A DNA stretch of 64,000 nucleotides from the NCBI RefSeq assembly GCF_036013745.1, contig NZ_CP107880.1:5146001-5210000 (forward strand), written 5' to 3'. This DNA comes from Streptomyces sp. NBC_00483 (GTDB lineage: Bacteria > Actinomycetota > Actinomycetes > Streptomycetales > Streptomycetaceae). The translations under genes were made by a program, and so were the position numbers. This document shows positions 1-64,000 of this stretch, one piece after another (the first letter of the stretch is position 1; every line of letters starts with the position of its first letter). The notes beneath the pieces were generated by a model that did no database searches, had not been told where the DNA came from, and worked only from the letters and a program-made list of their open reading frames with translations.

Positions 1-585
1 AAGCCGATCACGCTCGCCGACCACGCGGAGTCCCGCTGGATCGTCGACCCGCTGCGGCTGCTCGACTGCTGCCAGGAGACGGACGGCGGGCAGGCGATCG
101 TCGTCACCAGCGTGGAGCGGGCGCGCGATCTGCCGAACCCGCCCGCGGTGATCCGGGCTGCGGCGCAGGGCGCGGGCCGCGCGCAGGAGCAGATGACGAG
201 CTTCTACCGGGACGAGCTGACGGGCCTCCCCGAGATGAGCGTCGTGGCGCGGCAGTTGTGGCGCACGGCCGGGCTCGGCCCCGACGGGATCGACGTGGGG
301 ATCCTCTACGACCACTTCACGCCGTTCGTGCTGATGCAGCTGGAGGAATTCGGTTTCTGCGCGCCGGGCGAGGCGACCGGTTTCGTGGCGGAGGAGAGGC
401 TGCCGCTCAACACCCATGGCGGGCAGCTGGGCGAGGCGTATCTGCACGGTATGAACGGGATAGCGGAGGGCGTGCGCCAGGTGCGCGGCACGGCCGTGAA
501 CCAGATATCCGGCGCGGCCACCGCGCTGGTCACGGCGGGCACCGGGGTTCCCACGTCGGGTCTTATCCTGGGGGCGGACGGCTGA
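1..585 (+). CDS. Thiolase-family lipid-transfer protein, C-terminal part
   Basis: The reading frame is open from the first base, so the gene begins upstream of the window. The visible 194 residues end in ILGADG. The segment with NTHGGQLGEAYLHGMNGIAEG is the C-terminal thiolase-fold HGG region seen in SCP2-type thiolases and 'lipid-transfer proteins' of actinobacteria. These act on acyl-CoA or sterol side-chain intermediates or are non-catalytic partners of DUF35 proteins. The N-terminal active-site half is not visible, so catalytic competence cannot be judged. The acyl-CoA ligase gene at 1529 fits a lipid or steroid catabolism setting, but an unrelated sigma factor gene separates them. Confidence 0.8.
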   Translation, partial: KPITLADHAESRWIVDPLRLLDCCQETDGGQAIVVTSVERARDLPNPPAVIRAAAQGAGRAQEQMTSFYRDELTGLPEMSVVARQLWRTAGLGPDGIDVGILYDHFTPFVLMQLEEFGFCAPGEATGFVAEERLPLNTHGGQLGEAYLHGMNGIAEGVRQVRGTAVNQISGAATALVTAGTGVPTSGLILGADG

Positions 586-786
586 ACGGGGTGCGTGCAC
601 CGGCTTCCGCCCGCGAGAACCGGGCCCGTCCGCGCGAAGGGGAGTCAGGGCCGTCCCCCAGGGGACCCCGCCCCCGACTCCACCTTCAGGAGGTGGGGCC
701 AGCACCCCTCGTACAACCTGAGGCGGACGCAGCTTCGGGACCTCCGGCCGATCCCCGGAAGTAGGGGGCGCTCATAGCGTGTAGCC

Positions 787-1407
787 ATGACCGCAACTCT
801 GGCGCCTGTCCGCACCAGCGCAGCCGAGGCCGCGCCGCGCACCCACTCCGTGACGCGTCCGGCACCCGCGTCCGTGAAGCGCACCCACTCCGTGACGCGT
901 CCGGCACCCGCGATGTACCCGTCGTTCGCGTCGTACGTCCGGGCGCGTCAGCCGGTGCTCCTGCGCACCGCCCGGTCGTTGACGTCGAACCCGTGCGACG
1001 CCGAGGACCTGCTGCAGACCGCGCTCGCGAAGACATACGTCGCATGGGACCGGATCGAGGACCACCGGGCGCTCGACGGCTATGTGCGCAGGGCCCTGTT
1101 GAACACCCGGACCTCGCAGTGGCGCAAGCGCAAGGTCGACGAGTTCGTCTGCGACGAGCTGCCGGAGCACCGGGAGACCCCGGCCGGGGACCCCGCCGAA
1201 CAGCAGGCGCTGCACGACGCGATGTGGCGGGCCATCACCAAACTGCCCGCGCGGCAGCGGGCGATGGTCGTCCTGCGCTATTACGAGGACCTGAGCGAGG
1301 CCCAGACGGCCCAGGTGCTCGGCGTCTCCATCGGCACCGTGAAGAGCGCGGTGTCGCGGGCGCTCGGCAAGCTCCGGGAGGACCCGGAACTGCGGCACAC
1401 GGCGTGA
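787..1407 (+). CDS. SigE-family ECF RNA polymerase sigma factor
   Basis: The protein has 206 residues from ATG 787. Region 2 starts around residue 45 (YPSFASYVRARQPVLLRTA, then CDAEDLLQTALAKTYVAWD). Region 4 is at residues 145-200 (LPARQRAMVVLRYYEDLSE, then a helix-turn-helix with SIGTVKSAVSRAL). This is the SigE-family group of small Streptomyces ECF factors, about 165-180 aa long. The first 42 residues are extra, and they contain a duplicated RTHSVTRPAPA stretch encoded by a 42-bp tandem repeat. ATG 913 (MYPSFASY) is therefore an equally good start and would give a normal-length protein. No anti-sigma gene lies next to it. Confidence 0.85.
   Translation: MTATLAPVRTSAAEAAPRTHSVTRPAPASVKRTHSVTRPAPAMYPSFASYVRARQPVLLRTARSLTSNPCDAEDLLQTALAKTYVAWDRIEDHRALDGYVRRALLNTRTSQWRKRKVDEFVCDELPEHRETPAGDPAEQQALHDAMWRAITKLPARQRAMVVLRYYEDLSEAQTAQVLGVSIGTVKSAVSRALGKLREDPELRHTA
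838..912 (+). repeat. 42-bp-period tandem duplication at the 5' end of the ECF sigma gene
   Basis: A 33-bp sequence at 838-870 recurs without change at 880-912, separated by 9 bp (tccgtgaag). The period is 42 bp, a multiple of three, so the frame is kept and RTHSVTRPAPA is encoded twice. The second copy ends directly before ATG 913. Perfect identity suggests a recent slip or strong constraint. Confidence 0.9.
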
Positions 1408-1528
1408 CCAGCGGTGAGTCCTGGGTGATTCGGTGATCGATCATCCCGGGAAGTAGTGACATACCGCCTGGTATGCAGTGAGAATCAGCGGACCCTTACT
1501 GCTCCGTAGCGCCCACCGGGAGGACGCC

Positions 1529-3181
<1,653 letters not shown>

Positions 3182-3187
3182 CGGCCT

Positions 3188-3201
3188 GTTTCACGTGAAA
3201 C
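3188..3201. other. parS centromere site (ParB binding)
   Basis: The sequence GTTTCACGTGAAAC is a perfect 14-bp palindrome and matches the parS consensus used by ParB in Streptomyces and other bacteria. It lies 7 bp after the acyl-CoA synthetase stop and abuts a terminator hairpin. In Streptomyces these sites cluster around oriC, so the window probably lies in the origin-proximal core. Confidence 0.9.
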
Positions 3202-3228
3202 GGGGGCGGCCCGAAAGGGCCGCCCCCG
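3201..3228. terminator. GC-rich hairpin between convergent genes
   Basis: A perfect 12-bp stem (CGGGGGCGGCCC at 3201-3212 with its complement at 3217-3228) carries a GAAA tetraloop. It lies between the stop of the acyl-CoA synthetase and the stop of the convergent PAS-domain gene, so it can serve both directions. There is no strong U-run, as is common in Streptomyces. Confidence 0.8.
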
Positions 3229-3243
3229 TACGTGTGTTGAGAC

Positions 3244-6200
3244 TCAGTTCGTACCGATCTTCGCCAGTACGTCCACGATCCGGCCCTGCACCTCGGTGCT
3301 CGTCGACCGCTCCGCCAGGAACAGCACCGACTCCCCCGCCGCGAGCCGCGGCAGGTCGGCGGGTTCCACGGCGGCCGTGTAGACGACCAGCGGAGTGCGG
3401 TTCAACTGCCCGTTCGCGCGCAGCCAGTCGATGATGCCGGCCTGCCGACGACGTACCTGCAGCAGATCCATGACCACGAGGTTCGGCCGCAGCTCGGACG
3501 CGATGGCCACCGCGTCCGCGTCGTTCGCGGCCCGCTCGACCTGCATCCCGCGCCGCTCCAGGGTCGCGGTCAGGGCGAGCGCGATCTCCTCGTGCTCCTC
3601 GATCAGCAGCACCCGCGGCGGGTGCTGCTCGCTGTCCCGAGGGGCGAGCGCCTTGAGCAGCACGGCGGGGTCGGCGCCGTACGCGGCCTCGCGCGTCGCC
3701 TGTCCGAGGCCCGCGGTCACCAGGACCGGCACCTCGGCCGCGACGGCCGCCTGGCGCAGCGACTGCAGCGCGGTCCGTGTGATCGGCCCGGTCAGCGGGT
3801 CCACGAACAGCGCGGCGGGGAACGCCGCGATCTGCGCGTCGACCTCCTCACGGGAGTGCACGGTCACCGGGCGGTAGCCGCGGTCGCTCAGCGCCTGCTG
3901 CGTCGCCACGTCCGGCGCGGGCCAGACGAGGAGCCGGCGCGGGTTGTCGAGCGGCTCGGGCGGCAACTCGTCGTCCATCGGCATCGGCTGCGGCCGGTTC
4001 GCGACCTCCACGGCACCGCCGGGGCCGTCCAGCGGCTCCGGGCCCTCGACGCCGTCCTGGTCGGGCGCGCCGATCGCGTACGCGCGGCCACCGCCCTCGG
4101 AGTCGTTCGGCGAGAGGAGCGGGGGCTGCGGGTGCGGCCTGGCCTGCGTGCCCTGTGGGGGCGTGCCTTGAGCGGTGCCCTGGGCAGGGGTGTTCGGCGG
4201 AGTGTTCTGCGCCGGGGGCTGCGTGGTGCTGCCGGTGTCCGGCTGCTCCTTGCGGGCGTCCTGGCGGTTCTCCTGGCGGTTGGACAGCTTGCGCCGTCGT
4301 CCGGAACCGCCGAGTGTGCCGGAACCGCCGAGCGTCCCCGAACCGGCCTGCGTCTGGCCCTGCGTCTGCCCCTGCGCAGGGCTCTGCTGCGGCGCGGTGC
4401 TCGGTCGCGGCGGGGCCTGCGGCGGAAGCGGCTGGGGAGCCGGCGGCTGCGGACGACGCTGCTGCGAGGCGACCTGGCGCCCGAACGGCACGCCCTGCCC
4501 GAGCGTGCGCACGCTGAAGGCGCGCCCCTGCGTCGAGTTCGTGTCACCGGACGGGGCCTGGTCCTGAGCCTGGGGCTTCGGGGCCTCGGCGGGCAGCGGC
4601 TGGGCTCCGGCGGGGGCCGGGGCGCTCTCGGCCGGGGCCGTCGGGGCGCTCTCCGGTTCGTCGGCCGGGGCACTCTGCGGCTCCGGCTGCGGCTGCGGCT
4701 CCGGCTGGGCCCCCGGCTGTGTCGCCGATTCGGGCTTCGGCTGGGGGGCCGGTTGGGGTTCCGGCTGCGTGGCCGGCTGGGGGGTTGCCTGGTTCGAGGC
4801 TTGGCCCTGGGCTTGGGCCTGGCCCTGCGCTTGGGCCTGAGCCCGTCCCTGTCCCCGGCTCTGCCCTTGCTCCTGATCCGCCGCCAGTTCCTCCGGCTGG
4901 CTGCTCGGCTGGCTGCTCGGCTTGTTCTCCGGCGGCAGCGCGCCGCCCGTGCCACCCGCCGTGGGCGTGCCCAGGGCAGGAGTGGGCTGCGCCGGGTGCG
5001 GCTGCGGCGGCGTGTGGTCCTGGGCGGGGTGCGCCTCGGCGGTGTCGTGCTGGTGCGCCTCGTCCGGCAACGGAAGGGGCTGCGGCTGCGCGCCACTCTC
5101 CTGCGGGGCGTCCGGCGCGTCCTGCGGTACGTCACCGGGGGCGGCCTGCACATCGGCCTGCGCACCGGCCTGCATCTCGGGCTGCGCCTCAGCCCGCACT
5201 TCGGCATTGGCCTCGGCATTGGCCTCGGCATTGGCCTCGGCCTCAACCCGGGCCTCCGGCGTGCGGTCTGCCGCGGCGGGCGGCAGCGCGAACACCTCGC
5301 GCGGACCCGTCTGCTGTGTCCTCGCCTGCTGCCCACGCGCGGGAGCGCCCTGTGCGTTCTGCGGAGCCTGCGCGTTCTGCGCGGCCTGCGCGTCCTGTGC
5401 GTTCTGATCGGGCTGCGCGCTGCCGAGCGCACGCCGCCCCCGCCGACCGGACGGCTGCCCGGCGCCGGCCCCGGCCAACTCCAGCTCGCCCTGAGCCGGT
5501 TCGGCCCTCTGCTCACCATCGGGCGTGGAACCGGACGGCAGCGCAGGCAGGGCGGCCTGCTCCTGACGTCCGGCGCGTCGGGCCCTGCGCCCGGTCGGCG
5601 CGGGCACGCCCTGCGGCGGCACCGTCTCGCCCAACGCCGGGGAAGCCGCCTCGTGTTCGGTCGAGGTCACCACGGAGCCCTGGGCGGCCGCTTCCTCCGG
5701 TGCGGGTCGTCCGCGCCTGCGGCCCGTACCGCTGGAGGGGGTCGCTGCCGGCTGCCCGCCGCCCGACACGCTGCTCTCAAGGAACGCGTCCGTCGAGGGA
5801 CCGGCGGCCCGCCGCGCCCTGCGGCGCCTGCTGCCTCCACCGGTGGCCTGCGCGGGAAGGTTCGCGTTCGCCTCGGAGGAGGTCTCCTGGGTCTCAGTGG
5901 CCTCGGAGCCCTCGACGGAGACATTGGCGGGCACGCCGTCGGGAGCCGCGGCGGGCCCCGCGTCCTGGTCGGGAACACCGCCGGCACCGGGAACGTCGGG
6001 GACGACTCCGGCCTCGGGAACGGCCCCGCCCGCCGGAACAACCCCGGCCCCCGTGCCGATCGGCACTTCGAGGACGTACGCGCTGCCGCTCATCCCCGGC
6101 ATCTCGTGCGTCTGCAGCACACCGCCGTGCGCCCGCACGATGCCGTGCACGATCGGCCCGTGCACCGGGTCACCGCCCGAGTAGGGGCCGCGTACCTCGA

Positions 6201-7833
6201 TACGTACATTCGCGCCCCGCTGCGCGGCGGCCACGACGACGGTCGAGTCGACGTATCCGGGGGCGGCGGGAGTCCGGGCGTTGCCGGTCGCGTCGATTCC
6301 GGCGACGTCGGCGATCAGGTGCGCGAGCGCGGTCGCGAGCCGTCCCGCGTCCACCTCGGCCTCGATCGGCGGCGCGTGCACGGCGAACTGCACCCGGCCG
6401 GGCCCGATCAGCTCGACGGCCCCGTCGACACCGGCGGCCACGACGGCGTCGAACATGACGTTCGTACGGGAGAGCAGGGAACCGCCCTCGTCCAAGGTCT
6501 GATAGGCCAGCACGTTGTCGACGAGCGTCGTCATCCGCGAGTACCCGGCGGCCAGATGGTGCAGCACCTGGTTGGCCTCGGGCCACAGCTGTCCCGCGTC
6601 GTCGGCGGCGAGCTGGCTCAGCTCGTGCCGCAGCTCGTCCAACGGCCCGCGCAACGACTGCCCGAGCACGGCGAGCAGCTGCGTGTGCCGTGCCGCCAGG
6701 GCCTCGTAACGGTCCTTCTCGCGCTCCGCGAGCGCGGCGCCCCGCTCCTTCTCGGCGGACAGCTCCTCGGCGTGCTGCTCGCGGACTGCGGCGAGTTCGC
6801 CGGTCAGCTCCTCGCGTACGGAGGTGAGCTCCGAGCCCAGCTCCTCGCGCACCTGCGCCAACTCGGCGGTGCTCTCCTCAGTGACCCGCTGCAGCTCGGC
6901 AGCGCTCTCTTCAGTAACCCGCTGCAGCTCGGCGGCGCGCTCCTCGCGCTCCCGCTCGGCGGCCTCGTCGCGCCGGGCGATCTCCTCGGCGTGCTCGACG
7001 GACAGCTTCTCGACGGAGCGGCGGTCGGCGAAGGTCAGGACGGCGCCGACCAGTTGGTCCCCGTCGCGCACCGGCGCCGTCGTCATGTCGACGGGCACCT
7101 TGGAGCCGTTCTTCGCCCACAGCACCTGGCCGCGCACCCGATGCTTGCGCCCGGAGCGCAGCGTGTCGGCGAGCGGGGACTCCTCGTACGGGAACGGTTC
7201 GCCGTCCGGACGCGAGTGCAGGATGAGCGGGTGCAGCTCCTGCCCGCCCAGATCGCTGGCCCGGAAGCCGAGGATCTGCGCGGCGGCGGGATTGACGAGC
7301 ACGATGCGTCCATCGGTGTCGGTCCCGACGACACCCTCGGAAGCGGCACGCAGAATCATCTCGGTCTGCCGCTGCGAACGGGCCAGTTCGGCCTCGGTGT
7401 CGACGGCGCCCGACAGGTCCCGCACGACGAGCATGAGCAGCTCGGAGCCGCTGTAGTTCTGGCCGCCGCTGGAGCCGTACGGATCCACCGCGTCCCGTGC
7501 GCCGTCCGCGAGATTCGCGGAGGTCACCTCGACGGGGAACTCGACAGCGTCGGTGCGCCGCGCGGTCATCCGCGTCGGCTTGGTGCGCCCGCGTTCGTCG
7601 GTCACGGTGTCGGGCCGGCGCATGGAGCCGGGGATCAGCCGTGAGTCGAACTCGGGCAGCAGGTCGAGCAGGCCGCGCCCCACAAGTGCCGTGCCCGGAG
7701 CCTCGAAGGACTCCAGGGCGATGGAGTTGGCGTTGACCACGGTTCCGTTGGTGTTGACGAGCAACAGCCCGTCCGGAAGCGCGTCAAGTATGGCTGCGAG
7801 GCGAGCAGCGCCTCGGGATGGCCTGCTGCTCAC
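3244..7833 (-). CDS. Giant PAS / degenerate histidine-kinase / receiver hybrid protein
   Basis: The protein has 1,529 residues. In order it shows a PAS domain (about 10-130, with DALPDGLLLVNTNGTVVNAN), a second PAS domain (about 160-275, VVGTDTDGRIVLVNPAAAQILGF), a long charged coiled coil (285-380), a DHp/HATPase-like region (385-600), a roughly 650-residue Ala/Pro/Gln-rich low-complexity linker, and two receiver-like modules (about 1300-1405 and 1410-1529). The histidine box is replaced (LGQSLRGPLDEL where SHELRTPL is expected). The HATPase N-box asparagine is absent (LAHLIADVAG). The final receiver keeps VVMDLL but lacks the conserved lysine. It therefore looks like a scaffold or sensor rather than an active kinase. 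It stands alone, with no partner regulator next to it. Confidence 0.8.
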   Translation of the reverse strand: MSSRPSRGAARLAAILDALPDGLLLVNTNGTVVNANSIALESFEAPGTALVGRGLLDLLPEFDSRLIPGSMRRPDTVTDERGRTKPTRMTARRTDAVEFPVEVTSANLADGARDAVDPYGSSGGQNYSGSELLMLVVRDLSGAVDTEAELARSQRQTEMILRAASEGVVGTDTDGRIVLVNPAAAQILGFRASDLGGQELHPLILHSRPDGEPFPYEESPLADTLRSGRKHRVRGQVLWAKNGSKVPVDMTTAPVRDGDQLVGAVLTFADRRSVEKLSVEHAEEIARRDEAAEREREERAAELQRVTEESAAELQRVTEESTAELAQVREELGSELTSVREELTGELAAVREQHAEELSAEKERGAALAEREKDRYEALAARHTQLLAVLGQSLRGPLDELRHELSQLAADDAGQLWPEANQVLHHLAAGYSRMTTLVDNVLAYQTLDEGGSLLSRTNVMFDAVVAAGVDGAVELIGPGRVQFAVHAPPIEAEVDAGRLATALAHLIADVAGIDATGNARTPAAPGYVDSTVVVAAAQRGANVRIEVRGPYSGGDPVHGPIVHGIVRAHGGVLQTHEMPGMSGSAYVLEVPIGTGAGVVPAGGAVPEAGVVPDVPGAGGVPDQDAGPAAAPDGVPANVSVEGSEATETQETSSEANANLPAQATGGGSRRRRARRAAGPSTDAFLESSVSGGGQPAATPSSGTGRRRGRPAPEEAAAQGSVVTSTEHEAASPALGETVPPQGVPAPTGRRARRAGRQEQAALPALPSGSTPDGEQRAEPAQGELELAGAGAGQPSGRRGRRALGSAQPDQNAQDAQAAQNAQAPQNAQGAPARGQQARTQQTGPREVFALPPAAADRTPEARVEAEANAEANAEANAEVRAEAQPEMQAGAQADVQAAPGDVPQDAPDAPQESGAQPQPLPLPDEAHQHDTAEAHPAQDHTPPQPHPAQPTPALGTPTAGGTGGALPPENKPSSQPSSQPEELAADQEQGQSRGQGRAQAQAQGQAQAQGQASNQATPQPATQPEPQPAPQPKPESATQPGAQPEPQPQPEPQSAPADEPESAPTAPAESAPAPAGAQPLPAEAPKPQAQDQAPSGDTNSTQGRAFSVRTLGQGVPFGRQVASQQRRPQPPAPQPLPPQAPPRPSTAPQQSPAQGQTQGQTQAGSGTLGGSGTLGGSGRRRKLSNRQENRQDARKEQPDTGSTTQPPAQNTPPNTPAQGTAQGTPPQGTQARPHPQPPLLSPNDSEGGGRAYAIGAPDQDGVEGPEPLDGPGGAVEVANRPQPMPMDDELPPEPLDNPRRLLVWPAPDVATQQALSDRGYRPVTVHSREEVDAQIAAFPAALFVDPLTGPITRTALQSLRQAAVAAEVPVLVTAGLGQATREAAYGADPAVLLKALAPRDSEQHPPRVLLIEEHEEIALALTATLERRGMQVERAANDADAVAIASELRPNLVVMDLLQVRRRQAGIIDWLRANGQLNRTPLVVYTAAVEPADLPRLAAGESVLFLAERSTSTEVQGRIVDVLAKIGTN

Positions 7834-8027
7834 GACGACGGTTCCTCCCTGATTACTGCGACTTGCCGACCGCGCGGACCATCCTGCCTCGTGGTCCGCG
7901 GCGTATCACGGGAGGGAGTCTACGGGCAGAGGTTGGACTGGAGGCGCCGGATGCGACGGAGCCCACGTAGAGGATGTGGGGATCCCGAGCGGGCAGAGTC
8001 ACGACCCTGTGACCATTGGACCGAGGG

Positions 8028-8465
8028 TCACGGCCCGGTCGCAGGCAGCACGGGCTCGATCTGCTGCCACCGAGAGATCTCGCACCCGTTGCTCAATGTG
8101 TAGGAGGAGTCGACGACGCGGCCGTGCCAGGTCCCCGTGACGCGGGCGGTGGCCGGGCCCCCGTACTGCATGGTGCAGCGCGCGTCGCCTGCGACGGGAG
8201 CGAACGGGTCCACGCCCTGCGCCTCCAGCTCGTCGAGCCGCCCGCAGGCCGCGCCGGGATCCGAGTGCGTCCCGCCCGCGGGCGAACACTCCAGCTCGTA
8301 CGTCCCGTCGCTGCCGTTGTCCGAGTCGGCGACGGTGATGGTCAGGTGGTCGAGCCCGGGCCCGACGCCCGCGTGCGCGGCGACGGGGGTGGCGGCGAGG
8401 AGGGCGAGCGGACCGACGACGGTCGCGACGGAGCCGATGAGCCGATGAGAAACGCGCATGAACAT
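8028..8465 (-). CDS. SSI-family subtilisin/trypsin protease inhibitor, secreted
   Basis: Residues 1-30 form a signal peptide (hydrophobic core VATVVGPLALLAATPVAAHAG). The mature part carries the Streptomyces subtilisin inhibitor signature: YELECSPAGGTHSDPGAACGRLDEL, then ARCTMQYGGPATARVTGTW, and the C-terminal CEISRW. Four cysteines fit the two family disulfides. Aligned to SSI, the reactive bond would follow Met in CTMQY (P1 Met, P1' Gln). The start is uncertain: ATG 8465 and ATG 8459 both precede the signal peptide, and an upstream in-frame extension to 8594 looks non-coding. The product likely controls extracellular subtilases during development. Confidence 0.85.
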   Translation of the reverse strand: MFMRVSHRLIGSVATVVGPLALLAATPVAAHAGVGPGLDHLTITVADSDNGSDGTYELECSPAGGTHSDPGAACGRLDELEAQGVDPFAPVAGDARCTMQYGGPATARVTGTWHGRVVDSSYTLSNGCEISRWQQIEPVLPATGP

Positions 8466-8630
8466 GCCGTGTTCAACGCCCGTACCCACCCCGACGTTGC
8501 GGCCCGACACCCCAGGCTTTGCCCTGTGGCCTGCCCTCCTAGTACCGTGGGGGGCGATTGGTGAGGCGGCGTTCAGCTGTGTCATCATCTGCACGCACCC
8601 ACTCGCGCATCCGCGAGAGGGAGCTGCGCT

Positions 8631-8721
8631 GGAGGCGTCGCCTAGTCCGGTCTATGGCGCCGCACTGCTAATGCGGTTTGGGGTTTACCCCCCATCGAGG
8701 GTTCAAATCCCTCCGCCTCCG
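8631..8721 (+). tRNA. tRNA-Ser (anticodon GCT)
   Basis: A 91-nt class II tRNA. The acceptor stem GGAGGCG pairs with CGCCTCC. The anticodon loop CTGCTAA sits on a CCGCA/TGCGG stem, giving anticodon GCT. A long variable arm and the T-arm GAGGGTTCAAATCCCTC are present. Its last 15 bases plus CA recur at 11329, marking it as an integration target. Confidence 0.97.
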
Positions 8722-8723
8722 CA
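8707..8723 (+). repeat. tRNA-Ser 3'-end core, left copy of possible att pair
   Basis: The 17 bases ATCCCTCCGCCTCCGCA at the tRNA-Ser(GCT) 3' end are identical to 11329-11345. Similarity extends leftwards (GAGGGT, then four mismatches in the T-loop). An inverted repeat (AGGGAGC...GCTCCCT, about 8732-8766) follows, like the terminator an integrating element supplies to the tRNA it occupies. Confidence 0.65.
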
Positions 8724-8823
8724 CCCATGGCCAGGGAGCTCGTGTCTGATGACGCGGGCTCCCTGAGTCGTTTCCGAAGCGAATTCCGAGTCCGGACGGC
8801 ACGGAGCTGGCACAGTCGTCGCC

Positions 8824-9654
8824 ATGACGTTGGATGACCTGCCGGGTTGGCTGGTCGGTGGGCGAGACGTCGTGGTGAAGGCGCGGGAGGACGACGGCCG
8901 GGCCGCTTCGTGTCTCGCCGCACAGACCTGGCTGGCGGACCGGGGATTTCCGTGCGCCCGGCCGCTCACGCCCGCGGTCGACGTCGGTGCGCTGGCTGTG
9001 CACGCCGAGGAGTCCCGGTCGGGCGGTGAACTGCTGGGCGGAGACTCGCCGGACGTCGCCGTGCGGTACGCGGCGGTGTTCGCCCGGCTGATGGCCGAAC
9101 TTGCCGACGTGACCGTGGCGCCGCCGCTGCCGAATCCGCGCTGGGTGCGTTGGGACCACACGGATTCAGGGACGTGGCCGGCCATCGACTTCCTCGACGA
9201 GCAGGACCAGAGCGCTGTGCCCGCGCACGTCGCCGAGACGGCCGAGCGGGCCCGGACCCGGATGCTGGCCACCGACCTGCCGTGCGTGCTGGGCCACGCC
9301 GACTTCGAAGCGCAGAATCTCCGCTGGCAAGACAGTGAGGTGTGGGCCGTGCACGACTGGGACAGCCTGGCGTGGCAGCCGGAGGCGGCACTGGTGGGTG
9401 CGGCGTGCGGGGCGTTCGCCAGCGTCTCGCCGCCGACCTTGGCTCCGGTCGAGAGTTCTTCCGCGTTCCTGGCCGCTTATCAGGAAGCCCGGGGCCGCCG
9501 CTTCACAGTGGAGGAGCAGGAGATCGCGTGGGCCGCCAGTCTGTGGCCGGCGGCGCACAATGCCCGCTGGGAGGCACTGCACGGCGACTCCCCGAAGTCC
9601 GGTGACGCCGTCCGCGCACAGGCGGCCGAGCGTCTCCGCCGAGCGAACGCGTAG
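8824..9654 (+). CDS. APH-fold phosphotransferase family protein
   Basis: The 276-residue protein has the protein-kinase-like aminoglycoside phosphotransferase fold. The catalytic loop is CVLGHADFEAQNLRW (HxDxxxxN) and the metal-binding motif is VHDWDSLAWQPEAAL. The N-lobe is short: VVVKA near residue 18 can supply the ATP-binding lysine, but the glycine loop before it is reduced. Such proteins phosphorylate small molecules, and a resistance role cannot be inferred from sequence. The gene lies just inside the possible tRNA-Ser element and converges on the small-membrane-protein array. Confidence 0.75.
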   Translation: MTLDDLPGWLVGGRDVVVKAREDDGRAASCLAAQTWLADRGFPCARPLTPAVDVGALAVHAEESRSGGELLGGDSPDVAVRYAAVFARLMAELADVTVAPPLPNPRWVRWDHTDSGTWPAIDFLDEQDQSAVPAHVAETAERARTRMLATDLPCVLGHADFEAQNLRWQDSEVWAVHDWDSLAWQPEAALVGAACGAFASVSPPTLAPVESSSAFLAAYQEARGRRFTVEEQEIAWAASLWPAAHNARWEALHGDSPKSGDAVRAQAAERLRRANA

Positions 9655-9756
9655 TGCTCCTCAGGAGAGAACGCCGGGTCGGTCGGACAGCGACGCAGAC
9701 CTACTTCGTCACTGCTCTGCGGCACCCGTACGGTCGCAACGTTCACGGCCCGTCGG

Positions 9757-10104
9757 CTACCAGTTCATGTGGCTGGGCATGCCGCACTTCCCGGCGGCAT
9801 CTGTCGTGGGGCAGTCGCCCGCGCCGACCCAGGCGAGCCCCGCGGCCAGCACGAGCGCGACGAGCATGACCACGAGACCGGTACGGGTGGGAAGGAACCG
9901 GCTGAGACGGGTGCCGGAGCTGCCGAGCTGCTTGTCGCGGGGCACCGTGGCCCGGCGCAGGTTCCAGGCCCCGAAGACGGCGACGGTGACGGCACCGAAG
10001 GCCGCCGACACCCAGCCGTCGTGGAACAGGTCCTGGGCGACGTAGGCGACCATACCGCCGAAGATCAGCGCGTACATGATCCGGACGAGCACCTTATTGA
10101 TCAT
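9757..10104 (-). CDS. Small membrane protein (115 aa), last gene of the array
   Basis: It starts MINKVLVRIMYALIFGGMVAYVAQD and has three hydrophobic segments (about residues 5-22, 30-45 and 75-96) and a short Cys-containing tail (GDCPTTDAAGKCGMPSHMNW). ATG 10104 overlaps the end of the upstream gene by 11 bp, so the two are probably translationally coupled. No family is recognised. It is the longest and most distal member of the seven-gene set. Confidence 0.7.
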   Translation of the reverse strand: MINKVLVRIMYALIFGGMVAYVAQDLFHDGWVSAAFGAVTVAVFGAWNLRRATVPRDKQLGSSGTRLSRFLPTRTGLVVMLVALVLAAGLAWVGAGDCPTTDAAGKCGMPSHMNW

Positions 10105-10339
10105 CGCCGCCGTCCTCGTCTTCGTACTCGGGCTGGGCGGTGCGGCCGTTCCACCACTGGTACAGCAGGGTGCCCCCACCGGCGCCGACCCCTCCGCCGA
10201 TCGCACTGTCCCAGTCGCCGGTGATGAGCCCATAGCCGCCGAAGACGACGGCAAACACGATGACGTCCGCCACGGCCTGCCGGAGGGTGAGCTTCTTCGG
10301 CGGCTCCGCGGTGCGCCACCGTTCCCAACGCGACTTCAT
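10094..10339 (-). CDS. Small membrane protein (81 aa) with Gly-rich transmembrane region
   Basis: The N-terminus is basic (MKSRWERWRTAEPPKKLTLR). Two hydrophobic stretches follow: VADVIVFAVVFGGYGLI and the glycine-rich IGGGVGAGGGTLLYQWW. The tail is acidic (PEYEDEDGGDDQ). ATG 10339 overlaps the previous stop as ATGA, so it should be translated by re-initiation. The glycine-rich segment resembles oligomerising phage or toxin membrane peptides, but no homologue is recognised. Confidence 0.7.
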   Translation of the reverse strand: MKSRWERWRTAEPPKKLTLRQAVADVIVFAVVFGGYGLITGDWDSAIGGGVGAGGGTLLYQWWNGRTAQPEYEDEDGGDDQ

Positions 10340-10581
10340 CGGCGCTTCACCTCGTCGCGCAGGAGGCGGTCTAGGCGCGTCAGCAGGGCCTGGCGCCGGG
10401 CGAGGCGCTTGCAGCGCTTCTCGTGGAGCTTCCAGGACAGGCTGCCGATGAGGAAGACGCCGACGGCCAGCCGCCACACGCGGCTCCAGGCCGAGTAGCT
10501 CGGATCCGTCACCGCGGTGACGGTGACGACGAGCGCCGAGCCCCAAGCAAGGGCGTCCACCCACTTGCCCAAGCGTGGCAT
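10336..10581 (-). CDS. Small membrane protein (81 aa) with basic C-terminal helix
   Basis: Two predicted transmembrane helices (WVDALAWGSALVVTVTAV and VWRLAVGVFLIGSLSW) are followed by a strongly basic amphipathic helix (KLHEKRCKRLARRQALLTRL...RDEVKRR). ATG 10581 overlaps the preceding TGA by one base (TGATG). The function is unknown. Confidence 0.7.
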   Translation of the reverse strand: MPRLGKWVDALAWGSALVVTVTAVTDPSYSAWSRVWRLAVGVFLIGSLSWKLHEKRCKRLARRQALLTRLDRLLRDEVKRR

Positions 10582-10775
10582 CACTTGGGCCACCTCCCGC
10601 GGCGGTAGTCGCGCAGGGTCATGGCGATACCGGCGACGCCGCACGTCACACTGATGATGGCCACCGTGAGCTTCCAGGCCGGAAACTCGCGGTCCGTCAG
10701 GAGGTTCCCGATACTCAGGGCCATGCTCAGGGATACCGAGGCCACGAACACCGTGATCCGTGTACGCGGCTTCAC
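10581..10775 (-). CDS. Small membrane protein (64 aa)
   Basis: GTG 10775 overlaps the upstream stop as GTGA. The protein has two hydrophobic helices (ITVFVASVSLSMALSIG and LTVAIISVTCGVAGIAMTL) joined by a short polar loop, and it ends RDYRRGRWPK. The function is unknown. Two helices with a basic cytoplasmic tail fit a holin-like hairpin, but this is only a shape argument. Confidence 0.68.
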   Translation of the reverse strand: MKPRTRITVFVASVSLSMALSIGNLLTDREFPAWKLTVAIISVTCGVAGIAMTLRDYRRGRWPK

Positions 10776-10900
10776 TTGCGCCTCCGGAACATGTGGATGA
10801 CGACGCCGACCGCGATGGCGGTCCCCATGATCAGGACCACGAGCCCTTGGTCGTGCGTTAGGTCGGGCGGGATGTACCCGCTCGGGATGGACCCGCTCAC
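10772..10900 (-). CDS. Single-helix micropeptide (42 aa)
   Basis: GTG 10900 overlaps the preceding TGA as GTGA. The product has a polar N-terminus (SGSIPSGYIPPDLTHDQ), one transmembrane helix (GLVVLIMGTAIAVGVVIHMF) and the tail RRRK. It would be missed by gene callers with a 60-residue cut-off. Support comes from exact overlap with both neighbours and the same architecture (helix, then basic end) as the rest of the array. Confidence 0.65.
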   Translation of the reverse strand: MSGSIPSGYIPPDLTHDQGLVVLIMGTAIAVGVVIHMFRRRK

Positions 10901-11013
10901 TTGCGCCGCTCCCAGAAGTGGAGAAACGCGGCTGGACCGAAACAGATCCCTATGAACGTCAGATCGATCCACAAGGGGACGCCGTCGAGGTGCCCCCGCG
11001 CCAGGGGGATCAC
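10897..11013 (-). CDS. Single-helix micropeptide (38 aa)
   Basis: GTG 11013 overlaps the upstream TGA (GTGA) and its own TGA overlaps the next GTG. One hydrophobic stretch (VPLWIDLTFIGICFGPAAFL) is followed by HFWERRK. No family is recognised. The unbroken chain of overlapping start and stop codons is the main evidence that it is translated. Confidence 0.62.
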   Translation of the reverse strand: MIPLARGHLDGVPLWIDLTFIGICFGPAAFLHFWERRK

Positions 11014-11135
11014 TTGCCCTGCCAGTAGCGGTAGCCGAGGTAGGCGGCGAACACGACGATGATCGTGAGCAGCACCCAGCCGGGCAGCGGGTCACCGCCG
11101 TAGGAGTGGCCTCGGGCCAAGATCCGGGGGGTCAC
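11010..11135 (-). CDS. Single-helix micropeptide (41 aa), first gene of the array
   Basis: GTG 11135 is preceded by GGAGC at 7-11 bp, the only clear ribosome site in the array, so this is the likely entry point for translation of all seven genes. The product has one transmembrane helix (GWVLLTIIVVFAAYLGYRYW) and ends WQGK, coded GGCAAGTGA, whose last bases make the next start. The function is unknown. Confidence 0.65.
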   Translation of the reverse strand: MTPRILARGHSYGGDPLPGWVLLTIIVVFAAYLGYRYWQGK

Positions 11136-11328
11136 TGTCTTGCTCCGCTCGATTAGCCCCCCGGCTGTCGGTGTGCCCGGGGGACGCTAGGCGGCGGGCC
11201 GAGCGCGATGGAAATCGATCATGGGGTTCGTTGCGGGTCTCACACGCCGGGCCAACGTGCCTCCTGATGGCACGGAGATGGCACCAACTGGCACAGCCGC
11301 CCTTGGCCGCGAGCCGTCGAGGGTCTTG

Positions 11329-11345
11329 ATCCCTCCGCCTCCGCA
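11329..11345 (+). repeat. tRNA-Ser 3'-end copy, right end of possible element
   Basis: ATCCCTCCGCCTCCGCA is identical to the tRNA-Ser(GCT) 3' end at 8707. The preceding bases (TCGAGGGT) also match, but the T-loop differs at four positions. It is followed by the hairpin CCGAAGCCC/GGGCTTCGG (11347-11370), a plausible original tRNA terminator. No integrase remains between the copies, so this would be an old or trimmed insertion. Confidence 0.6.
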
Positions 11346-11457
11346 GCAAGGTCCGAAGCCCCGGTCCACCAGGGCCGGGCTTCGGTGCTTCCCGGGTGTG
11401 GCCGGCGACTGCCCCGCAGGGTGTTTTCGCAGGTCACGCGGGGTGGGGCAATCGGAT

Positions 11458-11486
11458 TTCACATGGCGGCGGCAGTCATGTAATGT
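11458..11486 (+). promoter_or_regulatory. Candidate vegetative promoter for tRNA-Arg
   Basis: TTCACA and TAATGT are separated by 17 bp and lie about 64 bp before the tRNA-Arg(ACG). The AT-rich run after it (acaaaaaaagaaaaaacaa) is unusual for this genome and fits a tRNA leader. This is a promoter inferred from sequence alone. Confidence 0.45.
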
Positions 11487-11549
11487 TCTTCTTGTCGCCG
11501 GGACGGGCCGAAAGGCCGGGAACGGAGACAACAAAAAAAGAAAAAACAA

Positions 11550-11622
11550 GCACTCGTAGCTTAACGGATAGAGCATCTGACTACGGATCAGAAGGTTGCA
11601 GGTTCGAATCCTGCCGAGTGCA
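11550..11622 (+). tRNA. tRNA-Arg (anticodon ACG), host of the AICE
   Basis: A 73-nt tRNA with acceptor GCACTCG/CGAGTGC, anticodon stem TCTGA/TCAGA with loop CTACGGA (anticodon ACG) and T-arm GCAGGTTCGAATCCTGC. The 3' half from the anticodon loop onward is the left copy of a 47-bp att repeat. The element therefore restores an intact tRNA on integration. Confidence 0.97.
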
Positions 11623-11627
11623 CACAG
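11581..11627 (+). repeat. attL: 47-bp direct repeat within tRNA-Arg
   Basis: These 47 bases, from the anticodon loop through the tRNA 3' end plus ACAG, are identical to 24597-24643. Flanking bases differ on both sides, which fixes the core limits. The adjacent int/xis genes show that this end is the integrase end of the element. Confidence 0.95.
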
Positions 11628-11630
11628 CTC

Positions 11631-11663
11631 AAAGGCCCCCTGGAGATTCTCCAGGGGGCCTTT
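11631..11663. terminator. Hairpin terminator just inside attL
   Basis: The stem AAAGGCCCCCTGGA (11631-11644) pairs with TCCAGGGGGCCTTT (11650-11663), leaving a 5-nt loop. It ends tRNA-Arg transcription from the left and may also end int transcription from the right. The element brings its own hairpin; the chromosomal one remains at attR. Confidence 0.85.
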
Positions 11664-11703
11664 GACATCAGCGGGTGACATCAACGCGGCCGGAAAGCCG
11701 CTC

Positions 11704-12978
11704 CTAGTCGCCCTTCTCCTCCCCCTCCGGCTCCTCCTCGGGGTCGTCGAGATTGAGCGCGTCGTCCATGCGCTCCGCTGCGGCCCGCAGCGTCGTGTCC
11801 ATCACGTGCGCGTAGGTGTCGAGCGTCATCGTGATCGTGCTGTGCCCGAGCGTCTCCATGATCGTGCGGGCATCGACCCCCTGCGCGAGCAGGAGCGAGG
11901 CGCAGGTGTGGCGCAGGTCGTGCACGCGCACGCGCCGCAGCTTCGCGTCCCGGCACAGGATGGTGAGCATGCGGTTCATGCTCCGCGGGTCGGTCACACG
12001 TCCCGTGACCGTGGTGAAGATCAGGCCGTCCGGCTGACCCGGCGCAGGCTGCCACTTCTTCCCTGCGACCTTGCGTTCCCGATCCTGTTGGTCGCGGTGC
12101 TGGGTGAGCGCCCGCACGAGATGCCGGGGCATCGGCACCGTACGGATGGACCGAGTGGTCTTGGGCGTCCCGAAGAGCAGTTCCCGCCGGATGCGCTGCA
12201 CGTTGCGCCGCACCCGGAGTTGGCCGTTCGCGAGGTCGACGTCCGACCAGGTGAGCGCGAGAGCCTCGCCGCGGCGCAGGCCCGTGGAGACGAGCAGGAG
12301 CCACAGGGCGTACAGACGGTGGGGCCGCGCGGTCTTGAGCAGAAGCCGTACTTCGGCGGGGTCCAACGGACGTACCTCCTTGGGCGTGACGGTGGGCGTT
12401 TCGACGATGCGGGCGACGTTGCGCGCGATCAGCTCCTCGCGCATTGCCTGTTGCAGTGCGGACCGCAGGACCGCGTGGATGTACTGCACGGTTCGCGCGG
12501 AGGGAAGACGCTTGCAGCAGCGACCAACGGCGCAGCACGCGCGCTTCTCCTTGGGGCGCTCGCGGTCCGCGCCGCGCAGGCAGCACAGGCAGGAGTTCTT
12601 GAACGTCGCGAGGAAGCGGCGGATGTCCGCTGGCGACAGCCGGTTCAGCCGCTTCTTGTCGAGTGCCGGCCGGATGTAGAGGCGGGTCAACCCCTCGTAG
12701 CTGTTCAGAGTCGAGGGCTTGAGCCGCTCCGGAGCGATGGTGGCGAGCCAGTACGTCAGGTAGTCGCCAAAGGCCATCGTCGACGACGCAGCAGGGATGC
12801 CCTGACGGGTCTTCTCCTGCAACTCCGTGAGCTTGTCGGCCACATCCTCGCGAGTCTTGCCGTAGACGAACTTCCGTGTCCGCGTCCCGTCGGGTCGGTA
12901 GACGTAGGCGGCGGCTTGGAAGCGTCCGTCCTTGCGTTTCGTGATGGTTCCTTCGCCGTTGGCGCGTCGCTTGGCCAT
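11704..12978 (-). CDS. int: Tyrosine recombinase / integrase of AICE-1
   Basis: The 424-residue site-specific recombinase integrates and excises the element at tRNA-Arg. An N-terminal arm-binding domain (FVYGKTREDVADKLTELQ) and a SAM-like core-binding domain (about 65-190) precede the catalytic domain. Catalytic residues are Arg in LVSTGLRRGEALAL, His and Arg in VRVHDLRHTCASLLL, His in METLGHSTITMT, and Tyr in LDTYAHVMD. A cysteine-rich insertion (SCLCCLRG...RACCAVGRCCKR, near residues 128-158) interrupts the core-binding domain and could bind zinc. Its ATG overlaps the xis stop (TGATG), so the two are coupled. It ends 76 bp from attL. Confidence 0.95.
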   Translation of the reverse strand: MAKRRANGEGTITKRKDGRFQAAAYVYRPDGTRTRKFVYGKTREDVADKLTELQEKTRQGIPAASSTMAFGDYLTYWLATIAPERLKPSTLNSYEGLTRLYIRPALDKKRLNRLSPADIRRFLATFKNSCLCCLRGADRERPKEKRACCAVGRCCKRLPSARTVQYIHAVLRSALQQAMREELIARNVARIVETPTVTPKEVRPLDPAEVRLLLKTARPHRLYALWLLLVSTGLRRGEALALTWSDVDLANGQLRVRRNVQRIRRELLFGTPKTTRSIRTVPMPRHLVRALTQHRDQQDRERKVAGKKWQPAPGQPDGLIFTTVTGRVTDPRSMNRMLTILCRDAKLRRVRVHDLRHTCASLLLAQGVDARTIMETLGHSTITMTLDTYAHVMDTTLRAAAERMDDALNLDDPEEEPEGEEKGD

Positions 12979-13175
12979 CAGGCAACTTCCTCCAATCGGC
13001 CGCGCATGTACGCGCGGACGCTGTCGACCGGGATGCGGCGGGACCGCCCGATCGTGATGCTGGGGAGTTCGTTCGAGCGGATGAGGTCGTAGACCTTGAA
13101 GCGGCTGAGGCGCAGGGCCTTCATGACCTCAGGGACGGTCAAGGCCTCGGGAGTTGTGTCTTCGACGATGAGCAC
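12978..13175 (-). CDS. xis: Excisionase (AlpA/MerR-like HTH)
   Basis: The 65-residue winged-helix DNA-binding protein starts at GTG 13175 (VLIVEDTTPEALTVPEVMKA). The core LTVPEVMKALRLSRFKVYDLIRS followed by LPSITIGRSRRIPVDSVRAYM is the HTH_17/excisionase family signature. It overlaps int by one base. Its role is to bend attachment-site DNA and direct recombination towards excision. Confidence 0.9.
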   Translation of the reverse strand: MLIVEDTTPEALTVPEVMKALRLSRFKVYDLIRSNELPSITIGRSRRIPVDSVRAYMRGRLEEVA

Positions 13176-13260
13176 GTGGCTGCCTCCAGGAGTGGCAGAG
13201 CCTGCGAGTGAGGGTGGTTCGCGGAGCTAGAGCCCGTGTGTGTCCGAGGTGGGGATTTCT

Positions 13261-13480
13261 GCGTCATCGCGTCACCTGCGTCACTGTCGGGTTCTGACCT
13301 GCGGTTTTGGGGTGACGCAGACGTTTGGGGGCGCGTCATCGGTGACGCAAGAGCTTCTGTCGCCGGTGATGCGGGGTGACGCGGGTGACGAACGGTGACG
13401 CAGGATTTGCGGTCTGCGTCACCGCTGTTGTGGCAGGTCAGGGGTCGTTTTCCGTCCCGTGGTGACGCAGGTGACGCAGC
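13261..13480. repeat. GTGACGC iteron-like cluster, candidate replication origin
   Basis: GTGACGC occurs exactly at 13312, 13342, 13376, 13395, 13462 and 13471, and inverted (GCGTCAC) at 13269, 13278 and 13416. Four more one-mismatch copies lie at 13261, 13333, 13366 and 13385. Most read GGTGACGCAG. The cluster fills the 500-bp gap between xis and the replication genes, where no gene is visible. Iterons at this place would fit a binding site for the Prim-Pol/ATPase replication system or for Xis/Int. Confidence 0.65.
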
Positions 13481-13609
13481 GTCTCTCTACTTAGGAAAAG
13501 AGAGGGAGGGGTGTCTGTTGGTAGTGCGCGGCTCTCGCGCGCGAAAGCGAAGGGCGAAGAAGGAGCCGCTTCGCGGCACGACCTTTGGGCGGCGGCGAGC
13601 CGCCGAACT

Positions 13610-13647
13610 GCAAGAAGAGCACTACCGGCGCGGCGTGCTCTTCTTGC
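13610..13647. terminator. Hairpin after the replication operon
   Basis: GCAAGAAGAGCAC (13610-13622) and GTGCTCTTCTTGC (13635-13647) form a perfect 13-bp stem with a 12-nt loop. The hairpin sits 30 bp beyond the stop of the leftward ATPase gene and separates it from the iteron region. Confidence 0.75.
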
Positions 13648-13676
13648 TCGTGAGGGCCGGCCGCTGCTGCCGCAAG

Positions 13677-15152
13677 TCAGAACACCTGCTCCTGCTCGGG
13701 CATGAGTGATGCCGGCGGGCGGCTCAGCTCGATGTAGCGGGCGGTCTTGGTGCGGCCCCAGTCGATGAACACGCCGCGGGCGGCGAGGGTGGGCTGAAGC
13801 CGCTTGAGACGGTCGGAGAGCACCTTGCCCGTGGTCGGCCAGCCCTTGGGCAGGGGACGGCAGTCCTCCCCGACGTAGAGACGGGTGAGGCCGTACAGCC
13901 ACTCGGCCGAGGTCATGCGTTCCTCGGTGCCCGGCGCGATGCCGGCGGCGTGCTGAAGGACGGTCTGCGCCAGCAGGTCGCCCTCAATCACATCGTCGTT
14001 CAGTTCGTCGAGGCTGGCCCGGTACGCGCGGAGCGTTCCGAACCCGGTGGCCGCATCGAGCTGCGCGCACAGGTGCGCGAAGTCCGCCATGCGCAGGTCG
14101 GTGGGGATCTCCGCATCGGCCGCGCGGACCTTCACGGTGAGGTCGAGGAGCGAGCCGAGGACGACGGGCAGGATCTCCTCGTACTCCGCCCACAGTTCCG
14201 CCTCGGTCCTGCGCACCTTGGGCCGCTCCAGACGGAGCGGCAGGAGCCGTTCGGCGAGGTCGGGGCGGATGACGCCCACGTCGATGCCGGTCATGAGCAG
14301 GGGGCGCCGGTAGCCGGTGCGGAAGACGTCCCCGTCGGTGAACAGGGCACGCTTGACGTCCTCGGCGCCGGTGACGATGCAGCACATCGCATCCGCCAGG
14401 TCCGGCGTCAGGTGGGAAAGGTTGTCCAGGGCGGTGACCCACCCCGCGGCCACGGCCGCGATCAGATTCGCCTCGTCCTTGGGGGCGCGGCGCAGGTCGC
14501 CGCTCATGCCCTCGATGATCCGCACGAGCATGCGCCCGCCGGTGGACTTTCCCGCGCCCTGTGGCCCGGTGAGGAACGGTGCGGGCACGGGAACGGACGG
14601 TCCGAGGCAGCCGATGAGCCAGGCGAGGGCCAGGCATTCGGTCTCTGCGCCGGCGAAGTTGCACAGGCGCATCAGCAGGTCGATGCCCTTGCCGGCGGTG
14701 TCCTTGGCGGGCATCGGGAGTTCGCCGGTGAGTTGGGTGCGTCGCCAGCAGACCTCGCGGGGGTCGGGCACGGTGATGTCCCAGCCGGTGGCGTGGATGC
14801 GGACCGACTGCCCGTCGTCGCGTCCCAGGTCCAACCAGGTCGCGCCGTCGAATCCGGGGGCGACCCGGATGTGCACAGCCTGCGTGTCCTCGGTCAGTGC
14901 GAGGGCTTCGATCAGGTCCAACGCCTCTTTGAGCGCGGTGCCGTTGAAGACGCCGCATCCGTCTCGGAACAGTCCGACCATGAGTTCTTGGCGGTGGCTT
15001 CCCGTGGTGCCCTGGGAGCGGATCGGGCGGGCGACGGGGTGGCCCTTCTTCTGGGCGTAGACGGTGCCGTCGGGGGTGCGGAAGTAGCGGAAGTGGTCTT
15101 GGGCGTAGTCGGCGATGATCTCGCGGGCCGGGGTCTTGTCGTCGTCGGACAT
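13677..15152 (-). CDS. AICE replication ATPase (D5/helicase-like)
   Basis: The 491-residue protein begins MSDDDKTPAREIIADYAQDH at ATG 15152, 2 bp after the Prim-Pol stop. An N-terminal substrate domain (about 1-180) is followed by a P-loop NTPase: Walker A in LTGPQGAGKSTGGRM near residue 207, then VTALDNLSHL (Walker B-like DN). A C-terminal winged-helix segment resembles phage D5-type helicases (GWPTTGKVLSDRLKRLQPTLAARGV). It is presumably the helicase partner of the adjacent primase-polymerase for autonomous replication after excision. A frame extension to 15275 lies inside the Prim-Pol gene and is not used. Confidence 0.82.
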   Translation of the reverse strand: MSDDDKTPAREIIADYAQDHFRYFRTPDGTVYAQKKGHPVARPIRSQGTTGSHRQELMVGLFRDGCGVFNGTALKEALDLIEALALTEDTQAVHIRVAPGFDGATWLDLGRDDGQSVRIHATGWDITVPDPREVCWRRTQLTGELPMPAKDTAGKGIDLLMRLCNFAGAETECLALAWLIGCLGPSVPVPAPFLTGPQGAGKSTGGRMLVRIIEGMSGDLRRAPKDEANLIAAVAAGWVTALDNLSHLTPDLADAMCCIVTGAEDVKRALFTDGDVFRTGYRRPLLMTGIDVGVIRPDLAERLLPLRLERPKVRRTEAELWAEYEEILPVVLGSLLDLTVKVRAADAEIPTDLRMADFAHLCAQLDAATGFGTLRAYRASLDELNDDVIEGDLLAQTVLQHAAGIAPGTEERMTSAEWLYGLTRLYVGEDCRPLPKGWPTTGKVLSDRLKRLQPTLAARGVFIDWGRTKTARYIELSRPPASLMPEQEQVF

Positions 15153-15154
15153 GG

Positions 15155-16042
15155 TCACAGTCCCAACCTGGTACGGGCGTTGGTCCACGCCTCCGTGCAG
15201 TGCCGTGCCGTTTCGCCCTTGGCCTGCGCAACCGTGAACAGCCGCGTGACATGGGTGTCGGTGAGGCAGCCGCACCGGCCGTGCGTGGACAGCACGGCGA
15301 GGAACGTGGCGTAGACGGTCGCGTGCACGCCGCTGATGGCGTCGCTGATCTGCTGCTCAGCCATGGCGATACCGCGCTCCAGGAACGCCGGTGTGCGGTG
15401 CCGGCACTGCCCGATCCCGGCCGCGGAGGGCACGGTGACGGCCTGAGGTGCGGGTCGGATCGTGGCGGGTCCCTTCACGACCAGCTCCCGTACGGCATCG
15501 GGCAGGGGCGTCATGATGCCAGTGCCGAAGCCGAGCCAACGGGCGTAGGACATCGTGGACTTGATGTCCACGCCGGGCCGTACAGCGTTGGCGGACTGCA
15601 TGCGCCCGAGGTAGAGCCAGTGCTCCCCGCGGGTGGTCGGCACGGTGCAGGTGGCCGGCAGGTTCTCGCGAGCCCACGTCACCGCGTCGGCGTCGTCGAG
15701 GTCGACGACGGTCAGCCCCGCCCCTCCGGGGTGGTAGGCGACCGCGCTCGCGCGACGCCATACATGGCGCCATGCAAGGGACTTGATGACGTCCGGGTCG
15801 GTGGTCGCGGCGGCCCATGCGTGGCAGGGGCCGGGGCAGACGCACGGACCGGGGTTCTTCATGTTCGGCCGGCCGCCGCACACGTTGCCCGCGCAGCGGC
15901 GGCAGTTGCCGAACGGCACCTTCCCAGCCCGCAACGGCAGGACCGGAACGCCGGATGCGGCGAGGTCCAAGGCAGTGCGCCGGTGCTCGTTCAGGCCGTC
16001 ACCGCGGGCAGGCTCTCGCCGGATGTCGGCAGGTTGCGTCAT
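15155..16042 (-). CDS. Bifunctional DNA primase/polymerase (Prim-Pol) of AICE-1
   Basis: The 295-residue protein starts at ATG 16042, with GGAGGAA 9-15 bp upstream. The Prim-Pol core has the metal-binding acidic motif GLTVVDLDDADAV, the following PTTRGEHWLYLG motif and VDIKSTMSYARWLGFGTGI. A cysteine cluster (CRRCAGNVCGG...CVCPGPCHAW, residues 48-77) forms a likely zinc element. These are features of the AICE replication protein class called RepAM/Prim-Pol, which primes and extends at the element origin. It forms an operon with the downstream ATPase. Confidence 0.9.
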   Translation of the reverse strand: MTQPADIRREPARGDGLNEHRRTALDLAASGVPVLPLRAGKVPFGNCRRCAGNVCGGRPNMKNPGPCVCPGPCHAWAAATTDPDVIKSLAWRHVWRRASAVAYHPGGAGLTVVDLDDADAVTWARENLPATCTVPTTRGEHWLYLGRMQSANAVRPGVDIKSTMSYARWLGFGTGIMTPLPDAVRELVVKGPATIRPAPQAVTVPSAAGIGQCRHRTPAFLERGIAMAEQQISDAISGVHATVYATFLAVLSTHGRCGCLTDTHVTRLFTVAQAKGETARHCTEAWTNARTRLGL

Positions 16043-16132
16043 GCTGGATTCCTCCAGTTCGTTAACGGCGTGCTGGATCACAAGGGCGGCCCCGCGACTT
16101 TGGCGAGACGTAGGGGGCCGCCCTTGGCGTAG

Positions 16133-16636
16133 CTAGCCGCAGGTGCAGTCGGGGCGTTCGCTGGAGCCGTCGGCGCCGCATCCGCAGCAGTGCGGGTAGA
16201 CCTCGCCGCTGTCCTGCTCCGCCTCGCAGGTGGGGCAGTCGTCGGCCTCCTCGTACGGTTCGTCGTCGAGGCCGTAGCCCTGCGCGCCGATGGGGCTCAG
16301 CGCGCCGTGGGCCTGTTCGAGGGCGGCATACAGCGCGTCCGCGGCGATGACCGCGGCGTCCGTGGCGCTGCGCAGCATGGCGATGCGGGTTTCCAGGGAG
16401 TCGGTGCCCTGGTCGCTGTACAGGGCGCCCTGCTCGTGCTGTCGGTCGATGAATCCCGTGATCTGGCGCAGCGCCTGAGGAAGCCGCATCGCCAGCATGG
16501 AGAGGTTGCCGACGGTGCTGTACGCGTCACCGGGGAAGGCCAGTCCGCTGGCCCACGGGAGGGTGGCGTAGTTGAGGTCGCGGACCGTTTCAGCGGCCCG
16601 GTCCGCCAGCTCGACCGGGGTCGGGTGCGTGGTCAT
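16133..16636 (-). CDS. AICE protein of unknown function with Cys-rich C-terminus (167 aa)
   Basis: The first 120 residues look helical (TPVELADRAAETVRDL through ALYAALEQAHGAL). The end is cysteine-rich (CPTCEAEQDSGEV then HCCGCGADGSSERPDCTCG), with eight cysteines and a histidine fit to bind zinc. The gene lies between the replication pair and a membrane-protein gene, reading the same way. No family is recognised. Confidence 0.75.
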   Translation of the reverse strand: MTTHPTPVELADRAAETVRDLNYATLPWASGLAFPGDAYSTVGNLSMLAMRLPQALRQITGFIDRQHEQGALYSDQGTDSLETRIAMLRSATDAAVIAADALYAALEQAHGALSPIGAQGYGLDDEPYEEADDCPTCEAEQDSGEVYPHCCGCGADGSSERPDCTCG

Positions 16637-16648
16637 GAAGGTCCCTTC

Positions 16649-17095
16649 TCAGCTGTGGAAGTGGTTGCGCTTGATGACGGCCTTGCGGATGTTGACGACC
16701 GTGCCGCTGCCTCCACCGCGGGATGGGCCGAAGACCATGGCGGCGATGGAGCCGCCGAAGATGACCGCGGCCAGAATCATCAGTTGGTGGATGAGGGCGG
16801 CGAGCGCGGCGATGAAGGTGGCGGCGAGCGCGAGCCCGCCGCACACGCCGGCGAACCCGACGCCGGTGAGCGCTATGTTCACCGCCGTACGCGACACCGG
16901 CCGCGCCGTCGGCGCCGCGGGCGCCGGGGCGGGGGCGAGGCTGTAGCCGGTGATGACGCGGCCGTCGGGCAGGACGACCGACTGCACGGCGGACGCCGCC
17001 GGCTGTACGGCCGGCGCGGGGGCCGGGTGTGTGGGCGCGAGGGGGATCGGGTGGTGGATTTCGAGGGCGGCGGTGGGCCGCTCGGGGTGCTCCAT
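16649..17095 (-). CDS. AICE membrane protein (148 aa)
   Basis: A Pro/Ala-rich N-terminal half (residues 1-70) is followed by two transmembrane helices (INIALTGVGFAGVCGGLALAA-like and LIHQLMILAAVIFGGSIAAMV) and a basic tail. It sits 12 bp before the Cys-rich gene and directly after the TGTCAGG repeat region, downstream of traB. A spread-type role in plasmid transfer is plausible but not shown. Confidence 0.72.
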   Translation of the reverse strand: MEHPERPTAALEIHHPIPLAPTHPAPAPAVQPAASAVQSVVLPDGRVITGYSLAPAPAPAAPTARPVSRTAVNIALTGVGFAGVCGGLALAATFIAALAALIHQLMILAAVIFGGSIAAMVFGPSRGGGSGTVVNIRKAVIKRNHFHS

Positions 17096-17160
17096 GCGGG
17101 CTCCCGGTTCCGGGCGCGCGGGCCCGCACCCACGAGGGTGTGAGCGTGCGCGCGTGTGGG

Positions 17161-17280
17161 TGTCAGGCAGGCGTCAGGCGCTGTCAGCGGGTGGCGTCAC
17201 GCGTTACTGACAGCGCCTGTGCCTAGGGGTTTTGGTGTCAGACCGCCGTGACGGTGTCAGGCGGTGTCAGGTGTCAGGCG
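17161..17280. repeat. TGTCAGG repeat region, candidate clt/TRS locus next to traB
   Basis: GTCAGGCG occurs at 17173, 17256 and 17273, with one-base variants at 17163 (GTCAGGCA) and 17266 (GTCAGGTG) and further TGTCAG copies at 17082-17241. A perfect 13-bp inverted repeat, CAGGCGCTGTCAG (17175-17187) with CTGACAGCGCCTG (17207-17219), lies in the middle. In Streptomyces plasmids TraB recognises clustered 8-bp repeats (TRS) in clt, usually near traB. The repeats here run into the last codons of this traB. Confidence 0.6.
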
Positions 17281-19355
17281 GCCGCCAGGGTCGGCTCGGG
17301 GTGAGGCACGATCCGCCACCGGCCGGTGGTGTTCGTCGCCTCCAACCGGCCTTCCATGGCAGCCTCCTTCAGGCGAGCGGAGACCCACGGACGAGACAGC
17401 CGGTTGCGATCGCACCAGTCCATGAAGTCGACCGGACCCACGATCATCTGCCCCTGGCCCTCGAACTCCGCGAGCGCCGCGGCGAACAGCCGGCGGGCCT
17501 CCTCCGGCCCGGGCTTGCGCCCGGTCTCGGCGCCGAACATGGGCTGCTCGTCGCCCGGTTCGGCGTCGGCCAGTTCGGCCTCGGGGTCGATGTCGGCGTC
17601 CTCGGGGTCGACGAGCAGCTCGTAGGCCTCCATGTCGTCCTCCTCCACCTCGTACGGGGCCGCGTGGCGACCCTGCCCGCCCGCGGGTGCCGTGGTGTCC
17701 TCATCGGCGTCCGGGCGGCCGGTGTAGTGCACGCCGGCCACCGCGGTGGCGGCTTTGGCCGTGTGCGCATCGGCGCTCGCGCCGTTGGCCTGCGCCCACG
17801 TGGCGAGCTGTTCCATGAGAGGGACGGCGCGCACGGTGAACTGTTGGGTGCGGCCCGGCGAGGGGTAGCGGCCCTCGTCGATGCCCGGCGAGACGACGTA
17901 GCAGTAGCCGGGGCGGCGGTTGCCCCAGGCGCCGGGGTGGGCGCCCTGGTCGATGACCGCATCCGGCAGCGAGAACCCCTCGTCGCGCGGGTCGCAGCCC
18001 AGCGCGACGACCGAGGGCAGCGAAGCCCGCGTGCTCGTCGACATCTGGTCGTACGAGGGACGCTGCAGCGAGACCACCAGCGAGATACCTGCGGAACGGG
18101 CCTCCTGCGCGATCCCGGTGAACGCGTCATCGCCCAGCGCGCGCAGCGTGTTGGCGGCCTCTTCCATCCATGTGACGAGGAACGGCATGCCGGGGCAGCC
18201 GCACGCCCGACCATCGTCGCGGCAGCTGTGGGCGGGGTCGTTCTGCACGTCGGCGGCGGCCTGTGACCACTGTCGATAGCCGTGCTGGCCCAGCCACTTG
18301 GTGCGCATCGGGATCGCGGTTTCCACGGCCTTGACCATGATTTCGGTGCCGGTGCCGCCCTCGACAGACCAGTCGAGGGCGGGCCGCAGCGCGCCGAAGT
18401 CCTGGAACATCTTCGGGTCCGACATCCACACGACGACGTCCCGCCGCGAGACGATCTCGGTCAGCAGGTTCAGCGCAGCATCGCCCTTGCCGGAACCGGA
18501 CTGCCCGGCCACGAGCACGTGTGTGCTGTTGCGCCCCGCCTCCGGGTCGCCCGGCAGCCACACCATGAGCGGGGCGCCGTCGTCGTAGCGGCCGATGACC
18601 AGCGGGTCGGCAATCGAGCCGCCCAACGACGACGGGCCGACCCACTGGACGGTCTCGGCGAGCATGTCCTCGGGGACGATGACCAGCTCCCCGCGGCGCG
18701 CGGAGTCCGGACTGGGGACGTAGCGCGTCGCGCTGGTGGGCAGGTCGAGCGCGGAGGCGAGGCGACCGAGCGCCTTGGTGACGTCCTCGTTGGTCTGCTC
18801 ACCAGGGGACAGTGCGAGCGGGGCGGAGACCCGGTTGGCCTCCACCTTCGCCGCACCGATCTTCGCCCGGGCGAGTCCGATCTTCTCCAGCAGTCCGGCG
18901 TCCGAGCCGTCGCCGTTGCCGTCGGGGTTGTGGCGCATGAACTGGCGCACGTTCCACGATACGGCGACCGCCGGACCGCCCATCAGATACAGGTCGTCCA
19001 ACGGCCCGGCGGACGGTCCGGCGAGGCAGGCGGCGGTCAGCCATCCGGCGCCGAGCGCGGTCGTGATGGCGGAGTGGATGCGCCGCTGCTTGCTGGTCGT
19101 CTTCCCGATCACGTACGCGCCGGCCGTGACCGCCACCGACGTCAGGGTGAGGCCGGTGGCGGCGGGCACGCTGTCGGCCCACTTGAGGTGACCGAGCAGC
19201 CCGGCCAGACCGATCCCGCCCATGCCCAGCCACGGCGGAAGGTGGGGCTTGGCCCGGTGGAGTAGGTACTTGCCGACCCCGCCGGTGTCGGAGCCGCCTT
19301 GCAGGCGGGCTTCCAGCAGCTCGGCGAGTTGCTGCTGCGCGTCGCGCTCGACCAT
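17274..19355 (-). CDS. traB: TraB-type FtsK/SpoIIIE DNA translocase
   Basis: The 693-residue protein moves double-stranded element DNA from donor to recipient mycelium. Two or more N-terminal membrane helices (about 45-65, 70-90 and 95-120) precede the motor domain. Walker A is VAGQSGSGKGDAAL near residue 280 and Walker B-like residues are in VVVWMSDPKMF. A cysteine motif (CRDDGRACGCPGMPF) precedes FLVTWMEEAAN. The C-terminal 70 residues form a winged helix (FMDWCDRNRLSRPWVSARLKEAA) like the gamma domain that reads the TRS repeats. ATG 19355 follows GAGGAGG. The gene ends inside the repeat region that may be its target. Confidence 0.92.
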   Translation of the reverse strand: MVERDAQQQLAELLEARLQGGSDTGGVGKYLLHRAKPHLPPWLGMGGIGLAGLLGHLKWADSVPAATGLTLTSVAVTAGAYVIGKTTSKQRRIHSAITTALGAGWLTAACLAGPSAGPLDDLYLMGGPAVAVSWNVRQFMRHNPDGNGDGSDAGLLEKIGLARAKIGAAKVEANRVSAPLALSPGEQTNEDVTKALGRLASALDLPTSATRYVPSPDSARRGELVIVPEDMLAETVQWVGPSSLGGSIADPLVIGRYDDGAPLMVWLPGDPEAGRNSTHVLVAGQSGSGKGDAALNLLTEIVSRRDVVVWMSDPKMFQDFGALRPALDWSVEGGTGTEIMVKAVETAIPMRTKWLGQHGYRQWSQAAADVQNDPAHSCRDDGRACGCPGMPFLVTWMEEAANTLRALGDDAFTGIAQEARSAGISLVVSLQRPSYDQMSTSTRASLPSVVALGCDPRDEGFSLPDAVIDQGAHPGAWGNRRPGYCYVVSPGIDEGRYPSPGRTQQFTVRAVPLMEQLATWAQANGASADAHTAKAATAVAGVHYTGRPDADEDTTAPAGGQGRHAAPYEVEEDDMEAYELLVDPEDADIDPEAELADAEPGDEQPMFGAETGRKPGPEEARRLFAAALAEFEGQGQMIVGPVDFMDWCDRNRLSRPWVSARLKEAAMEGRLEATNTTGRWRIVPHPEPTLAAA

Positions 19356-19370
19356 GGTGTCTTGCCTCCT

Positions 19371-19934
19371 CTACTGCTGGGCCCAGTCCATGCGCGGCCC
19401 CTGCGGGCGGCGGGCACGGTGGCGCACTCGGTTGATCTCTTCCTCGTACTGCTGCTGGAACAGGGCGTAGGTGGCGGCGGCGTTCTTCGCCGCATCGCGG
19501 GCGGCGTCCGCGGAGCGCTTGAGCTTGCGCGAGACCCGCATCGCGCGGATGCGCGAGCCGCCCATCCGGCCCTCGGGGTCGGGCACGGTGGAGAGCACGC
19601 CCTTGAGGATCTCGGCGCCCATGGCGACCTCGATGGACAGCGACACGCACACCGCCCGCAGGTGGTTGCAGTAGTTGCGTACCTGCGCCGGGGAGGTGAA
19701 CTCCGGGGAGGGCAGCAGCGCCTGCGAGTGCGGACGACCGCCACCCTGCCCGCGACTCCCGCCGGCGTTGTTGGTGGTCTTGCTGACGTTGATGTTGATG
19801 GGCGGGGCGAACGAACCGCCCATCGCACCGACGAAACCGCCCGCGGCGGCCCCGGCATTGGCGAACTTGTTGGACTTGGCCGACCCGTTGGCGGCGGCCG
19901 GACGACGCGGCGACGTACGCGGAGGGGTGCTCAT
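19371..19934 (-). CDS. Conjugation-associated protein (187 aa)
   Basis: It starts 16 bp upstream of traB in the same operon. The N-terminal 70 residues are Gly/Ala/Asn-rich (GAAAGGFVGAMGGSFAPP). The C-terminal half is helical and basic (SRIRAMRVSRKLKRSADAARDAAKN), with a possible coiled coil. It resembles the small accessory proteins found before traB in AICEs. No enzymatic motif is visible. Confidence 0.75.
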   Translation of the reverse strand: MSTPPRTSPRRPAAANGSAKSNKFANAGAAAGGFVGAMGGSFAPPININVSKTTNNAGGSRGQGGGRPHSQALLPSPEFTSPAQVRNYCNHLRAVCVSLSIEVAMGAEILKGVLSTVPDPEGRMGGSRIRAMRVSRKLKRSADAARDAAKNAAATYALFQQQYEEEINRVRHRARRPQGPRMDWAQQ

Positions 19935-19951
19935 GACGATTGCTCCTCAGG

Positions 19952-20464
19952 TCAGCGGTTGTGGCGGACGATCAGCCACGTGGTCTGCGCGGCGGCCGTG
20001 ATGAGCAGCCACAGCAACGACAGCGGCCCCGCCAACGGCCCAAACGCGGCGGCGAGCGACGCCCACGCGACCGCGGTCGTGCCGAGCAGGGCGAACCCGA
20101 TCCGCCAGCCGAGCACCGCGCGTGCGGAGGCCGGGCGGCGGCGCTGCATGACGAGCAGCCACACCAGCGGGGCCGCCGCGGCGGGGGCGAGCAGCAGCCC
20201 GGACCACCAGGCCAGCGCGTGCAGGATCGCGGTGAACGGGAACGCGGCCAGCGCGAGCACGGTGGGGGCGAGTGCGCGGCGGTGGTCCCACAGCGCCAGG
20301 AAGAGCCACTCGGTCAACCTGCGGGTGAGCGAGGGGTGTTCGGGCACGACCACGACGAACGGCTGAGCGCGGCGGCCGGAACGGCGTTGGCGCGGCATCT
20401 TGATGACGGTGGCCCCGGCGGGCACCTTCGCGGCGCGCGCACGGGAGGAGGTACGGGAAGTCAC
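19952..20464 (-). CDS. AICE membrane protein (170 aa), Spd-like
   Basis: GTG 20464 starts a protein with a basic N-terminus and four hydrophobic helices (FLALWDHRRALAPTVLAL, AFPFTAILHALAWWSGLLL, FALLGTTAVAWASLAAAF and GPLSLLWLLITAAAQTTWL). Position within the transfer operon suggests a role in intramycelial spreading, as for spd products, but there is no recognisable family motif. Confidence 0.75.
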   Translation of the reverse strand: MTSRTSSRARAAKVPAGATVIKMPRQRRSGRRAQPFVVVVPEHPSLTRRLTEWLFLALWDHRRALAPTVLALAAFPFTAILHALAWWSGLLLAPAAAAPLVWLLVMQRRRPASARAVLGWRIGFALLGTTAVAWASLAAAFGPLAGPLSLLWLLITAAAQTTWLIVRHNR

Positions 20465-20493
20465 AGCGAAACTCCCAGCTCAGGTAGGGGATT

Positions 20494-20883
20494 TCAGGCG
20501 ACGCGCTGTTCTTCGGGGGTGTCGTGGCACAGCAGGCACATGCCGAGCGAGGTCGGCAGGCAGTAGCTGTAGGTCACGGAGCAGACGGGGCAGGTGCGGC
20601 GGGCGAGCATCGCCAACGCGAGCGCGCCCCACTTCCGCGAGGTCATCGGCCGCACCGGCTTCGCCCGGTCCTCGCGGTAGAGGTAGGCGACCATCGCGCC
20701 GGACTTCCGGCCGCGGTGCCGCATCATCAACTGCGCGCACACCTCCTGGCCGCCCGGCCGCAGCCCCTTCGCACGGAGCTGTCGGCGGGTGGCCAGTCCG
20801 GCCGGCGCGTACTTCCACGGGTAGGTCGGTATCCCGTACCGGCGCCCGGTGGGGTCGTAGCACTTGCTGTAGGCGGTCGGCAT
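20494..20883 (-). CDS. RRQRL-motif zinc-binding protein of AICE-1
   Basis: The 129-residue protein starts MPTAYSKCYDPTGRRYGIPT. It carries the arginine-rich RRQLRAKGLRPGG motif and a C-terminal zinc ribbon (TCPVCSVTYSYCLPTSLGMCLLCHD). Its ATG overlaps the Spd stop (TGATG). It is very close in sequence to the protein at 62131-62517 in the second AICE, with long identical stretches. It probably binds nucleic acid, and its role in AICE biology is unknown. Confidence 0.85.
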   Translation of the reverse strand: MPTAYSKCYDPTGRRYGIPTYPWKYAPAGLATRRQLRAKGLRPGGQEVCAQLMMRHRGRKSGAMVAYLYREDRAKPVRPMTSRKWGALALAMLARRTCPVCSVTYSYCLPTSLGMCLLCHDTPEEQRVA

Positions 20884-21884
20884 CAGCCGCTCGCAATCGC
20901 CAGCTGGCCGGCGTCGGGCCCGCGGTGTTCGCCGTAGCGGTGGGAAACCCACCCCACCGACCAGCCGCACAGCTCCGCGGCTTGGCGCACGGACAGCCCG
21001 CTCTCGCACGCGGTGGCCACGATCCGGCGCGCCTCGTCCTCGGGCAGCTTGCCCGCGGCCGGGCCACGATCCAGCAGTGCGGAGCGTTCACGGGCCGCCT
21101 GCTCGTCGCGTTCACGGCGTTCACGCTCAACCGCCGCACGGCGCTCGCGCTGCTCCGCTTCGGCCCGCTCGCGAGCCTGGCGTTCACGCGTCAGCCGCTC
21201 GTGTTCACGCTGTTCACGCTCGCGTTCACGGCGTTCACGAACCTCGCGCTCGGCAGCCTCGGCCCGCTCGCGGGCTTCGCGCTCCTCGCGCCGCCGACGC
21301 TCCTCCCGCTCGGCCTGTTCACGCACCAAGCTCGCTTCGTGCTCGCGCTGTTCACGCGCCAGCGTGGCGGCGTGCTCGCGCTCCTCGCGGGCCTCGGCAC
21401 GGGCCCGCTCGGCACGCTCGCGGGCCGCCTCCTCGCGCTCTTCCCGCTCGGCTTTCCGCTGAGCGTCCAGTGCGGCGACGGCCTTGGCGATGGCGCGCCG
21501 GTAGGCCAGTCCGGTCTCCGCCGTGACGATGAGCAGCAGCGGGGAGACGGAGTGGACAGCCATGCCGACCAGGTCGTTCTTCAGCGCTGAGTCGGCGGTG
21601 TTGAGCGCCAGCGTCATCAGCCCGGTCATCCAGCGCAGCACGATGGGCCAGCGTCCGCCGTGCCCTCCGAGGCGGGCCAGCACGTCATCGAGCTTGACCA
21701 CGATGACGACCGCGGCGTCGACGACGAGCGGCAGAATCGGCGCGGTCCACGCCCACTCGGGAGCGGTGTGCTTGGCCATCAGCGGCGTGACCGTGAGCAC
21801 GGAGTAGAGCATCGCCCCGGACACGATCAGCCACGTTCCGACGGACAGTGCTTTCTCTGCTGAACGGAGATGAACAGCGTTCAT
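20883..21884 (-). CDS. Spd-type DUF2637 membrane protein with long charged coiled coil
   Basis: In the 333-residue protein four transmembrane helices occupy residues 12-135 (SVGTWLIVSGAMLYSVLTV to SVSPLLLIVTAETGLAYRRAI). An extended Arg/Glu-rich coiled coil runs from about 140 to 285. The C-terminus is a helix-turn-helix (GLSVRQAAELCGWSVGWVSHRY). This matches Spdy/DUF2637 proteins that spread conjugative elements through septa of the mycelium. The underlying DNA is a run of GCGTTCACG-like repeats coding for the coiled coil. The start overlaps the upstream stop (ATGA). Confidence 0.88.
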   Translation of the reverse strand: MNAVHLRSAEKALSVGTWLIVSGAMLYSVLTVTPLMAKHTAPEWAWTAPILPLVVDAAVVIVVKLDDVLARLGGHGGRWPIVLRWMTGLMTLALNTADSALKNDLVGMAVHSVSPLLLIVTAETGLAYRRAIAKAVAALDAQRKAEREEREEAARERAERARAEAREEREHAATLAREQREHEASLVREQAEREERRRREEREARERAEAAEREVRERREREREQREHERLTRERQARERAEAEQRERRAAVERERRERDEQAARERSALLDRGPAAGKLPEDEARRIVATACESGLSVRQAAELCGWSVGWVSHRYGEHRGPDAGQLAIASG

Positions 21885-22414
21885 GCCGCCTCCCCGAGTG
21901 ACCGCGGAACGGGTACGAACTCACCGCGGAACGCGTTCGATCCGGCGTCGTACGTGAACGGCGACAGCCGCCACTCGGACTCGGAGGGAAGTTGTTCACC
22001 AGCACGCACCCACACCCGGTTCGCGGGCACGCCGTGGGTGGCGGTGTCGGCGTAGGCGTCCTCCTGCGAGCTGTAGATCATCCAGGGGTCGCCGTAGTGC
22101 CGCAGCAGGTACAGGTAGCGGCCCGGTTCGCGCGCTTCGGCAAGTTCCTCGCCAAGGCGCCGCAGCTCGATGCGCTGCAACAGCAGCTCTTCCTGCGCGG
22201 CGCTCAGTTCGGCCACGGCGCCGGCGAACATCTCGCCGACCGCTTCCTTACTCTCTTCGGCGCGCTCCGCGCGGCCGTTGGCGGCGGCCAGCACCTCCAT
22301 GTGCCGGGTGGCCGCCGTGTTCGCGGCCTCCGTCGCCTGCCGGGCCCGCTCGAACGCGGCGTGAGTGTCGGCTTCGAGCCGGGCGAGCCGCTTGGCGGTG
22401 ACGATGCGGATCAT
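21881..22414 (-). CDS. AICE coiled-coil protein (177 aa)
   Basis: The N-terminal 100 residues are a heptad-like Ala/Glu coiled coil (RLARLEADTHAAFERARQATEAANTAA onward). The rest (PGRYLYLLRHYGDPWMIYSSQEDAYADTATHGVP) looks like a small globular domain. ATG 22414 overlaps the DUF6284 stop (ATGA) and its own stop overlaps the Spd start. No family is recognised. The second AICE has no counterpart in this slot. Confidence 0.75.
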   Translation of the reverse strand: MIRIVTAKRLARLEADTHAAFERARQATEAANTAATRHMEVLAAANGRAERAEESKEAVGEMFAGAVAELSAAQEELLLQRIELRRLGEELAEAREPGRYLYLLRHYGDPWMIYSSQEDAYADTATHGVPANRVWVRAGEQLPSESEWRLSPFTYDAGSNAFRGEFVPVPRSLGEAA

Positions 22415-22677
22415 GCGGCGTCACGCTCCCCATCGGCGGTGCCGTGGTTGGCGACCTCGACGTGCGCGGCCAGCACCTTGCGGCGGGCGCGGCGCAGCCG
22501 GCGCGAGTCCACCTCGTTGACGGGGCGGTCCAGCAGCTCGATCTGTACGTCCAACAGTTCCAGCTCCGCGTCGATCAGCGGGGCCTCACGCTCGATGGCG
22601 TCCAGCTCCGCGTCCGTGGGCTCCAGATCCGAAGCGAACGCGGTAACAACGTCCTGAACAGTGACGATGTGTTCCAT
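22411..22677 (-). CDS. DUF6284-family small AICE protein
   Basis: The 88-residue acidic then basic helical protein begins MEHIVTVQDVVTAFASDLEP. TDAELDAIEREAPLIDAELELL is followed by VDSRRLRRARRKVLAAH. It is clearly homologous to the protein at 59723-59986 in AICE-2. It is the first gene of the transfer operon, and a conserved, structured 5' leader precedes it. The biochemical role is unknown. Its shape (acidic coiled helix plus Arg-rich helix) suggests a small regulator or adaptor. Confidence 0.82.
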   Translation of the reverse strand: MEHIVTVQDVVTAFASDLEPTDAELDAIEREAPLIDAELELLDVQIELLDRPVNEVDSRRLRRARRKVLAAHVEVANHGTADGERDAA

Positions 22678-22815
22678 GGGTCGTGGTCTCCCTAGCAGGT
22701 CACAACGGCCCGAACAGAGCCCCCGGAGTTGCTGCTCCGGGGGCTCGCGCCGTTGAAGTCGGTAGTTCCGACTCCCCGCACCGCCGCTCGTACGAGACGA
22801 GCGGCGGAGGCAGTC
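22678..22815 (-). promoter_or_regulatory. Structured leader RNA upstream of DUF6284 operon, copy 1
   Basis: Read leftwards, the leader has a hairpin at 22807-22781 (CCGCCGCTCGT/ACGAGCGGCGG), then a 53-nt structure at 22755-22703: outer stem CAACGGC/GCCGTTG and inner 12-bp stem GAGCCCCCGGAG/CTCCGGGGGCTC with a 6-nt loop. CCTGCTAGGGAGACCACGAC leads to the ATG. The second AICE has the same layout at 59593-59722 with a differently sequenced inner stem. No U-run follows, so it is not a plain terminator. Confidence 0.7.
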
Positions 22816-23087
22816 GGCCGCCGCATCGGAACGCGGCGGAGGTTGAGCAGTGCGCGATATGGATCTGTGCCTCAGTCCCGCTCCTCCGAGGAATCGCGTC
22901 TCGGTCTCTTCGCGCGGCGTAAGTGCCCTTCGGGCAGATCCGTTCTTTTGAGTCGGCACGTGTCCCTGACGGGAGATGACCGACTGGTCTCCACTCGCCT
23001 CAGCCGGTGCGGTCACGGCCGTCCTGTCTGCGGTGGATCACGCTCTTGAGTTGGAGGTCATGCGGTGGTGCATACGCCAGCACCTGC

Positions 23088-23147
23088 ACTCATGTACTCC
23101 TGTGCAGGAGTGACAAGTAAGAGAGTGCCCAACTCCTGTACATGAGT
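23088..23147. promoter_or_regulatory. Candidate operators for the GntR/KorSA-like repressor
   Basis: ACTCCTGTGCAGGAGT at 23096-23111 is a 7-bp-arm perfect palindrome. ACTCCTGTACATGAGT at 23132-23147 is nearly palindromic. Related CTCCTGTACATAAG lies at 23999-24010 on the other side of the regulator gene. The cluster occupies the intergenic region (22816-23200) between the regulator's 3' end and the transfer operon leader; no gene is visible there. It probably controls the leftward transfer operon. Confidence 0.55.
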
Positions 23148-23200
23148 CAACCCACCGCGCGAATTTGCTGCGGTGGGTTGGTGGTCAGGAGGTAGGTGCT

Positions 23201-23977
23201 TCAGTCGCCCGCAGGGATGCGGTACTCCAAAACGAACTGGTCAGCGGCCATGAACGTGTCGCAGACCTCGATGACTCGGCCTGCCTCAGATTCTGCGTTT
23301 CGGGTCAGATGGATGATGGGCGAACCGGGGCTCAGGCTCAGCGCGCCGATCTCCTGCTTGGTCGCGAGGCGGACGCGGACTGTCTCTGACAGCTCCTTCA
23401 GCATGTGCCCGTGCTCCTCAAGGCGGGCGTAGATCCCGCCGCCGCCGGGGTTCTCCTCGAACAGCTCGGGGATGTCCTTGGCGATGTCCCACGGGAGGTA
23501 GGAAGTGGCTTCCTCGGTGGGGATGCCGTCGCTGAAGTACAGGCGCCGCCGCGCCAGCACCTTCTCGCCGGCCGGTACAGACAACCGTCCCGCGATCTCG
23601 TCCGGGGCCTCGGTCGGCCCGACGTAGAGAACGCTCACGCTGGGCTTGCTGCCCGCCTGCTCTGCCTCTGCCAGGTAGGCCGCCTTGCCCGCTGTGCGGT
23701 GCGACCTGCGGAAGCGGTCCGAGGACTTTCGCCGCACAGGAGGGCGCCGCTTTACGTACGAACCCTTGCCGTGGAAGGTCTCGACCAGCCCAGAGGCACG
23801 CAGCTCGGCCGCCGCTCGGCGAGCCGTTCCCTGAGCCGCGCCGTACTTCTCCATGAGGTCGGATTCACTCGGGACCTTTTGGCCCGGCGCGATGATGCCC
23901 GCCTCGATCTGCTGTACCAGGTCGTCCGCGATCTGCAGGTACCTGGGCTTTCCTGAGTCTCTGGAAGACGTGGGCAT
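23201..23977 (-). CDS. GntR/HutC-family repressor, KorSA-like
   Basis: The 258-residue protein has an N-terminal winged helix (PRYLQIADDLVQQIEAGIIAPGQKVPSESDLMEKYGAAQGTARRAAAEL), a linker, and a C-terminal UTRA effector domain (about 90-255, ending VIEVCDTFMAADQFVLEYRIP). In pSAM2 the homologous KorSA represses pra and itself and keeps the element integrated. Candidate operators with CTCCTGTACAT lie on both sides of this gene, including within 25 bp of its start, so autoregulation is likely. Confidence 0.88.
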   Translation of the reverse strand: MPTSSRDSGKPRYLQIADDLVQQIEAGIIAPGQKVPSESDLMEKYGAAQGTARRAAAELRASGLVETFHGKGSYVKRRPPVRRKSSDRFRRSHRTAGKAAYLAEAEQAGSKPSVSVLYVGPTEAPDEIAGRLSVPAGEKVLARRRLYFSDGIPTEEATSYLPWDIAKDIPELFEENPGGGGIYARLEEHGHMLKELSETVRVRLATKQEIGALSLSPGSPIIHLTRNAESEAGRVIEVCDTFMAADQFVLEYRIPAGD

Positions 23978-23995
23978 GTCCTACTGTTCCTCCTA

Positions 23996-24012
23996 GGCTC
24001 CTGTACATAAGC
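23996..24012. promoter_or_regulatory. Operator-like site between the GntR gene and the Nudix gene
   Basis: GCTCCTGTACATAAGC shares CTCCTGTACAT with the site at 23132. It lies between the divergent starts of the repressor (23977) and the Nudix gene (24036), so one site could control both promoters. Confidence 0.5.
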
Positions 24013-24035
24013 AACGCTACCCGGAGGGCGCGTCA

Positions 24036-24464
24036 ATGCCGCTTCACTCGGTCTCGGTCGCTGGCGTAGTAGTGCGCGACGATGGCCGCGTCCTGGTCAT
24101 CCGGCGCGCGGACAACGGCACCTGGGAACCGCCCGGCGGTGTCCTCGAACTGGACGAGCGCCCCGAGGACGGCGCGGTGCGTGAGGTGCTTGAAGAGACG
24201 GGCATCCAGGTCTCTGTCGAGAGGCTGACCGGGGTCTACAAGAACATGAGCCGTGGTGTCGTCGCTCTCGTCTTCCTGTGCCGTCCAGTCGCCGGCGCTG
24301 AGCGAACGTCGAGCGAGTCGACCGCTGTGCGATGGCTCACCCCGGAGGAAGTCGAGGAGGCGATGGGGGAGGTCTACGCGGTCCGCGTGCTCGATGCCTT
24401 GGACGCTGCAACCGCTCCTCACGTCCGCTCACACGATGGCCGCCGCCTGCTCGAATCCGCCTGA
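24036..24464 (+). CDS. Nudix hydrolase, Pif-like immunity candidate
   Basis: In the 142-residue protein the Nudix box GGVLELDERPEDGAVREVLEETGI fits GX5EX7REUXEEXGU exactly, so hydrolysis of a nucleoside-diphosphate-linked substrate is expected. ATG 24036 follows CGGAGGG. It is the only rightward gene of the element and lies next to the GntR regulator. In pSAM2 the Nudix protein Pif, at a similar place, blocks redundant transfer between donors, so this gene is a good candidate for transfer immunity. The substrate cannot be told. Confidence 0.85.
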   Translation: MPLHSVSVAGVVVRDDGRVLVIRRADNGTWEPPGGVLELDERPEDGAVREVLEETGIQVSVERLTGVYKNMSRGVVALVFLCRPVAGAERTSSESTAVRWLTPEEVEEAMGEVYAVRVLDALDAATAPHVRSHDGRRLLESA

Positions 24465-24596
24465 GCTGACATCAATCCCTGACATCAACACAGGCGTACA
24501 ACGACGCACAGCAGCAGACTCGGGGGTTGGTCCCGCCGATCGGTTCGCGCAGCCCACTCATCGCTCTTGAGTGATCCGTAGGGACGCCGCACCCGC

Positions 24597-24643
24597 CTAC
24601 GGATCAGAAGGTTGCAGGTTCGAATCCTGCCGAGTGCACACAG
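24597..24643 (+). repeat. attR: 47-bp direct repeat, tRNA-Arg 3' half
   Basis: It is identical to 11581-11627, and the bases upstream (GACGCCGCACCCGC) do not continue the tRNA, so no functional tRNA is formed here. Bases 24465-24596 between the Nudix stop and attR hold no gene. Confidence 0.95.
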
Positions 24644-24645
24644 GT

Positions 24646-24675
24646 AAGAGGCCCCGGAGCAATCCGGGGCCTCTT
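24646..24675. terminator. Original chromosomal terminator of tRNA-Arg
   Basis: AAGAGGCCCCGGA (24646-24658) pairs with TCCGGGGCCTCTT (24663-24675) around a GCAA tetraloop. It follows attR at the same distance as the element-borne hairpin follows attL, so it is the hairpin that ended tRNA-Arg before integration. Confidence 0.85.
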
Positions 24676-24719
24676 GCGTTTTGCGGGTGTTGTCAGTGCC
24701 GTGCGTCATCCTGGCTCGT

Positions 24720-25604
24720 ATGACGTGGTGGTGCACCGGGATGCGGTGGCGTGGGGGCGGGCCGGTCTTCGGGTGGGTGGGGGACGGCGGGGGCGAGCGC
24801 GAGAGTGGGGTGCGGTTCGGGGAGGGCGTCGCGTTCCGGGTCGGTGGGGAGCGGCGGTGTCTCGGGGTGTGGCGGGGAGGACGGTGGACCGTCTGTTCGG
24901 GGCGGGATGCCGTGCCGGTGCGGGGGACGCGGGCGCAGTGCGCGGAGTGTGCCGCGATCGACCGGGCGCGGTCCGTGGCCGCGGACACCATCGCCGATGA
25001 CCCGCGGCCGTACCACGTGTATTTGGCGTGGTTCGGGGACGGGCTCGTGAAGGTGGGGATCACGGGTGTGGCGCGGGGCGGTGCGCGGCTGTTGGAGCAG
25101 GGGGCCGTCGCCTTTACGTGGCTGGGGCAGGGGCCCTTGATGGCGGCGCGGCGGGCCGAGGAGCTGCTGCGGGTGGCGCTCGGGGTGCCGGACCGGATTC
25201 CGTACGAGAGGAAGCGGGCCGTGCGGGGCGGGCTGCCGGGGGTCGGTGAGCGGGGCGCCGAGTTGGTGCGGGCGCATGGCGTCGCGGCGGGGCTCGATGG
25301 GTGGCCCGAGTCGCTGGAGCGGCTGCCGTGCCAGGTGGTGGATCACGGGGAGGCTTTTGGGCTGGCGGGGATCGACCGGGTTGATGGTGTTGTGAGTGGG
25401 CTCGGTGTGGGGGATGTCGTCGCGGGGCGGGTGGTGGCTGCTGCTGGGCCTGATCTGCATCTCGTGGAGGCTGGCGGTGAGCGGCGGCTTGTTGTTGATA
25501 TGAGGGTGCTTGCCGGGTGGCCGTTGGAGAGGGTGCCGGAGGGGGCGAGTGGGGCGAGGCTCGCGGTGCGCGAGGTGCCGGGGGTGCAGGGTGGGCTCTT
25601 CTAG
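24720..25604 (+). CDS. DUF2797-family protein
   Basis: The protein has about 294 residues from ATG 24720. The family hallmark is YHVYLAWFGDGLVKVGITG near residue 100, a GIY-YIG-like strand pattern, together with CAECAAID upstream and the later RIPYERKRAVRGGLP. Cysteines in VCSGRDAVPVRG and QCAECA may form a metal site. The family is widespread in actinobacteria, but its biochemical role is not established; a nuclease activity is only suggested by the GIY-YIG similarity. The start is tentative because no clear ribosome site precedes it. Confidence 0.75.
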   Translation: MTWWCTGMRWRGGGPVFGWVGDGGGERESGVRFGEGVAFRVGGERRCLGVWRGGRWTVCSGRDAVPVRGTRAQCAECAAIDRARSVAADTIADDPRPYHVYLAWFGDGLVKVGITGVARGGARLLEQGAVAFTWLGQGPLMAARRAEELLRVALGVPDRIPYERKRAVRGGLPGVGERGAELVRAHGVAAGLDGWPESLERLPCQVVDHGEAFGLAGIDRVDGVVSGLGVGDVVAGRVVAAAGPDLHLVEAGGERRLVVDMRVLAGWPLERVPEGASGARLAVREVPGVQGGLF

Positions 25605-25672
25605 TCGGGCTCCGGTCGAGTACCGGCCGATCGGCCGATTCCCTTTCCCCGCGCCCGGGAACGGGGGATCGT

Positions 25673-26044
25673 ATGGACATGAGTGATCACGTCGATGCGG
25701 CTGACGGGCCGGCGGTCCGGCCGGTGCCCGCCTTCGAACCGCCCTATTACGTCGTGGTGTTCAGCTCCGTGCGGACCCCGGGGGACCGTGGCTACGGGGA
25801 GGCATCGGACCGGATGGACGAGCTGGTCAAGGAGATACCGGGGTACCTGGGGCACGAGTCCGCGCGCAATCCCGGTGGACTCGGGATCACCGTCTCGTAC
25901 TTCCGCGACTCCGACGCCATCGAGCAGTGGCAGTCCGCCGGCGAGCACCGCGCCGTACAGAAGCAGGGCCGCGCCGAGTGGTACGAGCGGTACACCGTGC
26001 ACGTCGCCAAGGTCGAGCGCAGTCAGGAGTTCCAGCGTGACTGA
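25673..26044 (+). CDS. Antibiotic biosynthesis monooxygenase (ABM) domain protein
   Basis: The 123-residue dimeric alpha-beta-barrel protein has the ABM hallmarks YYVVVFSSVRTPGDRGYGEA, then GYLGHESARNPGGLGITVSYF and a final WYERYTVHVAKVERS. GTATGGACATG offers two starts, and ATG 25673 has GGGGGAT 5-10 bp upstream. The stop overlaps the following amidohydrolase start by 8 bp, so the two are co-translated. Such small proteins are often heme-degrading or quinol oxygenases or mere structural relatives. No substrate can be assigned. Confidence 0.85.
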   Translation: MDMSDHVDAADGPAVRPVPAFEPPYYVVVFSSVRTPGDRGYGEASDRMDELVKEIPGYLGHESARNPGGLGITVSYFRDSDAIEQWQSAGEHRAVQKQGRAEWYERYTVHVAKVERSQEFQRD

Positions 26045-26930
26045 GCCCGACATCGGGGCCGAGGCCCAGCAGGTCGCCGCGTTCCTCGACCGGTACCGGC
26101 TGCCCGGCCTCGTCGACGTGCACACCCACTTCATGCCCGAGCGTGTGCTGCGCAAGGTGTGGGCGTACTTCGACTCCGCAGGGCCGCTCGTCGGGACCGA
26201 GTGGCCGATCACGTACCGCGAGGAAGAGGGGCAACGACTCGCCAGGCTAAGGGAGTTCAAGGTCGAGGCCTTCACCTCGATGCTGTATCCGCACAAGGCG
26301 GGGATGGCGCCGTGGCTGAACGAGTGGGCCGCCGACTTCGCCGCCCGTACGCCCGACTGTCTGCACACCGCCACCTTCTTCCCCGAGCCGGGCGTCGAGG
26401 CGTATGTGCGTCAGGCCCTGGAGGCGGGGGCGCGGGTGTTCAAGGCGCATGTGCAGGTGGGGGCCTACGAGCCGAACGATCCGCTGCTCGACCCCGTGTG
26501 GGGGCTGCTCGCCGAGGCCGGGGTCCCGATCGTGACGCACTGCGGGTCCGGGCCCGCGCCCGGCAAGCACACCGGGCCCGAGCCGATCGCGCGGTTGCTC
26601 GCCCGGCATCCGCGGCTGCCGCTGGTGGTCGCGCACATGGGGATGCCCGAGTACACCGACTTCCTGGCGCTCACCGAGCGGTATGCGCAGGTGCGGCTCG
26701 ATACGACCATGGCGTTCACCGACTTCGTCGAGCGGCACACCCCGTTCCCCAGGGACGAGCTGGGGCGGCTCGCCGATCTCGGGGACCGGGTGCTGCTCGG
26801 CAGCGACTTCCCGAACATCCCGTATCCGTACATTCACCAGCTGGAGGCCATCGAGCGGCTCGGTCTCGGGGACGACTGGGTGCGGGCCGTCTGCCGGGAG
26901 AACGCGGTCGCGCTGTTCGGGCTCGGCTGA
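26037..26930 (+). CDS. Amidohydrolase-2 family metal-dependent hydrolase
   Basis: The 297-residue TIM-barrel protein begins VTEPDIGAEAQQ at GTG 26037. Metal-binding motifs are VDVHTHFMP (residues about 27-35), VTHCGSG, VVAHMGMPEY and the late GSDFPNIPYPY aspartate. The family covers decarboxylases (ACMSD-like) and hydrolases acting on small organic acids. Its gene is coupled to the ABM gene. The last codons (LFGLG, stop) belong to a 22-bp sequence that is repeated nearly three times across the stop codon. Confidence 0.88.
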   Translation: MTEPDIGAEAQQVAAFLDRYRLPGLVDVHTHFMPERVLRKVWAYFDSAGPLVGTEWPITYREEEGQRLARLREFKVEAFTSMLYPHKAGMAPWLNEWAADFAARTPDCLHTATFFPEPGVEAYVRQALEAGARVFKAHVQVGAYEPNDPLLDPVWGLLAEAGVPIVTHCGSGPAPGKHTGPEPIARLLARHPRLPLVVAHMGMPEYTDFLALTERYAQVRLDTTMAFTDFVERHTPFPRDELGRLADLGDRVLLGSDFPNIPYPYIHQLEAIERLGLGDDWVRAVCRENAVALFGLG

Positions 26931-26974
26931 GCAGCCGTTCGGGCTCGGCTGAGCAGCCGTTCGGACTCGGCTGA
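26915..26974 (+). repeat. 22-bp tandem repeat spanning the amidohydrolase stop
   Basis: GTTCGGGCTCGGCTGAGCAG plus CC occurs at 26915-26936 and 26937-26958, with a third partial copy carrying one change at 26959-26974. The first copy is the gene's own 3' end, and each copy contains TGA. Confidence 0.9.
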
Positions 26975-27098
26975 CCCCCGCACGCGCGTGACCCCCGCCC
27001 ACGCGGAGGCGTGTTTCCTGAGTGCCGCCTGTGGCTTTCTCAGGGTTTTCACAGGTTCGGGAAAGGGAGCTCTCAGAGGCGCGTCGCATGGTTGCACC

Positions 27099-27854
27099 AT
27101 GACCGCGACCTCGCCCCAGGGGCGTACCGAACTGCTGAGGCCGGACGGGAGTCCCGTCCGGGTTCTTGTCGTGGACGACGAGCAGTCCATCACCGAGCTG
27201 TTGTCCATGGCCCTGCGCTACGAGGGCTGGCAGATCCGCACCGCGAGCGACGGCGCAGGAGCCGTGCAGACCGCGCGTGAGTTCCGGCCCGACGCCGTCG
27301 TGCTCGACATGATGCTGCCGGACATGGACGGGCTCAGCGTGCTCGGGCGGATGCGCCGCGAGCTGCCGGAAGTGCCCGTGCTCTTCCTGACCGCCAAGGA
27401 CGCCGTGGAGGACCGGATCGCCGGCCTGACGGCGGGCGGCGACGACTATGTGACCAAGCCGTTCAGCTTGGAGGAAGTCGTCGCGCGGCTGCGTGGGCTG
27501 ATCCGCAGGACCGGCGCCGCCGACCGGCGCAGCGAGTCCGTGCTCGTCGTCGGCGACCTGATGCTCGACGAGGACAGCCACGAGGTGTCGCGGGGCGGGG
27601 ACAACATCCACCTCACCGCCACCGAGTTCGAGCTGCTCCGCTTCCTCATGCGCAATCCGCGCCGCGTGCTCAGCAAGGCGCAGATTCTCGACCGTGTCTG
27701 GTCCTACGACTTCGGCGGGCAGGCCAACGTCGTCGAGCTCTACATCTCGTACCTGCGGCGGAAGATCGACGCCGGGCGTGAGCCGATGATCCACACCCGG
27801 CGCGGCGCCGGCTACCTGATCAAGCCGGCCATGGCCGCCTCCACCTCGTCGTGA
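27099..27854 (+). CDS. OmpR/PhoB-family response regulator
   Basis: In the 251-residue protein the receiver domain (about 18-130) has acidic pocket VVDDEQS, phosphoacceptor aspartate in AVVLDMMLPDMDGLS, the conserved Thr in PVLFLTAKD and Lys in YVTKPFSLEE. A winged-helix DNA-binding domain fills 150-245 (HLTATEFELLRFLMRNPRRVLSKAQILDRVW, then VVELYISYLRRKID). It is translationally coupled to the following sensor kinase (GTGA). It probably controls the downstream glycosyltransferase operon, which follows at once. Confidence 0.92.
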   Translation: MTATSPQGRTELLRPDGSPVRVLVVDDEQSITELLSMALRYEGWQIRTASDGAGAVQTAREFRPDAVVLDMMLPDMDGLSVLGRMRRELPEVPVLFLTAKDAVEDRIAGLTAGGDDYVTKPFSLEEVVARLRGLIRRTGAADRRSESVLVVGDLMLDEDSHEVSRGGDNIHLTATEFELLRFLMRNPRRVLSKAQILDRVWSYDFGGQANVVELYISYLRRKIDAGREPMIHTRRGAGYLIKPAMAASTSS

Positions 27855-29512
27855 AGCGCAGGGGACGGGCCGCCCCACGCGCCCCGCGGCCCCAGAAGCT
27901 ACGTACCCGGCTCGTCGTCACGGCCGTCGCGCTGATGGCCGTGGTGGCGTCCGTGATCGGTGTCGTGTCGACCGTCTCGCTGCACTCGTACCTGTACAGC
28001 CAGCTCGACGAGCAGGTGACGGGCATAGCGATGCGGGCGTCCGGCGGCCCGGGTGACCAGCCGCATCCCGGTGGCAGCGGCCCCGCCGCAGCGGTGGGCG
28101 ACCTGGCCTTCGTCACCCTGGGCTCCCCCGCCGGCACCATCGGCGCGGAGGTCTCGGCGGACGGCCGGATCACGTCGGGCAAGATCAGCGTCGACGAGCA
28201 GACCACCGACGGCCGCACGCAGACCCGGGCCAAGACCCTGTCCGCCGAGGCCCTCGAGGTCCTGAACTCCGTCTCGAAGGACGGCGACACCACGGCCGGC
28301 GGCGACGACAAGGACATCGACGCGTACACGGTCGACCTGCCCGGCTACGGTTCCTACCGGGTCGAGTACGTCACCGGCGCCAAGGGCGACTTCTACGTGG
28401 GCCGCCCCACCGCCGAGGTCGACTCCACCGTCAACAAGCTCATCGTCACCGAGCTGCTCGTCGCCGCCGCGGCCCTCGTCGCGGCGGGCGCGGCCGGAGC
28501 GATCATGGTCGGCGTGAATCTGCGGCCGCTGCGCCGCGTCGCCGCGACCGCGTCCCGTGTCTCCGAACTCCCGCTGCACAGCGGCGAGGTGATGCTCCAC
28601 GAGCGCGTCCCCGAGTCCGAGGCCGACCCCAGAACCGAGGTCGGGCAGGTCGGCGCCGCGCTCAACCGCATGCTCGACCATGTGCACGGCGCCCTCGAAT
28701 CGCGCCAGCAGAGCGAGATGCGGGTGCGCCAGTTCGTCGCGGACGCCAGCCATGAGCTGCGTACGCCGCTGGCCTCCATCCGCGGCTACGCCGAGCTGAC
28801 CAGGCGCGGCCGCGAGGAGACAGGCCCCGACACCCGGCACGCGCTCGGCCGCATCGAGTCCGAGGCGGACCGGATGACCGGGCTCGTCGAGGACCTGCTG
28901 CTGCTCGCCCGGCTCGACGCGGGTCGGCCGCTCTCGTACGAGCCGACCGACCTGTCCCCCCTGGTCGTCGACGCGCTCAGCGATGCCCGCGCCGCCGACC
29001 AGGACCACGCGTGGCGCCTGGAACTCCCCGACGAACCGGCCACCGTGCTCGCCGACTCCCCGCGCCTGCACCAGGTCCTCGTCAACCTGCTCGCCAACGC
29101 CCGTACGCACACACCACCAGGCACCACCGTCACCGCCCGCGTGCACCGGTACGGCCACTGGGTCTGCCTCGACGTCCAGGACGACGGCCCCGGCATCCCG
29201 CCCGAGCTGCTTCCGCACGTCTTCGAACGGTTCGCGCGCGGCGACTCCTCGCGGTCCAGGAAGGCGGGCTCGACCGGCCTCGGCCTCGCCATCGTGCAGG
29301 CCGTCGCGGCCGCGCACGGTGGGTCGGTGACGGTCGAGAGCGTGGCCGGCCGCACCGTCTTTACCGTGCATCTGCCGGCCTACGCGGCCGTGGCGCCACC
29401 CGTGCCGACGTCGCGGGGCTCTGCCCCGGCCCCCGCGCCTCAATCGCCGGCGGGGCTTGATGCGGCCGCCCCGCACTCACAGGTAGGGCAAAGCTTCACC
29501 ACACAGCCCTAA
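27851..29512 (+). CDS. Sensor histidine kinase (HAMP, HisKA)
   Basis: The protein has 553 residues. TM1 is at about 17-38 (LVVTAVALMAVVASVIGVVS), an extracytoplasmic sensor domain at 40-195, TM2 at about 197-222, then HAMP. The histidine box is FVADASHELRTPLASIRGYAEL near residue 301. The HATPase has LVNLLANARTHT, DDGPGIPPELLPHVFERF and GSTGLGLAIVQA. It pairs with the response regulator just upstream. The last 35 or so codons run through a copy of the genome's 47-bp intergenic repeat, giving an odd Pro/Ala tail. Confidence 0.92.
   Translation: MKRRGRAAPRAPRPQKLRTRLVVTAVALMAVVASVIGVVSTVSLHSYLYSQLDEQVTGIAMRASGGPGDQPHPGGSGPAAAVGDLAFVTLGSPAGTIGAEVSADGRITSGKISVDEQTTDGRTQTRAKTLSAEALEVLNSVSKDGDTTAGGDDKDIDAYTVDLPGYGSYRVEYVTGAKGDFYVGRPTAEVDSTVNKLIVTELLVAAAALVAAGAAGAIMVGVNLRPLRRVAATASRVSELPLHSGEVMLHERVPESEADPRTEVGQVGAALNRMLDHVHGALESRQQSEMRVRQFVADASHELRTPLASIRGYAELTRRGREETGPDTRHALGRIESEADRMTGLVEDLLLLARLDAGRPLSYEPTDLSPLVVDALSDARAADQDHAWRLELPDEPATVLADSPRLHQVLVNLLANARTHTPPGTTVTARVHRYGHWVCLDVQDDGPGIPPELLPHVFERFARGDSSRSRKAGSTGLGLAIVQAVAAAHGGSVTVESVAGRTVFTVHLPAYAAVAPPVPTSRGSAPAPAPQSPAGLDAAAPHSQVGQSFTTQP
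29414..29460 (-). repeat. 47-bp REP-like element, copy inside the kinase 3' end
   Basis: This is the reverse complement of the 35641-35687 copy with a single difference. It lies wholly in coding sequence here and encodes GSAPAPAPQSPAGL-like residues near the C-terminus of the kinase. Confidence 0.85.
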
Positions 29513-29538
29513 CAGGGCAGTTGGCGAATGTCGGTGTC

Positions 29539-30981
29539 ATGCGAACCGACTCTTCTCCGGGCATCGACCCCACCTCTGTCTCCGCGAGGTTCGGGGCGCT
29601 GCCGGCGCGGGAGCACCTCCCGGTCGGCAGCGGCGATGTGCCGGTCCTGGACGTTGTCATCCCCGTCTACAACGAGGAGAAGGACCTCGGTGAGTGCGTG
29701 CGCAACCTGCACGCCCACCTGGTCCGCACCTTCCCCTACCGCTTCCGCATCACCGTTGCGGACAACGCCTCAACCGACAGCACGCCCCAGGTGGCGTACG
29801 ACCTGACGAACGAGTTCCGCGAGGTCGAGCACTTCCGGCTCGAGCAGAAGGGGCGCGGACGCGCCCTGAACGCCGTGTGGTCGGCATCCGACGCACCGGT
29901 CCTCGCGTACATGGACGTGGACCTGTCCACCGACCTGAACGCGCTTCTTCCGCTGGTGGCGCCCCTGATCTCCGGGCACTCCGACCTCGCGATCGGCTCG
30001 CGGCTCGCCCGCAGCTCGCGGGTGGTGCGCGGCTCGAAGCGCGAGTTCATCTCGCGCACGTACAACCTGATCCTGCGCGGCTCCCTGCAGGCCCGCTTCT
30101 CCGACGCCCAGTGCGGGTTCAAGGCGATCCGGCGCGATGTCGCGCAGGTGCTGCTCCCGCTGGTCGAGGACACCGGCTGGTTCTTCGACACGGAGATGCT
30201 GGTGCTCGCTGAGCGGGCCGGGCTCCGGATCCACGAAGTGCCCGTCGACTGGGTCGACGACCCGAACTCGACCGTCCACATCGTCAAGACGGCGACCGAG
30301 GACCTCAAGGGCGTCTGGCGCGTGGGCAAGGCGCTCGCGACCGGCTCGCTCTCCCTCGACCGGCTCGCGCGCCCCTTCGGCGACGACCCGCGAGACCGTC
30401 AACTCACCGACGTACCCAAGGGCCTGGCCCGCCAGCTGCTCGGCTTCTGCGTCGTCGGCGCCATGTCGACGCTGCTGTATCTCCTGCTGTACTCCGGGTT
30501 CCGTACGTTCTCGGGGGCGCAGATCGCCAACGCGGCCGCCCTGTTCCTCTCGGCGCTCGTCAACACGGCCGTCAACCGGCGCCTCACCTTCGGGGTGCGC
30601 GGCCGGGACAACGCCGTGCGCCACCAGGCCCAGGGCATCGTCGTCTTCGGCATCGGGTGGGCCCTGACCAGTGGCTCGCTCGCCGCCCTCAACACGGCCT
30701 CCGGCAACCCGGCACACTCCACCGAGCTGATCGTCCTGATCGCGGCCAACCTCGCGGCGACGATCCTGCGCTTCCTGCTCTTCAGGGCGTGGGTCTTCAA
30801 CGACCGAAGCGACCGAAGCGACCGAAGCGACCGAATCGACCGGGGCACCCCTGGCCCGGACTCCATCCCGACCCCCGTAACGAATCCTCAGGTTCCGCAG
30901 GCCTGGGGCGACGCGACCGTGCGGATGCACGCCGTCGGCGCGCACCACCACGACGACACCGACCCCAGGATCCAGCGATGA
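29539..30981 (+). CDS. GT2 polyprenyl-phosphate glycosyltransferase fused to GtrA membrane domain
   Basis: The protein has about 480 residues. The N-terminal GT-A domain (35-265) has LDVVIPVYNEEKDLGE and a DxD-type VLAYMDVDLSTD, like dolichyl-phosphate sugar synthases that load a sugar on undecaprenyl/polyprenyl phosphate. The C-terminal GtrA domain has four helices (300-410, starting RQLLGFCVVGAMSTLLYLLL) and would flip or hold the lipid-linked sugar. A short DRS repeat (9-bp unit at 30802-30837) follows. ATG 29539 is taken; TTG 29521 is possible. The stop overlaps the next start (ATGA). Confidence 0.88.
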   Translation: MRTDSSPGIDPTSVSARFGALPAREHLPVGSGDVPVLDVVIPVYNEEKDLGECVRNLHAHLVRTFPYRFRITVADNASTDSTPQVAYDLTNEFREVEHFRLEQKGRGRALNAVWSASDAPVLAYMDVDLSTDLNALLPLVAPLISGHSDLAIGSRLARSSRVVRGSKREFISRTYNLILRGSLQARFSDAQCGFKAIRRDVAQVLLPLVEDTGWFFDTEMLVLAERAGLRIHEVPVDWVDDPNSTVHIVKTATEDLKGVWRVGKALATGSLSLDRLARPFGDDPRDRQLTDVPKGLARQLLGFCVVGAMSTLLYLLLYSGFRTFSGAQIANAAALFLSALVNTAVNRRLTFGVRGRDNAVRHQAQGIVVFGIGWALTSGSLAALNTASGNPAHSTELIVLIAANLAATILRFLLFRAWVFNDRSDRSDRSDRIDRGTPGPDSIPTPVTNPQVPQAWGDATVRMHAVGAHHHDDTDPRIQR

Positions 30982-33167
30982 CCACAGACATCCGACCGTA
31001 CGACGCCGCCTCGGCGGCGCCCGACGAGTCACCTCCCAGTACCGCGGGACACGGCCGCCCCAAGGCCTCGTTCCTCACCCGCGTGTGGCGCGGCAGGCCC
31101 GAGGACCCGCGCTGGGCCCGCCCGGCCTTCCTCGGCATGCTGCTCGTGATCGCGGCCGCCTACTTCTGGAACCTGTCCGCGTCCGGCTACGCCAACTCCT
31201 TCTACTCGGCGGCCGCCCAGGCGGGCAGCGAGAGCTGGAAGGCGTTCTTCTTCGGCTCGTCCGACGCGGCGAACGCCATCACCGTCGACAAGCCGCCGGC
31301 CGCGCTGTGGCCGATGGGCCTGTCGGTGCGGCTCTTCGGCCTCAACTCGTGGGCGATCCTCGCCCCGCAGGTCCTGATGGCCCTGGCCACGGCGGGTGTG
31401 CTGTACGGGGCGGTACGCCGCCGGTTCAGCGCCGCCGCGGGCCTGATCGCCATGGTGGTCCTCGCGACGACGCCGGTCGCCGCGCTGATGTTCCGCTTCA
31501 ACAACCCGGACGCGCTGCTCGCGCTCCTGATGACCGTCACGGTCTACTGCGTCGTGCGCGCCATGGAGCACGGCCGGACCAAGTGGCTGATCTGGGCGGG
31601 CGTCGCCGTCGGCCTCGCCTTCCTCACCAAGACGCTCCAGGCCTTCCTGATCCTGCCGCCGCTCGCGATCCTCTACGCGGTGTTCGCGCCGGTGCGGGTG
31701 CGCAAGCGGTTCGGTCAACTGGCCCTGTCCGCCGTCGCGATGATCGTCGCGGGCGGCTGGTGGGTGGCCGTCGTCGAACTGTGGCCCGCGTCCTCGCGCC
31801 CGTACATCGGCGGCTCCCAGAACAACTCGTTCCTTGAACTGACCTTCGGCTACAACGGACTCGGCCGCATCAACGGCGAGGAGGCCGGCTCGGTCGGCGG
31901 CGGCGGGGGAGCCGGCGGCACCGGGCAGTGGGGCGAGACCGGCCTCACGCGGATGTTCAACTCCGAGATCGGCAGCCAGATCTCGTGGCTGATCCCGGCG
32001 GCGCTGATCCTCTTCATCGCGGGCGTCGTCCTGACCTGGAAGGCCAAGCGCACCGACACGGCGCGCGCCGCGTTCCTCGCGTGGGGCGGCTCCCTGCTGA
32101 TGACCGGCCTGGTCTTCAGCTTCATGGCGGGCATCTTCCACCAGTACTACACGGTGGCCCTGGCCCCGTACATCGCGGCCGTCATCGGCATGGGCGCCAC
32201 CGTCCTGTGGGAGGAGCGGTCCCGGATCACGGCGTCGGCGACGCTGGGCGTGTCCGTGGCCGCGACGGCGGTGTGGGGGTACGTGCTGCTCGGCCGGACC
32301 TCGGACTACCTGCCGTGGCTGCGGTGGGCCGTGCTCATCGGCGGACTCGTGGCGGGCCTCGGCCTCGCCTTCGCGGGCCGGATCAACCGTCGACTGGCGC
32401 TCGGTGCGGCCGGGTTGGGCCTCGTGGCCTCGCTGGCGGCGCCGACCGCGTACACCATCTCGACGCTGAACACCGGGCACACCGGGTCGATCGTGACGGC
32501 GGGTCCTTCCGGGGCCAGCATGATGGGCGGCCCCGGTGGCGGCGGCAAGGGCGGAGGTCCGGGCGGTGGCAAGGGCGGCTTCCCGGGCGGCGGCATGCCG
32601 GGCCAGAACGGCAAGACCGGCGCCCAGAACGGCCGGATGGGCCAGCCCCCGACCGGTGGCGGCATGCCCGGCCAGAACCAGGGCACCGGCAAGAGCACGC
32701 AGGGCACCGGCAACCAGGGCACCGGCAAGAACAGCAAGCAGGGCGGCATGCCCGGCGGCACGCGCGGTGGCAAGGCCGGCGGCGGAGGCGGCGGCATGGG
32801 CGGCCTCCTCAACGGCGCCCAGGTCAGCACCAAGGCCAAGAAGCTGCTCCAGAAGAACGCCGATGACTACACCTGGGCCGCGGCCACGATCGGCTCGCAG
32901 AACCAGTCGAGCTACCAGTTGGCCACCGGCGACCCGGTGATGGCGATCGGCGGCTTCAACGGCACCGACCCGTCCCCGACGCTCGCCCAGTTCAAGCAGT
33001 ACGTCGAGGACGGCAAGATCCACTACTTCATCGGCAGCGGTTCGACCGGCGGCATGGGCAGCTCCAGCTCCGGCTCGGCGTCGAAGATCACGAAGTGGGT
33101 GGAGGCCAACTTCAAGAAGGTGACGGTCGGCAGCAGCACGTTCTACGACCTGACGCAGTCCAAGTAG
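30978..33167 (+). CDS. GT39/ArnT-like membrane glycosyltransferase with Gly-rich extracellular region
   Basis: The protein has 729 residues. A cytoplasmic N-terminus is followed by TM1 (FLGMLLVIAAAYFWNLSASG), the catalytic loop with YANSFYSAAAQAGSESWKAFFFG and DKPPAALW (the conserved acidic loop of PMT/ArnT-type enzymes), and about 10 more helices to residue 510. A roughly 110-residue Gly/Lys/Asn/Gln-rich stretch comes next (GGPGGGGKGGGPGGGKGG), then a folded domain (630-729). It should transfer sugar from the lipid donor made by the upstream GT2-GtrA protein to an outside acceptor such as cell-wall glycan or protein. The two genes are translationally coupled. Confidence 0.85.
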   Translation: MTTDIRPYDAASAAPDESPPSTAGHGRPKASFLTRVWRGRPEDPRWARPAFLGMLLVIAAAYFWNLSASGYANSFYSAAAQAGSESWKAFFFGSSDAANAITVDKPPAALWPMGLSVRLFGLNSWAILAPQVLMALATAGVLYGAVRRRFSAAAGLIAMVVLATTPVAALMFRFNNPDALLALLMTVTVYCVVRAMEHGRTKWLIWAGVAVGLAFLTKTLQAFLILPPLAILYAVFAPVRVRKRFGQLALSAVAMIVAGGWWVAVVELWPASSRPYIGGSQNNSFLELTFGYNGLGRINGEEAGSVGGGGGAGGTGQWGETGLTRMFNSEIGSQISWLIPAALILFIAGVVLTWKAKRTDTARAAFLAWGGSLLMTGLVFSFMAGIFHQYYTVALAPYIAAVIGMGATVLWEERSRITASATLGVSVAATAVWGYVLLGRTSDYLPWLRWAVLIGGLVAGLGLAFAGRINRRLALGAAGLGLVASLAAPTAYTISTLNTGHTGSIVTAGPSGASMMGGPGGGGKGGGPGGGKGGFPGGGMPGQNGKTGAQNGRMGQPPTGGGMPGQNQGTGKSTQGTGNQGTGKNSKQGGMPGGTRGGKAGGGGGGMGGLLNGAQVSTKAKKLLQKNADDYTWAAATIGSQNQSSYQLATGDPVMAIGGFNGTDPSPTLAQFKQYVEDGKIHYFIGSGSTGGMGSSSSGSASKITKWVEANFKKVTVGSSTFYDLTQSK

Positions 33168-33206
33168 GTCCGACCCAGCCGACCCACCCCCGAGTGAACA
33201 AACCAC

Positions 33207-33221
33207 TTGTACGGCGTACAA
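33207..33221. promoter_or_regulatory. Palindromic TetR-type operator, distal
   Basis: TTGTACG-G-CGTACAA is a perfect 15-bp palindrome upstream of the DHA2 transporter. The GTAC half-sites match those of the stronger inverted repeat next to it, so both probably bind the TetR protein encoded downstream. Confidence 0.65.
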
Positions 33222-33226
33222 CACAC

Positions 33227-33270
33227 CCTCTACGGTGTACGGGAAGCATCAGTCCCGTACACCGTAGAGG
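33227..33270. promoter_or_regulatory. 17-bp inverted-repeat operator overlapping the exporter ribosome site
   Basis: CCTCTACGGTGTACGGG (33227-33243) and CCCGTACACCGTAGAGG (33254-33270) form a perfect inverted repeat with a 10-bp spacer. The right arm contains the GAGG of the ribosome site for ATG 33278, so it could act both as a repressor site in DNA and as a hairpin hiding the ribosome site in mRNA. Confidence 0.75.
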
Positions 33271-33277
33271 AGTGTCC

Positions 33278-34789
33278 ATGGCCCCCACGGCCGACCCGGC
33301 CACCCAGGCACCCCCGGTCACCGCAGGTCACCCCCAGCGCTGGCTGATCCTCGGCGTCATCTGCCTCGCCCAGCTGACCGTGCTGCTCGACAACACCGTC
33401 CTGAACGTCGCGATCCCCTCCCTCACCCGCGAGCTGGACGCCTCGACGTCCGACATCCAGTGGATGATCAGCGCCTACTCGCTCGTCCAGTCCGGCCTGC
33501 TGCTCACCGCGGGCAGCGCATCCGACCGCTACGGCCGCAAGAAGATGCTCGCTTCGGGTCTCGCGATCTTCGGCGTCGGCTCGCTGACCGCCGCGTTCGC
33601 GGGCTCCACCGGGCAGTTGATCGCCGCCCGCGCCGGCATGGGCGTCGGCGGCGCGCTCATGATGACCTCGACGCTCGCGGTGGTCGTGCAGATCTTCAGC
33701 GAGACCGAGCGCGTCAAGGCGATCGCCCTGTGGTCCACCGTCAGCACGCTCGGCTTCGCCGTCGGCCCGCTGGTCGGCGGCGTGCTGCTCGACCACTTCT
33801 GGTGGGGCTCGATCTTCCTCATCAACATCCCCGTCGCGCTCATCGGCCTTGTCGCCGTGATCGTCCTGGTCCCCGAGTCGAAGAACCCGCAGGGCGACCG
33901 CCCCGACCTGCTCGGCGCGCTGCTCTCCACGATCGGCATGACCGGCATCGTCTACGCGATCATCTCCGGCCCCGACGACGGCTGGACGTCCACGACCACG
34001 CTCACCTCGGCCGCGATCGGCGTCCTCGTCCTGGCCGCCTTCGTGACGTGGGAGCTGCGGATCCCGTACCCGATGCTCGACATGCACTTCTTCCGCAACC
34101 AGAAGTTCACGGGCGCGGTGGCGGGAGCGATCCTCGTCGCCTTCGGCATGGGCGGCTCGCTGTTCCTGCTCACCCAGCACCTCCAATTCCTGCTCGGATA
34201 CGGCCCGTTGGAGGCGGGCCTGCGCACCGCGCCGATGGCCCTCACCGTCGTCGCGCTCAACCTCACCGGCGTCGGCGCCCGGCTGCTGCCCAAGATGGGC
34301 ACGCCGCTGACCATCGCGTCCGGCATGACGTGCATGGCGGCGGGGCTCGCCGCGATCGCGCTGCTCGGCGGGGACGGGTACGGGGGCATGCTGCTCGGCC
34401 TGATGGTCATGGGCGCGGGCATCGCCCTCGCCATGCCGGCCATGGCCAACGCCATCATGAGCGCCATCCCGCGGGAGAAGGCGGGCGTGGGCGCCGGGGT
34501 CAACGGCACCCTCGCGGAGTTCGGCAACGGTCTGGGCGTCGCCGTCCTCGGCGCGGTCCTGAACGCCCGTTTCGCCGCCCTCGTGACGGTCTCCGCGACC
34601 TCGTTCCCGGCGGCGCTCGCGGCGGCGGACTCGGCCGGGGAGAAGGCCCGTATCAGCGAAGCCTTCTCCTCCGGTCTCGAGACCAGTCAACTGGTCGGCG
34701 CGGTCGCCGTGCTGGCGGGCGGCCTGCTCGCGGCGGTGTTGCTGCGCAGGGCCGAACGGACAGAATCCGCAGCGGTGACTTCCGCTTAG
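33278..34789 (+). CDS. DHA2-family (EmrB/QacA) drug exporter, 14 TM
   Basis: The 503-residue proton-driven multidrug-efflux MFS protein begins MAPTADPATQAPPV. It shows the DHA2 motif C-type start LTVLLDNTVLNVAIPSLTREL, motif A SASDRYGRKKMLASGLAIF, and 14 hydrophobic helices up to LVGAVAVLAGGLLAAVLLRR. It is followed 77 bp later by a TetR-family gene, and palindromic operators precede it. The pair forms a self-regulated efflux unit whose substrate cannot be read from sequence. Confidence 0.92.
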   Translation: MAPTADPATQAPPVTAGHPQRWLILGVICLAQLTVLLDNTVLNVAIPSLTRELDASTSDIQWMISAYSLVQSGLLLTAGSASDRYGRKKMLASGLAIFGVGSLTAAFAGSTGQLIAARAGMGVGGALMMTSTLAVVVQIFSETERVKAIALWSTVSTLGFAVGPLVGGVLLDHFWWGSIFLINIPVALIGLVAVIVLVPESKNPQGDRPDLLGALLSTIGMTGIVYAIISGPDDGWTSTTTLTSAAIGVLVLAAFVTWELRIPYPMLDMHFFRNQKFTGAVAGAILVAFGMGGSLFLLTQHLQFLLGYGPLEAGLRTAPMALTVVALNLTGVGARLLPKMGTPLTIASGMTCMAAGLAAIALLGGDGYGGMLLGLMVMGAGIALAMPAMANAIMSAIPREKAGVGAGVNGTLAEFGNGLGVAVLGAVLNARFAALVTVSATSFPAALAAADSAGEKARISEAFSSGLETSQLVGAVAVLAGGLLAAVLLRRAERTESAAVTSA

Positions 34790-34866
34790 CATCGGAGCGG
34801 GCGGGGAGCGGTCCTGTGCGCAGGCCCGACCCGCCCGCGTACGAGGAACCCCTGGGAAGGAACGCC

Positions 34867-35661
34867 ATGGCGAAGGCAGCGCGGATGAGCGTCTGGCTCG
34901 ACGACACGGATGGCGCCGCGGAGCCCAAGGTCAGAGCGTCGCGCGGCCGGCGGGCCGAGCAGCCCAGCGGACTCGACCGGGAGCGGATCACCGAGGCGAC
35001 GGTGCGGCTGCTGGACGCGGAGGGCCTCGCGAAGTTCTCCATGCGGCGCCTCGCGGGTGAGCTCGGGGTCACCGCGATGTCCGTCTACTGGTACGTCGAC
35101 ACCAAGGACGACCTCCTCGAACTCGCCCTGGACCAGGTCTACGGGGCGCTGGAGATCCCGGACACGGAGGCCACGGAAGGTACGGACTGGCAGACGCAGT
35201 TGCGTGAACTGGCAGCCATGTACCGGGAGTTGCTCGTACGTCACCCGTGGATCTCGCCGCTGGTCGGCAACTACCTCAACGTCGGCCCGAACTCGCTGCT
35301 GTTCTCGCGCGCGGTGCAGCAGGTCATCGCCCGCACCGGCCTCTCGCTGCCCCGCCAGCGCGGCGCCGTCCAGTCCGTCTTCCAGTTCGTGTACGGATAC
35401 GGCACCGTCGAGGGCCACTTCCGGCAGCGCTGCGCCGAGGTGGGCCTCACCCAGGACGAGTACTTCCACAAGGCGATGGCGGCGTTCTCCGTCCCGGAGC
35501 AGATGGCGGAGGACTTCTCGCACGCCGAGCGGATGGTGGAGGCGGTGGAGGAGGGCGGCACGGTGGATGCGATGCGCGACATGGACTTCCAGGTGGCGCT
35601 GGATCTCCAGATCGCGGGCATCGAATCCTTGGTGGCCCAATCAAGCCCCGCCGGCGATTGA
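34867..35661 (+). CDS. TetR/AcrR-family repressor with TetR_C domain
   Basis: The protein has 264 residues. After a 35-residue polar start, the HTH spans about 38-85 (ITEATVRLLDAEGLAKFSMRRLAGELGVTAMSVYWYVDTKDDLLEL). The C-terminal ligand-binding domain is of the tetracycline-repressor type (WQTQLRELAAMYRELLVRHPWISPLVG). ATG 34867 follows GGAAGGAA. It probably represses the upstream exporter by binding the GTAC palindromes. The last six codons (SSPAGD, stop) come from a copy of the 47-bp intergenic repeat, so the natural C-terminus may have been replaced. Confidence 0.9.
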   Translation: MAKAARMSVWLDDTDGAAEPKVRASRGRRAEQPSGLDRERITEATVRLLDAEGLAKFSMRRLAGELGVTAMSVYWYVDTKDDLLELALDQVYGALEIPDTEATEGTDWQTQLRELAAMYRELLVRHPWISPLVGNYLNVGPNSLLFSRAVQQVIARTGLSLPRQRGAVQSVFQFVYGYGTVEGHFRQRCAEVGLTQDEYFHKAMAAFSVPEQMAEDFSHAERMVEAVEEGGTVDAMRDMDFQVALDLQIAGIESLVAQSSPAGD

Positions 35662-35687
35662 GGCGCGGGGTCCGGGGCAGAGCCCCG
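35641..35687 (+). repeat. 47-bp REP-like element overlapping the TetR stop
   Basis: TCAAGCCCCGCCGGCGATTG starts the unit; the stop codon of the TetR gene (TGA at 35659-35661) is the TGA in GATTGAGG. Other copies are at 29414-29460 (minus strand) and 49696-49739, with a partial copy at 49667-49690. Confidence 0.9.
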
Positions 35688-35709
35688 CGGCCGCAACGCC
35701 GTTACGGGT

Positions 35710-36171
35710 TCACGCCAAACGCGCCGGGAACCCACCCGTGGCCACGGGACCCCACTTTTCCGGTGTGACGCGGATGATCGACTTGCCCTGCTTGACCATC
35801 GCCTCGCGATACTCGTCCCAGTCCGGGTGCTCACCCGAAATGCACCGGAAGTACTCGACGAGCGCCTCGACGGAGTCGGGCGAGTCGATGACCTCCGCCG
35901 ACCCGTCGACCTGCACCCACGGCCCGTTCCACTCGTCGCTGAGCACGACGAGGCTGACCCGCGGATCCCGCTTCGCGTTCCGCGTCTTGGCCCGCTCCGG
36001 GTACGTGGAAACAACAATCCGCCCGTCGCCGTCGACCCCGCAGGTCAGAGGTGAGGCCTGCGGGGTGCCGTCGGCGCGGGCGGTGATGAGGAGGGCGCGG
36101 TGCCGGGGTCGTACGAAGTCGAGCAACTCGTCCAGTGAGACACGGGTGTTGGTCGCGATGTTCGGAGCCAT
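35710..36171 (-). CDS. PPOX-class F420-dependent oxidoreductase (FDOR-B type)
   Basis: The 153-residue split beta-barrel flavin/F420-binding protein begins MAPNIATNTRVSLDELLDFV. Family features are HRALLITARADGTPQASPLTCGVDGDGRIVVST, then AKTRNAKRDPRVSLVVL and the final IIRVTPEKWGPVATGGFPA. Proteins of this group use reduced F420 to reduce small substrates. ATG 36171 gives the usual family length; the frame opens 30 bp earlier. Confidence 0.87.
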   Translation of the reverse strand: MAPNIATNTRVSLDELLDFVRPRHRALLITARADGTPQASPLTCGVDGDGRIVVSTYPERAKTRNAKRDPRVSLVVLSDEWNGPWVQVDGSAEVIDSPDSVEALVEYFRCISGEHPDWDEYREAMVKQGKSIIRVTPEKWGPVATGGFPARLA

Positions 36172-36210
36172 GCCCCGCACCCTAACCCCGGCCCCCGACA
36201 CCTCGCGGTG

Positions 36211-37029
36211 TCACATCTGCGGCAGCGCGTCGCCCTGTACGGCCTGGATGTCGAGCTCGACCTTCAGCGTCGCGCCGATCGCGGCGATGCCGGCCTGCAC
36301 GACCTGGTTGTAGTTCATCGCGAAGTCCTCGCGCTTCAGTTCGGCCGTCGCCTTGAACGCGGCACGGGTGCCGCCCCACGGGTCGGCGCCGGTGCCGAGG
36401 TAGCTGAGGTCGAGGTCGACCTCGCGTGCCACGCCGTGCAGGCTCAGCTGGCCGTGCACGGTCCAGCGGTCGGTGCCCGCGGGCTCGATGCCGGTCGACT
36501 GGTAGGTGATCTCCGGGTACGTCTCGACGTCCAGGAAGTCCGGGGACTTCAGGTGGCCGTCGCGCATGCCGTTGCCGGTGTCGATGGACGCCGACCTGAT
36601 GACGGCCTCGACCCGCGACTTCTCGACGTCCTGCGCTATGTCGATGCGCGCCGTGAAATCGGTGAACCGCCCGTGCACGGACGTGATCCCGAGGTGCTGC
36701 GCCGTCGCGGCGACCGAGGAGTGCGCCGGGTCGACCATCCACGGCCCGGGCGGCGGCAGCTCGGCCCCGCCCTGCCGGTGCAGCACGATGCTGCCCACGT
36801 CGGCCCGACCGCTCGCCGTCACCATCGCGGTGGAGGCGGCGGGGGCGTAGCCGACGGCGGTCACGATCACCGTGTAGGGACCGGGCGCGAGCGCGGCCGG
36901 GTCGTGCACGCCGCCCTCGTCATCGGCCTCGGCCCGCAGCACCTGCGATCCCGTCATGTCGGTCACCGTGACGACGGCGTGCGGCAGGGCCCACCCGTCC
37001 CGCGTGCGGATCCGCGCGCTCAGTCCCAT
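36211..37029 (-). CDS. YceI-family protein with N-terminal carboxypeptidase-regulatory-like domain
   Basis: The protein has 272 residues. Residues 5-85 form a transthyretin-like beta domain (WALPHAVVTVTDMTGSQVLRA... APGPYTVIVTAVGYAPAA). Residues 95-270 are a YceI lipocalin-like domain (WMVDPAHSSVAATAQHLGITSVHGRF to LKVELDIQAVQGD), which in relatives binds polyisoprenoid lipids. No signal peptide is seen, so the protein is probably cytoplasmic, unlike Escherichia coli YceI. ATG 37029 follows AGGAGAG. The gene is 258 bp from the DHA2 gene that carries the same kind of beta domain. Confidence 0.88.
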   Translation of the reverse strand: MGLSARIRTRDGWALPHAVVTVTDMTGSQVLRAEADDEGGVHDPAALAPGPYTVIVTAVGYAPAASTAMVTASGRADVGSIVLHRQGGAELPPPGPWMVDPAHSSVAATAQHLGITSVHGRFTDFTARIDIAQDVEKSRVEAVIRSASIDTGNGMRDGHLKSPDFLDVETYPEITYQSTGIEPAGTDRWTVHGQLSLHGVAREVDLDLSYLGTGADPWGGTRAAFKATAELKREDFAMNYNQVVQAGIAAIGATLKVELDIQAVQGDALPQM

Positions 37030-37239
37030 GCTTTTGCTCTCCTAGCTCAAGTTCTTACGTACGCAGGGGGTTGGTCGTGCTCCCCCTGCGTGGACGGGCC
37101 CCGGTCGGCGTGCGTCACGGCCGTCCCCTGCCGTTGGCGACGCCACCGGGTCCGGGGCCCATTCTCACAACCGGGCCTGTGTGGTCCGCGTCCGCTCAAA
37201 GCGCGAACCACACATTCAGGTGGCCCGGGGTCACATACC

Positions 37240-37313
37240 CGCCGGTATGGGCGAGTTCGATCACTCGCCGGTATGGGCGGGTTCGATCACTCGCCGGGGT
37301 GGGCGAGCTCGAT
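37240..37313 (-). repeat. 26-bp tandem repeat spanning the 3' end of the DHA2 fusion gene
   Basis: Copies lie at 37240-37265 and 37266-37291 (CGCCGGTATGGGCGAGTTCG plus ATCACT), and a diverged copy at 37292-37313 is the gene's own last codons. Each unit contains the stop (TCA on the plus strand). Confidence 0.88.
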
Positions 37314-39815
37314 GTCGTGGCCGTCGATGCCGCTGCCGTTCACGCTGAGGCCCGTGGCCACCGGCGGGTAGCCGGTCGCGATCACGGTGTACTCGCCGCC
37401 GTCCAGGTCGGTGAAGGCGTACGCGCCGTCCTCACCGGTGGTGGCGGTGGCGACCACGTTGCCCGCGGCGTCCACCAGCGTGACCCGCGCGTCGTTCAGC
37501 GCGCGGCCCGCGGCCCGGACGGTGCCCTGGACCTGGGAGCCGGAGTGCAGGTCGATCTCGATGCGGGTGACACCGGAGCCGGTGACCTCGACCGGGAGCG
37601 CGGTGGGCCGGTGGCCCGGTGCGTTCACGGCCACGGTGACCGGGCCCGGGATCAGCTCGGCGAAGGTGAACTCGCCGGCCGGGCCGGACTGACCGGTGGC
37701 GAGCACATCGCCGCGGACGTCGGTGACGATGACCATCGCCCCGGCGACCGGCGCCTTGGTCTCGCTGGCCCGCACCACACCGGTGAGGCCGCTGGTGCCG
37801 CTGAGCAGGATGTCGTACGTGACCGACTCCTCGCCCACCAGCACGGTGGAGGCCTGCGGCTGGTAGCCGTCGGCCGAGGCGATCAGGACGTAACTGCCGG
37901 CGCCGGGGGCGTCGACGCTGTACGAGCCGTCGCCCTGGGCCACGGCGCGGCCCAGCTGGCGGCCGCCGAGGGAGATCAGGGTGACCGCGGCGCGGGGCAC
38001 CGGGGCGGACTCGGCGCCGCGGACGAAGCCGCGGACCGGGGTGCCGCCGACGGTCTGCGCCGGAGCGGAACCGTTGGAGGCGGATGCGACGGCCGCGAGG
38101 CGCTGGGTCTGGGTGTCGGCGGCGGGCTGACCCGCGCCGACCAGGCTCGGCACCCGCTCCTGCGCCGGGGCGGGAGCGGCAGCGGCGGCCGGGGTCTGGT
38201 TGGTGGGCGCCGCGCTCTGAGCGGCCTGCTCGTTGGCACCGGACGTACGCAGGGGAACCTCCTTGATGAAGATGGTGACGAGGAACGCCAGGAAGGCGAT
38301 CGGGGCGACGTACAGGAAGATGTCGGCGATGCCGTGCCCGTACGCGCTCTCCAGCCAATTGCGGACCGGGGCGGGCAGCGCGCTCATGACCGGCAGGTCG
38401 CTGCCGCCCATCGACTTCGCGGCCGCGGCCTGCGACTGCGGATCGAGGTTACCGATCGTGTCCTTGGCGTAGTGGCTGATACGGGTGGTCATCACGGAGC
38501 CGAGCGCCGAGACACCGACCGCGCCGCCGAGGGACCGGAAGAAGGTCACCATCGAGGAGGCGGAGCCGAGGTCCGAGGGGGCGACCTGGTTCTGCGTGCT
38601 GAGCACCAGGTTCTGCATCATCATGCCGATGCCGAGGCCCATCAGCGCCATGAAGATCGCCAGGCGCCAGTACGGGGTGTCGTAGCGCATCGTGCCGAGC
38701 AGACCCAGACCGGCGGTCAGGAACACGCCGCCGGCGACCAGCCAGGCCTTCCACTTGCCGGTCCGGGTGATGACCTGGCCGGAGACGGTGGAGGAGACGA
38801 ACAGACCACCGATCATCGGGATCGTCATGACACCCGACATCGTGGGCGTCTTGCCGCGCGCCAGCTGGAAGTACTGCGAGAAGTACACGGTGCCCGCGAA
38901 CATCGCGACACCGACGAACAGCGAGGCGAGCGAGGCCAGCGTGATGGTGCGGTTCTTGAAGAGGCGCAGCGGGATGATCGGCTCGCTCGCCTTGGACTCG
39001 ACGAGCACGAAGATCAGGGCGAGCACGATCGCGCCGCCGACCATCGTGTACGTCTGCCACGACATCCACTCGTACTTGTCGTCGGCGAAGGTGACCCACA
39101 GGAGCAGCAGGCAGACCGCGGCGGTGATGAAGAAGGCGCCGGCCCAGTCGACCTTCGCCTTCCGCTTGACCACGGGCAGGTGCAGGGTCTTCTGCAGGAC
39201 GACGAGCGCGATGAGCGCGAAGGGCACACCGACGAACAGGCAGTAGCGCCAGCCGAGCCAGTCGGTGTCGGTGATGACACCGCCGACCAGCGGGCCGCCG
39301 ACGGTCGCGACGGCGAACGTCGCGCCCAGGTAGCCGGAGTAACGGCCCCGCTCACGCGGGGCGATCATCGCGGCCATGATGATCTGCGCCAGGGCGGAGA
39401 GACCACCGGCACCGATGCCCTGGACGGCACGGGCGGTGATCAGCATCCCGGGGTTCTGCGCGAAGCCGGCCAGCGCCGAGCCGATTATGTAGACGACCAG
39501 GGCTATCTGGACCAGGGCCTTCTTGCTGAACAGGTCCGCCATCTTGCCCCACAGGGGCGTGGTCGCCGTCATGGCGAGCAGGGCTGCCGTGACCACCCAG
39601 GTGTACGCCGACTGACCGCCGCCCAGGTCGCCGATGATCTTCGGCAGGGCGTTGGAGACGATCGTCGACGAGATGATGGCGGCGAACATGCCGAGCAGCA
39701 GACCGGACAGCGCCTCCATGACCTGCCGGTGCGACATGGGGGCACCCGCTTCGGGGGCGGCCCCTGAATGCTTGGGATGGCTGCCCCGCACACCGGGCGG
39801 TGTGGTTGTTGCCAT
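37287..39815 (-). CDS. DHA2 MFS transporter fused to carboxypeptidase-regulatory-like repeats
   Basis: The protein has 842 residues. Residues 25-520 are an EmrB/QacA transporter (MSHRQVMEALSGLLLGMFAAIISSTIVSNALP; motif A GKMADLFSKKALVQIALVVY; 14 helices). After an Ala/Pro linker, residues 590-842 form three beta-sandwich repeats (GTPVRGFVRGAESAPVPRAAVTL, then TGVVRASETKAPVAGAMVIV, then QGTVRAAGRALNDARVTLV). Such domains are normally outside the cell, but a 14-TM protein should put its C-terminus inside. ATG 39815 follows AGAGGA. A MarR regulator lies 20 bp upstream in the same direction, probably controlling it. Confidence 0.88.
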   Translation of the reverse strand: MATTTPPGVRGSHPKHSGAAPEAGAPMSHRQVMEALSGLLLGMFAAIISSTIVSNALPKIIGDLGGGQSAYTWVVTAALLAMTATTPLWGKMADLFSKKALVQIALVVYIIGSALAGFAQNPGMLITARAVQGIGAGGLSALAQIIMAAMIAPRERGRYSGYLGATFAVATVGGPLVGGVITDTDWLGWRYCLFVGVPFALIALVVLQKTLHLPVVKRKAKVDWAGAFFITAAVCLLLLWVTFADDKYEWMSWQTYTMVGGAIVLALIFVLVESKASEPIIPLRLFKNRTITLASLASLFVGVAMFAGTVYFSQYFQLARGKTPTMSGVMTIPMIGGLFVSSTVSGQVITRTGKWKAWLVAGGVFLTAGLGLLGTMRYDTPYWRLAIFMALMGLGIGMMMQNLVLSTQNQVAPSDLGSASSMVTFFRSLGGAVGVSALGSVMTTRISHYAKDTIGNLDPQSQAAAAKSMGGSDLPVMSALPAPVRNWLESAYGHGIADIFLYVAPIAFLAFLVTIFIKEVPLRTSGANEQAAQSAAPTNQTPAAAAAPAPAQERVPSLVGAGQPAADTQTQRLAAVASASNGSAPAQTVGGTPVRGFVRGAESAPVPRAAVTLISLGGRQLGRAVAQGDGSYSVDAPGAGSYVLIASADGYQPQASTVLVGEESVTYDILLSGTSGLTGVVRASETKAPVAGAMVIVTDVRGDVLATGQSGPAGEFTFAELIPGPVTVAVNAPGHRPTALPVEVTGSGVTRIEIDLHSGSQVQGTVRAAGRALNDARVTLVDAAGNVVATATTGEDGAYAFTDLDGGEYTVIATGYPPVATGLSVNGSGIDGHDIELAHPGE

Positions 39816-39835
39816 GGGAATCCTCTTCTTACGTG

Positions 39836-40342
39836 TTACGCGGGTGTACGGGTGATGGTCTGAGCGGTCGGCTCAGTGGCGGCCTGCGGAACCGTCGCGC
39901 GGGACCCCGTGGTTCGGCAGTCGCCGAAGCTCTCGCGCAGTCGCGTCATGAGGGCGATCAACTGATCGACCTCGTCGTCGGACCAGTCGCTCAGCCGGTC
40001 GGCGAGCAGTTGGGTGCTCCGTTCATTGAGCACGTCCATCTGCTTCGAGCCTTTTTCCGTGAGGCTGAGGATGCGCGAGCGTTTGTCAGCGGGGTCGGGA
40101 TGGCGCTCGATCCAACCGCGGTCCGCGACGTGTGCCACGTGCCGGCTGGCCACGGACACGTCCACGGCGAGCAGCTCGGCCATGCGGCTCATCCGCATGT
40201 CGCCGTAGCGCTTGAGCAGCGTGAGAACCGCGGCCGAACCGGTCGGGCAGTCGTGCGGAAGGATCCGCGCCATGTCCCTCTTGACGGCTCCGAAGGCGCT
40301 CATCTGTCGCGCCAGCTCGTCGTAGTGACGTTGTGCGGCCAC
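39836..40342 (-). CDS. MarR-family transcriptional regulator
   Basis: The 168-residue protein starts at GTG 40342, which AGGAGGT precedes at a 3-bp gap (VAAQRHYDELARQMSAFGA). The winged helix is at 55-115 (SAAVLTLLKRYGDMRMSRMAELLAVDVSVASRHVAHVADRGWIERHPDPADKRSRIL). It is upstream of and co-directional with the DHA2 fusion gene, a common repressor-efflux layout. Two short inverted repeats with TTGC half-sites lie just upstream, so autoregulation is likely. Confidence 0.9.
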   Translation of the reverse strand: MAAQRHYDELARQMSAFGAVKRDMARILPHDCPTGSAAVLTLLKRYGDMRMSRMAELLAVDVSVASRHVAHVADRGWIERHPDPADKRSRILSLTEKGSKQMDVLNERSTQLLADRLSDWSDDEVDQLIALMTRLRESFGDCRTTGSRATVPQAATEPTAQTITRTPA

Positions 40343-40371
40343 GGCACCTCCTGACCAAAAGATCTTTATTT

Positions 40372-40414
40372 GTTGCTTAGGGCAACCATAGAAGCAGTTG
40401 GTTGCCACAGGCAA
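40372..40414. promoter_or_regulatory. Two MarR-type operator candidates
   Basis: GTTGC-TTAGG-GCAAC (40372-40386) and TTGCC-ACA-GGCAA (40402-40414) are perfect short inverted repeats centred about 29 bp apart, 30-72 bp before the MarR start. The AT-rich stretch between 40355 and 40375 likely holds the promoter. Confidence 0.6.
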
Positions 40415-40539
40415 ACGAAAGTGGGGGCTCGCGGATAAAATCGCGGCAAAGATCAAGTGCAAATCAGTAAAGTCGCAGATCAGATGGTGCGTGCTCGGAC
40501 TGTGGCGCCCTTCGCGGCAATTCGCTAGGGTCCTGCCCC

Positions 40540-40746
40540 ATGGCTAACAACCCCCAAGGCCCCGGCCCCCAGGGCAATCCCGACCCCGCGGGCAACACCC
40601 AGATGTTCCGCGCCTTCGTCGACGAGCAGCCTCCCGCCCGTCAGCAGGCGGCCGCCGCGAAGTCCGGCCCCAGTGCCGGTCTGATCATCGGCATCGTGCT
40701 GGCGATCGTCGTGGTGGCGGGCGTGGCTTGGCTGGCGCTCAGCTAA
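40540..40746 (+). CDS. Small tail-anchored membrane protein (68 aa)
   Basis: A Pro/Gly/Gln-rich polar N-terminal half (MANNPQGPGPQGNPDPAGNT) precedes one C-terminal transmembrane helix (AGLIIGIVLAIVVVAGVAWLAL). No family is recognised beyond the general look of small Streptomyces membrane proteins. It converges on the secreted-protein gene at 40798. Confidence 0.7.
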   Translation: MANNPQGPGPQGNPDPAGNTQMFRAFVDEQPPARQQAAAAKSGPSAGLIIGIVLAIVVVAGVAWLALS

Positions 40747-40797
40747 GGCCGCATCCGCCAAGGCTTCATCCGCCGGCCAGGTCCGTATCCGCGGAGC

Positions 40798-41583
40798 TCA
40801 CTTCCAGTCGACGTCGACGTCCTTCGTCTCCAGGCGCATCCCGAGCGGGACGCGCCATTCGTCGACGCACACGGTCCACGTCTTCCGCTTCTTCTCCCCG
40901 GCCCCGATGGGCACGGGGAGCTTCTTCTTGACGTTGACGGTCGCCCAGTCGATGCCGAGCGCGCCGATGACGTGCGTCTCGAAGGTCGCGGTGCCCGAAC
41001 GCACCGCGCTGCCACCGGAGTTGTGCAGCGTCAGCGTCACGTCCTGACACCAGCGCTTGTCCGCCTTCTTGAGCTCCGGGTCGCCTGCGACCTTGAGCTC
41101 GGCGGGGCCCGATGGGGCCGAAGAGGAGGGGGCCGCGTCGCTGTCGGGGGCGGTGTTCCCGGAGGGCTTGTCGGCGGCGGACGGAGTGCCGCTCTCGCCG
41201 GGGGTCCCGCCGGCCGGTGGGGCGCCGCCCGCGTCGGGGACGTCCGCCCCGGGTTCCTGCCCGCCGGCCGTGTCTCCGCCGGCGTTGTCGCCACCGGCGC
41301 TGTCTGCACCTGCTCTGCCCGCCGCGTCCTTCTCCGACGGGCCCGGGGCGCCAGGGGTCTTTGCCGCCGGTGAGTCCAGCGGTACGAGTTCCACCTTGCC
41401 GGTGGGGGCGACCCGGTCGCCCGGGCTCGTGGGCGCCGCTCCTGCCGCACCCACGGCCACGTATCCATCGCGCCCGTCGCCACCGTCGAGTGCGACGACG
41501 GCGCCTGCGCTCACGCACACCACGGCGACCGAAGCGGCCCCCACGGCGGCCTTCCTGTGACCGAGCAACCAAGTCCGCAGCAT
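40798..41583 (-). CDS. Membrane-anchored or secreted protein with Ser/Gly/Pro-rich stalk (261 aa)
   Basis: The N-terminal signal/anchor is VGAASVAVVCVSAGAVVAL. Residues 45-155 are low-complexity Ala/Gly/Pro/Ser. The last 100 residues form a beta-rich domain with two cysteines (RWCQDVTLTLHNSG... KTWTVCVDEWRVPLGMRLE), likely disulfide-linked and outside the membrane. The function is unknown. It looks like a cell-surface binding domain on a flexible stalk. Confidence 0.75.
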   Translation of the reverse strand: MLRTWLLGHRKAAVGAASVAVVCVSAGAVVALDGGDGRDGYVAVGAAGAAPTSPGDRVAPTGKVELVPLDSPAAKTPGAPGPSEKDAAGRAGADSAGGDNAGGDTAGGQEPGADVPDAGGAPPAGGTPGESGTPSAADKPSGNTAPDSDAAPSSSAPSGPAELKVAGDPELKKADKRWCQDVTLTLHNSGGSAVRSGTATFETHVIGALGIDWATVNVKKKLPVPIGAGEKKRKTWTVCVDEWRVPLGMRLETKDVDVDWK

Positions 41584-41676
41584 CGCGCCAGTGTGTCTGA
41601 CGCTCCGTCAATTCGGAAGCCCCCCTGGCTCTTTGGGAACAGGGGGCACTTCACTCCCGGTCGAACGGCGACCGGA

Positions 41677-42615
41677 TCAGTCGGCGATGAGGCCCTCGCG
41701 CAGCTGCGACAGCGTCCGCGTGAGCAGCCGGGACACGTGCATCTGCGAGATGCCGACCTCCTCGCCGATCTGCGACTGCGTCATGTTCGCGAAGAACCGG
41801 AGCATGATGATCTGGCGCTCCCGCGGCGGCAGCTTGGCGAGCAGGGGCTTGAGCGACTCGCGGTACTCGACGCCCTCCAGGGCCGTGTCCTCGTAGCCGA
41901 GGCGGTCCGCGAGGGAGCCCTCGCCGCCGTCGTCCTCGGGCGCGGGTGAGTCGAGGGAGGACGCGGTGTACGCGTTGCCCACAGCCAGCCCGTCGACCAC
42001 ATCCTCCTCGGAGACGCCGAGCACCACGGCGAGCTCCGGGACGGTCGGCGAGCGGTCCAGCTTCTGCGCGAGCTCGTCGCTGGCCTTGGTCAGCGCGAGC
42101 CGCAGCTCCTGGAGGCGGCGCGGCACGCGCACCGACCACGAGGTGTCGCGGAAGAAGCGCTTGATCTCACCGACGACCGTGGGCATCGCGAACGTCGGGA
42201 ATTCCACGCCGCGTTCGCAGTCGAAACGGTCGATCGCCTTGATCAGACCGATCGTTCCGACCTGGACGATGTCCTCCATCGGCTCGTTGCGACTGCGGAA
42301 CCGGGCGGCCGCGTAGCGCACCAGCGGCAGGTTCAGCTCGATCAGGGTGTCGCGGACGTACGGCCGCTCCGGGCTGTGCTCGTCGAGCGTGGCAAGACGC
42401 AGGAACAGGGAACGGGACAGAGTGCGGGTGTCGATGGCCCCGCTCGGCGGAGGTGTCACGGACACCTCGGGGCTCTCGGCGGCCTGGGCCGGAACCGAAG
42501 CGGGAACAGGAGCGTCGATCAGCGCGGCAGGCGTCTGCTCGCTCATGTCATCGGTCGCGGCGGGCGCGCCGGGCGTGAGCGTGAGCACCTTCGAGCTGCC
42601 CTGGTCTGCGGACAT
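41677..42615 (-). CDS. sigN: SigB/SigF-type alternative sigma factor, SigN-like
   Basis: The protein has 312 residues from ATG 42615 (AAGGGGGT upstream). Region 2 is [35 protein letters not shown], region 3 FFRDTSWSVRVPRRLQEL, and region 4 [41 protein letters not shown]. It is a group 3 factor of the stress/sporulation class. Its order next to a SigF-like gene and near tadA/upp matches the S. coelicolor sigN-sigF locus, so the name rests on both family and synteny. A GTTT-N16-CGGTAT promoter-like sequence lies about 70 bp upstream. Confidence 0.85.
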   Translation of the reverse strand: MSADQGSSKVLTLTPGAPAATDDMSEQTPAALIDAPVPASVPAQAAESPEVSVTPPPSGAIDTRTLSRSLFLRLATLDEHSPERPYVRDTLIELNLPLVRYAAARFRSRNEPMEDIVQVGTIGLIKAIDRFDCERGVEFPTFAMPTVVGEIKRFFRDTSWSVRVPRRLQELRLALTKASDELAQKLDRSPTVPELAVVLGVSEEDVVDGLAVGNAYTASSLDSPAPEDDGGEGSLADRLGYEDTALEGVEYRESLKPLLAKLPPRERQIIMLRFFANMTQSQIGEEVGISQMHVSRLLTRTLSQLREGLIAD

Positions 42616-42685
42616 GCCACCCCCTTGAGGTCGCGGACGGTCGCGGCGGACGCTCCCGTCAGGTAAGAGCGCAGCCTCCACCTGA

Positions 42686-42711
42686 ATACCGGACGAGGGA
42701 CTGCGCCAAAC
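42686..42711 (-). promoter_or_regulatory. Candidate SigB/SigF/SigN-type promoter for sigN
   Basis: Reading leftwards, GTTT and CGGTAT are separated by 16 bp, close to the GTTT-N14-16-GGGTAT pattern of this sigma class. It lies about 70 bp before the sigN start, suggesting that sigN depends on itself, on SigF or on a related factor. Confidence 0.5.
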
Positions 42712-42725
42712 GCCGTTCCAGCAGA

Positions 42726-42768
42726 ATGTCACATGTCGGCAACACGCTGTAGTGACATGTCGACATGT
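42726..42768. promoter_or_regulatory. ACATGTC palindromes between sigF and sigN
   Basis: ACATGTCGACATGT (42755-42768) is a perfect 14-bp palindrome. ATGTCAC (42726-42732) and GTGACAT (42752-42758) form a further inverted repeat. A regulator binding here would act on sigN. No candidate protein is evident. Confidence 0.45.
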
Positions 42769-42862
42769 ATGGGATGGAACGGTGCAGGAAGCAAGGGGTG
42801 TGACGGGAGTTGGCGCGGATTCCGGCGGGAAAAGCGCCGCGCGCCTTGTCTACCCGTTCGAG

Positions 42863-43738
42863 CTAGGCGTCGATCCTGTTTGCGGACCGAAGTCGAGCGA
42901 AGCTGCGGGCGAGGAGTCTTGACACGTGCATCTGTGAGACACCCAGTTCCGCGCTGATCTGAGATTGCGTCAGATTGCTGTAGTAGCGGAGCAAAAGGAT
43001 TCGTTGCTCCCGCTCGGGCAGCTGTACGAGGAGGTGCCGTACGAGATCGCGGTGCTCGACGCCGTCCAGCTCCGGGTCCTCGTAGCCGAGCCGGTCGAGC
43101 AGGCCCGGCATCCCGTCGCCCTCCTGCGCCGCCTCCAGGGAGGTCGCGTGGTACGAGCGGCCCGCCTCGATGCAGGCGAGCACCTCGTCCTCGCCGATCC
43201 GCAGCCGCTCGGCGATCTCGGAGGTGGTCGGGGAGCGCCCGAAGGCGGTCGTCAGGTCCTCGGTGGCGCCGTTGACCTGCACCCACAGCTCGTGGAGGCG
43301 GCGCGGCACGTGCACGGTGCGGACGTTGTCCCGGAAGTACCGCTTGATCTCGCCGACGACCGTGGGCATCGCGAAGGTCGGGAACTGGACGCCGCGGTCC
43401 GGGTCGAAGCGGTCGATGGCGTTGATCAGGCCGATGGTGCCGACCTGGACGACGTCCTCCATCGGCTCGTTGCGGCTGCGGAAGCGGGCCGCGGCGTAGC
43501 GCACGAGCGGCAGGTTCGCCTCGATCAGGGCGCCGCGTACCCGGGAGTGCTCGGGGCTGCCCGGCGGGAGCTCCTTGATCTGCGCGAAGAGGACCTGGGT
43601 CAGCGCGCGGGCGTCGGCGCCGCGGCTCTTCGCGGGCGCGGGCGGCGCCTCGGGCGGTACCTCGGGCGGTGCTTCTTGAGGCGCAGTACTGGCCGGCACG
43701 GTCAACTCCACCTCTGTTTCCGTCAACTCATCGGTCAA
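42863..43738 (-). CDS. sigF: SigF-type sporulation sigma factor
   Basis: The 291-residue protein has the SigB/SigF domain set: [59 protein letters not shown], and [41 protein letters not shown]. The Glu/Pro-rich first 40 residues are typical of the Streptomyces protein needed for spore maturation. The frame opens at TTG 43738, but GTG codons further in are possible, so the start is uncertain. It is a paralogue of the sigN product, sharing long identical stretches in regions 2 and 4. No anti-sigma gene is beside it. Confidence 0.85.
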
Positions 43739-43839
43739 AAGCGGTCATAGCATCACAAGACATGTGCACTGTGTGCAAGCACCGCATAACTCCGTGTTGA
43801 AGCCCGAGTTGGGGCACGGCGAGGGGTTCAGGACGCACG

Positions 43840-43871
43840 AAAGCCCCTCACCGTTCAGGTGAGAGGCTTCT
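43840..43871 (-). terminator. Terminator hairpin downstream of the Dabb gene
   Basis: On the minus strand AAGCCTCTCACC pairs with GGTGAGGGGCTT around a TGAAC loop with one G-T wobble, followed by TCG. It lies 30-60 bp after the Dabb stop. Confidence 0.7.
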
Positions 43872-43899
43872 CGAACGTGTGACGGTCCCGAGAGTGTGC

Positions 43900-44193
43900 T
43901 CAGAACTCGTAGTCCGCGATCACCCACGTGGCGAACTCGCGCCACATCGCGACGCCCTCCTGGTGCGCGGGGTGCTCGATGTACCGCTTCAGGGCGTCGG
44001 TGTCCTCGACGGCCGAGTTGATCGCGAAGTCATAGGCGATCGGGCGGTCGGTGATGTTCCAGTCGCACTCCCAGAACGTCAGCTCGGGGATCTTCGCGCC
44101 CAGCGCGCGGAAGGCCTCGACGCCCTCGGCCACGCGCGGTTCGTCACGGCTCACGCCGTCGTTGAGCTTGAAAAGGACCAGATGGCGGATCAC
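43900..44193 (-). CDS. Dabb (stress-responsive alpha/beta-barrel) protein
   Basis: The 97-residue protein MIRHLVLFKLNDGVSRDEPRV ... HPAHQEGVAMWREFATWVIADYEF is a ferredoxin-like dimeric barrel of the Dabb family. The motif IRHLVLFKL and the His in HPAHQE are typical. Family members range from polyketide cyclases (olivetolic acid cyclase) to stress proteins of unknown activity. No pathway genes are beside it, so a housekeeping or stress role is more likely. Confidence 0.88.
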   Translation of the reverse strand: MIRHLVLFKLNDGVSRDEPRVAEGVEAFRALGAKIPELTFWECDWNITDRPIAYDFAINSAVEDTDALKRYIEHPAHQEGVAMWREFATWVIADYEF

Positions 44194-44229
44194 GGGGTGC
44201 TCCCTGCGGTGCTGACGGCCGGCTTGCCG

Positions 44230-44403
44230 CTACTTCCCGCCGTTGACGACCCAGGTCATGAAGTCGCCTATGGACTGGGCGGCGGACGATACGCCTTCGA
44301 ACCCTATCTGGACGTAATCGGCGGCCTTGGAGGGGTCGGTGATGATCACGTAGAGCACGAAGACCACCCCGACGAAGAGCGCGACTTTCTTCGACTGCAC
44401 CAC
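44230..44403 (-). CDS. Small single-TM protein (57 aa)
   Basis: GTG 44403 is preceded by GGGGAGG and begins VVQSKKVALFVGVVFVLYVIITDPSKAADYVQ. One N-terminal helix is followed by an amphipathic tail (VSSAAQSIGDFMTWVVNGGK). A longer frame upstream to 44544 lacks support. Similar small proteins are common in Streptomyces; the function is unknown. Confidence 0.72.
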   Translation of the reverse strand: MVQSKKVALFVGVVFVLYVIITDPSKAADYVQIGFEGVSSAAQSIGDFMTWVVNGGK

Positions 44404-44614
44404 GTTGCCTCCCCGTACCCGTGTCCTGGCCCCGTCCGACCCCTGTCGAACGGCGGCGAGTCTAACGCGGACGATCACCGACGCGACCTTTAAGGACCAA
44501 CGGCCTCCGGTTATGGGTCCTTTGCCGACCTCCCGCATCGCCACAAAGGGGCAGTATTGGTGATGAGCCCGGAGGGTCTGGCAGGAATCCGATGGGCAGG
44601 GACGTGACCCCGAC

Positions 44615-44767
44615 TGCGGGGTCCGCGCCGCACTTCCCCCCGAAGCGGCGCGGACTACGGGAGTCCGTCCTCATCGGGGGGAGTGGTTTGTCCCCCCGAT
44701 ACCACTCCCCCCGACCCGAACGGGACGTGAAGGCCCCGACACCTCTGGGCAGGTGTCGGGGCTTTTC
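44615..44767 (+). ncRNA. 6C RNA (small regulatory RNA with two C6 loops)
   Basis: Two strong hairpins each expose six cytosines. GTCCGCGCCGC/GCGGCGCGGAC (44621-44631/44645-44655) has CCCCCC at 44636-44641 in its loop. TCGGGGGGAGTGGT/ACCACTCCCCCCGA (44674-44687/44701-44714) has CCCCCC at 44692-44697. An intrinsic terminator follows (CCCCGACACCT/AGGTGTCGGGG, 44734-44761, then CTTTTCC). This is the defining layout of the actinobacterial 6C RNA family; C-rich loops are thought to pair with G-rich ribosome sites. Position upstream of the gene at 44846 does not require it to be a leader because the terminator separates them. Confidence 0.88.
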
Positions 44768-44845
44768 CGTGTCCATGGCTTCACGCGACGCTTCCCGGGA
44801 GCACCATGGGTTCGCCCACAGGACGCGTACAAGGAGGGACTTCCC

Positions 44846-45163
44846 ATGGCCAACCAGACCCAGACCCTCGGAAGGGGAAGCACCACGGGCGCGGAGAGCT
44901 TCTGGTACATCCTCGGGTGCATCTCGTTCGGGGCCGCCTACTTCGCAAAGGTCCCCACGAAGAAGGCCCTCAGTGAGTACGGGCTCTGCGAGATGACCAG
45001 CGCCGAGAAGTTCTGGTACGTGGTGCAGAACATCTGCTTTGGATCCGGCTACCTGGCCAAGGTCCCCGTGAAGAAGGCGCTGTCCGAGGTCCGGTTCGGG
45101 GCCGAACAGCCCCCGCAGGCCCAGCAGCCCTGGCCGCCCGCGGCGGGTCCGCAGGCCGGCTGA
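44846..45163 (+). CDS. Small protein built of two FWY...AKVPxKKALSE repeats (105 aa)
   Basis: ATG 44846 follows AAGGAGGG. The protein contains two copies of a roughly 29-residue unit: AESFWYILGCISFGAAYFAKVP then TKKALSE (residues 16-44), and AEKFWYVVQNICFGSGYLAKVP then VKKALSE (52-80). A Pro/Gln-rich tail ends it. Each unit has a hydrophobic helix long enough to sit in a membrane, with a cysteine at the same place. The function is unknown. Confidence 0.82.
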   Translation: MANQTQTLGRGSTTGAESFWYILGCISFGAAYFAKVPTKKALSEYGLCEMTSAEKFWYVVQNICFGSGYLAKVPVKKALSEVRFGAEQPPQAQQPWPPAAGPQAG

Positions 45164-45180
45164 GCGCGGCCGGGCAAAAG

Positions 45181-45214
45181 CGAAAGGGCGGATCCTGTCG
45201 GATCCGCCCTTTCG
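45181..45214. terminator. Bidirectional terminator between the repeat protein and tRNA-Ser
   Basis: CGAAAGGGCGGATCC (45181-45195) and GGATCCGCCCTTTCG (45200-45214) form a perfect 15-bp stem with a 4-nt loop, serving the rightward gene and the leftward tRNA. Confidence 0.9.
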
Positions 45215-45219
45215 GCCGG

Positions 45220-45304
45220 CGGTAGCGGAGGGATTTGAACCCTCGGAGAGTTTCCCCTCACTCGCTTTCGAGGCGAGCTCCTTCGGCCGCTCGGACACGC
45301 TACC
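45220..45304 (-). tRNA. tRNA-Ser (anticodon CGA)
   Basis: An 85-nt class II tRNA on the minus strand with acceptor GGTAGCG/CGCTACC. The anticodon stem CTCGC/GCGAG holds loop CTCGAAA, so the anticodon is CGA, and the T-arm is GAGGGTTCAAATCCCTC. It is not occupied by an element. Confidence 0.97.
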
Positions 45305-45314
45305 GAGAGGAACT

Positions 45315-45833
45315 CTAGCCCATGGTGGGCCGTGGTCCGAAATCCGTTTCTCTGAAGAAACGGGTGAGCTGTGTCGCACACTCCTCGGCGAGTACGCCGG
45401 AGATCACTTCGGGCCTGTGGTTGAGCCGCCGGTCGCGGATCACGTCCCACAGCGAACCGGCCGCCCCCGCCTTTTCGTCGCGGGCCCCGTAGACGACCCG
45501 GTCGACGCGGGACTGCACGAGCGCGCCCGCGCACATGGTGCACGGCTCCAGGGTGACGACGAGCGTGCACCCCGTGAGCCGCCACTCTCCTACTTCTTGC
45601 GCCGCCCTGCGCAGCGCCAGCACCTCGGCGTGCGCGGTCGGGTCCCCGGTCAGCTCACGCTCGTTGTGCGCCCGCGCGAGCACGGTGGTCCCGTCCGGCG
45701 CCAGCACGACGGCGCCGACGGGAACGTCACCGCCCGCCGCGGCGAGCCCGGCCTCGGCCAGGGCCTGCCGCATCGGCGGCTTCCAGGGGTCTCGTACGGG
45801 ATCGGGGTCGGAAACGGTGTCGGAGGGTGTCAC
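45315..45833 (-). CDS. tadA: tRNA adenosine(34) deaminase
   Basis: This enzyme converts A34 of tRNA-Arg(ACG) to inosine for wobble decoding; that tRNA is in this window at 11550. Zinc-binding and catalytic residues are in DPTAHAEVLALRRAAQE (HAE) and LEPCTMCAGALVQSRVDRVVYGA (PCxxC). GTG 45833 gives 172 residues and ATG 45773 gives 152; both precede the conserved MRQALAEAGLAAAGGDVPVGAVV. Only 10 bp separate it from tRNA-Ser(CGA). The upstream gene encodes the usual TadA-associated protein. Confidence 0.92.
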   Translation of the reverse strand: MTPSDTVSDPDPVRDPWKPPMRQALAEAGLAAAGGDVPVGAVVLAPDGTTVLARAHNERELTGDPTAHAEVLALRRAAQEVGEWRLTGCTLVVTLEPCTMCAGALVQSRVDRVVYGARDEKAGAAGSLWDVIRDRRLNHRPEVISGVLAEECATQLTRFFRETDFGPRPTMG

Positions 45834-45858
45834 GGCGAGGAATCTATCCCCGCCGCGG

Positions 45859-46416
45859 TCAGCGCACCGTCTCGAGGACCTCCGATGCGCCCAGGGCGTC
45901 GGCGATCTCGCCCAGCGCGTCCGTCCCGTCGAGAGTGAGCAGATCCTTCTCGGCGACGCCCAGGTCGGCCAGGACCCCGCTGTCGCCGAGCGGGCCCGGC
46001 GGCACCACCTCGGCTCCGGCGTCCTCGTCGTCGTCGGACGCGCTCTCGCCGTCCGGCTCGCCGTCCTCCGTGCCGTCCAGGTCCAGGGCGTCCAGATCGT
46101 CGACGACGTCCGAACCGTCCGGAGCCTTGCCGAGCAGTTCGTCGGTGAGCAGGATCTCGCCGTAGCTGCTGCGGGCAGCCGCGGCCGCGTCGGAGACGTA
46201 GATGCGAGGGTCCTCCTCGCCGTCGATGCGGACGACGCCGAACCAGGCGTCCTCTTGTTCGATGAAGACGAGGATCGTGTCGTCCTCGGCGCCGGCCTCG
46301 GCCGCCGCCTCGCGGGCCAGGTCGGACAGATCCGACAGGGTCTCCACGTCGTCGAGCTCTGTATCGCTCGCTTCCCACCCGTCTTCGGTGCGCGCGAGCA
46401 GTGCGGCGAAGTACAC
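45859..46416 (-). CDS. tRNA adenosine deaminase-associated protein
   Basis: The 185-residue very acidic protein starts at GTG 46416 (MYFAALLARTEDGWEASDTE). Residues 1-95 form the conserved domain (DDTILVFIEQEDAWFGVVRIDGEEDPRIYVSD). A Glu/Asp-rich linker and a C-terminal helical part (VLADLGVAEKDLLTLDG) follow. It is named for its constant position upstream of tadA in actinobacteria. A direct role in deamination has not been shown by sequence. Confidence 0.87.
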   Translation of the reverse strand: MYFAALLARTEDGWEASDTELDDVETLSDLSDLAREAAAEAGAEDDTILVFIEQEDAWFGVVRIDGEEDPRIYVSDAAAAARSSYGEILLTDELLGKAPDGSDVVDDLDALDLDGTEDGEPDGESASDDDEDAGAEVVPPGPLGDSGVLADLGVAEKDLLTLDGTDALGEIADALGASEVLETVR

Positions 46417-46621
46417 CGTGACTCTCCCACTGGTCTTAAGGGTGCCGGTCGGGAATCCCCCCGGCGGGGCCTGGGAGGCGGGGATTGCAGTTCAAGCCCC
46501 GCCCACTCGGAATCGTGGCAGAAAGTCCGGCTCCAAGAGAGGTCTTCCGCGCGCTGTGTTCGTGGCGCGTCCTCCGCGAAGTCCCGCGGGACGGGGATCC
46601 GGGGCGGACCGGCCGGGCCCG

Positions 46622-46861
46622 TCACCAGCGAAACGTGCGCATGCGCATCTGCTGTCGCATCCGTGCCGCCCGGGCGCGGCGTGGCTGGACCCTGGCGCGC
46701 AGCTCCCGCGCCTCGGTCAGTTCCCGCAGGAACAGGGCCCGCCTGCGCCTGCGCTCGGCGTCCGTCTCCGTCTCCGTGTCCGGCTCGGGCCCGGCTCCGG
46801 TCCCCGTACCGGCACCGCCCGACTCCCGCTCGGGCCGCTCCCGACGTTTCTCGTCCGCCAT
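46622..46861 (-). CDS. Small basic protein, Arg-rich (79 aa)
   Basis: It begins MADEKRRERPERESGGAGTG, continues with an acidic Thr/Glu stretch (TETETDAERRRRR), and ends in a basic Met/Arg-rich helix (RARAARMRQQMRMRTFRW). It is probably disordered at the start and may bind nucleic acid. Support comes from coding-type third-position bias and its place divergent from upp. No family is recognised. Confidence 0.6.
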   Translation of the reverse strand: MADEKRRERPERESGGAGTGTGAGPEPDTETETDAERRRRRALFLRELTEARELRARVQPRRARAARMRQQMRMRTFRW

Positions 46862-46999
46862 CGGCCACACCACCCCAGTCCGCCCAGTCGGCGCCAGTCG
46901 GAGCCAGTCGGCGAGTCCCTTCCACCTTCCCTCCGTACCGGCCGTTGATGCCACCGCGCGGGGGAGCCGCGGCCCTGTGGCCCGGTTACTGTTGGGGAC

Positions 47000-47635
47000 A
47001 TGCGGATCCACGTCGTCGACCACCCTTTGGTGGCGCACAAGCTCACCACGCTGCGCGACCAGCGCACCGACTCCCCGACCTTCCGGCGCCTGGCCGACGA
47101 GCTGGTCACCCTGCTCGCCTATGAGGCGACCCGGGACGTGCGCACCGAGCAGGTCGACATCGACACCCCCGTCTCGCGGACGACCGGCGTCAAGCTGTCG
47201 TACCCGCGCCCCCTGGTGGTGCCGATCCTGCGCGCGGGCCTCGGCATGCTCGACGGCATGGTGCGCCTCCTGCCGACCGCCGAGGTGGGCTTCCTCGGCA
47301 TGGTGCGCAACGAGGAGACGCTGCAGCCCGCGACGTACGCGACGCGGATGCCGGACGACCTCTCCGGGCGCCAGGTGTACGTCCTCGACCCGATGCTGGC
47401 CACGGGCGGCACGCTCGTCGCGGCGATCCAGGAACTGATCAAGCGCGGCGCCGACGACGTCACGGCCGTGGTGCTGCTCGCCGCCCCCGAGGGCGTCGAG
47501 ATCATGGAGCGCGAGCTGGCAGGCACGCCGGTCACCGTCGTGACGGCCTCCGTCGACGAGCGGCTCAACGAGCACGGGTACATCGTTCCGGGCCTCGGCG
47601 ACGCCGGGGACCGTATGTACGGGGTCGCCGAGTAA
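47000..47635 (+). CDS. upp: Uracil phosphoribosyltransferase
   Basis: The 211-residue pyrimidine salvage enzyme makes UMP from uracil and PRPP. The PRPP loop is [22 protein letters not shown], the uracil-binding C-terminal region [22 protein letters not shown], and the N-terminal core [24 protein letters not shown]. Length and all motifs fit the family. A perfect hairpin terminator follows. Confidence 0.97.
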
Positions 47636-47660
47636 CCGACGCCGTACGGGAACGGGAACG

Positions 47661-47693
47661 GAAAAGCCGCGGACGAACCGTCCGCGGCTTTTC
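47661..47693. terminator. Bidirectional terminator between upp and the LytR_C gene
   Basis: GAAAAGCCGCGGACG (47661-47675) and CGTCCGCGGCTTTTC (47679-47693) form a perfect 15-bp stem with A-rich/U-rich edges on both strands, ideal for the two convergent genes. Confidence 0.93.
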
Positions 47694-47708
47694 GCTGTAC
47701 GGGTCCCG

Positions 47709-48362
47709 TCAGCAGCCCGCGCCGGACGCCGAGGGCTGCGGCTTCGGGTGGCTCAGCGCCGTCAGCGCCTTGTCCGCGGCCGGCTTCTTGGCGAGCTTCT
47801 TGAAGTCGGAGCCGATGATCAGGTCGACCTCGGTCGGCTTCGAGCGCTTGTCCGCCTTCAGCTCGGCGCCGGTCAGCTGCGTACCGAGGACCGGGAGCGC
47901 CGCGTCGGTGGCCGCGGAGGCGCCGAGCAGTATGCCGGGGCCCTTGACCTTCTTGTCGTACGCCTTCGTGGCGTTGCCCACGTCGCCGATCTTGAAGCCG
48001 CGCTTCTTCAGCTCGTCCGCGGTGTCCTTGGCCAGGCCGCCGCGGGCCGTGGCGTTCAGGACGTTCACCGTGATCTGGGAGGGCTTCGGCAGCTTCTGGG
48101 CCGCCGCCTTGCCCGGGGAGGCCGACGCGCTCGGCTTCCGCTCGCAGGCGCCGGACTTCGCCCCCGCGGCGCTGGCCTTGTCACCGCCCGAGAAGACGTC
48201 GACCAGCTGGAACGATCCCCAGCCGATCAGCCCGATCGCGGCGACGGACGCGACGACCGCGAGCACGATCCTGCTGTGCGGACGCCCGCGCCGCATGCGG
48301 GGGTACTTGTCCCCTGTGATGCGGTACTTGCCGCCCATGCCGGGTGGAGTGAGCATGCTCAT
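47709..48362 (-). CDS. LytR C-terminal-domain membrane protein
   Basis: The protein has 217 residues. A short basic cytoplasmic part (KYPRMRRGRPHSR), one TM helix (IVLAVVASVAAIGLIGWGSF), a linker and a LytR_C domain (about 95-205: ITVNVLNATARGGLAKDTADELKKRGFKIGDVGNA ... VDLIIGSDFKKL) are present. It lacks the LCP catalytic domain, so it is an accessory cell-envelope protein rather than a teichoic-acid ligase. ATG 48362 lies before MLTPPGMGGKYRITGDKY, typical of the Streptomyces family. Confidence 0.88.
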   Translation of the reverse strand: MSMLTPPGMGGKYRITGDKYPRMRRGRPHSRIVLAVVASVAAIGLIGWGSFQLVDVFSGGDKASAAGAKSGACERKPSASASPGKAAAQKLPKPSQITVNVLNATARGGLAKDTADELKKRGFKIGDVGNATKAYDKKVKGPGILLGASAATDAALPVLGTQLTGAELKADKRSKPTEVDLIIGSDFKKLAKKPAADKALTALSHPKPQPSASGAGC

Positions 48363-48486
48363 GAGCGCAGCGTAATCCTGTGCGGCGACGATGCCTATTA
48401 AATGATCACGGTCAGTCGCTCAGTCCAACCCAAAAGGGCCAATGCGGACTTGAGGCGGCGTCAGTGGGACGGGTGTGCGAGCCGTG

Positions 48487-48783
48487 TCAGCCGAGCTCGA
48501 GCACGCGCGCGTGCAGCACCTGGCGCTGCTGGAGCGCGGCGCGCACGGCGCGGTGCAGGCCGTCCTCCAGGTAGAGATCGCCCTGCCACTTCACGACATG
48601 CGCGAAGAGGTCGCCGTAGAACGTCGAGTCCTCGGCGAGCAGGGTCTCCAGATCGAGCTGGCCCTTGGTCGTCACCAGCTGATCGAGGCGGACCGGGCGC
48701 GGCGCGACGTCCGCCCACTGCCGGGTGCTTTCCCGGCCGTGGTCGGGGTACGGCCGGCCGTTTCCGATGCGCTTGAAGATCAC
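48487..48783 (-). CDS. Conserved actinobacterial small protein (98 aa), VapB-like annotation in relatives
   Basis: GTG 48783 begins MIFKRIGNGRPYPDHGREST. The core is VRLDQLVTTKGQLDLETLLAEDSTFYGDLFAHVVKWQGDLYLEDGLHR. Related actinobacterial proteins are often labelled VapB-family antitoxin, but no PIN-domain or other toxin gene is adjacent. The pattern LVTTKGQ...GDLYLEDGLHR recalls ParB-like nuclease folds. The function is left open. Confidence 0.78.
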   Translation of the reverse strand: MIFKRIGNGRPYPDHGRESTRQWADVAPRPVRLDQLVTTKGQLDLETLLAEDSTFYGDLFAHVVKWQGDLYLEDGLHRAVRAALQQRQVLHARVLELG

Positions 48784-48988
48784 ACGGAAAGCCTACCGGG
48801 CAAGGCTCTCCGGGCGCAGCCATGGGGACGCGGTACACAGCCGGTAAATACCGTCCTTAACCGGCTCCAACCGGGTCCAGTCGAGCGACGCACAGGGGCC
48901 TGAAATGAGTGGCGCCGTGGGTGAGTTGGTGGAGAGCAGGCGTGTTCGTGGCTCTTCCGGGGTAGTGGCGCGCGCTTCGTTGACGGGT

Positions 48989-49023
48989 GGTTCCCCGCGT
49001 CCCGTGCGGGGGCGCGGGGAACC
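48989..49023. terminator. Hairpin downstream of the 45-residue gene
   Basis: GGTTCCCCGCG (48989-48999) and CGCGGGGAACC (49013-49023) form an 11-bp stem. It begins 4 bp past the stop of the leftward gene at 49028, which supports that gene being transcribed. Confidence 0.72.
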
Positions 49024-49027
49024 GTCT

Positions 49028-49165
49028 TCAGCGGTCGTTCTTCTTGCCCGGCGTCCGCCGGTCGCGCGAGCTGGGCGGGGTCGTCTTCTGCGTAGCGGAG
49101 CGTTCGCCGCGTGCGGCCTCCGCGCGCATCAGGGCGCGCAGGAGCGCGTAGGGGTCCTTGGGCAT
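49028..49165 (-). CDS. Small basic protein (45 aa)
   Basis: ATG 49165 begins MPKDPYALLRALMRAEAARG and ends with a Lys/Arg-rich tail (RDRRTPGKKNDR). The N-terminal segment is an amphipathic helix. A terminator hairpin follows the stop. It is too short for a firm family call. Confidence 0.5.
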   Translation of the reverse strand: MPKDPYALLRALMRAEAARGERSATQKTTPPSSRDRRTPGKKNDR

Positions 49166-49229
49166 GAGGGTGCTGCCGTCCTTTTCGAAGTCGTGCGTGC
49201 GTGCTGACGGGTCCGGGGGACGGGTCCCG

Positions 49230-49571
49230 TCAGCAGCGCAGGACGACGGTGCGCAGGGCGCGGTGGGGCGGCGGCGCGGGCTGCGCCGTGGTGTCGGGGC
49301 GCGCGGCGACGAGGGGGCGTGGCGGGGCGCACGGGGGCGGGGTCGTGAGAAGCCGGACGGGATGGCCCGTCGACAGCCGGAGGGCCTCTTCGGAGGCGTC
49401 CCGGGTCCCCTCGCCCGGCTCGCAGGAGGAGGCGGCGGCGGGCGGCGGCGCGGAGGCCCCGGCGGGGGCGGCGGCGAGCGGCGCGAACAGCAGGGCGAGC
49501 AGCACCACGACCACACGCACCAGGCCCGGGACACGGTGGCCCGGGCAGGCGGCGGACGCGGCGGCGCTCAT
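49230..49571 (-). CDS. Putative small secreted protein (113 aa)
   Basis: The N-terminus is signal-peptide-like (VPGLVRVVVVLLALLFAPLAAAPAGASA, cleavage likely after ASA near residue 40). The mature region is Pro/Ala-rich with three cysteines. There is no recognised domain. It reads the same way as the 45-residue gene, 64 bp upstream of it. Confidence 0.6.
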   Translation of the reverse strand: MSAAASAACPGHRVPGLVRVVVVLLALLFAPLAAAPAGASAPPPAAASSCEPGEGTRDASEEALRLSTGHPVRLLTTPPPCAPPRPLVAARPDTTAQPAPPPHRALRTVVLRC

Positions 49572-49666
49572 GCCCCGTCATCTGCCCACCACCGACCGCG
49601 ACGTGATCCATGCAGCGGCAGATCCGCCCTCACGGGTGACCGACCCGGCACCCGGCTGACAGCAAC

Positions 49667-49739
49667 CAAGCCCTGCCGGCGATTGAGGCAAATAGAGCCC
49701 CGCCGGCGATTGAGGCGCGGGGTCCGGGGCAGAGCCCCG
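49667..49739 (+). repeat. REP-like element, partial plus full tandem copy
   Basis: A 24-bp partial copy (49667-49690, one change: CCCTGCC for CCCCGCC) is followed by a 44-bp full copy at 49696-49739 of the unit seen at 35641. They lie between the secreted-protein gene and the HhH-GPD gene. Bases 49587-49782 hold no gene. Confidence 0.88.
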
Positions 49740-49782
49740 AGACGTCCACCACGGCTCCGCCGAGGCACGCCCACCCTGCCCG

Positions 49783-50382
49783 CTACTTGGCGGCCTTCGC
49801 CGCCTTCGCGGCGGCCTTCATCTCCTGCTTGTGCGCCCGCACCTTCGTGAGGGACTCCGGGCCGGTGATGTCGGCGACCGAGCGGTACGCCTTCGGTTCG
49901 CCGTACGCGCCCGCCGCCTCGCGCCAGCCCGTGGGCCGCACGCCGAGCTGCTTGCCGAGCAGGGCCAGGAAGATCTGGGCCTTCTGCTTGCCGAAGCCGG
50001 GCAGCTCGTTGAGGCGCCGCAGCACCTCCTTGCCGGTGTCGACGCCCTCCCACACGGCGGCCGCGTCCCCCTCGTAGTGGTCGACGAGGTACTGGCACAG
50101 CTGCTGCACCCGCTTGGCCATGGAGCCGGGATAGCGGTGCACGGCCGGCTTCTCGGAGAGCAGCGCGGCGAAGGCCTCGGGGTCCTGGGCGGCGATCTCG
50201 TACGCGTCGAGGTCGTCGACGTTCAGGCGCGTGGCGATGGTGCGCGGGCCCGCGAACGCCCACTCCATGGGCACCTGCTGGTCGAGCAGCATCCCGACGA
50301 GCGCGGCGAGCGGACTGCGGCCGAGGAGTTCGTCGGCGGCGGGCTCCTGGGCGAGGTGGAGGGTGACGTCCATACGGCTCAT
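49783..50382 (-). CDS. HhH-GPD base-excision DNA repair protein
   Basis: The 199-residue protein begins MSRMDVTLHLAQEPAADELL at ATG 50382. The helix-hairpin-helix is LNELPGFGKQKAQIFLALLGKQLGVRP near residues 120-145, in an all-helical glycosylase fold (PLAALVGMLLDQQVPMEWAFAGPRTI). An Ala/Lys tail follows (KAAAKAAKAAK). Actinobacteria carry such small DNA-glycosylase-like proteins in addition to Nth and MutY. There is no Fe-S cysteine cluster. The catalytic aspartate and lesion specificity cannot be fixed from sequence. Confidence 0.87.
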   Translation of the reverse strand: MSRMDVTLHLAQEPAADELLGRSPLAALVGMLLDQQVPMEWAFAGPRTIATRLNVDDLDAYEIAAQDPEAFAALLSEKPAVHRYPGSMAKRVQQLCQYLVDHYEGDAAAVWEGVDTGKEVLRRLNELPGFGKQKAQIFLALLGKQLGVRPTGWREAAGAYGEPKAYRSVADITGPESLTKVRAHKQEMKAAAKAAKAAK

Positions 50383-50523
50383 ACGTCGATGATCGCGCCG
50401 GGCCGCCGGCGTCGCCACGTCGGGGTCGCCACGCCGGGGTGCCGCCGGCGGCGTGGCCCCGCGCGGCCACGATAGGGGGCCACCGCGTCGCATAGGCGCG
50501 CCGTCCGCGGTAACCCTGACGTC

Positions 50524-50865
50524 ATGACTTCCACGACGCCCGCCCCGTACGATCTCGTGGCCCTCGCCGACGATCATCTGGCCGCGGCCCGCAAGGCCGA
50601 GCACGGCCGCAGCGCGGAACTCCTCATCAAAGAGGACCCCCTGCTGCGGCAGAGCGTCATCGCGCTGACCGAGGGCAGCAACCTGGAGGAGCACAACGCC
50701 CCGCCCGCGGCCACCCTCCAGGTGCTGCGCGGCCGCGTCCGTCTCACCGCGGTCTCCGGCGACGTCACCCTCACGCAGGGCCAGCTGCACCCGATCCCGC
50801 AGGAACGGCACGGACTCGTCGCGCTGACGGATGCGGCGGTGCTGTTGACGGCGGTCACCGCCTGA
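50524..50865 (+). CDS. Cupin-domain protein (113 aa)
   Basis: A single double-stranded beta-helix: EGSNLEEHNAPPAATLQVLRGRVRLTAVSGDVTLTQGQLHPIPQERHGLVALTDAAVLLTAV fits a minimal cupin with motif 1 (EEHNAPP...) and motif 2 (PIPQERHG). Only two histidines are in metal-binding places, so metal binding is uncertain. It is divergent from the repair gene and upstream of the acyl-CoA synthetase. Confidence 0.82.
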   Translation: MTSTTPAPYDLVALADDHLAAARKAEHGRSAELLIKEDPLLRQSVIALTEGSNLEEHNAPPAATLQVLRGRVRLTAVSGDVTLTQGQLHPIPQERHGLVALTDAAVLLTAVTA

Positions 50866-50936
50866 CCTGATCGTGTTCCCGTCGCTACGGGATCCATCGG
50901 GCCCGCAGGTCGGGTTCTGCGCAAAGGAGTGCGGGC

Positions 50937-52838
50937 ATGCCGTCGTACGAGGAAGTCTTCCGAGCGAGCACCGAGGACCCGGAGGCCTTCTGGCTCACGG
51001 CGGCCCGCGCGATCGACTGGGACGTGCCCCCGACCCGGGCCCTGGACTCCTCGCGGGCCCCCTTCCACCGCTGGTTCCCCGACGGAGAGCTGAACGTCTG
51101 CCACAACGCGCTCGACCGTCATGTCGCGGCGGGCCGCGGTGCTCAGCCGGCACTCGTGTACGACTCCCCGGTGACGGACACCAAACGCACGTACACCTAC
51201 GAGGAGTTGACCGACCAGGTCGCCACCTTCGCGGGCGTGCTGACCGGTCTCGGAGTGACCCGCGGCGACCGGGTCGTCCTCTATATGCCGATGGTCCCGG
51301 AGGCCGTCGTCGCGATGCTCGCCTGCGCGCGGATCGGGGCGGTGCACTCGGTCGTCTTCGGCGGTTTCGCGGCGAACGAGCTGGCGGTGCGGATCGACGA
51401 CGCGGCACCGAAGGTCGTCGTGTCGGCGTCCTGCGGGATCGAGGGGGCGCGGGTCGTCCCGTACAAGCCGCTTCTCGACCAAGCCGTAGACCTGTCGCAG
51501 CACAAGCCGGACGCCTGCGTGATCCTCCAACGCCCCGAGGGGCCGGGTGAGTTGACGCCGGGCCGGGACGTGGACTGGGCGGAGGCGATGCGCGACGCGC
51601 GCCCCGCGGCCTGCGTCCCGATGGCGGCGACGGACCCCCTGTACATCCTCTACACCTCCGGAACGACCGGAAAGCCCAAGGGAGTTGTCCGCGACTGCGG
51701 CGGCTACGCGGTCGCGCTGCGCTGGTCCATGGAGGCCGTGTACGACGTGGGGCCCGGCGAGGTGATGTTCACCGCGTCCGACGTGGGCTGGGTCGTCGGC
51801 CACTCGTACATCGTGTACGCCCCGCTGCTGGCCGGCGCCACGACCGTCCTCTACGAGGGGAAGCCGGTCGGCACCCCGGACGCGGGCCAGTTCTGGCGGG
51901 TGGCGGCGGAGTACGGGGTGAAGACGCTGTTCACGGCGCCGACGGCGTTCCGGGCGATCAAGAAGGTCGACCCGGAGGGCGAGTTGACGCGTGGATACGA
52001 CCTGAGTGCGCTGAAGTATCTGTTCCTCGCCGGGGAGCGGCTCGACCCGGAGACGTACCACTGGGCGAGCGAGCTGCTCGGCATCCCGGTGATCGACCAC
52101 TGGTGGCAGACCGAGACGGGCTGGCCGATCGTCGCGAACCCGGTGGGCATCGAGGCCGCGCCGGTCAAGGCGGGCTCCCCCACGTTCCCGCTGCCGGGCT
52201 GGGACGTACGGGTCGTGGACGGGGACGGCAAACCGGTACCGCCCGGCGAGGACGGCGCCATCGTCGTACGCCTCCCGATGCCGCCCGGCTCCCTGCCCAC
52301 CCTCTGGAACGACGACGAGCGCTTCGTCTCCTCGTACCTCTCGGCGTTCGACGGCTACTACCTGACCGGCGACGGCGGGCACGTGGACGAGGACGGCTAT
52401 GTGTTCGTGATGGGGCGGACGGACGACGTCATCAACGTCGCGGGGCACCGCCTGTCCACGGGCGGGATGGAGGAGGTGCTCGCCTCCCACCCGGATGTCG
52501 CCGAATGCGCCGTGATCGGTGTCGCGGACTCGCTCAAGGGCCAAGTGCCGCGCGGACTGGTCGTGTTGAAGGCGGGCGTCGCGTCGGACCCCGCGGTGGT
52601 CGAGGCGGAACTCGTCCAGCTCGTACGGGACCGGATCGGCGCCGTCGCGTCCCTGAAGGAGGTCGCCGTGGTGGCGGCCCTGCCCAAGACCCGCTCCGGG
52701 AAGATCCTGCGCAGGACGATGCGCGGAATCGCCGACGGCCTGGACGAGCCAGTGCCGTCGACGGTCGATGATGTATCGGTCCTGGACGCGCTGCGGCCGG
52801 TCCTCACGCGGGGGTCAGCGGGTGGCGCCCAGCAGTGA
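50937..52838 (+). CDS. Propionyl/acetyl-CoA synthetase family protein (PrpE-like)
   Basis: The 633-residue ANL enzyme activates a short-chain acid. The N-terminal ACS domain begins MPSYEEVFRASTEDPEAFWL; the AMP-binding P-loop is LYTSGTTGKPKGVVRD; later motifs are WWQTETGWPI, YLTGDGGHVDEDGYVFVMGRTDDVINVAGHRLSTGGMEE, and the C-terminal lysine context KTRSGKILRRTMR. Length and the GHRLSTGGMEE form fit PrpE better than Acs. ATG 50937 follows AAAGGAG. Its 3' end overlaps the convergent sensor-domain gene by 24 bp. Confidence 0.9.
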   Translation: MPSYEEVFRASTEDPEAFWLTAARAIDWDVPPTRALDSSRAPFHRWFPDGELNVCHNALDRHVAAGRGAQPALVYDSPVTDTKRTYTYEELTDQVATFAGVLTGLGVTRGDRVVLYMPMVPEAVVAMLACARIGAVHSVVFGGFAANELAVRIDDAAPKVVVSASCGIEGARVVPYKPLLDQAVDLSQHKPDACVILQRPEGPGELTPGRDVDWAEAMRDARPAACVPMAATDPLYILYTSGTTGKPKGVVRDCGGYAVALRWSMEAVYDVGPGEVMFTASDVGWVVGHSYIVYAPLLAGATTVLYEGKPVGTPDAGQFWRVAAEYGVKTLFTAPTAFRAIKKVDPEGELTRGYDLSALKYLFLAGERLDPETYHWASELLGIPVIDHWWQTETGWPIVANPVGIEAAPVKAGSPTFPLPGWDVRVVDGDGKPVPPGEDGAIVVRLPMPPGSLPTLWNDDERFVSSYLSAFDGYYLTGDGGHVDEDGYVFVMGRTDDVINVAGHRLSTGGMEEVLASHPDVAECAVIGVADSLKGQVPRGLVVLKAGVASDPAVVEAELVQLVRDRIGAVASLKEVAVVAALPKTRSGKILRRTMRGIADGLDEPVPSTVDDVSVLDALRPVLTRGSAGGAQQ

Positions 52839-53516
52839 GCGGATCGCGACGCGGTCGAGGTTCGTCAGGCCGCGCACCAGCTGCGGCGTCAGGAACACAA
52901 GCACGAACCCGATGGCCGAGACCGCGGCGATCTGCGCGGGCGACTCCACGTAGTACGCGTGGTGCGCGCCGGCGTCGGTCGTGAAGTCGTAGAGCCGGTA
53001 GCCGGGCCAGTCCAGGTAGCGGTGGAAGACCCAGGAGTAGGTGGGGAAGAGGGCGACGACCCACCCGGTGACCAGGAACGTCACGGACAGGGCGAAGGTC
53101 AGCACCCGCCACGGGAACATCACCGTGTGGAAGAGCAGCGCCTTCCACCCCGCGGCGTCGGTGACCCGGCCGCGCAGTCCGGGACCGGCAGGCGCGGGCG
53201 CCGCCACGTCCAGACCGAGCAGGGAGCGCGCCCGGCCCCGCTCCGCCGCGCCGAGACCGCGCGCGCCGCCCAGCGCCGCCGCGAGCACCGGCAGCCCGAT
53301 CCACACGACGAGCGTGCTCACACCCAGGGCGAACATCGTCACGGCGAAGACGAACCCGGCGATCGCGACGGGGAGCGACGTGAGCGTGTGGCCGATCTCG
53401 CGGTAGGTGGCACCGGCGAACGGAGCGCGCCAGAACCCGGGCCGCGTGTGCAAGTGGCCCGAGGCCCGGGGTGTGGTCGAGGTGGTGCTCGCGTACGGCA
53501 GCGTGGTCGAGGTCAT
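52815..53516 (-). CDS. Membrane 'sensor' domain protein without kinase
   Basis: The 233-residue protein has four TM helices (about 40-60, 60-85, 130-155 and 190-210). The motif set FWRAPFAGATYREIGHTLTSLPVAIAGFVFAV and WVVALFPTYSWVFHRYLDWPGYRLYDF is the putative-sensor domain normally fused in front of NarL-type histidine kinases in actinobacteria. Here it is free-standing, ending in LTNLDRVAIRSLLG. A two-component pair lies 1 kb downstream on the other side of a protease gene. Functional linkage is possible but unproven. Confidence 0.82.
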   Translation of the reverse strand: MTSTTLPYASTTSTTPRASGHLHTRPGFWRAPFAGATYREIGHTLTSLPVAIAGFVFAVTMFALGVSTLVVWIGLPVLAAALGGARGLGAAERGRARSLLGLDVAAPAPAGPGLRGRVTDAAGWKALLFHTVMFPWRVLTFALSVTFLVTGWVVALFPTYSWVFHRYLDWPGYRLYDFTTDAGAHHAYYVESPAQIAAVSAIGFVLVFLTPQLVRGLTNLDRVAIRSLLGATR

Positions 53517-53616
53517 GCCACCAGCCTCGCGAATCGGCGGCGCGGGGAACATGGGGCTGCGGGGTGTCTTGGAGGTGGGGTTTTCCCCAGGACGCCGGCC
53601 GGGGGCGCCCCCGGGA

Positions 53617-54384
53617 TCACTTCCCGGTGGTCCGCTCGATCCAGTCCCGGTGGGCGGTCAGGTCGGTGTAGATGCCAGGCCCTGTGGCGCACTTCGGGTC
53701 GGCGTCGCCGTCGCGGCTGGTCGCGCCGATCAGTTCCCAGCGCCCTGGACGGCCCTTGATCTGCGGGCCGCCGGAGTCGAGGATGCACGCCTGCGCGTTC
53801 TTGGTGGGACTGTCGGTGCACAGCTCGTTGGCCGCGTCGTAGTTCTCGCTGCACCGTTCGTCGGCGACGAGCTCGGTGTCCAACTCCTGCAAGGTGACCG
53901 GCGGGTGCGGGCACTCGCTGCCGTCCTCGCAGGTCATCCCCCAGCCGAGGATCCGGGTGTCGGTACCTGCCGGACCGGCGTCGGCGGCCACCTCGACGGG
54001 CTTCGCGTCCACGGGGTGGTCCAGCTTCATGACGGCCACGTCGTCGCGGAACGGCTCGTAGGAGAAGCCCGGGTGCGCGACGACCTTGGTGACCTTCGCC
54101 GCGGCCCCCTTCGTGCGGTCGTGATCGCCGACCCGGACGGAGAGCTGCTCCGGCTCGACGTTCACCGTGCAGTGCCCGGCGGTCACGATCCAGTCCCGCT
54201 TGATCAGGGAGCCGCCGCAGTAGTGCTTGCCGTCCTTCTGCACGCTCACCATGAACGGGTACGGGGAGGTGGCGTCGTGTCCCCCGATGATCGCCGATGC
54301 CGACGGTGCCACCGACATGGAGAGCGCGATCGCCCCCACCGCTGCCGCGCCCGCGCACAGTGCCGCCCTGCCGCGCTTGATCAT
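53617..54384 (-). CDS. Secreted trypsin-like serine protease (S1A) with atypical oxyanion residue
   Basis: The 255-residue protein has a signal peptide at 1-31 (ALCAGAAAVGAIALSMSVAPSASA) and then IIGGHDATSPYPFMVSV, the activation-type N-terminus. The triad is His in IVTAGHC, Asp in FRDDVAVMKL and Ser in ILDSGGP. In S1 enzymes the serine motif is GDSGGP; here Leu replaces the first Gly (position 193 in chymotrypsin numbering), which normally provides an oxyanion-hole NH. Six or more cysteines fit disulfides. It may be a weak or specialised protease or an inactive binder. Confidence 0.87.
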   Translation of the reverse strand: MIKRGRAALCAGAAAVGAIALSMSVAPSASAIIGGHDATSPYPFMVSVQKDGKHYCGGSLIKRDWIVTAGHCTVNVEPEQLSVRVGDHDRTKGAAAKVTKVVAHPGFSYEPFRDDVAVMKLDHPVDAKPVEVAADAGPAGTDTRILGWGMTCEDGSECPHPPVTLQELDTELVADERCSENYDAANELCTDSPTKNAQACILDSGGPQIKGRPGRWELIGATSRDGDADPKCATGPGIYTDLTAHRDWIERTTGK

Positions 54385-54595
54385 CTGTCCTCCTGCGTCT
54401 CGTCCGGACCTGACGCCGTCGATGCTGTCGCGGTCGGCACCCGTGCCACATCGCCCTGACCTCCTGGACGGAGTTGCCCGAAAGTCTTACGGCGCGACGG
54501 CCGGATCATGCTGCGGGACCACCGCGAGGGGACGGCCGGCGGCGGCTACCGTGAGCGGGCGATGGCTCCCGTACGCGGATGAGGTGGTGGCGTGA

Positions 54596-55246
54596 GTGAC
54601 CGTCAAGGTCGTCCTGCTCGATGACGAGGAACTGGTGCGCCGGGGCATCCGGATGATCCTGAACGCCCAGCCGGACATCGAGGTGGTCGCCGAGGGCGGC
54701 GACGGCTCGGTGGCCCTGGCCCTGGTGGCCGAGCACCGCCCGGACGTGGTGCTCACCGACATTCAGATGCCGCGCGTCGACGGCCTGGAGGTCGCCCGGC
54801 GGCTCGCCGCGCTGCCCGCCCCGCCCGCCGTCGCGGTGCTCACCACCTTCGACGTCGACGAATACGTGCACGCCGCACTCCAGCACGGCGCGACGGGCTT
54901 CCTGCTCAAGGACACCTCTCCACGCGAACTGGCCGACGCCGTACGGGTTCTCGCGCACGGCGACGCGATGCTCTCGCCGAGCATCACCACCAAGCTGCTG
55001 GCCGCCTTCGCCACGGGCTCGGCGGCCCCGCGGGCGCAAGCGCGGTCACGGCTGGCCGAGTTGACCGCCCGTGAGCGCGAGGTCGCCGTGGCGGTGGCCC
55101 GGGGCCGCAGCAACGCCGAGATCGCCGCCGACCTGTCCGTGAGCCGGTCCACGGTCAAGGTCCACCTCAGCCGGATCATGGCCAAGCTCGGCGCCGCCAA
55201 CCGCACCCAGGTCGCGCTCGTCACCCACGACGCCGGGCTCAGCTGA
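54596..55246 (+). CDS. NarL/FixJ-family response regulator
   Basis: The 216-residue protein starts at GTG 54596 (VTVKVVLLDDEELVRRGIRMIL). The receiver domain has the phosphoacceptor Asp in DVVLTDIQMPRVDGLEV and Lys in FLLKDTSPRELADAV. The LuxR-type HTH is at 150-210 (LTAREREVAVAVARGRSNAEIAADLSVSRSTVKVHLSRIMAKLGA). It overlaps the 3' end of the histidine kinase on the opposite strand by 8 bp. This is an unusual tail-to-tail layout for a cognate pair. Confidence 0.92.
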   Translation: MTVKVVLLDDEELVRRGIRMILNAQPDIEVVAEGGDGSVALALVAEHRPDVVLTDIQMPRVDGLEVARRLAALPAPPAVAVLTTFDVDEYVHAALQHGATGFLLKDTSPRELADAVRVLAHGDAMLSPSITTKLLAAFATGSAAPRAQARSRLAELTAREREVAVAVARGRSNAEIAADLSVSRSTVKVHLSRIMAKLGAANRTQVALVTHDAGLS

Positions 55247-56558
55247 TCCCTAGGTCCTGTGTGGGCAGCGCCGCGTCGATCCGGAAGCCGCCGTCGCCGG
55301 TGGGCCCGGACTCGAAGGTGCCGCCGGCCAGGCGGACCCGCTCCGTCAGACCGATCAGCCCGTGTCCGCCGCTGGGCAGCAGGGGGTCCCCGTCGGCGGT
55401 CGGCCCGGCGGGCCCGTCGGCCGGACCGTTGACGACCCGTACGCGCACGGTCCTCGGGTCGAACGTGAGGTGAACCCGCGTCGTGGCGCCGGGAGCGTGC
55501 TTGTGCACGTTGGTCAGGGCCTCCTGCACGACGCGGTGCGCGGCCCGCTCGACCGGCTCCGCCAGCGGCTGAGGAGCGCCCTCGACGTGCACGGTGACGG
55601 GCAGCCCCGCGGCCCGGGAGCCGTCGGCCGGCTCGGTGATCCTGTCGACGGCCGCGCCCGGGACGGGGCGTTGCCCGGCAGGGTCGTGCGCAGGGTTCGC
55701 GGCCCCGGTGTCCGCCCGGTCGGCCGGACCGTTCCTCAGCACCCCCAACATCTCGCGGAGTTCGGTGAGCGCGCGCCGACCCGCCGTCTGGATGATCTGC
55801 GCGGTCTCGCCCGTCACCTCCGGATCGTGGGTGACGGCGCTGAGCGCGTTGGCGTGCACGACGATCAGGCTCACCTGGTGGGAGACCACGTCGTGCATCT
55901 CACCGGCGATGCGCCGCCGCTCCTGCTCCCGCGCGGCCTCGGCGACGAGCCGCTGCTCCCGCTCGGCCCGCTCCGCCCGTTCGACGAGACCGGCGACGAC
56001 GGCCCGCCGCTGACCCACGTAGAGCCCCAGCAGCAGCGGCACCAGGCAGGAGAAGACGAAGTTGACCGAGAACCAGAGCGCCACCGTCCGCACGCTGGAC
56101 CAGCCCGCCGCTTCCCAGGGCGCGACAACCACGAGGCCGAGGACGGCCGAGGCCCAGACGGCCCGGCGGCTGTGCGGGCCGCGATAGGCGCCTACCGCGT
56201 AGTAGGCGACGGGCGTCGCGTAGGCGGAGACCTGGAGGACCTTGGCGAGCAGGGCGACCGCGAGCACCAGTTCGGGGGCCCGGCGCCGTACGAGCAGGGG
56301 CAGCGCGCTCGCGGCGGCGATCAGCAGATTCGCCCAGGGAGCGGCCGGACCCATGTAGGGGTTCTGGTAGCTGTTCAGCACCGCGAGCCCCAGCGCGACG
56401 ACCGTCAGCACCACGTCCGAGGCGCGCGCGGGCAGACGGGGCGGGCGGGGAACGGGCGGCGCCGCGAGGCCCGGCCCCGCGTCCCCGTCGCCGGAGGGCA
56501 GGAGAGCCCAGCTGCGCAGCGTGTTTCCGAGCGTGCGGGTGCGACTGGCGGTACTCAC
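55239..56558 (-). CDS. NarL-type sensor histidine kinase (HisKA_3)
   Basis: The 439-residue protein has an N-terminal membrane region with about five helices (60-190: ASDVVLTVVALGLAVLNSYQ to FVFSCLVPLLLGLYVG). The HisKA_3 box is RRIAGEMHDVVSHQVSLIVVHANAL near residue 225. The HATPase domain has RVVQEALTNVHKHAPGA and GGHGLIGLTERVRLAGGTFESG. It is probably the partner of the NarL-type regulator encoded convergently. GTG 56558 starts the frame. The terminator for the tRNA-Ser region follows its upstream side. Confidence 0.92.
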   Translation of the reverse strand: MSTASRTRTLGNTLRSWALLPSGDGDAGPGLAAPPVPRPPRLPARASDVVLTVVALGLAVLNSYQNPYMGPAAPWANLLIAAASALPLLVRRRAPELVLAVALLAKVLQVSAYATPVAYYAVGAYRGPHSRRAVWASAVLGLVVVAPWEAAGWSSVRTVALWFSVNFVFSCLVPLLLGLYVGQRRAVVAGLVERAERAEREQRLVAEAAREQERRRIAGEMHDVVSHQVSLIVVHANALSAVTHDPEVTGETAQIIQTAGRRALTELREMLGVLRNGPADRADTGAANPAHDPAGQRPVPGAAVDRITEPADGSRAAGLPVTVHVEGAPQPLAEPVERAAHRVVQEALTNVHKHAPGATTRVHLTFDPRTVRVRVVNGPADGPAGPTADGDPLLPSGGHGLIGLTERVRLAGGTFESGPTGDGGFRIDAALPTQDLGIS

Positions 56559-56589
56559 CCGCCGAGGATAGAAGGCGCCGCGAAACGAC

Positions 56590-56623
56590 GAAGGGCCCCA
56601 CCGCCGAAACGGTGGGGCCCTTC
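56590..56623 (-). terminator. Original terminator of tRNA-Ser(GGA)
   Basis: GAAGGGCCCCACCG (56590-56603) and CGGTGGGGCCCTTC (56610-56623) form a perfect 14-bp stem, 22 bp beyond the 3' end of the truncated tRNA on the minus strand. Confidence 0.88.
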
Positions 56624-56644
56624 ATCTGCCCTGATGGGCGGGTG

Positions 56645-56698
56645 CGGAGGATACGAGATTCGAACTCGTGAGGGGTTGCCCCCAACACGCTTTCCAAC
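56645..56698 (-). repeat. tRNA-Ser(GGA) 3' fragment, attachment site of AICE-2
   Basis: On the minus strand TTGGAAAGCGTGTTGGGGGC runs on into the T-arm ACGAGTTCGAATCTCGT and acceptor half ATCCTCC with discriminator G. The 5' half of the tRNA is missing; upstream bases (CGCCATACGCACAG) do not fold with it. The intact tRNA and the other att copy should lie at the far end of the element, outside the window. Confidence 0.85.
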
Positions 56699-56921
56699 TG
56701 TGCGTATGGCGGTCCGGGGGCGTCCGTAGCCGTTCACGCGACTGGTCAGACAGGGGGTGCGTACGGCTGTGGACAACGACGGTCGAAGGTGAACTGGACA
56801 ATGACCAGGACAACGGGACGCCCTCTGAGGAGGGGTTTTGACTCGGACCTACAGCACAGCGTTCACGGGGCACCGTGGGAGTCTTGGCAGTGAGCTACGG
56901 AGCGATGTGAGAGGAGCCGAA

Positions 56922-57368
56922 GTGTCGGAGGCCAGTCCGCGCGGAACCTATCTGGTCATCTCGGAGGCGCTGCGGAAGGGGATCGAGGAGGGGGAGACCG
57001 CCGACACGTTGCCGTCGGAGGCCGATCTCATGCGCTCGCACGGCGTCTCCCGAAACACCATCCGTCGCGCTCTGAAGGTTCTTGAGGGGGAAGGTGTCCT
57101 GGAGTCTGCGCCAGGAGTCGGGTGGCGTGTGGCCCGGGGCGGTGACCGCAGAACCCTTGTAGAGCAGATGACGGATGTGATCACGGAAGACTCGCTAGCT
57201 GTCGGCGACTCGTACCCGTCGGAGGCGAAGCTCTGTGAGCGCTTCGGTTTCTCCCGCACGGCCGTGCGTCGTGCGCTTGCCCAGATGGAGGGAACCGGCT
57301 TGCTCGCCACTGTTCATGGCAAGGGGCGCACAGTGCGCGCTCTCCCGTCACCCGCTGCTCGGTCGTAA
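56922..57368 (+). CDS. Tandem double-GntR winged-helix regulator
   Basis: The 148-residue protein starts at GTG 56922 (GAGAGGAG upstream; VSEASPRGTYLVISEALRKG). Two complete GntR-type winged helices lie in tandem with no effector domain: residues 5-68 (LPSEADLMRSHGVSRNTIRRALKVLEGEGVLESA) and 75-143 (YPSEAKLCERFGFSRTAVRRALAQMEGTGLLATVHGKGRTV). This is an uncommon layout that could bind a double operator as one chain. Bases 56699-56921 hold only its upstream region. It is probably the KorSA-type switch of this element. Confidence 0.85.
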   Translation: MSEASPRGTYLVISEALRKGIEEGETADTLPSEADLMRSHGVSRNTIRRALKVLEGEGVLESAPGVGWRVARGGDRRTLVEQMTDVITEDSLAVGDSYPSEAKLCERFGFSRTAVRRALAQMEGTGLLATVHGKGRTVRALPSPAARS

Positions 57369-57379
57369 CCTTGGCAGCC

Positions 57380-57949
57380 ATGGGACTGACTGAGTGGGCG
57401 TACTCGCTCTCCGAATCACTGCTCTCCGATCCGCTTCCGCGTCGGTGGGAGCACTCTCTTGGGGTCGCCAAGCGCGCCCGCTCGTTGCGCCCGATCCTGG
57501 GTGATGACGCGGAGCTGCTGGAAGCGGCCGCAGTGCTGCACGACATCGGGTACTCGCCGGCCATCGCTACTACCGGCTTCCACCCGCTCGATGGCGCGCG
57601 ATTTCTGCGAGCCCAGGAAGGTGCGGACGAACGGGTCGTTCGCCTCGTGGCCCATCACTCCTGTGCGCTGCTGGAAGCCAAGGAGCGCGGGCTAGAGGCG
57701 GAGCTTGGGAGTGAGTTCGACCTGGAGCGCGCGGACCTGGTTGACGCCTTGCTCTACTGCGACATGACGACGACGCCCGACGGGACGCAGACGACGCCGG
57801 CCGAACGGCTGGATGAAATCGTGCAGCGATACGGGCCAGACACGATCGTCGGTCGGTTCATCCAGCGCGCCGCCCCCGAGATCCATGCGGCTTCGGGACG
57901 CATCGAGGGCCGGTTGGCGAAAGTCTCCGGCAGCGATCAACCGATGTAG
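57380..57949 (+). CDS. HD-domain phosphohydrolase-like protein
   Basis: The protein has about 189 residues from ATG 57380 (TTG 57371 also possible). HD-superfamily metal residues are His in RRWEHSLGVAKRARSL, HD in AAAVLHDIGYSPAI, a further His in VAHHSCALLEAKERG and Asp in LLYCDMTTTPDG. Such proteins cleave phosphate esters of nucleotides. It is cargo between the GntR regulator and convergent Nudix gene (overlap 13 bp) in the mobile element; a nucleotide-directed immunity or stress role is possible. Confidence 0.82.
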   Translation: MGLTEWAYSLSESLLSDPLPRRWEHSLGVAKRARSLRPILGDDAELLEAAAVLHDIGYSPAIATTGFHPLDGARFLRAQEGADERVVRLVAHHSCALLEAKERGLEAELGSEFDLERADLVDALLYCDMTTTPDGTQTTPAERLDEIVQRYGPDTIVGRFIQRAAPEIHAASGRIEGRLAKVSGSDQPM

Positions 57950-58410
57950 GGCTCTCGTCGCGAGTCATCGAGACCGTGCCGGATGCGCAGCATCATCGAC
58001 GGGTGGATATCCAGTCCGTCAAGGTCCGCTGGGTCAACCCAGCGGACCTCTTTCGACTCGCTACTCGTACGCAGAGAGCCGCCGACGGGGTGGGCTCGGA
58101 AGCAGATAGAGAACTGCTGCCTGACCTCCCCATCGTCGTACGCAAGCACGTGCTCAGGGTCTGTGTAGAGCCCGACGATGCTGTCTACTTCAACGTCAAT
58201 GCCGGTCTCTTCCAAGACCTCACGAACGGCTGTGTCGGCGACGCGTTCGCCGATGTCGTGGCCGCCTCCAGGCAGTGCCCACAGGTCGTTGTCGGTCTTG
58301 TGGATGAGGAGCAACAGCCCCGCGTCGTCGCGGACGATCGCGGTTACCGAGGGAACCACAGAGTTGGCCTTGGGGGCGTTCGGGTCGCGGAAGTAGTCGA
58401 TACGGCTCAT
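57937..58410 (-). CDS. Nudix hydrolase of AICE-2
   Basis: In the 157-residue protein the Nudix box GGHDIGERVADTAVREVLEETGI fits the consensus. The N-terminus (MSRIDYFRDPNAPKANSVVPSVTAIVRDD) is typical of ADP-ribose or NTP-type Nudix enzymes of Streptomyces. ATG 58410 overlaps the upstream XRE-family stop (TGATG). It may be the functional counterpart of the Pif-like Nudix protein of AICE-1, though the two are not close in sequence outside the box. Confidence 0.87.
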   Translation of the reverse strand: MSRIDYFRDPNAPKANSVVPSVTAIVRDDAGLLLLIHKTDNDLWALPGGGHDIGERVADTAVREVLEETGIDVEVDSIVGLYTDPEHVLAYDDGEVRQQFSICFRAHPVGGSLRTSSESKEVRWVDPADLDGLDIHPSMMLRIRHGLDDSRREPYIG

Positions 58411-59177
58411 CAGCGTGTGCCTTCCCAGTCAGCGGGTGAAGCGATCGGACGGGCCGACTCCCACACCCTCTCCACGCTCTCAGCGTAGGCATCAAAGAGT
58501 TCCCCGCCGGGCACGCGCTGCAGGTGCAACACGGGAGCCATGTAGGCGCCGACACCGTAGAGGTGCCCGTTCGCCAGCATCTCGTTATCGGCTCGGTAGA
58601 TCGAGTTGTAGAGGGTCGTGCTGTGGAGCCGGAACTCCACTCCTGGGAGGCCGAAGAGCGGTCCGTAGTTGATGAGGGCGTTCCGGATCTTGCCCGCCAT
58701 CGTGTCGCCGATCCCCTCGTCCTCGCCGCGCACCGCCACGGCTGGCGACGTGGGATCTCCCAGCATGAACCGGATGGGCACCCCATCGGCCGACTTCTCT
58801 TTCACGATCCGGTGGAACGTCGCATCTTCCGTGAGCCAGAACCCGGAGTACACCAGCACGTCGAACTGACGGGTCGCTGTGGAGTAGAGGTTCGTCCAAA
58901 GGGTCTGCATCACTACGGAGCGGTGCGGATAGAGCCTGACCAACTCCGCGTTGCCTGATGCCGTGACCTCGGACGATGTGCGCTCATCCGGCCACAGGTA
59001 AGACACCTCGCACTTTAGAAGCGAAGCCGTCGCGTACTGGAAGCGACGGTATGGCTTGCGCGCGGGTTCGTTGATCCAGCGCTCAACGGTCTTGGGCGCG
59101 ATCCCGAGCCTCTCGGCGACCTCATCGAGCGTCAGCCCCAAGTCGACGATCGCGCCGCGCAGTCGTTCGTTGGCCAC
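58410..59177 (-). CDS. XRE-type HTH protein with C-terminal effector-like domain (255 aa)
   Basis: GTG 59177 has GGGAGG 6 bp upstream. The HTH is at 5-60 (GLTLDEVAERLGIAPKTVERWINEPARKPYRRFQY). The C-terminal 170 residues (FDVLVYSGFWLTEDATFHRIV... GVPIRFMLGDPTSPAV) recall the phospholipase-D-like fold, but HKD motifs are absent. It is coupled to the Nudix gene. Together they resemble a regulator plus nucleotide-hydrolase module frequently linked in Streptomyces genomes. The ligand and target are unknown. Confidence 0.8.
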   Translation of the reverse strand: MANERLRGAIVDLGLTLDEVAERLGIAPKTVERWINEPARKPYRRFQYATASLLKCEVSYLWPDERTSSEVTASGNAELVRLYPHRSVVMQTLWTNLYSTATRQFDVLVYSGFWLTEDATFHRIVKEKSADGVPIRFMLGDPTSPAVAVRGEDEGIGDTMAGKIRNALINYGPLFGLPGVEFRLHSTTLYNSIYRADNEMLANGHLYGVGAYMAPVLHLQRVPGGELFDAYAESVERVWESARPIASPADWEGTR

Positions 59178-59199
59178 GTTCAACCTCCCTTCGTCTGGG

Positions 59200-59246
59200 A
59201 CGACTTGGTACGACTTCACCGTAGCCAAGAACGACCCGAGTCGTAC
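59200..59246. promoter_or_regulatory. Candidate operator of the XRE-type regulator
   Basis: CGACTT occurs at 59201 and 59211, and GTACGACT (59208-59215) is inverted as AGTCGTAC (59239-59246). The site lies 25-70 bp before the regulator's start. From here to 59575 no gene is visible; an imperfect inverted repeat CTCGTTCGGTTC/GAACGAACGAG at 59389-59419 may mark another binding site. Confidence 0.45.
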
Positions 59247-59574
59247 ATGTGCGGAGTCGATCGTCGTGGGTGCCGAGGCCAGGCTGTAGGTACATCGAGC
59301 ACGAGGGGCTCGCGGAACTCAAAAAGTCGAAGGACTTGACGGAGCGAACTCCCCTCTGCATGATGAGGAACACGTAATACATGTTCCTCTCGTTCGGTTC
59401 GCTTTGCGGAACGAACGAGCGCACGACAAAGGGGCCCGGGGCAGATCGGGCCGAGGGTCCCGGATCCCTGGTCAACCGGAGGGCTTAGGCCGAAAGGCCA
59501 CTCCATACGCCTGCAACGGGAGCTCGTGTTCCCGAAGGAGACAACGCACCACCCCAACCCTTTCCGCAGCTCAT

Positions 59575-59722
59575 CGGCTGCGGCGGTTGCCTCCGCTGCT
59601 CGTCTCGTACGAGCGGCGCAGAGGGGAGCCGGATCTACCGACTTCAACGGCGCGCGGCCCCGGTGCTCGAACACCGGGGCCGCTGTTCGGGCCGTTGCTA
59701 CCTGCTAGGGAGACCACGACCC
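59575..59722 (+). promoter_or_regulatory. Structured leader RNA upstream of DUF6284 operon, copy 2
   Basis: The first hairpin at 59593-59619 (CCGCTGCTCGT/ACGAGCGGCGC, with G-T wobble) is followed by the 53-nt structure at 59645-59697: outer stem CAACGGC/GCCGTTG and inner 12-bp stem GCGGCCCCGGTG/CACCGGGGCCGC with a 6-nt loop. CCTGCTAGGGAGACCACGAC leads to the start codon. Stem positions, lengths and spacing equal those at 22678-22815, while the inner-stem bases differ in a pair-preserving way. Confidence 0.72.
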
Positions 59723-59986
59723 ATGGAACACATCGTCACTGTTCAGGACGCTGTTACCGCATTCGCTCCGTTCATGGAGCCCACGGACGCTGAGCTGGAC
59801 GCCATCGAAGCCGAGATGCCCGCCATCCGCGCAGAGATGGAGCTGCTCGACGCGCAGATCGTCACTATCGACCGCACGCCGACCGAGGTCGACGAGCGGC
59901 GCATCCGTCGGGCTCGCCGGCGCGTGCTCGCCGCGCACCGCGACCAGCTCAACCGCATCACCGAGCAGGCGGGCGGTGCCGCATGA
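59723..59986 (+). CDS. DUF6284-family small protein of AICE-2
   Basis: The 87-residue protein begins MEHIVTVQDAVTAFAPFMEP and continues TDAELDAIEAEMPAIRAEMELLDAQI, VDERRIRRARRRVLAAHRDQL. It is homologous to the AICE-1 protein at 22411-22677 over the full length. It is the first gene of the transfer operon, coupled to the next (ATGAG overlap at 59983). Its function is unknown; conservation together with its leader suggests a regulatory role. Confidence 0.83.
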   Translation: MEHIVTVQDAVTAFAPFMEPTDAELDAIEAEMPAIRAEMELLDAQIVTIDRTPTEVDERRIRRARRRVLAAHRDQLNRITEQAGGAA

Positions 59987-60429
59987 GCGCCGTCGTACGG
60001 GACCTGTCCGCCGCCCACGCTGAGGTGAAGGCGGAGATCACGCGGACCGACAGCAAGGCCAGTCTCCTACTCGCCTTCATCGGTGCTGCGCTGGCCGGCG
60101 TATGGAGCGCGAGCAAGGATCTGACGCTCACCGTCTACACGCTCGCCCCCGGCCTGGCCGGTGTCGCGGTGCTGCTGGGCGCCGCCGCGCTGCTGCTGTC
60201 CTCGGTGCGACCGAACCTGTCCGGTCGGCACGGCTTTCCGCTGTGGGCCACGCTCACGCCGGAGCAGATCCGGGACGCGGTGGCCACCGACATCGCCACC
60301 GACATCGCGGGACTGTCGCGCATCGCCGTCACCAAGTTCACCGCGCTGCGGCGCGCGATCGACCTGACCCGTATCGGCGGGGCGCTGCTCATCGTCGCCA
60401 CCGTCGTGACGCTCGGGGGTGCGGCATGA
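59983..60429 (+). CDS. Pycsar-effector-like two-TM-pair membrane protein
   Basis: The 148-residue protein resembles the membrane family now called Pycsar effectors: the N-terminal helix AEVKAEITRTDSKASLLLAFIGAALAGVW, a second helix (GLAGVAVLLGAAALLLSSVRP), a cytoplasmic middle and a C-terminal helix (RIGGALLIVATVVTLGG). In Pycsar defence such proteins open the membrane on binding cCMP or cUMP. No nucleotide cyclase gene lies beside it, so it may instead serve transfer or entry exclusion. It overlaps both neighbours. Confidence 0.68.
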   Translation: MSAVVRDLSAAHAEVKAEITRTDSKASLLLAFIGAALAGVWSASKDLTLTVYTLAPGLAGVAVLLGAAALLLSSVRPNLSGRHGFPLWATLTPEQIRDAVATDIATDIAGLSRIAVTKFTALRRAIDLTRIGGALLIVATVVTLGGAA

Positions 60430-61031
60430 CGACCGCCACCGTCCCCGCGCCCGCGGCGTTCTTCGACCACACCGGCACTATGAAGCCGGTCTTCGACATG
60501 CCGCTCGACCTTGAGCAGACCCGCTTGGGGATCGCCTTTCACGAGGCCGGACACGCGGTCCTCGCGATGGCCTACGGCATGACCGTGCACACCAGCGAGG
60601 TCATCGCCTGGACGCGCGAGAACGGCACTCAGGCAGTCACCGGCAACACCGCCTCGAAGGGGAACAACACCCCGCCGTGGCGCTTCGCCGCGATGGCCGC
60701 CGCCGGAGAGGTCGCGCACGTCAACTACCTGATGACCTACGGCCTGTGGACCCCGGAACGCGCCTACGCGTGCAACTCCGACCACGACCGCGAACAGACC
60801 ATCGACATCCTCGCCCAGTACGGCTACCGGATCGGCCGCGACCACGCCCCCGAGGGCGGCAAGTCGTGGTCGATGGTGCGCGGGATGGCCCGCCGCAAGG
60901 TCGCCTACCTGTGGCGCGAGATCCGCACCGTGGCCCACGCCATGAACGAGCGCACGGTCCTGACCGGCGACGAGATCGCCGCTCTGACCGGCCTGGTCAA
61001 CCCCGTGCCCACCGAGGAGGTGACGGCATGA
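60426..61031 (+). CDS. HEAGH-motif metalloprotease-like protein
   Basis: The 201-residue protein carries zinc motif GIAFHEAGHAVLAMAYGM (HExxH, as in FtsH/M41 peptidases) near residue 40 and a later acidic cluster NSDHDREQTIDIL that could supply the third ligand. There is no AAA domain and no signal peptide. Such small M41-like proteins recur in AICEs. It lies between the Pycsar-like and Spd genes, overlapping both (ATGA at each end). The target is unknown. Confidence 0.78.
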   Translation: MTTATVPAPAAFFDHTGTMKPVFDMPLDLEQTRLGIAFHEAGHAVLAMAYGMTVHTSEVIAWTRENGTQAVTGNTASKGNNTPPWRFAAMAAAGEVAHVNYLMTYGLWTPERAYACNSDHDREQTIDILAQYGYRIGRDHAPEGGKSWSMVRGMARRKVAYLWREIRTVAHAMNERTVLTGDEIAALTGLVNPVPTEEVTA

Positions 61032-62131
61032 GCACTGCGGCCCGCAAGGAACTGAGCAAGGCTCAAAAGGTCGTACTCACCGCGGCGTTCGTGCCGATGC
61101 TCGCCACCGGGGTGTTCGGCGGGATCGGTACCTACTCCAACATCAGCGGCGCCTACGGCACCGGTACCGCGCTCGGGGCCGTGGCTGCGGGCGAGGGCGC
61201 CACCGCCGTGCTCGCCCTGGTCCTGCTCGGGCTGACGATGCTGGGGCAGTCCTCGCCGCGCATCGTGCGCCTCGGGCTGTGGGCGCTGCCGGCCGCCGCG
61301 TCGGCGATGGCCGCGATGGCGGCCGACGATCCGGGCACCACGGTCATCTACGCCATCACCCCGATGGGCATGTGCGTCTCTGCGGAGGGCATGGCGTTCC
61401 TCGCCCGTCGGATCGCGGTGCACACCGAGGGGCGCGACGCGGAGGGTGAGCGGCATGCGGTCGAGACCGTGCAGCGGCTCGCCTACCACCGGGCCCGCGC
61501 CGCCAACCACCCCGACAAGCGCGTCCGCAACCGCTCCGATCGGGCATCGTGGCGGTTGGCGCGCAAGGTCGGGGTCGGGGATGCGGCGCTCGGATCGAGG
61601 CTGCTCGATGTGCAGCGCGAGCGCGTCACGGTCGGCGCGGACGCCGCACTCGGATCGATGTTCCGCCTCACCTCGGACGCCTTGCCGATCGAGGGTGCGA
61701 ATGCGGAGGAATCCACCGAGGCCGCAACGAAACGGTCTACGGCTGACCTGCCCGAATCGACCCTCGCACCGATCACCGGCAACCCGACCGTGCTGCCCCG
61801 CGCGGTGCAGGTCGGGTTCCTGAAGTCGACACTGCCGAGTAAGCCGGTGAAGGCCATCGAGTCGACTCCGGTCGTCCCGATCGAGCGCCGCGCCGTTCCT
61901 GCCGAATCGAGCAGGCGGCGCCGCGCCACCGGCCGCGTGCCGGACGTCGCGAAGCCGACTCGGACCAAGCGCACCGCCGATCAACTGCTGAGTGAGGCGC
62001 GCGCGGTGACGGCGGATTGGCCGGACGCGAAGTTGACCGCTGAGGGCATCCGTCGCGAGCTGCACACGTCGCCCGCGAATGCCCGCACGCTGCGCGAGAC
62101 GCTGCGTGCCGAGCGCGCTCAAGCCGCGTGA
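61028..62131 (+). CDS. Spd-type DUF2637-like membrane protein of AICE-2
   Basis: In the 367-residue protein four TM helices occupy 12-130 (VVLTAAFVPMLATGVFGG, ATAVLALVLLGLTMLG, LGLWALPAAASAMAAMAA, TTVIYAITPMGMCVSAEGMAF). The C-terminal part is basic and ends in a helix-turn-helix-like segment (QLLSEARAVTADWPDAKLTAEGIRRELHTSPANARTLRETL). Topology and place match the Spd protein of AICE-1, but the sequence is diverged and there is no long coiled coil. It likely acts in spreading within the mycelium. Confidence 0.83.
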   Translation: MSTAARKELSKAQKVVLTAAFVPMLATGVFGGIGTYSNISGAYGTGTALGAVAAGEGATAVLALVLLGLTMLGQSSPRIVRLGLWALPAAASAMAAMAADDPGTTVIYAITPMGMCVSAEGMAFLARRIAVHTEGRDAEGERHAVETVQRLAYHRARAANHPDKRVRNRSDRASWRLARKVGVGDAALGSRLLDVQRERVTVGADAALGSMFRLTSDALPIEGANAEESTEAATKRSTADLPESTLAPITGNPTVLPRAVQVGFLKSTLPSKPVKAIESTPVVPIERRAVPAESSRRRRATGRVPDVAKPTRTKRTADQLLSEARAVTADWPDAKLTAEGIRRELHTSPANARTLRETLRAERAQAA

Positions 62132-62517
62132 TGGGCACCGCCTACAGCAAGTGCTACGACCCGACGGGCGCGCGTTACGGGATACCGACGTACCCGTGGC
62201 GCTACGCCCCGGACGGGTTGGCCACCCGCCGGCAGCTCCGCGCCAAGGGACTGCGGCCGGCCGGACAGCCGGTCTGTGCCCAACTGATGCTGCGTCACCG
62301 GGGCCGGAAGTCCGGCGCCCTGGTCGCCTACCTGTACCGGGTCGACCTGGCGAAGCCGGTGCGGCCGATGACCTCGCGCAAGTGGGGCGCCCTCGCGCTG
62401 GCGATGCTCGCCCGCCAAACGTGCCCCGTCTGCTCGGTGACCTACAGCTACTGCCTGCCGACCTCGCTCGGCATGTGCCTGCTCTGCCACGACGAGCAGC
62501 TCTCAAACGCCGCTTGA
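62131..62517 (+). CDS. RRQRL-motif zinc-binding protein of AICE-2
   Basis: The 128-residue protein starts MGTAYSKCYDPTGARYGIPT (GTG 62128 just before is possible). It is nearly the same as the AICE-1 protein at 20494-20883: ATRRQLRAKGLRPAGQPVC, then RPMTSRKWGALALAMLAR and the zinc ribbon CPVCSVTYSYCLPTSLGMCLLCHD. It follows the Spd gene directly in both elements. Strong conservation amid diverged neighbours argues for a core role in element transfer or maintenance. Confidence 0.87.
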   Translation: MGTAYSKCYDPTGARYGIPTYPWRYAPDGLATRRQLRAKGLRPAGQPVCAQLMLRHRGRKSGALVAYLYRVDLAKPVRPMTSRKWGALALAMLARQTCPVCSVTYSYCLPTSLGMCLLCHDEQLSNAA

Positions 62518-62596
62518 CCAGCCTGTTCGGGGTTCGGCCGCTCACCTTCCACCGCGGCGGCCGAACCCCTCACTCCCGTGAAGGAGCACCTACAGC

Positions 62597-64000
62597 ATGA
62601 CTGAGATCGACGTGTCCGGTCCGCCTGTTGAGGCACCGGAAGACGAGACCGAGGAAGCCACGGCGCAGGTTCTGCCGTTCCTGCGCAAGGAGACCGCCCC
62701 CACTCCGTCGACCGTGGCGGAGTCGGAGGAGGAGGCGAAGCCGGGTGAGTGGGAGGCCGACCTCCCCGACACCGACGACCCGGAGGCCGAGGGCCTGACC
62801 GAGGGCGCGGAGGTCGACCCGCCCAAGGAGGCGTATCCGCCGTCGGTGGCGGAGTGGATGGAGGCCAAGGACAAGGCCCGCCTGCCCGTGCTGCCGGACT
62901 GGGTGAAGCTGCCCGACCAGCGCAAGGCCGTGCGGAAGTGGGCGGTGCGGCACTACTCGACGATGGTCGGCTACCACGCGGTGCGCCTGCCGGTTGTCTA
63001 CACCCCGAAGATCGTGGCGTACTCGCCGATCGGGGCGTGGCGCTGGTCGACCGCGATCGGCCGGTGGGTGTTCGACGCCGAGGGCAAGGCCCTGCGCCTC
63101 GCCTCCGTCGTCAAGGAGGACGCCGCCGAGTACCTGCGCCTGTCCCACCAGCGCAACGACCGGGTGCGGCTGCGCGGCATCGTCGCCACGCTCGGCACGT
63201 TCGTCGCACTGTCCGCCGCCCTCACGCTCTACGTGATGGCGCCGTCGTGGCTGCTCATGCTGGCCATCGCCGCGCTGACCACGGCACTGGGAGCGGCAGG
63301 GGCGCCGGCCGATCGGCCGCTGATCGACCGCGCGAAGGTGACCTTCCGCAAGCGCAAGTTGTCCTCGGACATCGTGATCCGCGCCCATGAGGTGGCGGGG
63401 CTGACCGAGAAGGACATGTCCGTCGCCTTCCCCCGCCCGATCGGCCGCGACGGCGACGGGTGGCGCGTGGTCGTCGACCTGCCCTACGGCAAGCACTTCA
63501 AGGACGCGCTCAAGGCCCACGGCCGCCTCGCCTCCGGCATGGACATCGCACCGACGCAACTGTTCATGGACCCGGACGAGACGAGCAACCGCCGTGTCTC
63601 GTACTGGATCGCGGACCGTGACCCGCTCGCGGTCCCGTCGGGCAAGTCGCCGCTGCTCGGGGCGACACGGGTGGACTTTTGGAAGCCGTTCCCGTGGGGT
63701 GTCGACGAGCGCGGCAACCCCGTGATGGCGACCATGCTGTGGCTGTCGCTGCTGGTCGGCGCGGTGCCGAGGCAGGGCAAGACGTTCTCCGCGCGCACCA
63801 TCGCACTCGCCGCCGCCCTCGATCCTCACGTGCGCCTGTACGTGTTCGACGGCAAGGCGTCGCCGGACTGGCGCAAGTTCGCGCTGGTCGCGCACCGGAT
63901 CGCGTTCGGCATCGTGCCCAAGAACGGCTTCGACCCGGTGGCCCACCTGCTCGCCTCCTTGCGGGAGTTGAAGGGGGATGTGGAGGACCGCTACCACCGG
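62597..64000 (+). CDS. TraB/FtsK-like translocase of AICE-2, N-terminal 468 residues
   Basis: ATG 62597 follows AAGGAG. The frame is open to the end of the window, so the gene is cut. An acidic N-terminus (MTEIDVSGPPVEAPEDETEE) is followed by two TM helices (about 195-212 and 214-232: TLGTFVALSAALTLYVMA, SWLLMLAIAALTTALGAA). A P-loop VGAVPRQGKTFSARTIALA lies near residue 390, with LYVFDGKASPDW after it. Its size and order differ from TraB of AICE-1, so the two belong to different TraB lineages. Confidence 0.88.
   Translation, partial: MTEIDVSGPPVEAPEDETEEATAQVLPFLRKETAPTPSTVAESEEEAKPGEWEADLPDTDDPEAEGLTEGAEVDPPKEAYPPSVAEWMEAKDKARLPVLPDWVKLPDQRKAVRKWAVRHYSTMVGYHAVRLPVVYTPKIVAYSPIGAWRWSTAIGRWVFDAEGKALRLASVVKEDAAEYLRLSHQRNDRVRLRGIVATLGTFVALSAALTLYVMAPSWLLMLAIAALTTALGAAGAPADRPLIDRAKVTFRKRKLSSDIVIRAHEVAGLTEKDMSVAFPRPIGRDGDGWRVVVDLPYGKHFKDALKAHGRLASGMDIAPTQLFMDPDETSNRRVSYWIADRDPLAVPSGKSPLLGATRVDFWKPFPWGVDERGNPVMATMLWLSLLVGAVPRQGKTFSARTIALAAALDPHVRLYVFDGKASPDWRKFALVAHRIAFGIVPKNGFDPVAHLLASLRELKGDVEDRYHR

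Follow-up and report, generated by a model that had tools for sequence, protein, structure and literature searches.

A structured unit before DUF6284 genes of Streptomyces, preserved mainly on the strand opposite to the gene, as a candidate antisense RNA gene

Two copies of a structured unit in the window

The window analysed here, a 64-kb stretch (64,000 nucleotides) of a contig of Streptomyces sp. NBC_00483, contains two 53-nt units, at 22703-22755 on the minus strand (copy 1) and at 59645-59697 on the plus strand (copy 2). The first gene after the unit encodes in each case a DUF6284 protein (22411..22677, minus strand; 59723..59986, plus strand) and overlaps the next ORF in an ATGA, with the ORF after copy 2 starting at 59983. 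Both units fold into an outer and an inner stem as the earlier note on this DNA had described, with minimum free energies of -39.5 (copy 1) and -40.6 kcal/mol (copy 2), z-scores of -6.17 and -5.95 in shuffle tests, and no equally stable fold among 200 shuffles. The outer stem, CAACGGC/GCCGTTG, does not differ between the copies, and the inner stem has 12 bp and a 6-nt loop in both, with three pairs changed from copy 1 to copy 2 (A-T to C-G, C-G to G-C and A-T to T-A), all of which remain paired. The run preceding the ATG is also the same in the two copies, as had been claimed, but it measures 23 nt rather than 20 nt. Further upstream lies a second hairpin around CGTCTCGTACG, here called H1 (22782..22806, minus strand, with 10-bp arms and a 5-nt loop, and 59594..59618, plus strand), whose loop is CTCGT in both window copies. 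This hairpin, reported earlier as a kept part of the leader, is real, being found in 35 distinct forms, but it is optional, its flanking module being present in 49 of 82 leaders. The ORF that follows the DUF6284 gene of copy 2 (59983-60429) matches the Pfam family PycTM (Pycsar effector protein; E 1.8e-13).

Read on the strand opposite to the gene, the same region of copy 1 comprises two stem-loops and a tail. Stem-loop 1 (22678..22711, plus strand; helix B) is closed by GGGTCGT..ACGGCCC, with 7 contiguous pairs that include one G·U on the plus strand, and covers the Shine-Dalgarno region of the minus-strand gene. Stem-loop 2 (22717..22746, plus strand) is the inner hairpin with its 12 bp and 6-nt loop, in which pairing is kept with G·U on the plus strand. 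The tail GCCGTT (22749..22754, plus strand) is the complement of AACGGC, the 5' arm of the outer stem in the mRNA, and could form helix A with the 3' arm of stem-loop 1. The counterparts in copy 2 lie on the minus strand, at 59689..59722 (stem-loop 1), 59654..59683 (stem-loop 2) and 59646..59651 (tail). Candidate promoter boxes for this strand are found within codons 4-12 of DUF6284: in copy 1, GTAAC at 22643-22647 and ACGAT at 22664-22668, with 16 nt between them (22643..22668, plus strand), and in copy 2 the complements of 59753-59757 (GTAAC) and 59732-59736 (ACGAT) (59732..59757, minus strand).

A scan of the whole window with Rfam 15 returned three tRNAs and nothing else at gathering score, and a scan of both leaders at E up to 5 brought no family near its gathering score. 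The Streptomyces small RNA scr5239 matched copy 1 weakly on the mRNA strand (25.6 bits, E 0.012), far below its gathering score of 64, and copy 2 with just 14.0 bits. In agreement with the earlier statement that the unit is not a U-run terminator, 22400-23300, the one stretch scanned, around copy 1, holds no terminator-like site, that is, no GC-rich hairpin followed by a U-run; after the hairpin copy 2 has the same CTGTTCGGG as copy 1, and neither window copy has a U-run.

Distribution of the unit and the genes behind it

DUF6284 proteins (Pfam PF19801) led to 80 loci, the best 80 of 148, and the unit precedes the DUF6284 gene in all 80. These loci were used to build the search model, so that their own match is by construction, and 150 genomes of the genus Streptomyces served as the independent test set. 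At E up to 0.01 the model matches in 80 of these 150 genomes, the matches in three of them (G060, G098 and G121) being weak and chance-like, and DUF6284 is present in 71. Of the 143 unit rows, 9 that were partial or lay on the opposite strand were set aside, and the other 134 were compared with the 114 DUF6284 rows; the unit was found directly upstream of 112 of the 114 DUF6284 matches, bearing out the expectation of a hairpin at most DUF6284 loci. The two matches without it are N-terminally truncated, matching only from profile positions 38 and 48, and their surroundings hold neither the unit nor a DUF6284 N-terminus. Genome G020 carries both a DUF6284 fragment lacking unit and N-terminus and a unit lacking an intact start (L163 and L169), which look like the remains of deleted elements.

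The window's own genome has three copies of the unit, and the element that had been described as shared by two AICE copies is in fact spread far more widely, with matches in 176 of 394 genomes and 10 of 17 genera of the Streptomycetaceae (E up to 0.003). A search at class level matched 14 of 296 genomes, 13 of them in the genus of the window; the other match (L161, in genome G292) is by eye an unrelated hairpin. The plasmid pSG5 and two other Streptomyces plasmids also bear the unit. On pSG5 (L085:3328-3446) it precedes a gene annotated only as hypothetical, and its 5' arm no longer pairs fully. A phage origin was considered and rejected: the 14-mer CTGTTCGGGCCGTT occurs in at least 120 viral-contig stretches, yet the unit was found in only one (L180) of the 80 searched.

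DUF6284 is not the sole family encoded behind the unit. It is lacking behind 22 of the 134 unit rows, of which 21 were read (the unread row has a score equal to that of L159 and lies on the same contig). A small protein starting MK(T/C/Y)IVAG follows the unit in nine of these (L140-L145, L147, L148 and L150), and the other first genes encode a pSG5-like protein (L146), a NUDIX protein (L149) and another small family (L151 and L152). Three rows are doubtful (L154 and L155, WhiB-like; L159, sigma-like), and five are ordinary hairpins by eye (L153, L156, L157, L158 and L160). Among 46 further matches read from other species or genera, a few of them doubtful, the start codon is in place in 45. Locus L149 has two units, at 1100-1182 and 1866-1948, one before the NUDIX gene and one before a DUF6284 gene. 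In leaders of the MKxIVAG family, T-runs absent from the window copies stand on the mRNA strand right after the inner hairpin (L140, CTTTTTC; L142 and L145, TGTTTT).

The neighbouring genes belong to a transfer module. Within the fetched flank of up to 3 kb, a transfer relative (DUF2637, RRQRL, TraA, TraB or FtsK) is encoded at 69 of the best 80 of the 148 DUF6284 loci and at 43 of 62 non-DUF6284 loci, and a relative of GntR or XRE regulators at 67 of the same 80 DUF6284 loci. The predicted structure of DUF6284 is a helical hairpin (mean pLDDT 83), and a fold search with it yielded best matches of E 1.0 or worse, none of them informative. The literature searched contained no report of the unit and none mentioning DUF6284.

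Covariation and the strand that folds

Across 101 distinct leaders, the 12 inner pairs are paired in 98.2% of cells and show two-sided change at 8 of 12 positions, so the covariation first seen between two copies persists in a broad alignment. A tree-aware count over 98 distinct leaders and their tree, a test of our own that is cruder than R-scape, gave 66 same-branch double changes in ten pairs of the inner stem against 12.1 expected, compared to 10, 10 and 5 observed against 8.5, 5.9 and 4.8 expected in controls with slid pairing. Helix B, which pairs GGGcCGT with ACGaCCC and closes just before the start codon, has 7 such changes against 1.06 expected; five of the 7 fall at one pair, which is mostly part of GGG/CCC and elsewhere of GAG/CTC. 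Helix A, the outer stem, shows 8 against 5.9 expected, which is not above expectation, and its support is conservation, not covariation. The earlier argument from pair-preserving change to selection on structure is thus upheld for the inner stem, but it does not extend to the outer one. A third partner, in which the 5' arm would pair with codons 10-11, was rejected as too weak and kept as a possibility (fully complementary in 125 of 191 leaders; 174 of 20000 permutations as good; p 0.014 and 0.031 at two of six pairs). Taken together, these counts strongly support selection on the structure of the unit.

A G·U pair on one strand is a C·A on the opposite strand, and the non-Watson-Crick pairs that are tolerated in a conserved helix therefore reveal the strand that must fold. 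In the inner core, read on the mRNA strand, we counted 34 C·A or A·C against 5 G·U (2175 cells from 198 leader entries, 193 of them distinct), and 24 C·A against 5 G·U when the inner stem was taken in distinct stems. The hairpin finder treated G·U as paired and C·A as mismatched, and so leaned against an excess of C·A. Hairpin H1, which was located through its flanking sequence and without requiring pairing, served as a control and has the reverse composition on the mRNA strand, with 24 G·U against 2 C·A in 35 distinct forms (from 68 locus ids, some of which are the same place fetched twice; Fisher p 1.4e-8 for the contrast). Hairpins of the H1 kind thus vary as structures kept on the sense strand. 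A mutational bias was controlled for at the third positions of codons 13-70 in 80 genes, where G>A (27/1872) and C>T (81/1886) show the opposite bias.

The same asymmetry extends to the other helices. In helix B, 189 of 193 anchored leaders have C·A at the middle pair as read in the mRNA, which the opposite strand reads as a wobble, and the standard pairs of this helix amount to 96.0% on the antisense strand against 81.0% on the sense strand; the five interior positions of helix A hold 12 C·A and 4 G·U in distinct forms. When the 80-mer was folded alone, the antisense strand was more stable than the sense strand in 72 of 75 leaders, and two hairpins are visible in the six antisense folds that were printed; the sense-strand unit also folds well. 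It is thus mainly on the opposite strand that the structure of the unit has been preserved. The earlier note had placed it in the mRNA leader, and with this asymmetry an autoregulatory mRNA site, a riboswitch or an anti-terminator is no longer the leading reading. We infer that H1 is part of the sense transcript and that the unit is part of an antisense transcript ending before H1. The wobble-tolerance test is simple and can be used on other 'leader' motifs that may be antisense RNAs.

A candidate antisense RNA and competing explanations

Nucleotide constraint continues into the first codons of the gene. Among the best 80 of the 148 DUF6284 loci, codons 6, 7, 10 and 11 are ACT, GTT, GCT and GTT in 76, 76, 69 and 80 of 80 genes, against a background use of about 0.03 for each of these codons, and valine 5 is encoded by GTC in 53, GTT in 14 and GTG in 11. 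ATYGT stands at nt 10-14 in 78 of these 80 genes and in 33 of the 35 tested from other families, and an exactly placed CATCG (nt 9-13) occurs in 161 of 198; GTTAC at nt 31-35 is found in all 80 but in only 14 of the 35 non-DUF6284 genes tested. Read on the antisense strand these boxes become GTAAC-N16-ACGAT, positioned for a transcript start near the start codon, which suggests an antisense promoter. The BldN site is given as CGTAAC-N16-CGTTGA (PMC2375139); the -35 half of the candidate boxes agrees with it, but the -10 half agrees only in part, with a spacing that is one base longer. Alternatively, the A/T-rich third positions could result from selection against mRNA structure near the start.

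We consider it slightly more probable than its negation that the unit is the gene of a cis-encoded antisense RNA, some 80 nt long and folded into two stem-loops, which would act in the manner of FinP. Transcription would begin from the promoter within codons 4-12 (GTAAC-N16-ACGAT), at about the start codon, and would extend roughly 80 nt away from the gene. The RNA would form stem-loop 1 (GGGUCGU..ACGGCCC), enclosing the complement of the Shine-Dalgarno region, then stem-loop 2, the variable hairpin of 12-13 bp, after which comes the conserved GCCGUU tail. The fixed C·A/G·U position would allow stem-loop 1 to form in the antisense RNA and would weaken the mirror hairpin in the mRNA. Paired with the mRNA across the start codon and Shine-Dalgarno region of the gene that opens the transfer module, the RNA would lower the translation of this gene and, through the ATGA overlap, that of the next. 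A promoter inside codons 4-12 would also explain the MxxIV-x5-VT start common to different first genes. Several observations speak against an antisense RNA: the antisense strand of the window copies has no U-rich tail after stem-loop 2, the GTAAC box is missing from most of the non-DUF6284 genes tested, the boxes resemble the BldN consensus in the -35 half only, the sense strand folds well too, and helix A shows no excess covariation. The strand asymmetry, moreover, would by itself fit bottom-strand single-stranded DNA equally well.

The number of stem-loops and the length of FinP are like those of the proposed RNA. In the plasmid antisense RNAs of which FinP is an example, loops often differ between co-resident elements, and the unit departs from this pattern in that its co-resident copies do not diverge. 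In 76 leaders from 30 genomes with several copies, diversification of loops between co-resident elements was rejected, the hairpins being more alike within a genome (identical in 8.5% of 71 pairs) than between genomes (0.8% of 2779 pairs); loop specificity, which many plasmid antisense RNAs would lead one to expect, is accordingly not in evidence. Inner loops occur in both orientations (CTCGAA/TTCGAG and CGGCTA/TAGCCG; L411, L412, L347 and others), as if the hairpin inverted in place. FinP is described as pairing to the ribosome-binding site of traJ (PMC9977716), and the proposed RNA would likewise be cis-encoded on the opposite strand, over the ribosome site of the gene heading transfer control; a structure encoded opposite the leader of its target, as in RNAs of the FinP type, is what the preserved strand of the unit presents. 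The two belong to different phyla, and the likeness is one of layout, with no sequence relation claimed. Moreover, the target of the unit is a small protein of no assigned function, and the candidate antisense promoter lies inside the codons of that target.

Among explanations that place the function in the mRNA, a sense translational switch is possible but not favoured. In this model GGGCCGTT of the mRNA would have two alternative partners, the 5' arm AACGGC in helix A and CACGACCC, immediately ahead of the AUG, in helix B, and the choice between them would expose or hide the ribosome site. The two helices do compete for one strand at nearly equal energy (the difference A minus B averages +0.23 kcal/mol with an sd of 2.06, and 82 of 96 lie within 3 kcal), all six pairs of helix B are intact in 87 of 102 leaders, and few permutations of the arms were as good in distinct combinations (7 of 20000 for helix B, with 23 combinations, and 81 of 20000 for helix A, with 35). 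All three strands are altered together in L318, and in 79 of 96 the Shine-Dalgarno stretch is more accessible when helix A forms than when helix B does. The predicted exposure is nonetheless similar in the two states (0.42 for A, 0.34 for B), and for the start codon it is B that is the more open (0.63 against 0.32). In a chimera test of the mRNA tail, native tails folded no better than mixed ones (mean -9.76 against -9.84; 3661 of 5000 permutations did as well), the reason being that there is little variation in either arm. Also against the switch are the C·A mismatch of helix B on the mRNA strand, the tolerance of non-Watson-Crick pairs that favours the other strand in all three helices, and the lack of excess covariation in helix A. 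The strand bias speaks in the same way against a site in the mRNA for protein binding, for instance by DUF6284, or for processing by RNase III, which we regard as quite improbable. The two-part GC-rich stem with its asymmetric internal loop, the strictly conserved outer strand and the helical hairpin predicted for DUF6284 would suit such a site. The earlier proposal of an autoregulatory site for DUF6284 has become less likely, however, because the unit also precedes genes of other families, and the fold search gave this protein no informative match. Least probable of all is a transcription attenuator or terminator for which the GC-rich inner hairpin of the mRNA would serve, a reading that the T-runs of some non-DUF6284 leaders would fit, as would similar hairpins elsewhere in the genomes (L153, L156-L158 and L160), themselves chance matches by eye. 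Copy 1 has no terminator-like site, CTGTTCGGG in both window copies contains no U-run, an unsystematic look noticed no strand able to undo the 12-bp GC stem, conservation runs on through the ribosome site into the codons, and the wobble bias lies on the wrong strand.

A structure in bottom-strand single-stranded DNA, such as a lagging-strand or transfer origin, would be expected to show the same strand asymmetry as an antisense RNA, and the unit is present on pSG5, a plasmid of rolling-circle type according to the title of a reference. We nevertheless think it unlikely, if somewhat less so than a protein-bound site: the unit is fixed at the start codon, with a nucleotide constraint that extends into the codons, it also occurs on L084, where a primase/polymerase is encoded and no rolling-circle initiator is annotated, and its two copies in L149 stand before two different genes.

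These considerations leave the antisense RNA as the reading that we prefer, and such an RNA may hold transfer in check. Transfer silencing in actinomycete integrative elements is otherwise mainly attributed to DNA-binding regulators of the KorSA type. These regulators are described as keeping the transfer of such elements silent, and SCO3932 as binding the intergenic DNA that separates its own gene from the pra homologue SCO3933 (PMC8584621). Regulation of AICE genes by GntR proteins of the KorSA/SCO3932 type concerns the same part of the element as the unit, but it is exerted by a protein on DNA, whereas the unit is a nucleic-acid structure over a translation start. The dauA, livJ, pntA and asfR motifs are Streptomyces leader motifs that were likewise found comparatively; they belong to other genes and are described as leaders of the downstream mRNA, and in the available text of that source no motif of a mobile element is among them (PMC11109978).

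More tentatively, and with less confidence than in the antisense RNA itself, we suggest that in the integrative elements of Streptomyces and in plasmids of the pSG5 type the transfer module is gated by a family of FinP-like RNAs, with a promoter in the first twelve codons that would force a shared N-terminal tag and a fixed C·A/G·U position that would let the hairpin over the ribosome site form in the antisense RNA and more weakly in the mRNA. If true, this would add an RNA layer to transfer silencing and an RNA family with a mappable target, and it would explain the odd codon choices and shared N-termini of unannotated small proteins. Such an RNA, conserved and lying across the gene that comes first in the transfer module, would concern roughly one genome in two within the genus (80 of 150, including the three chance-like matches).
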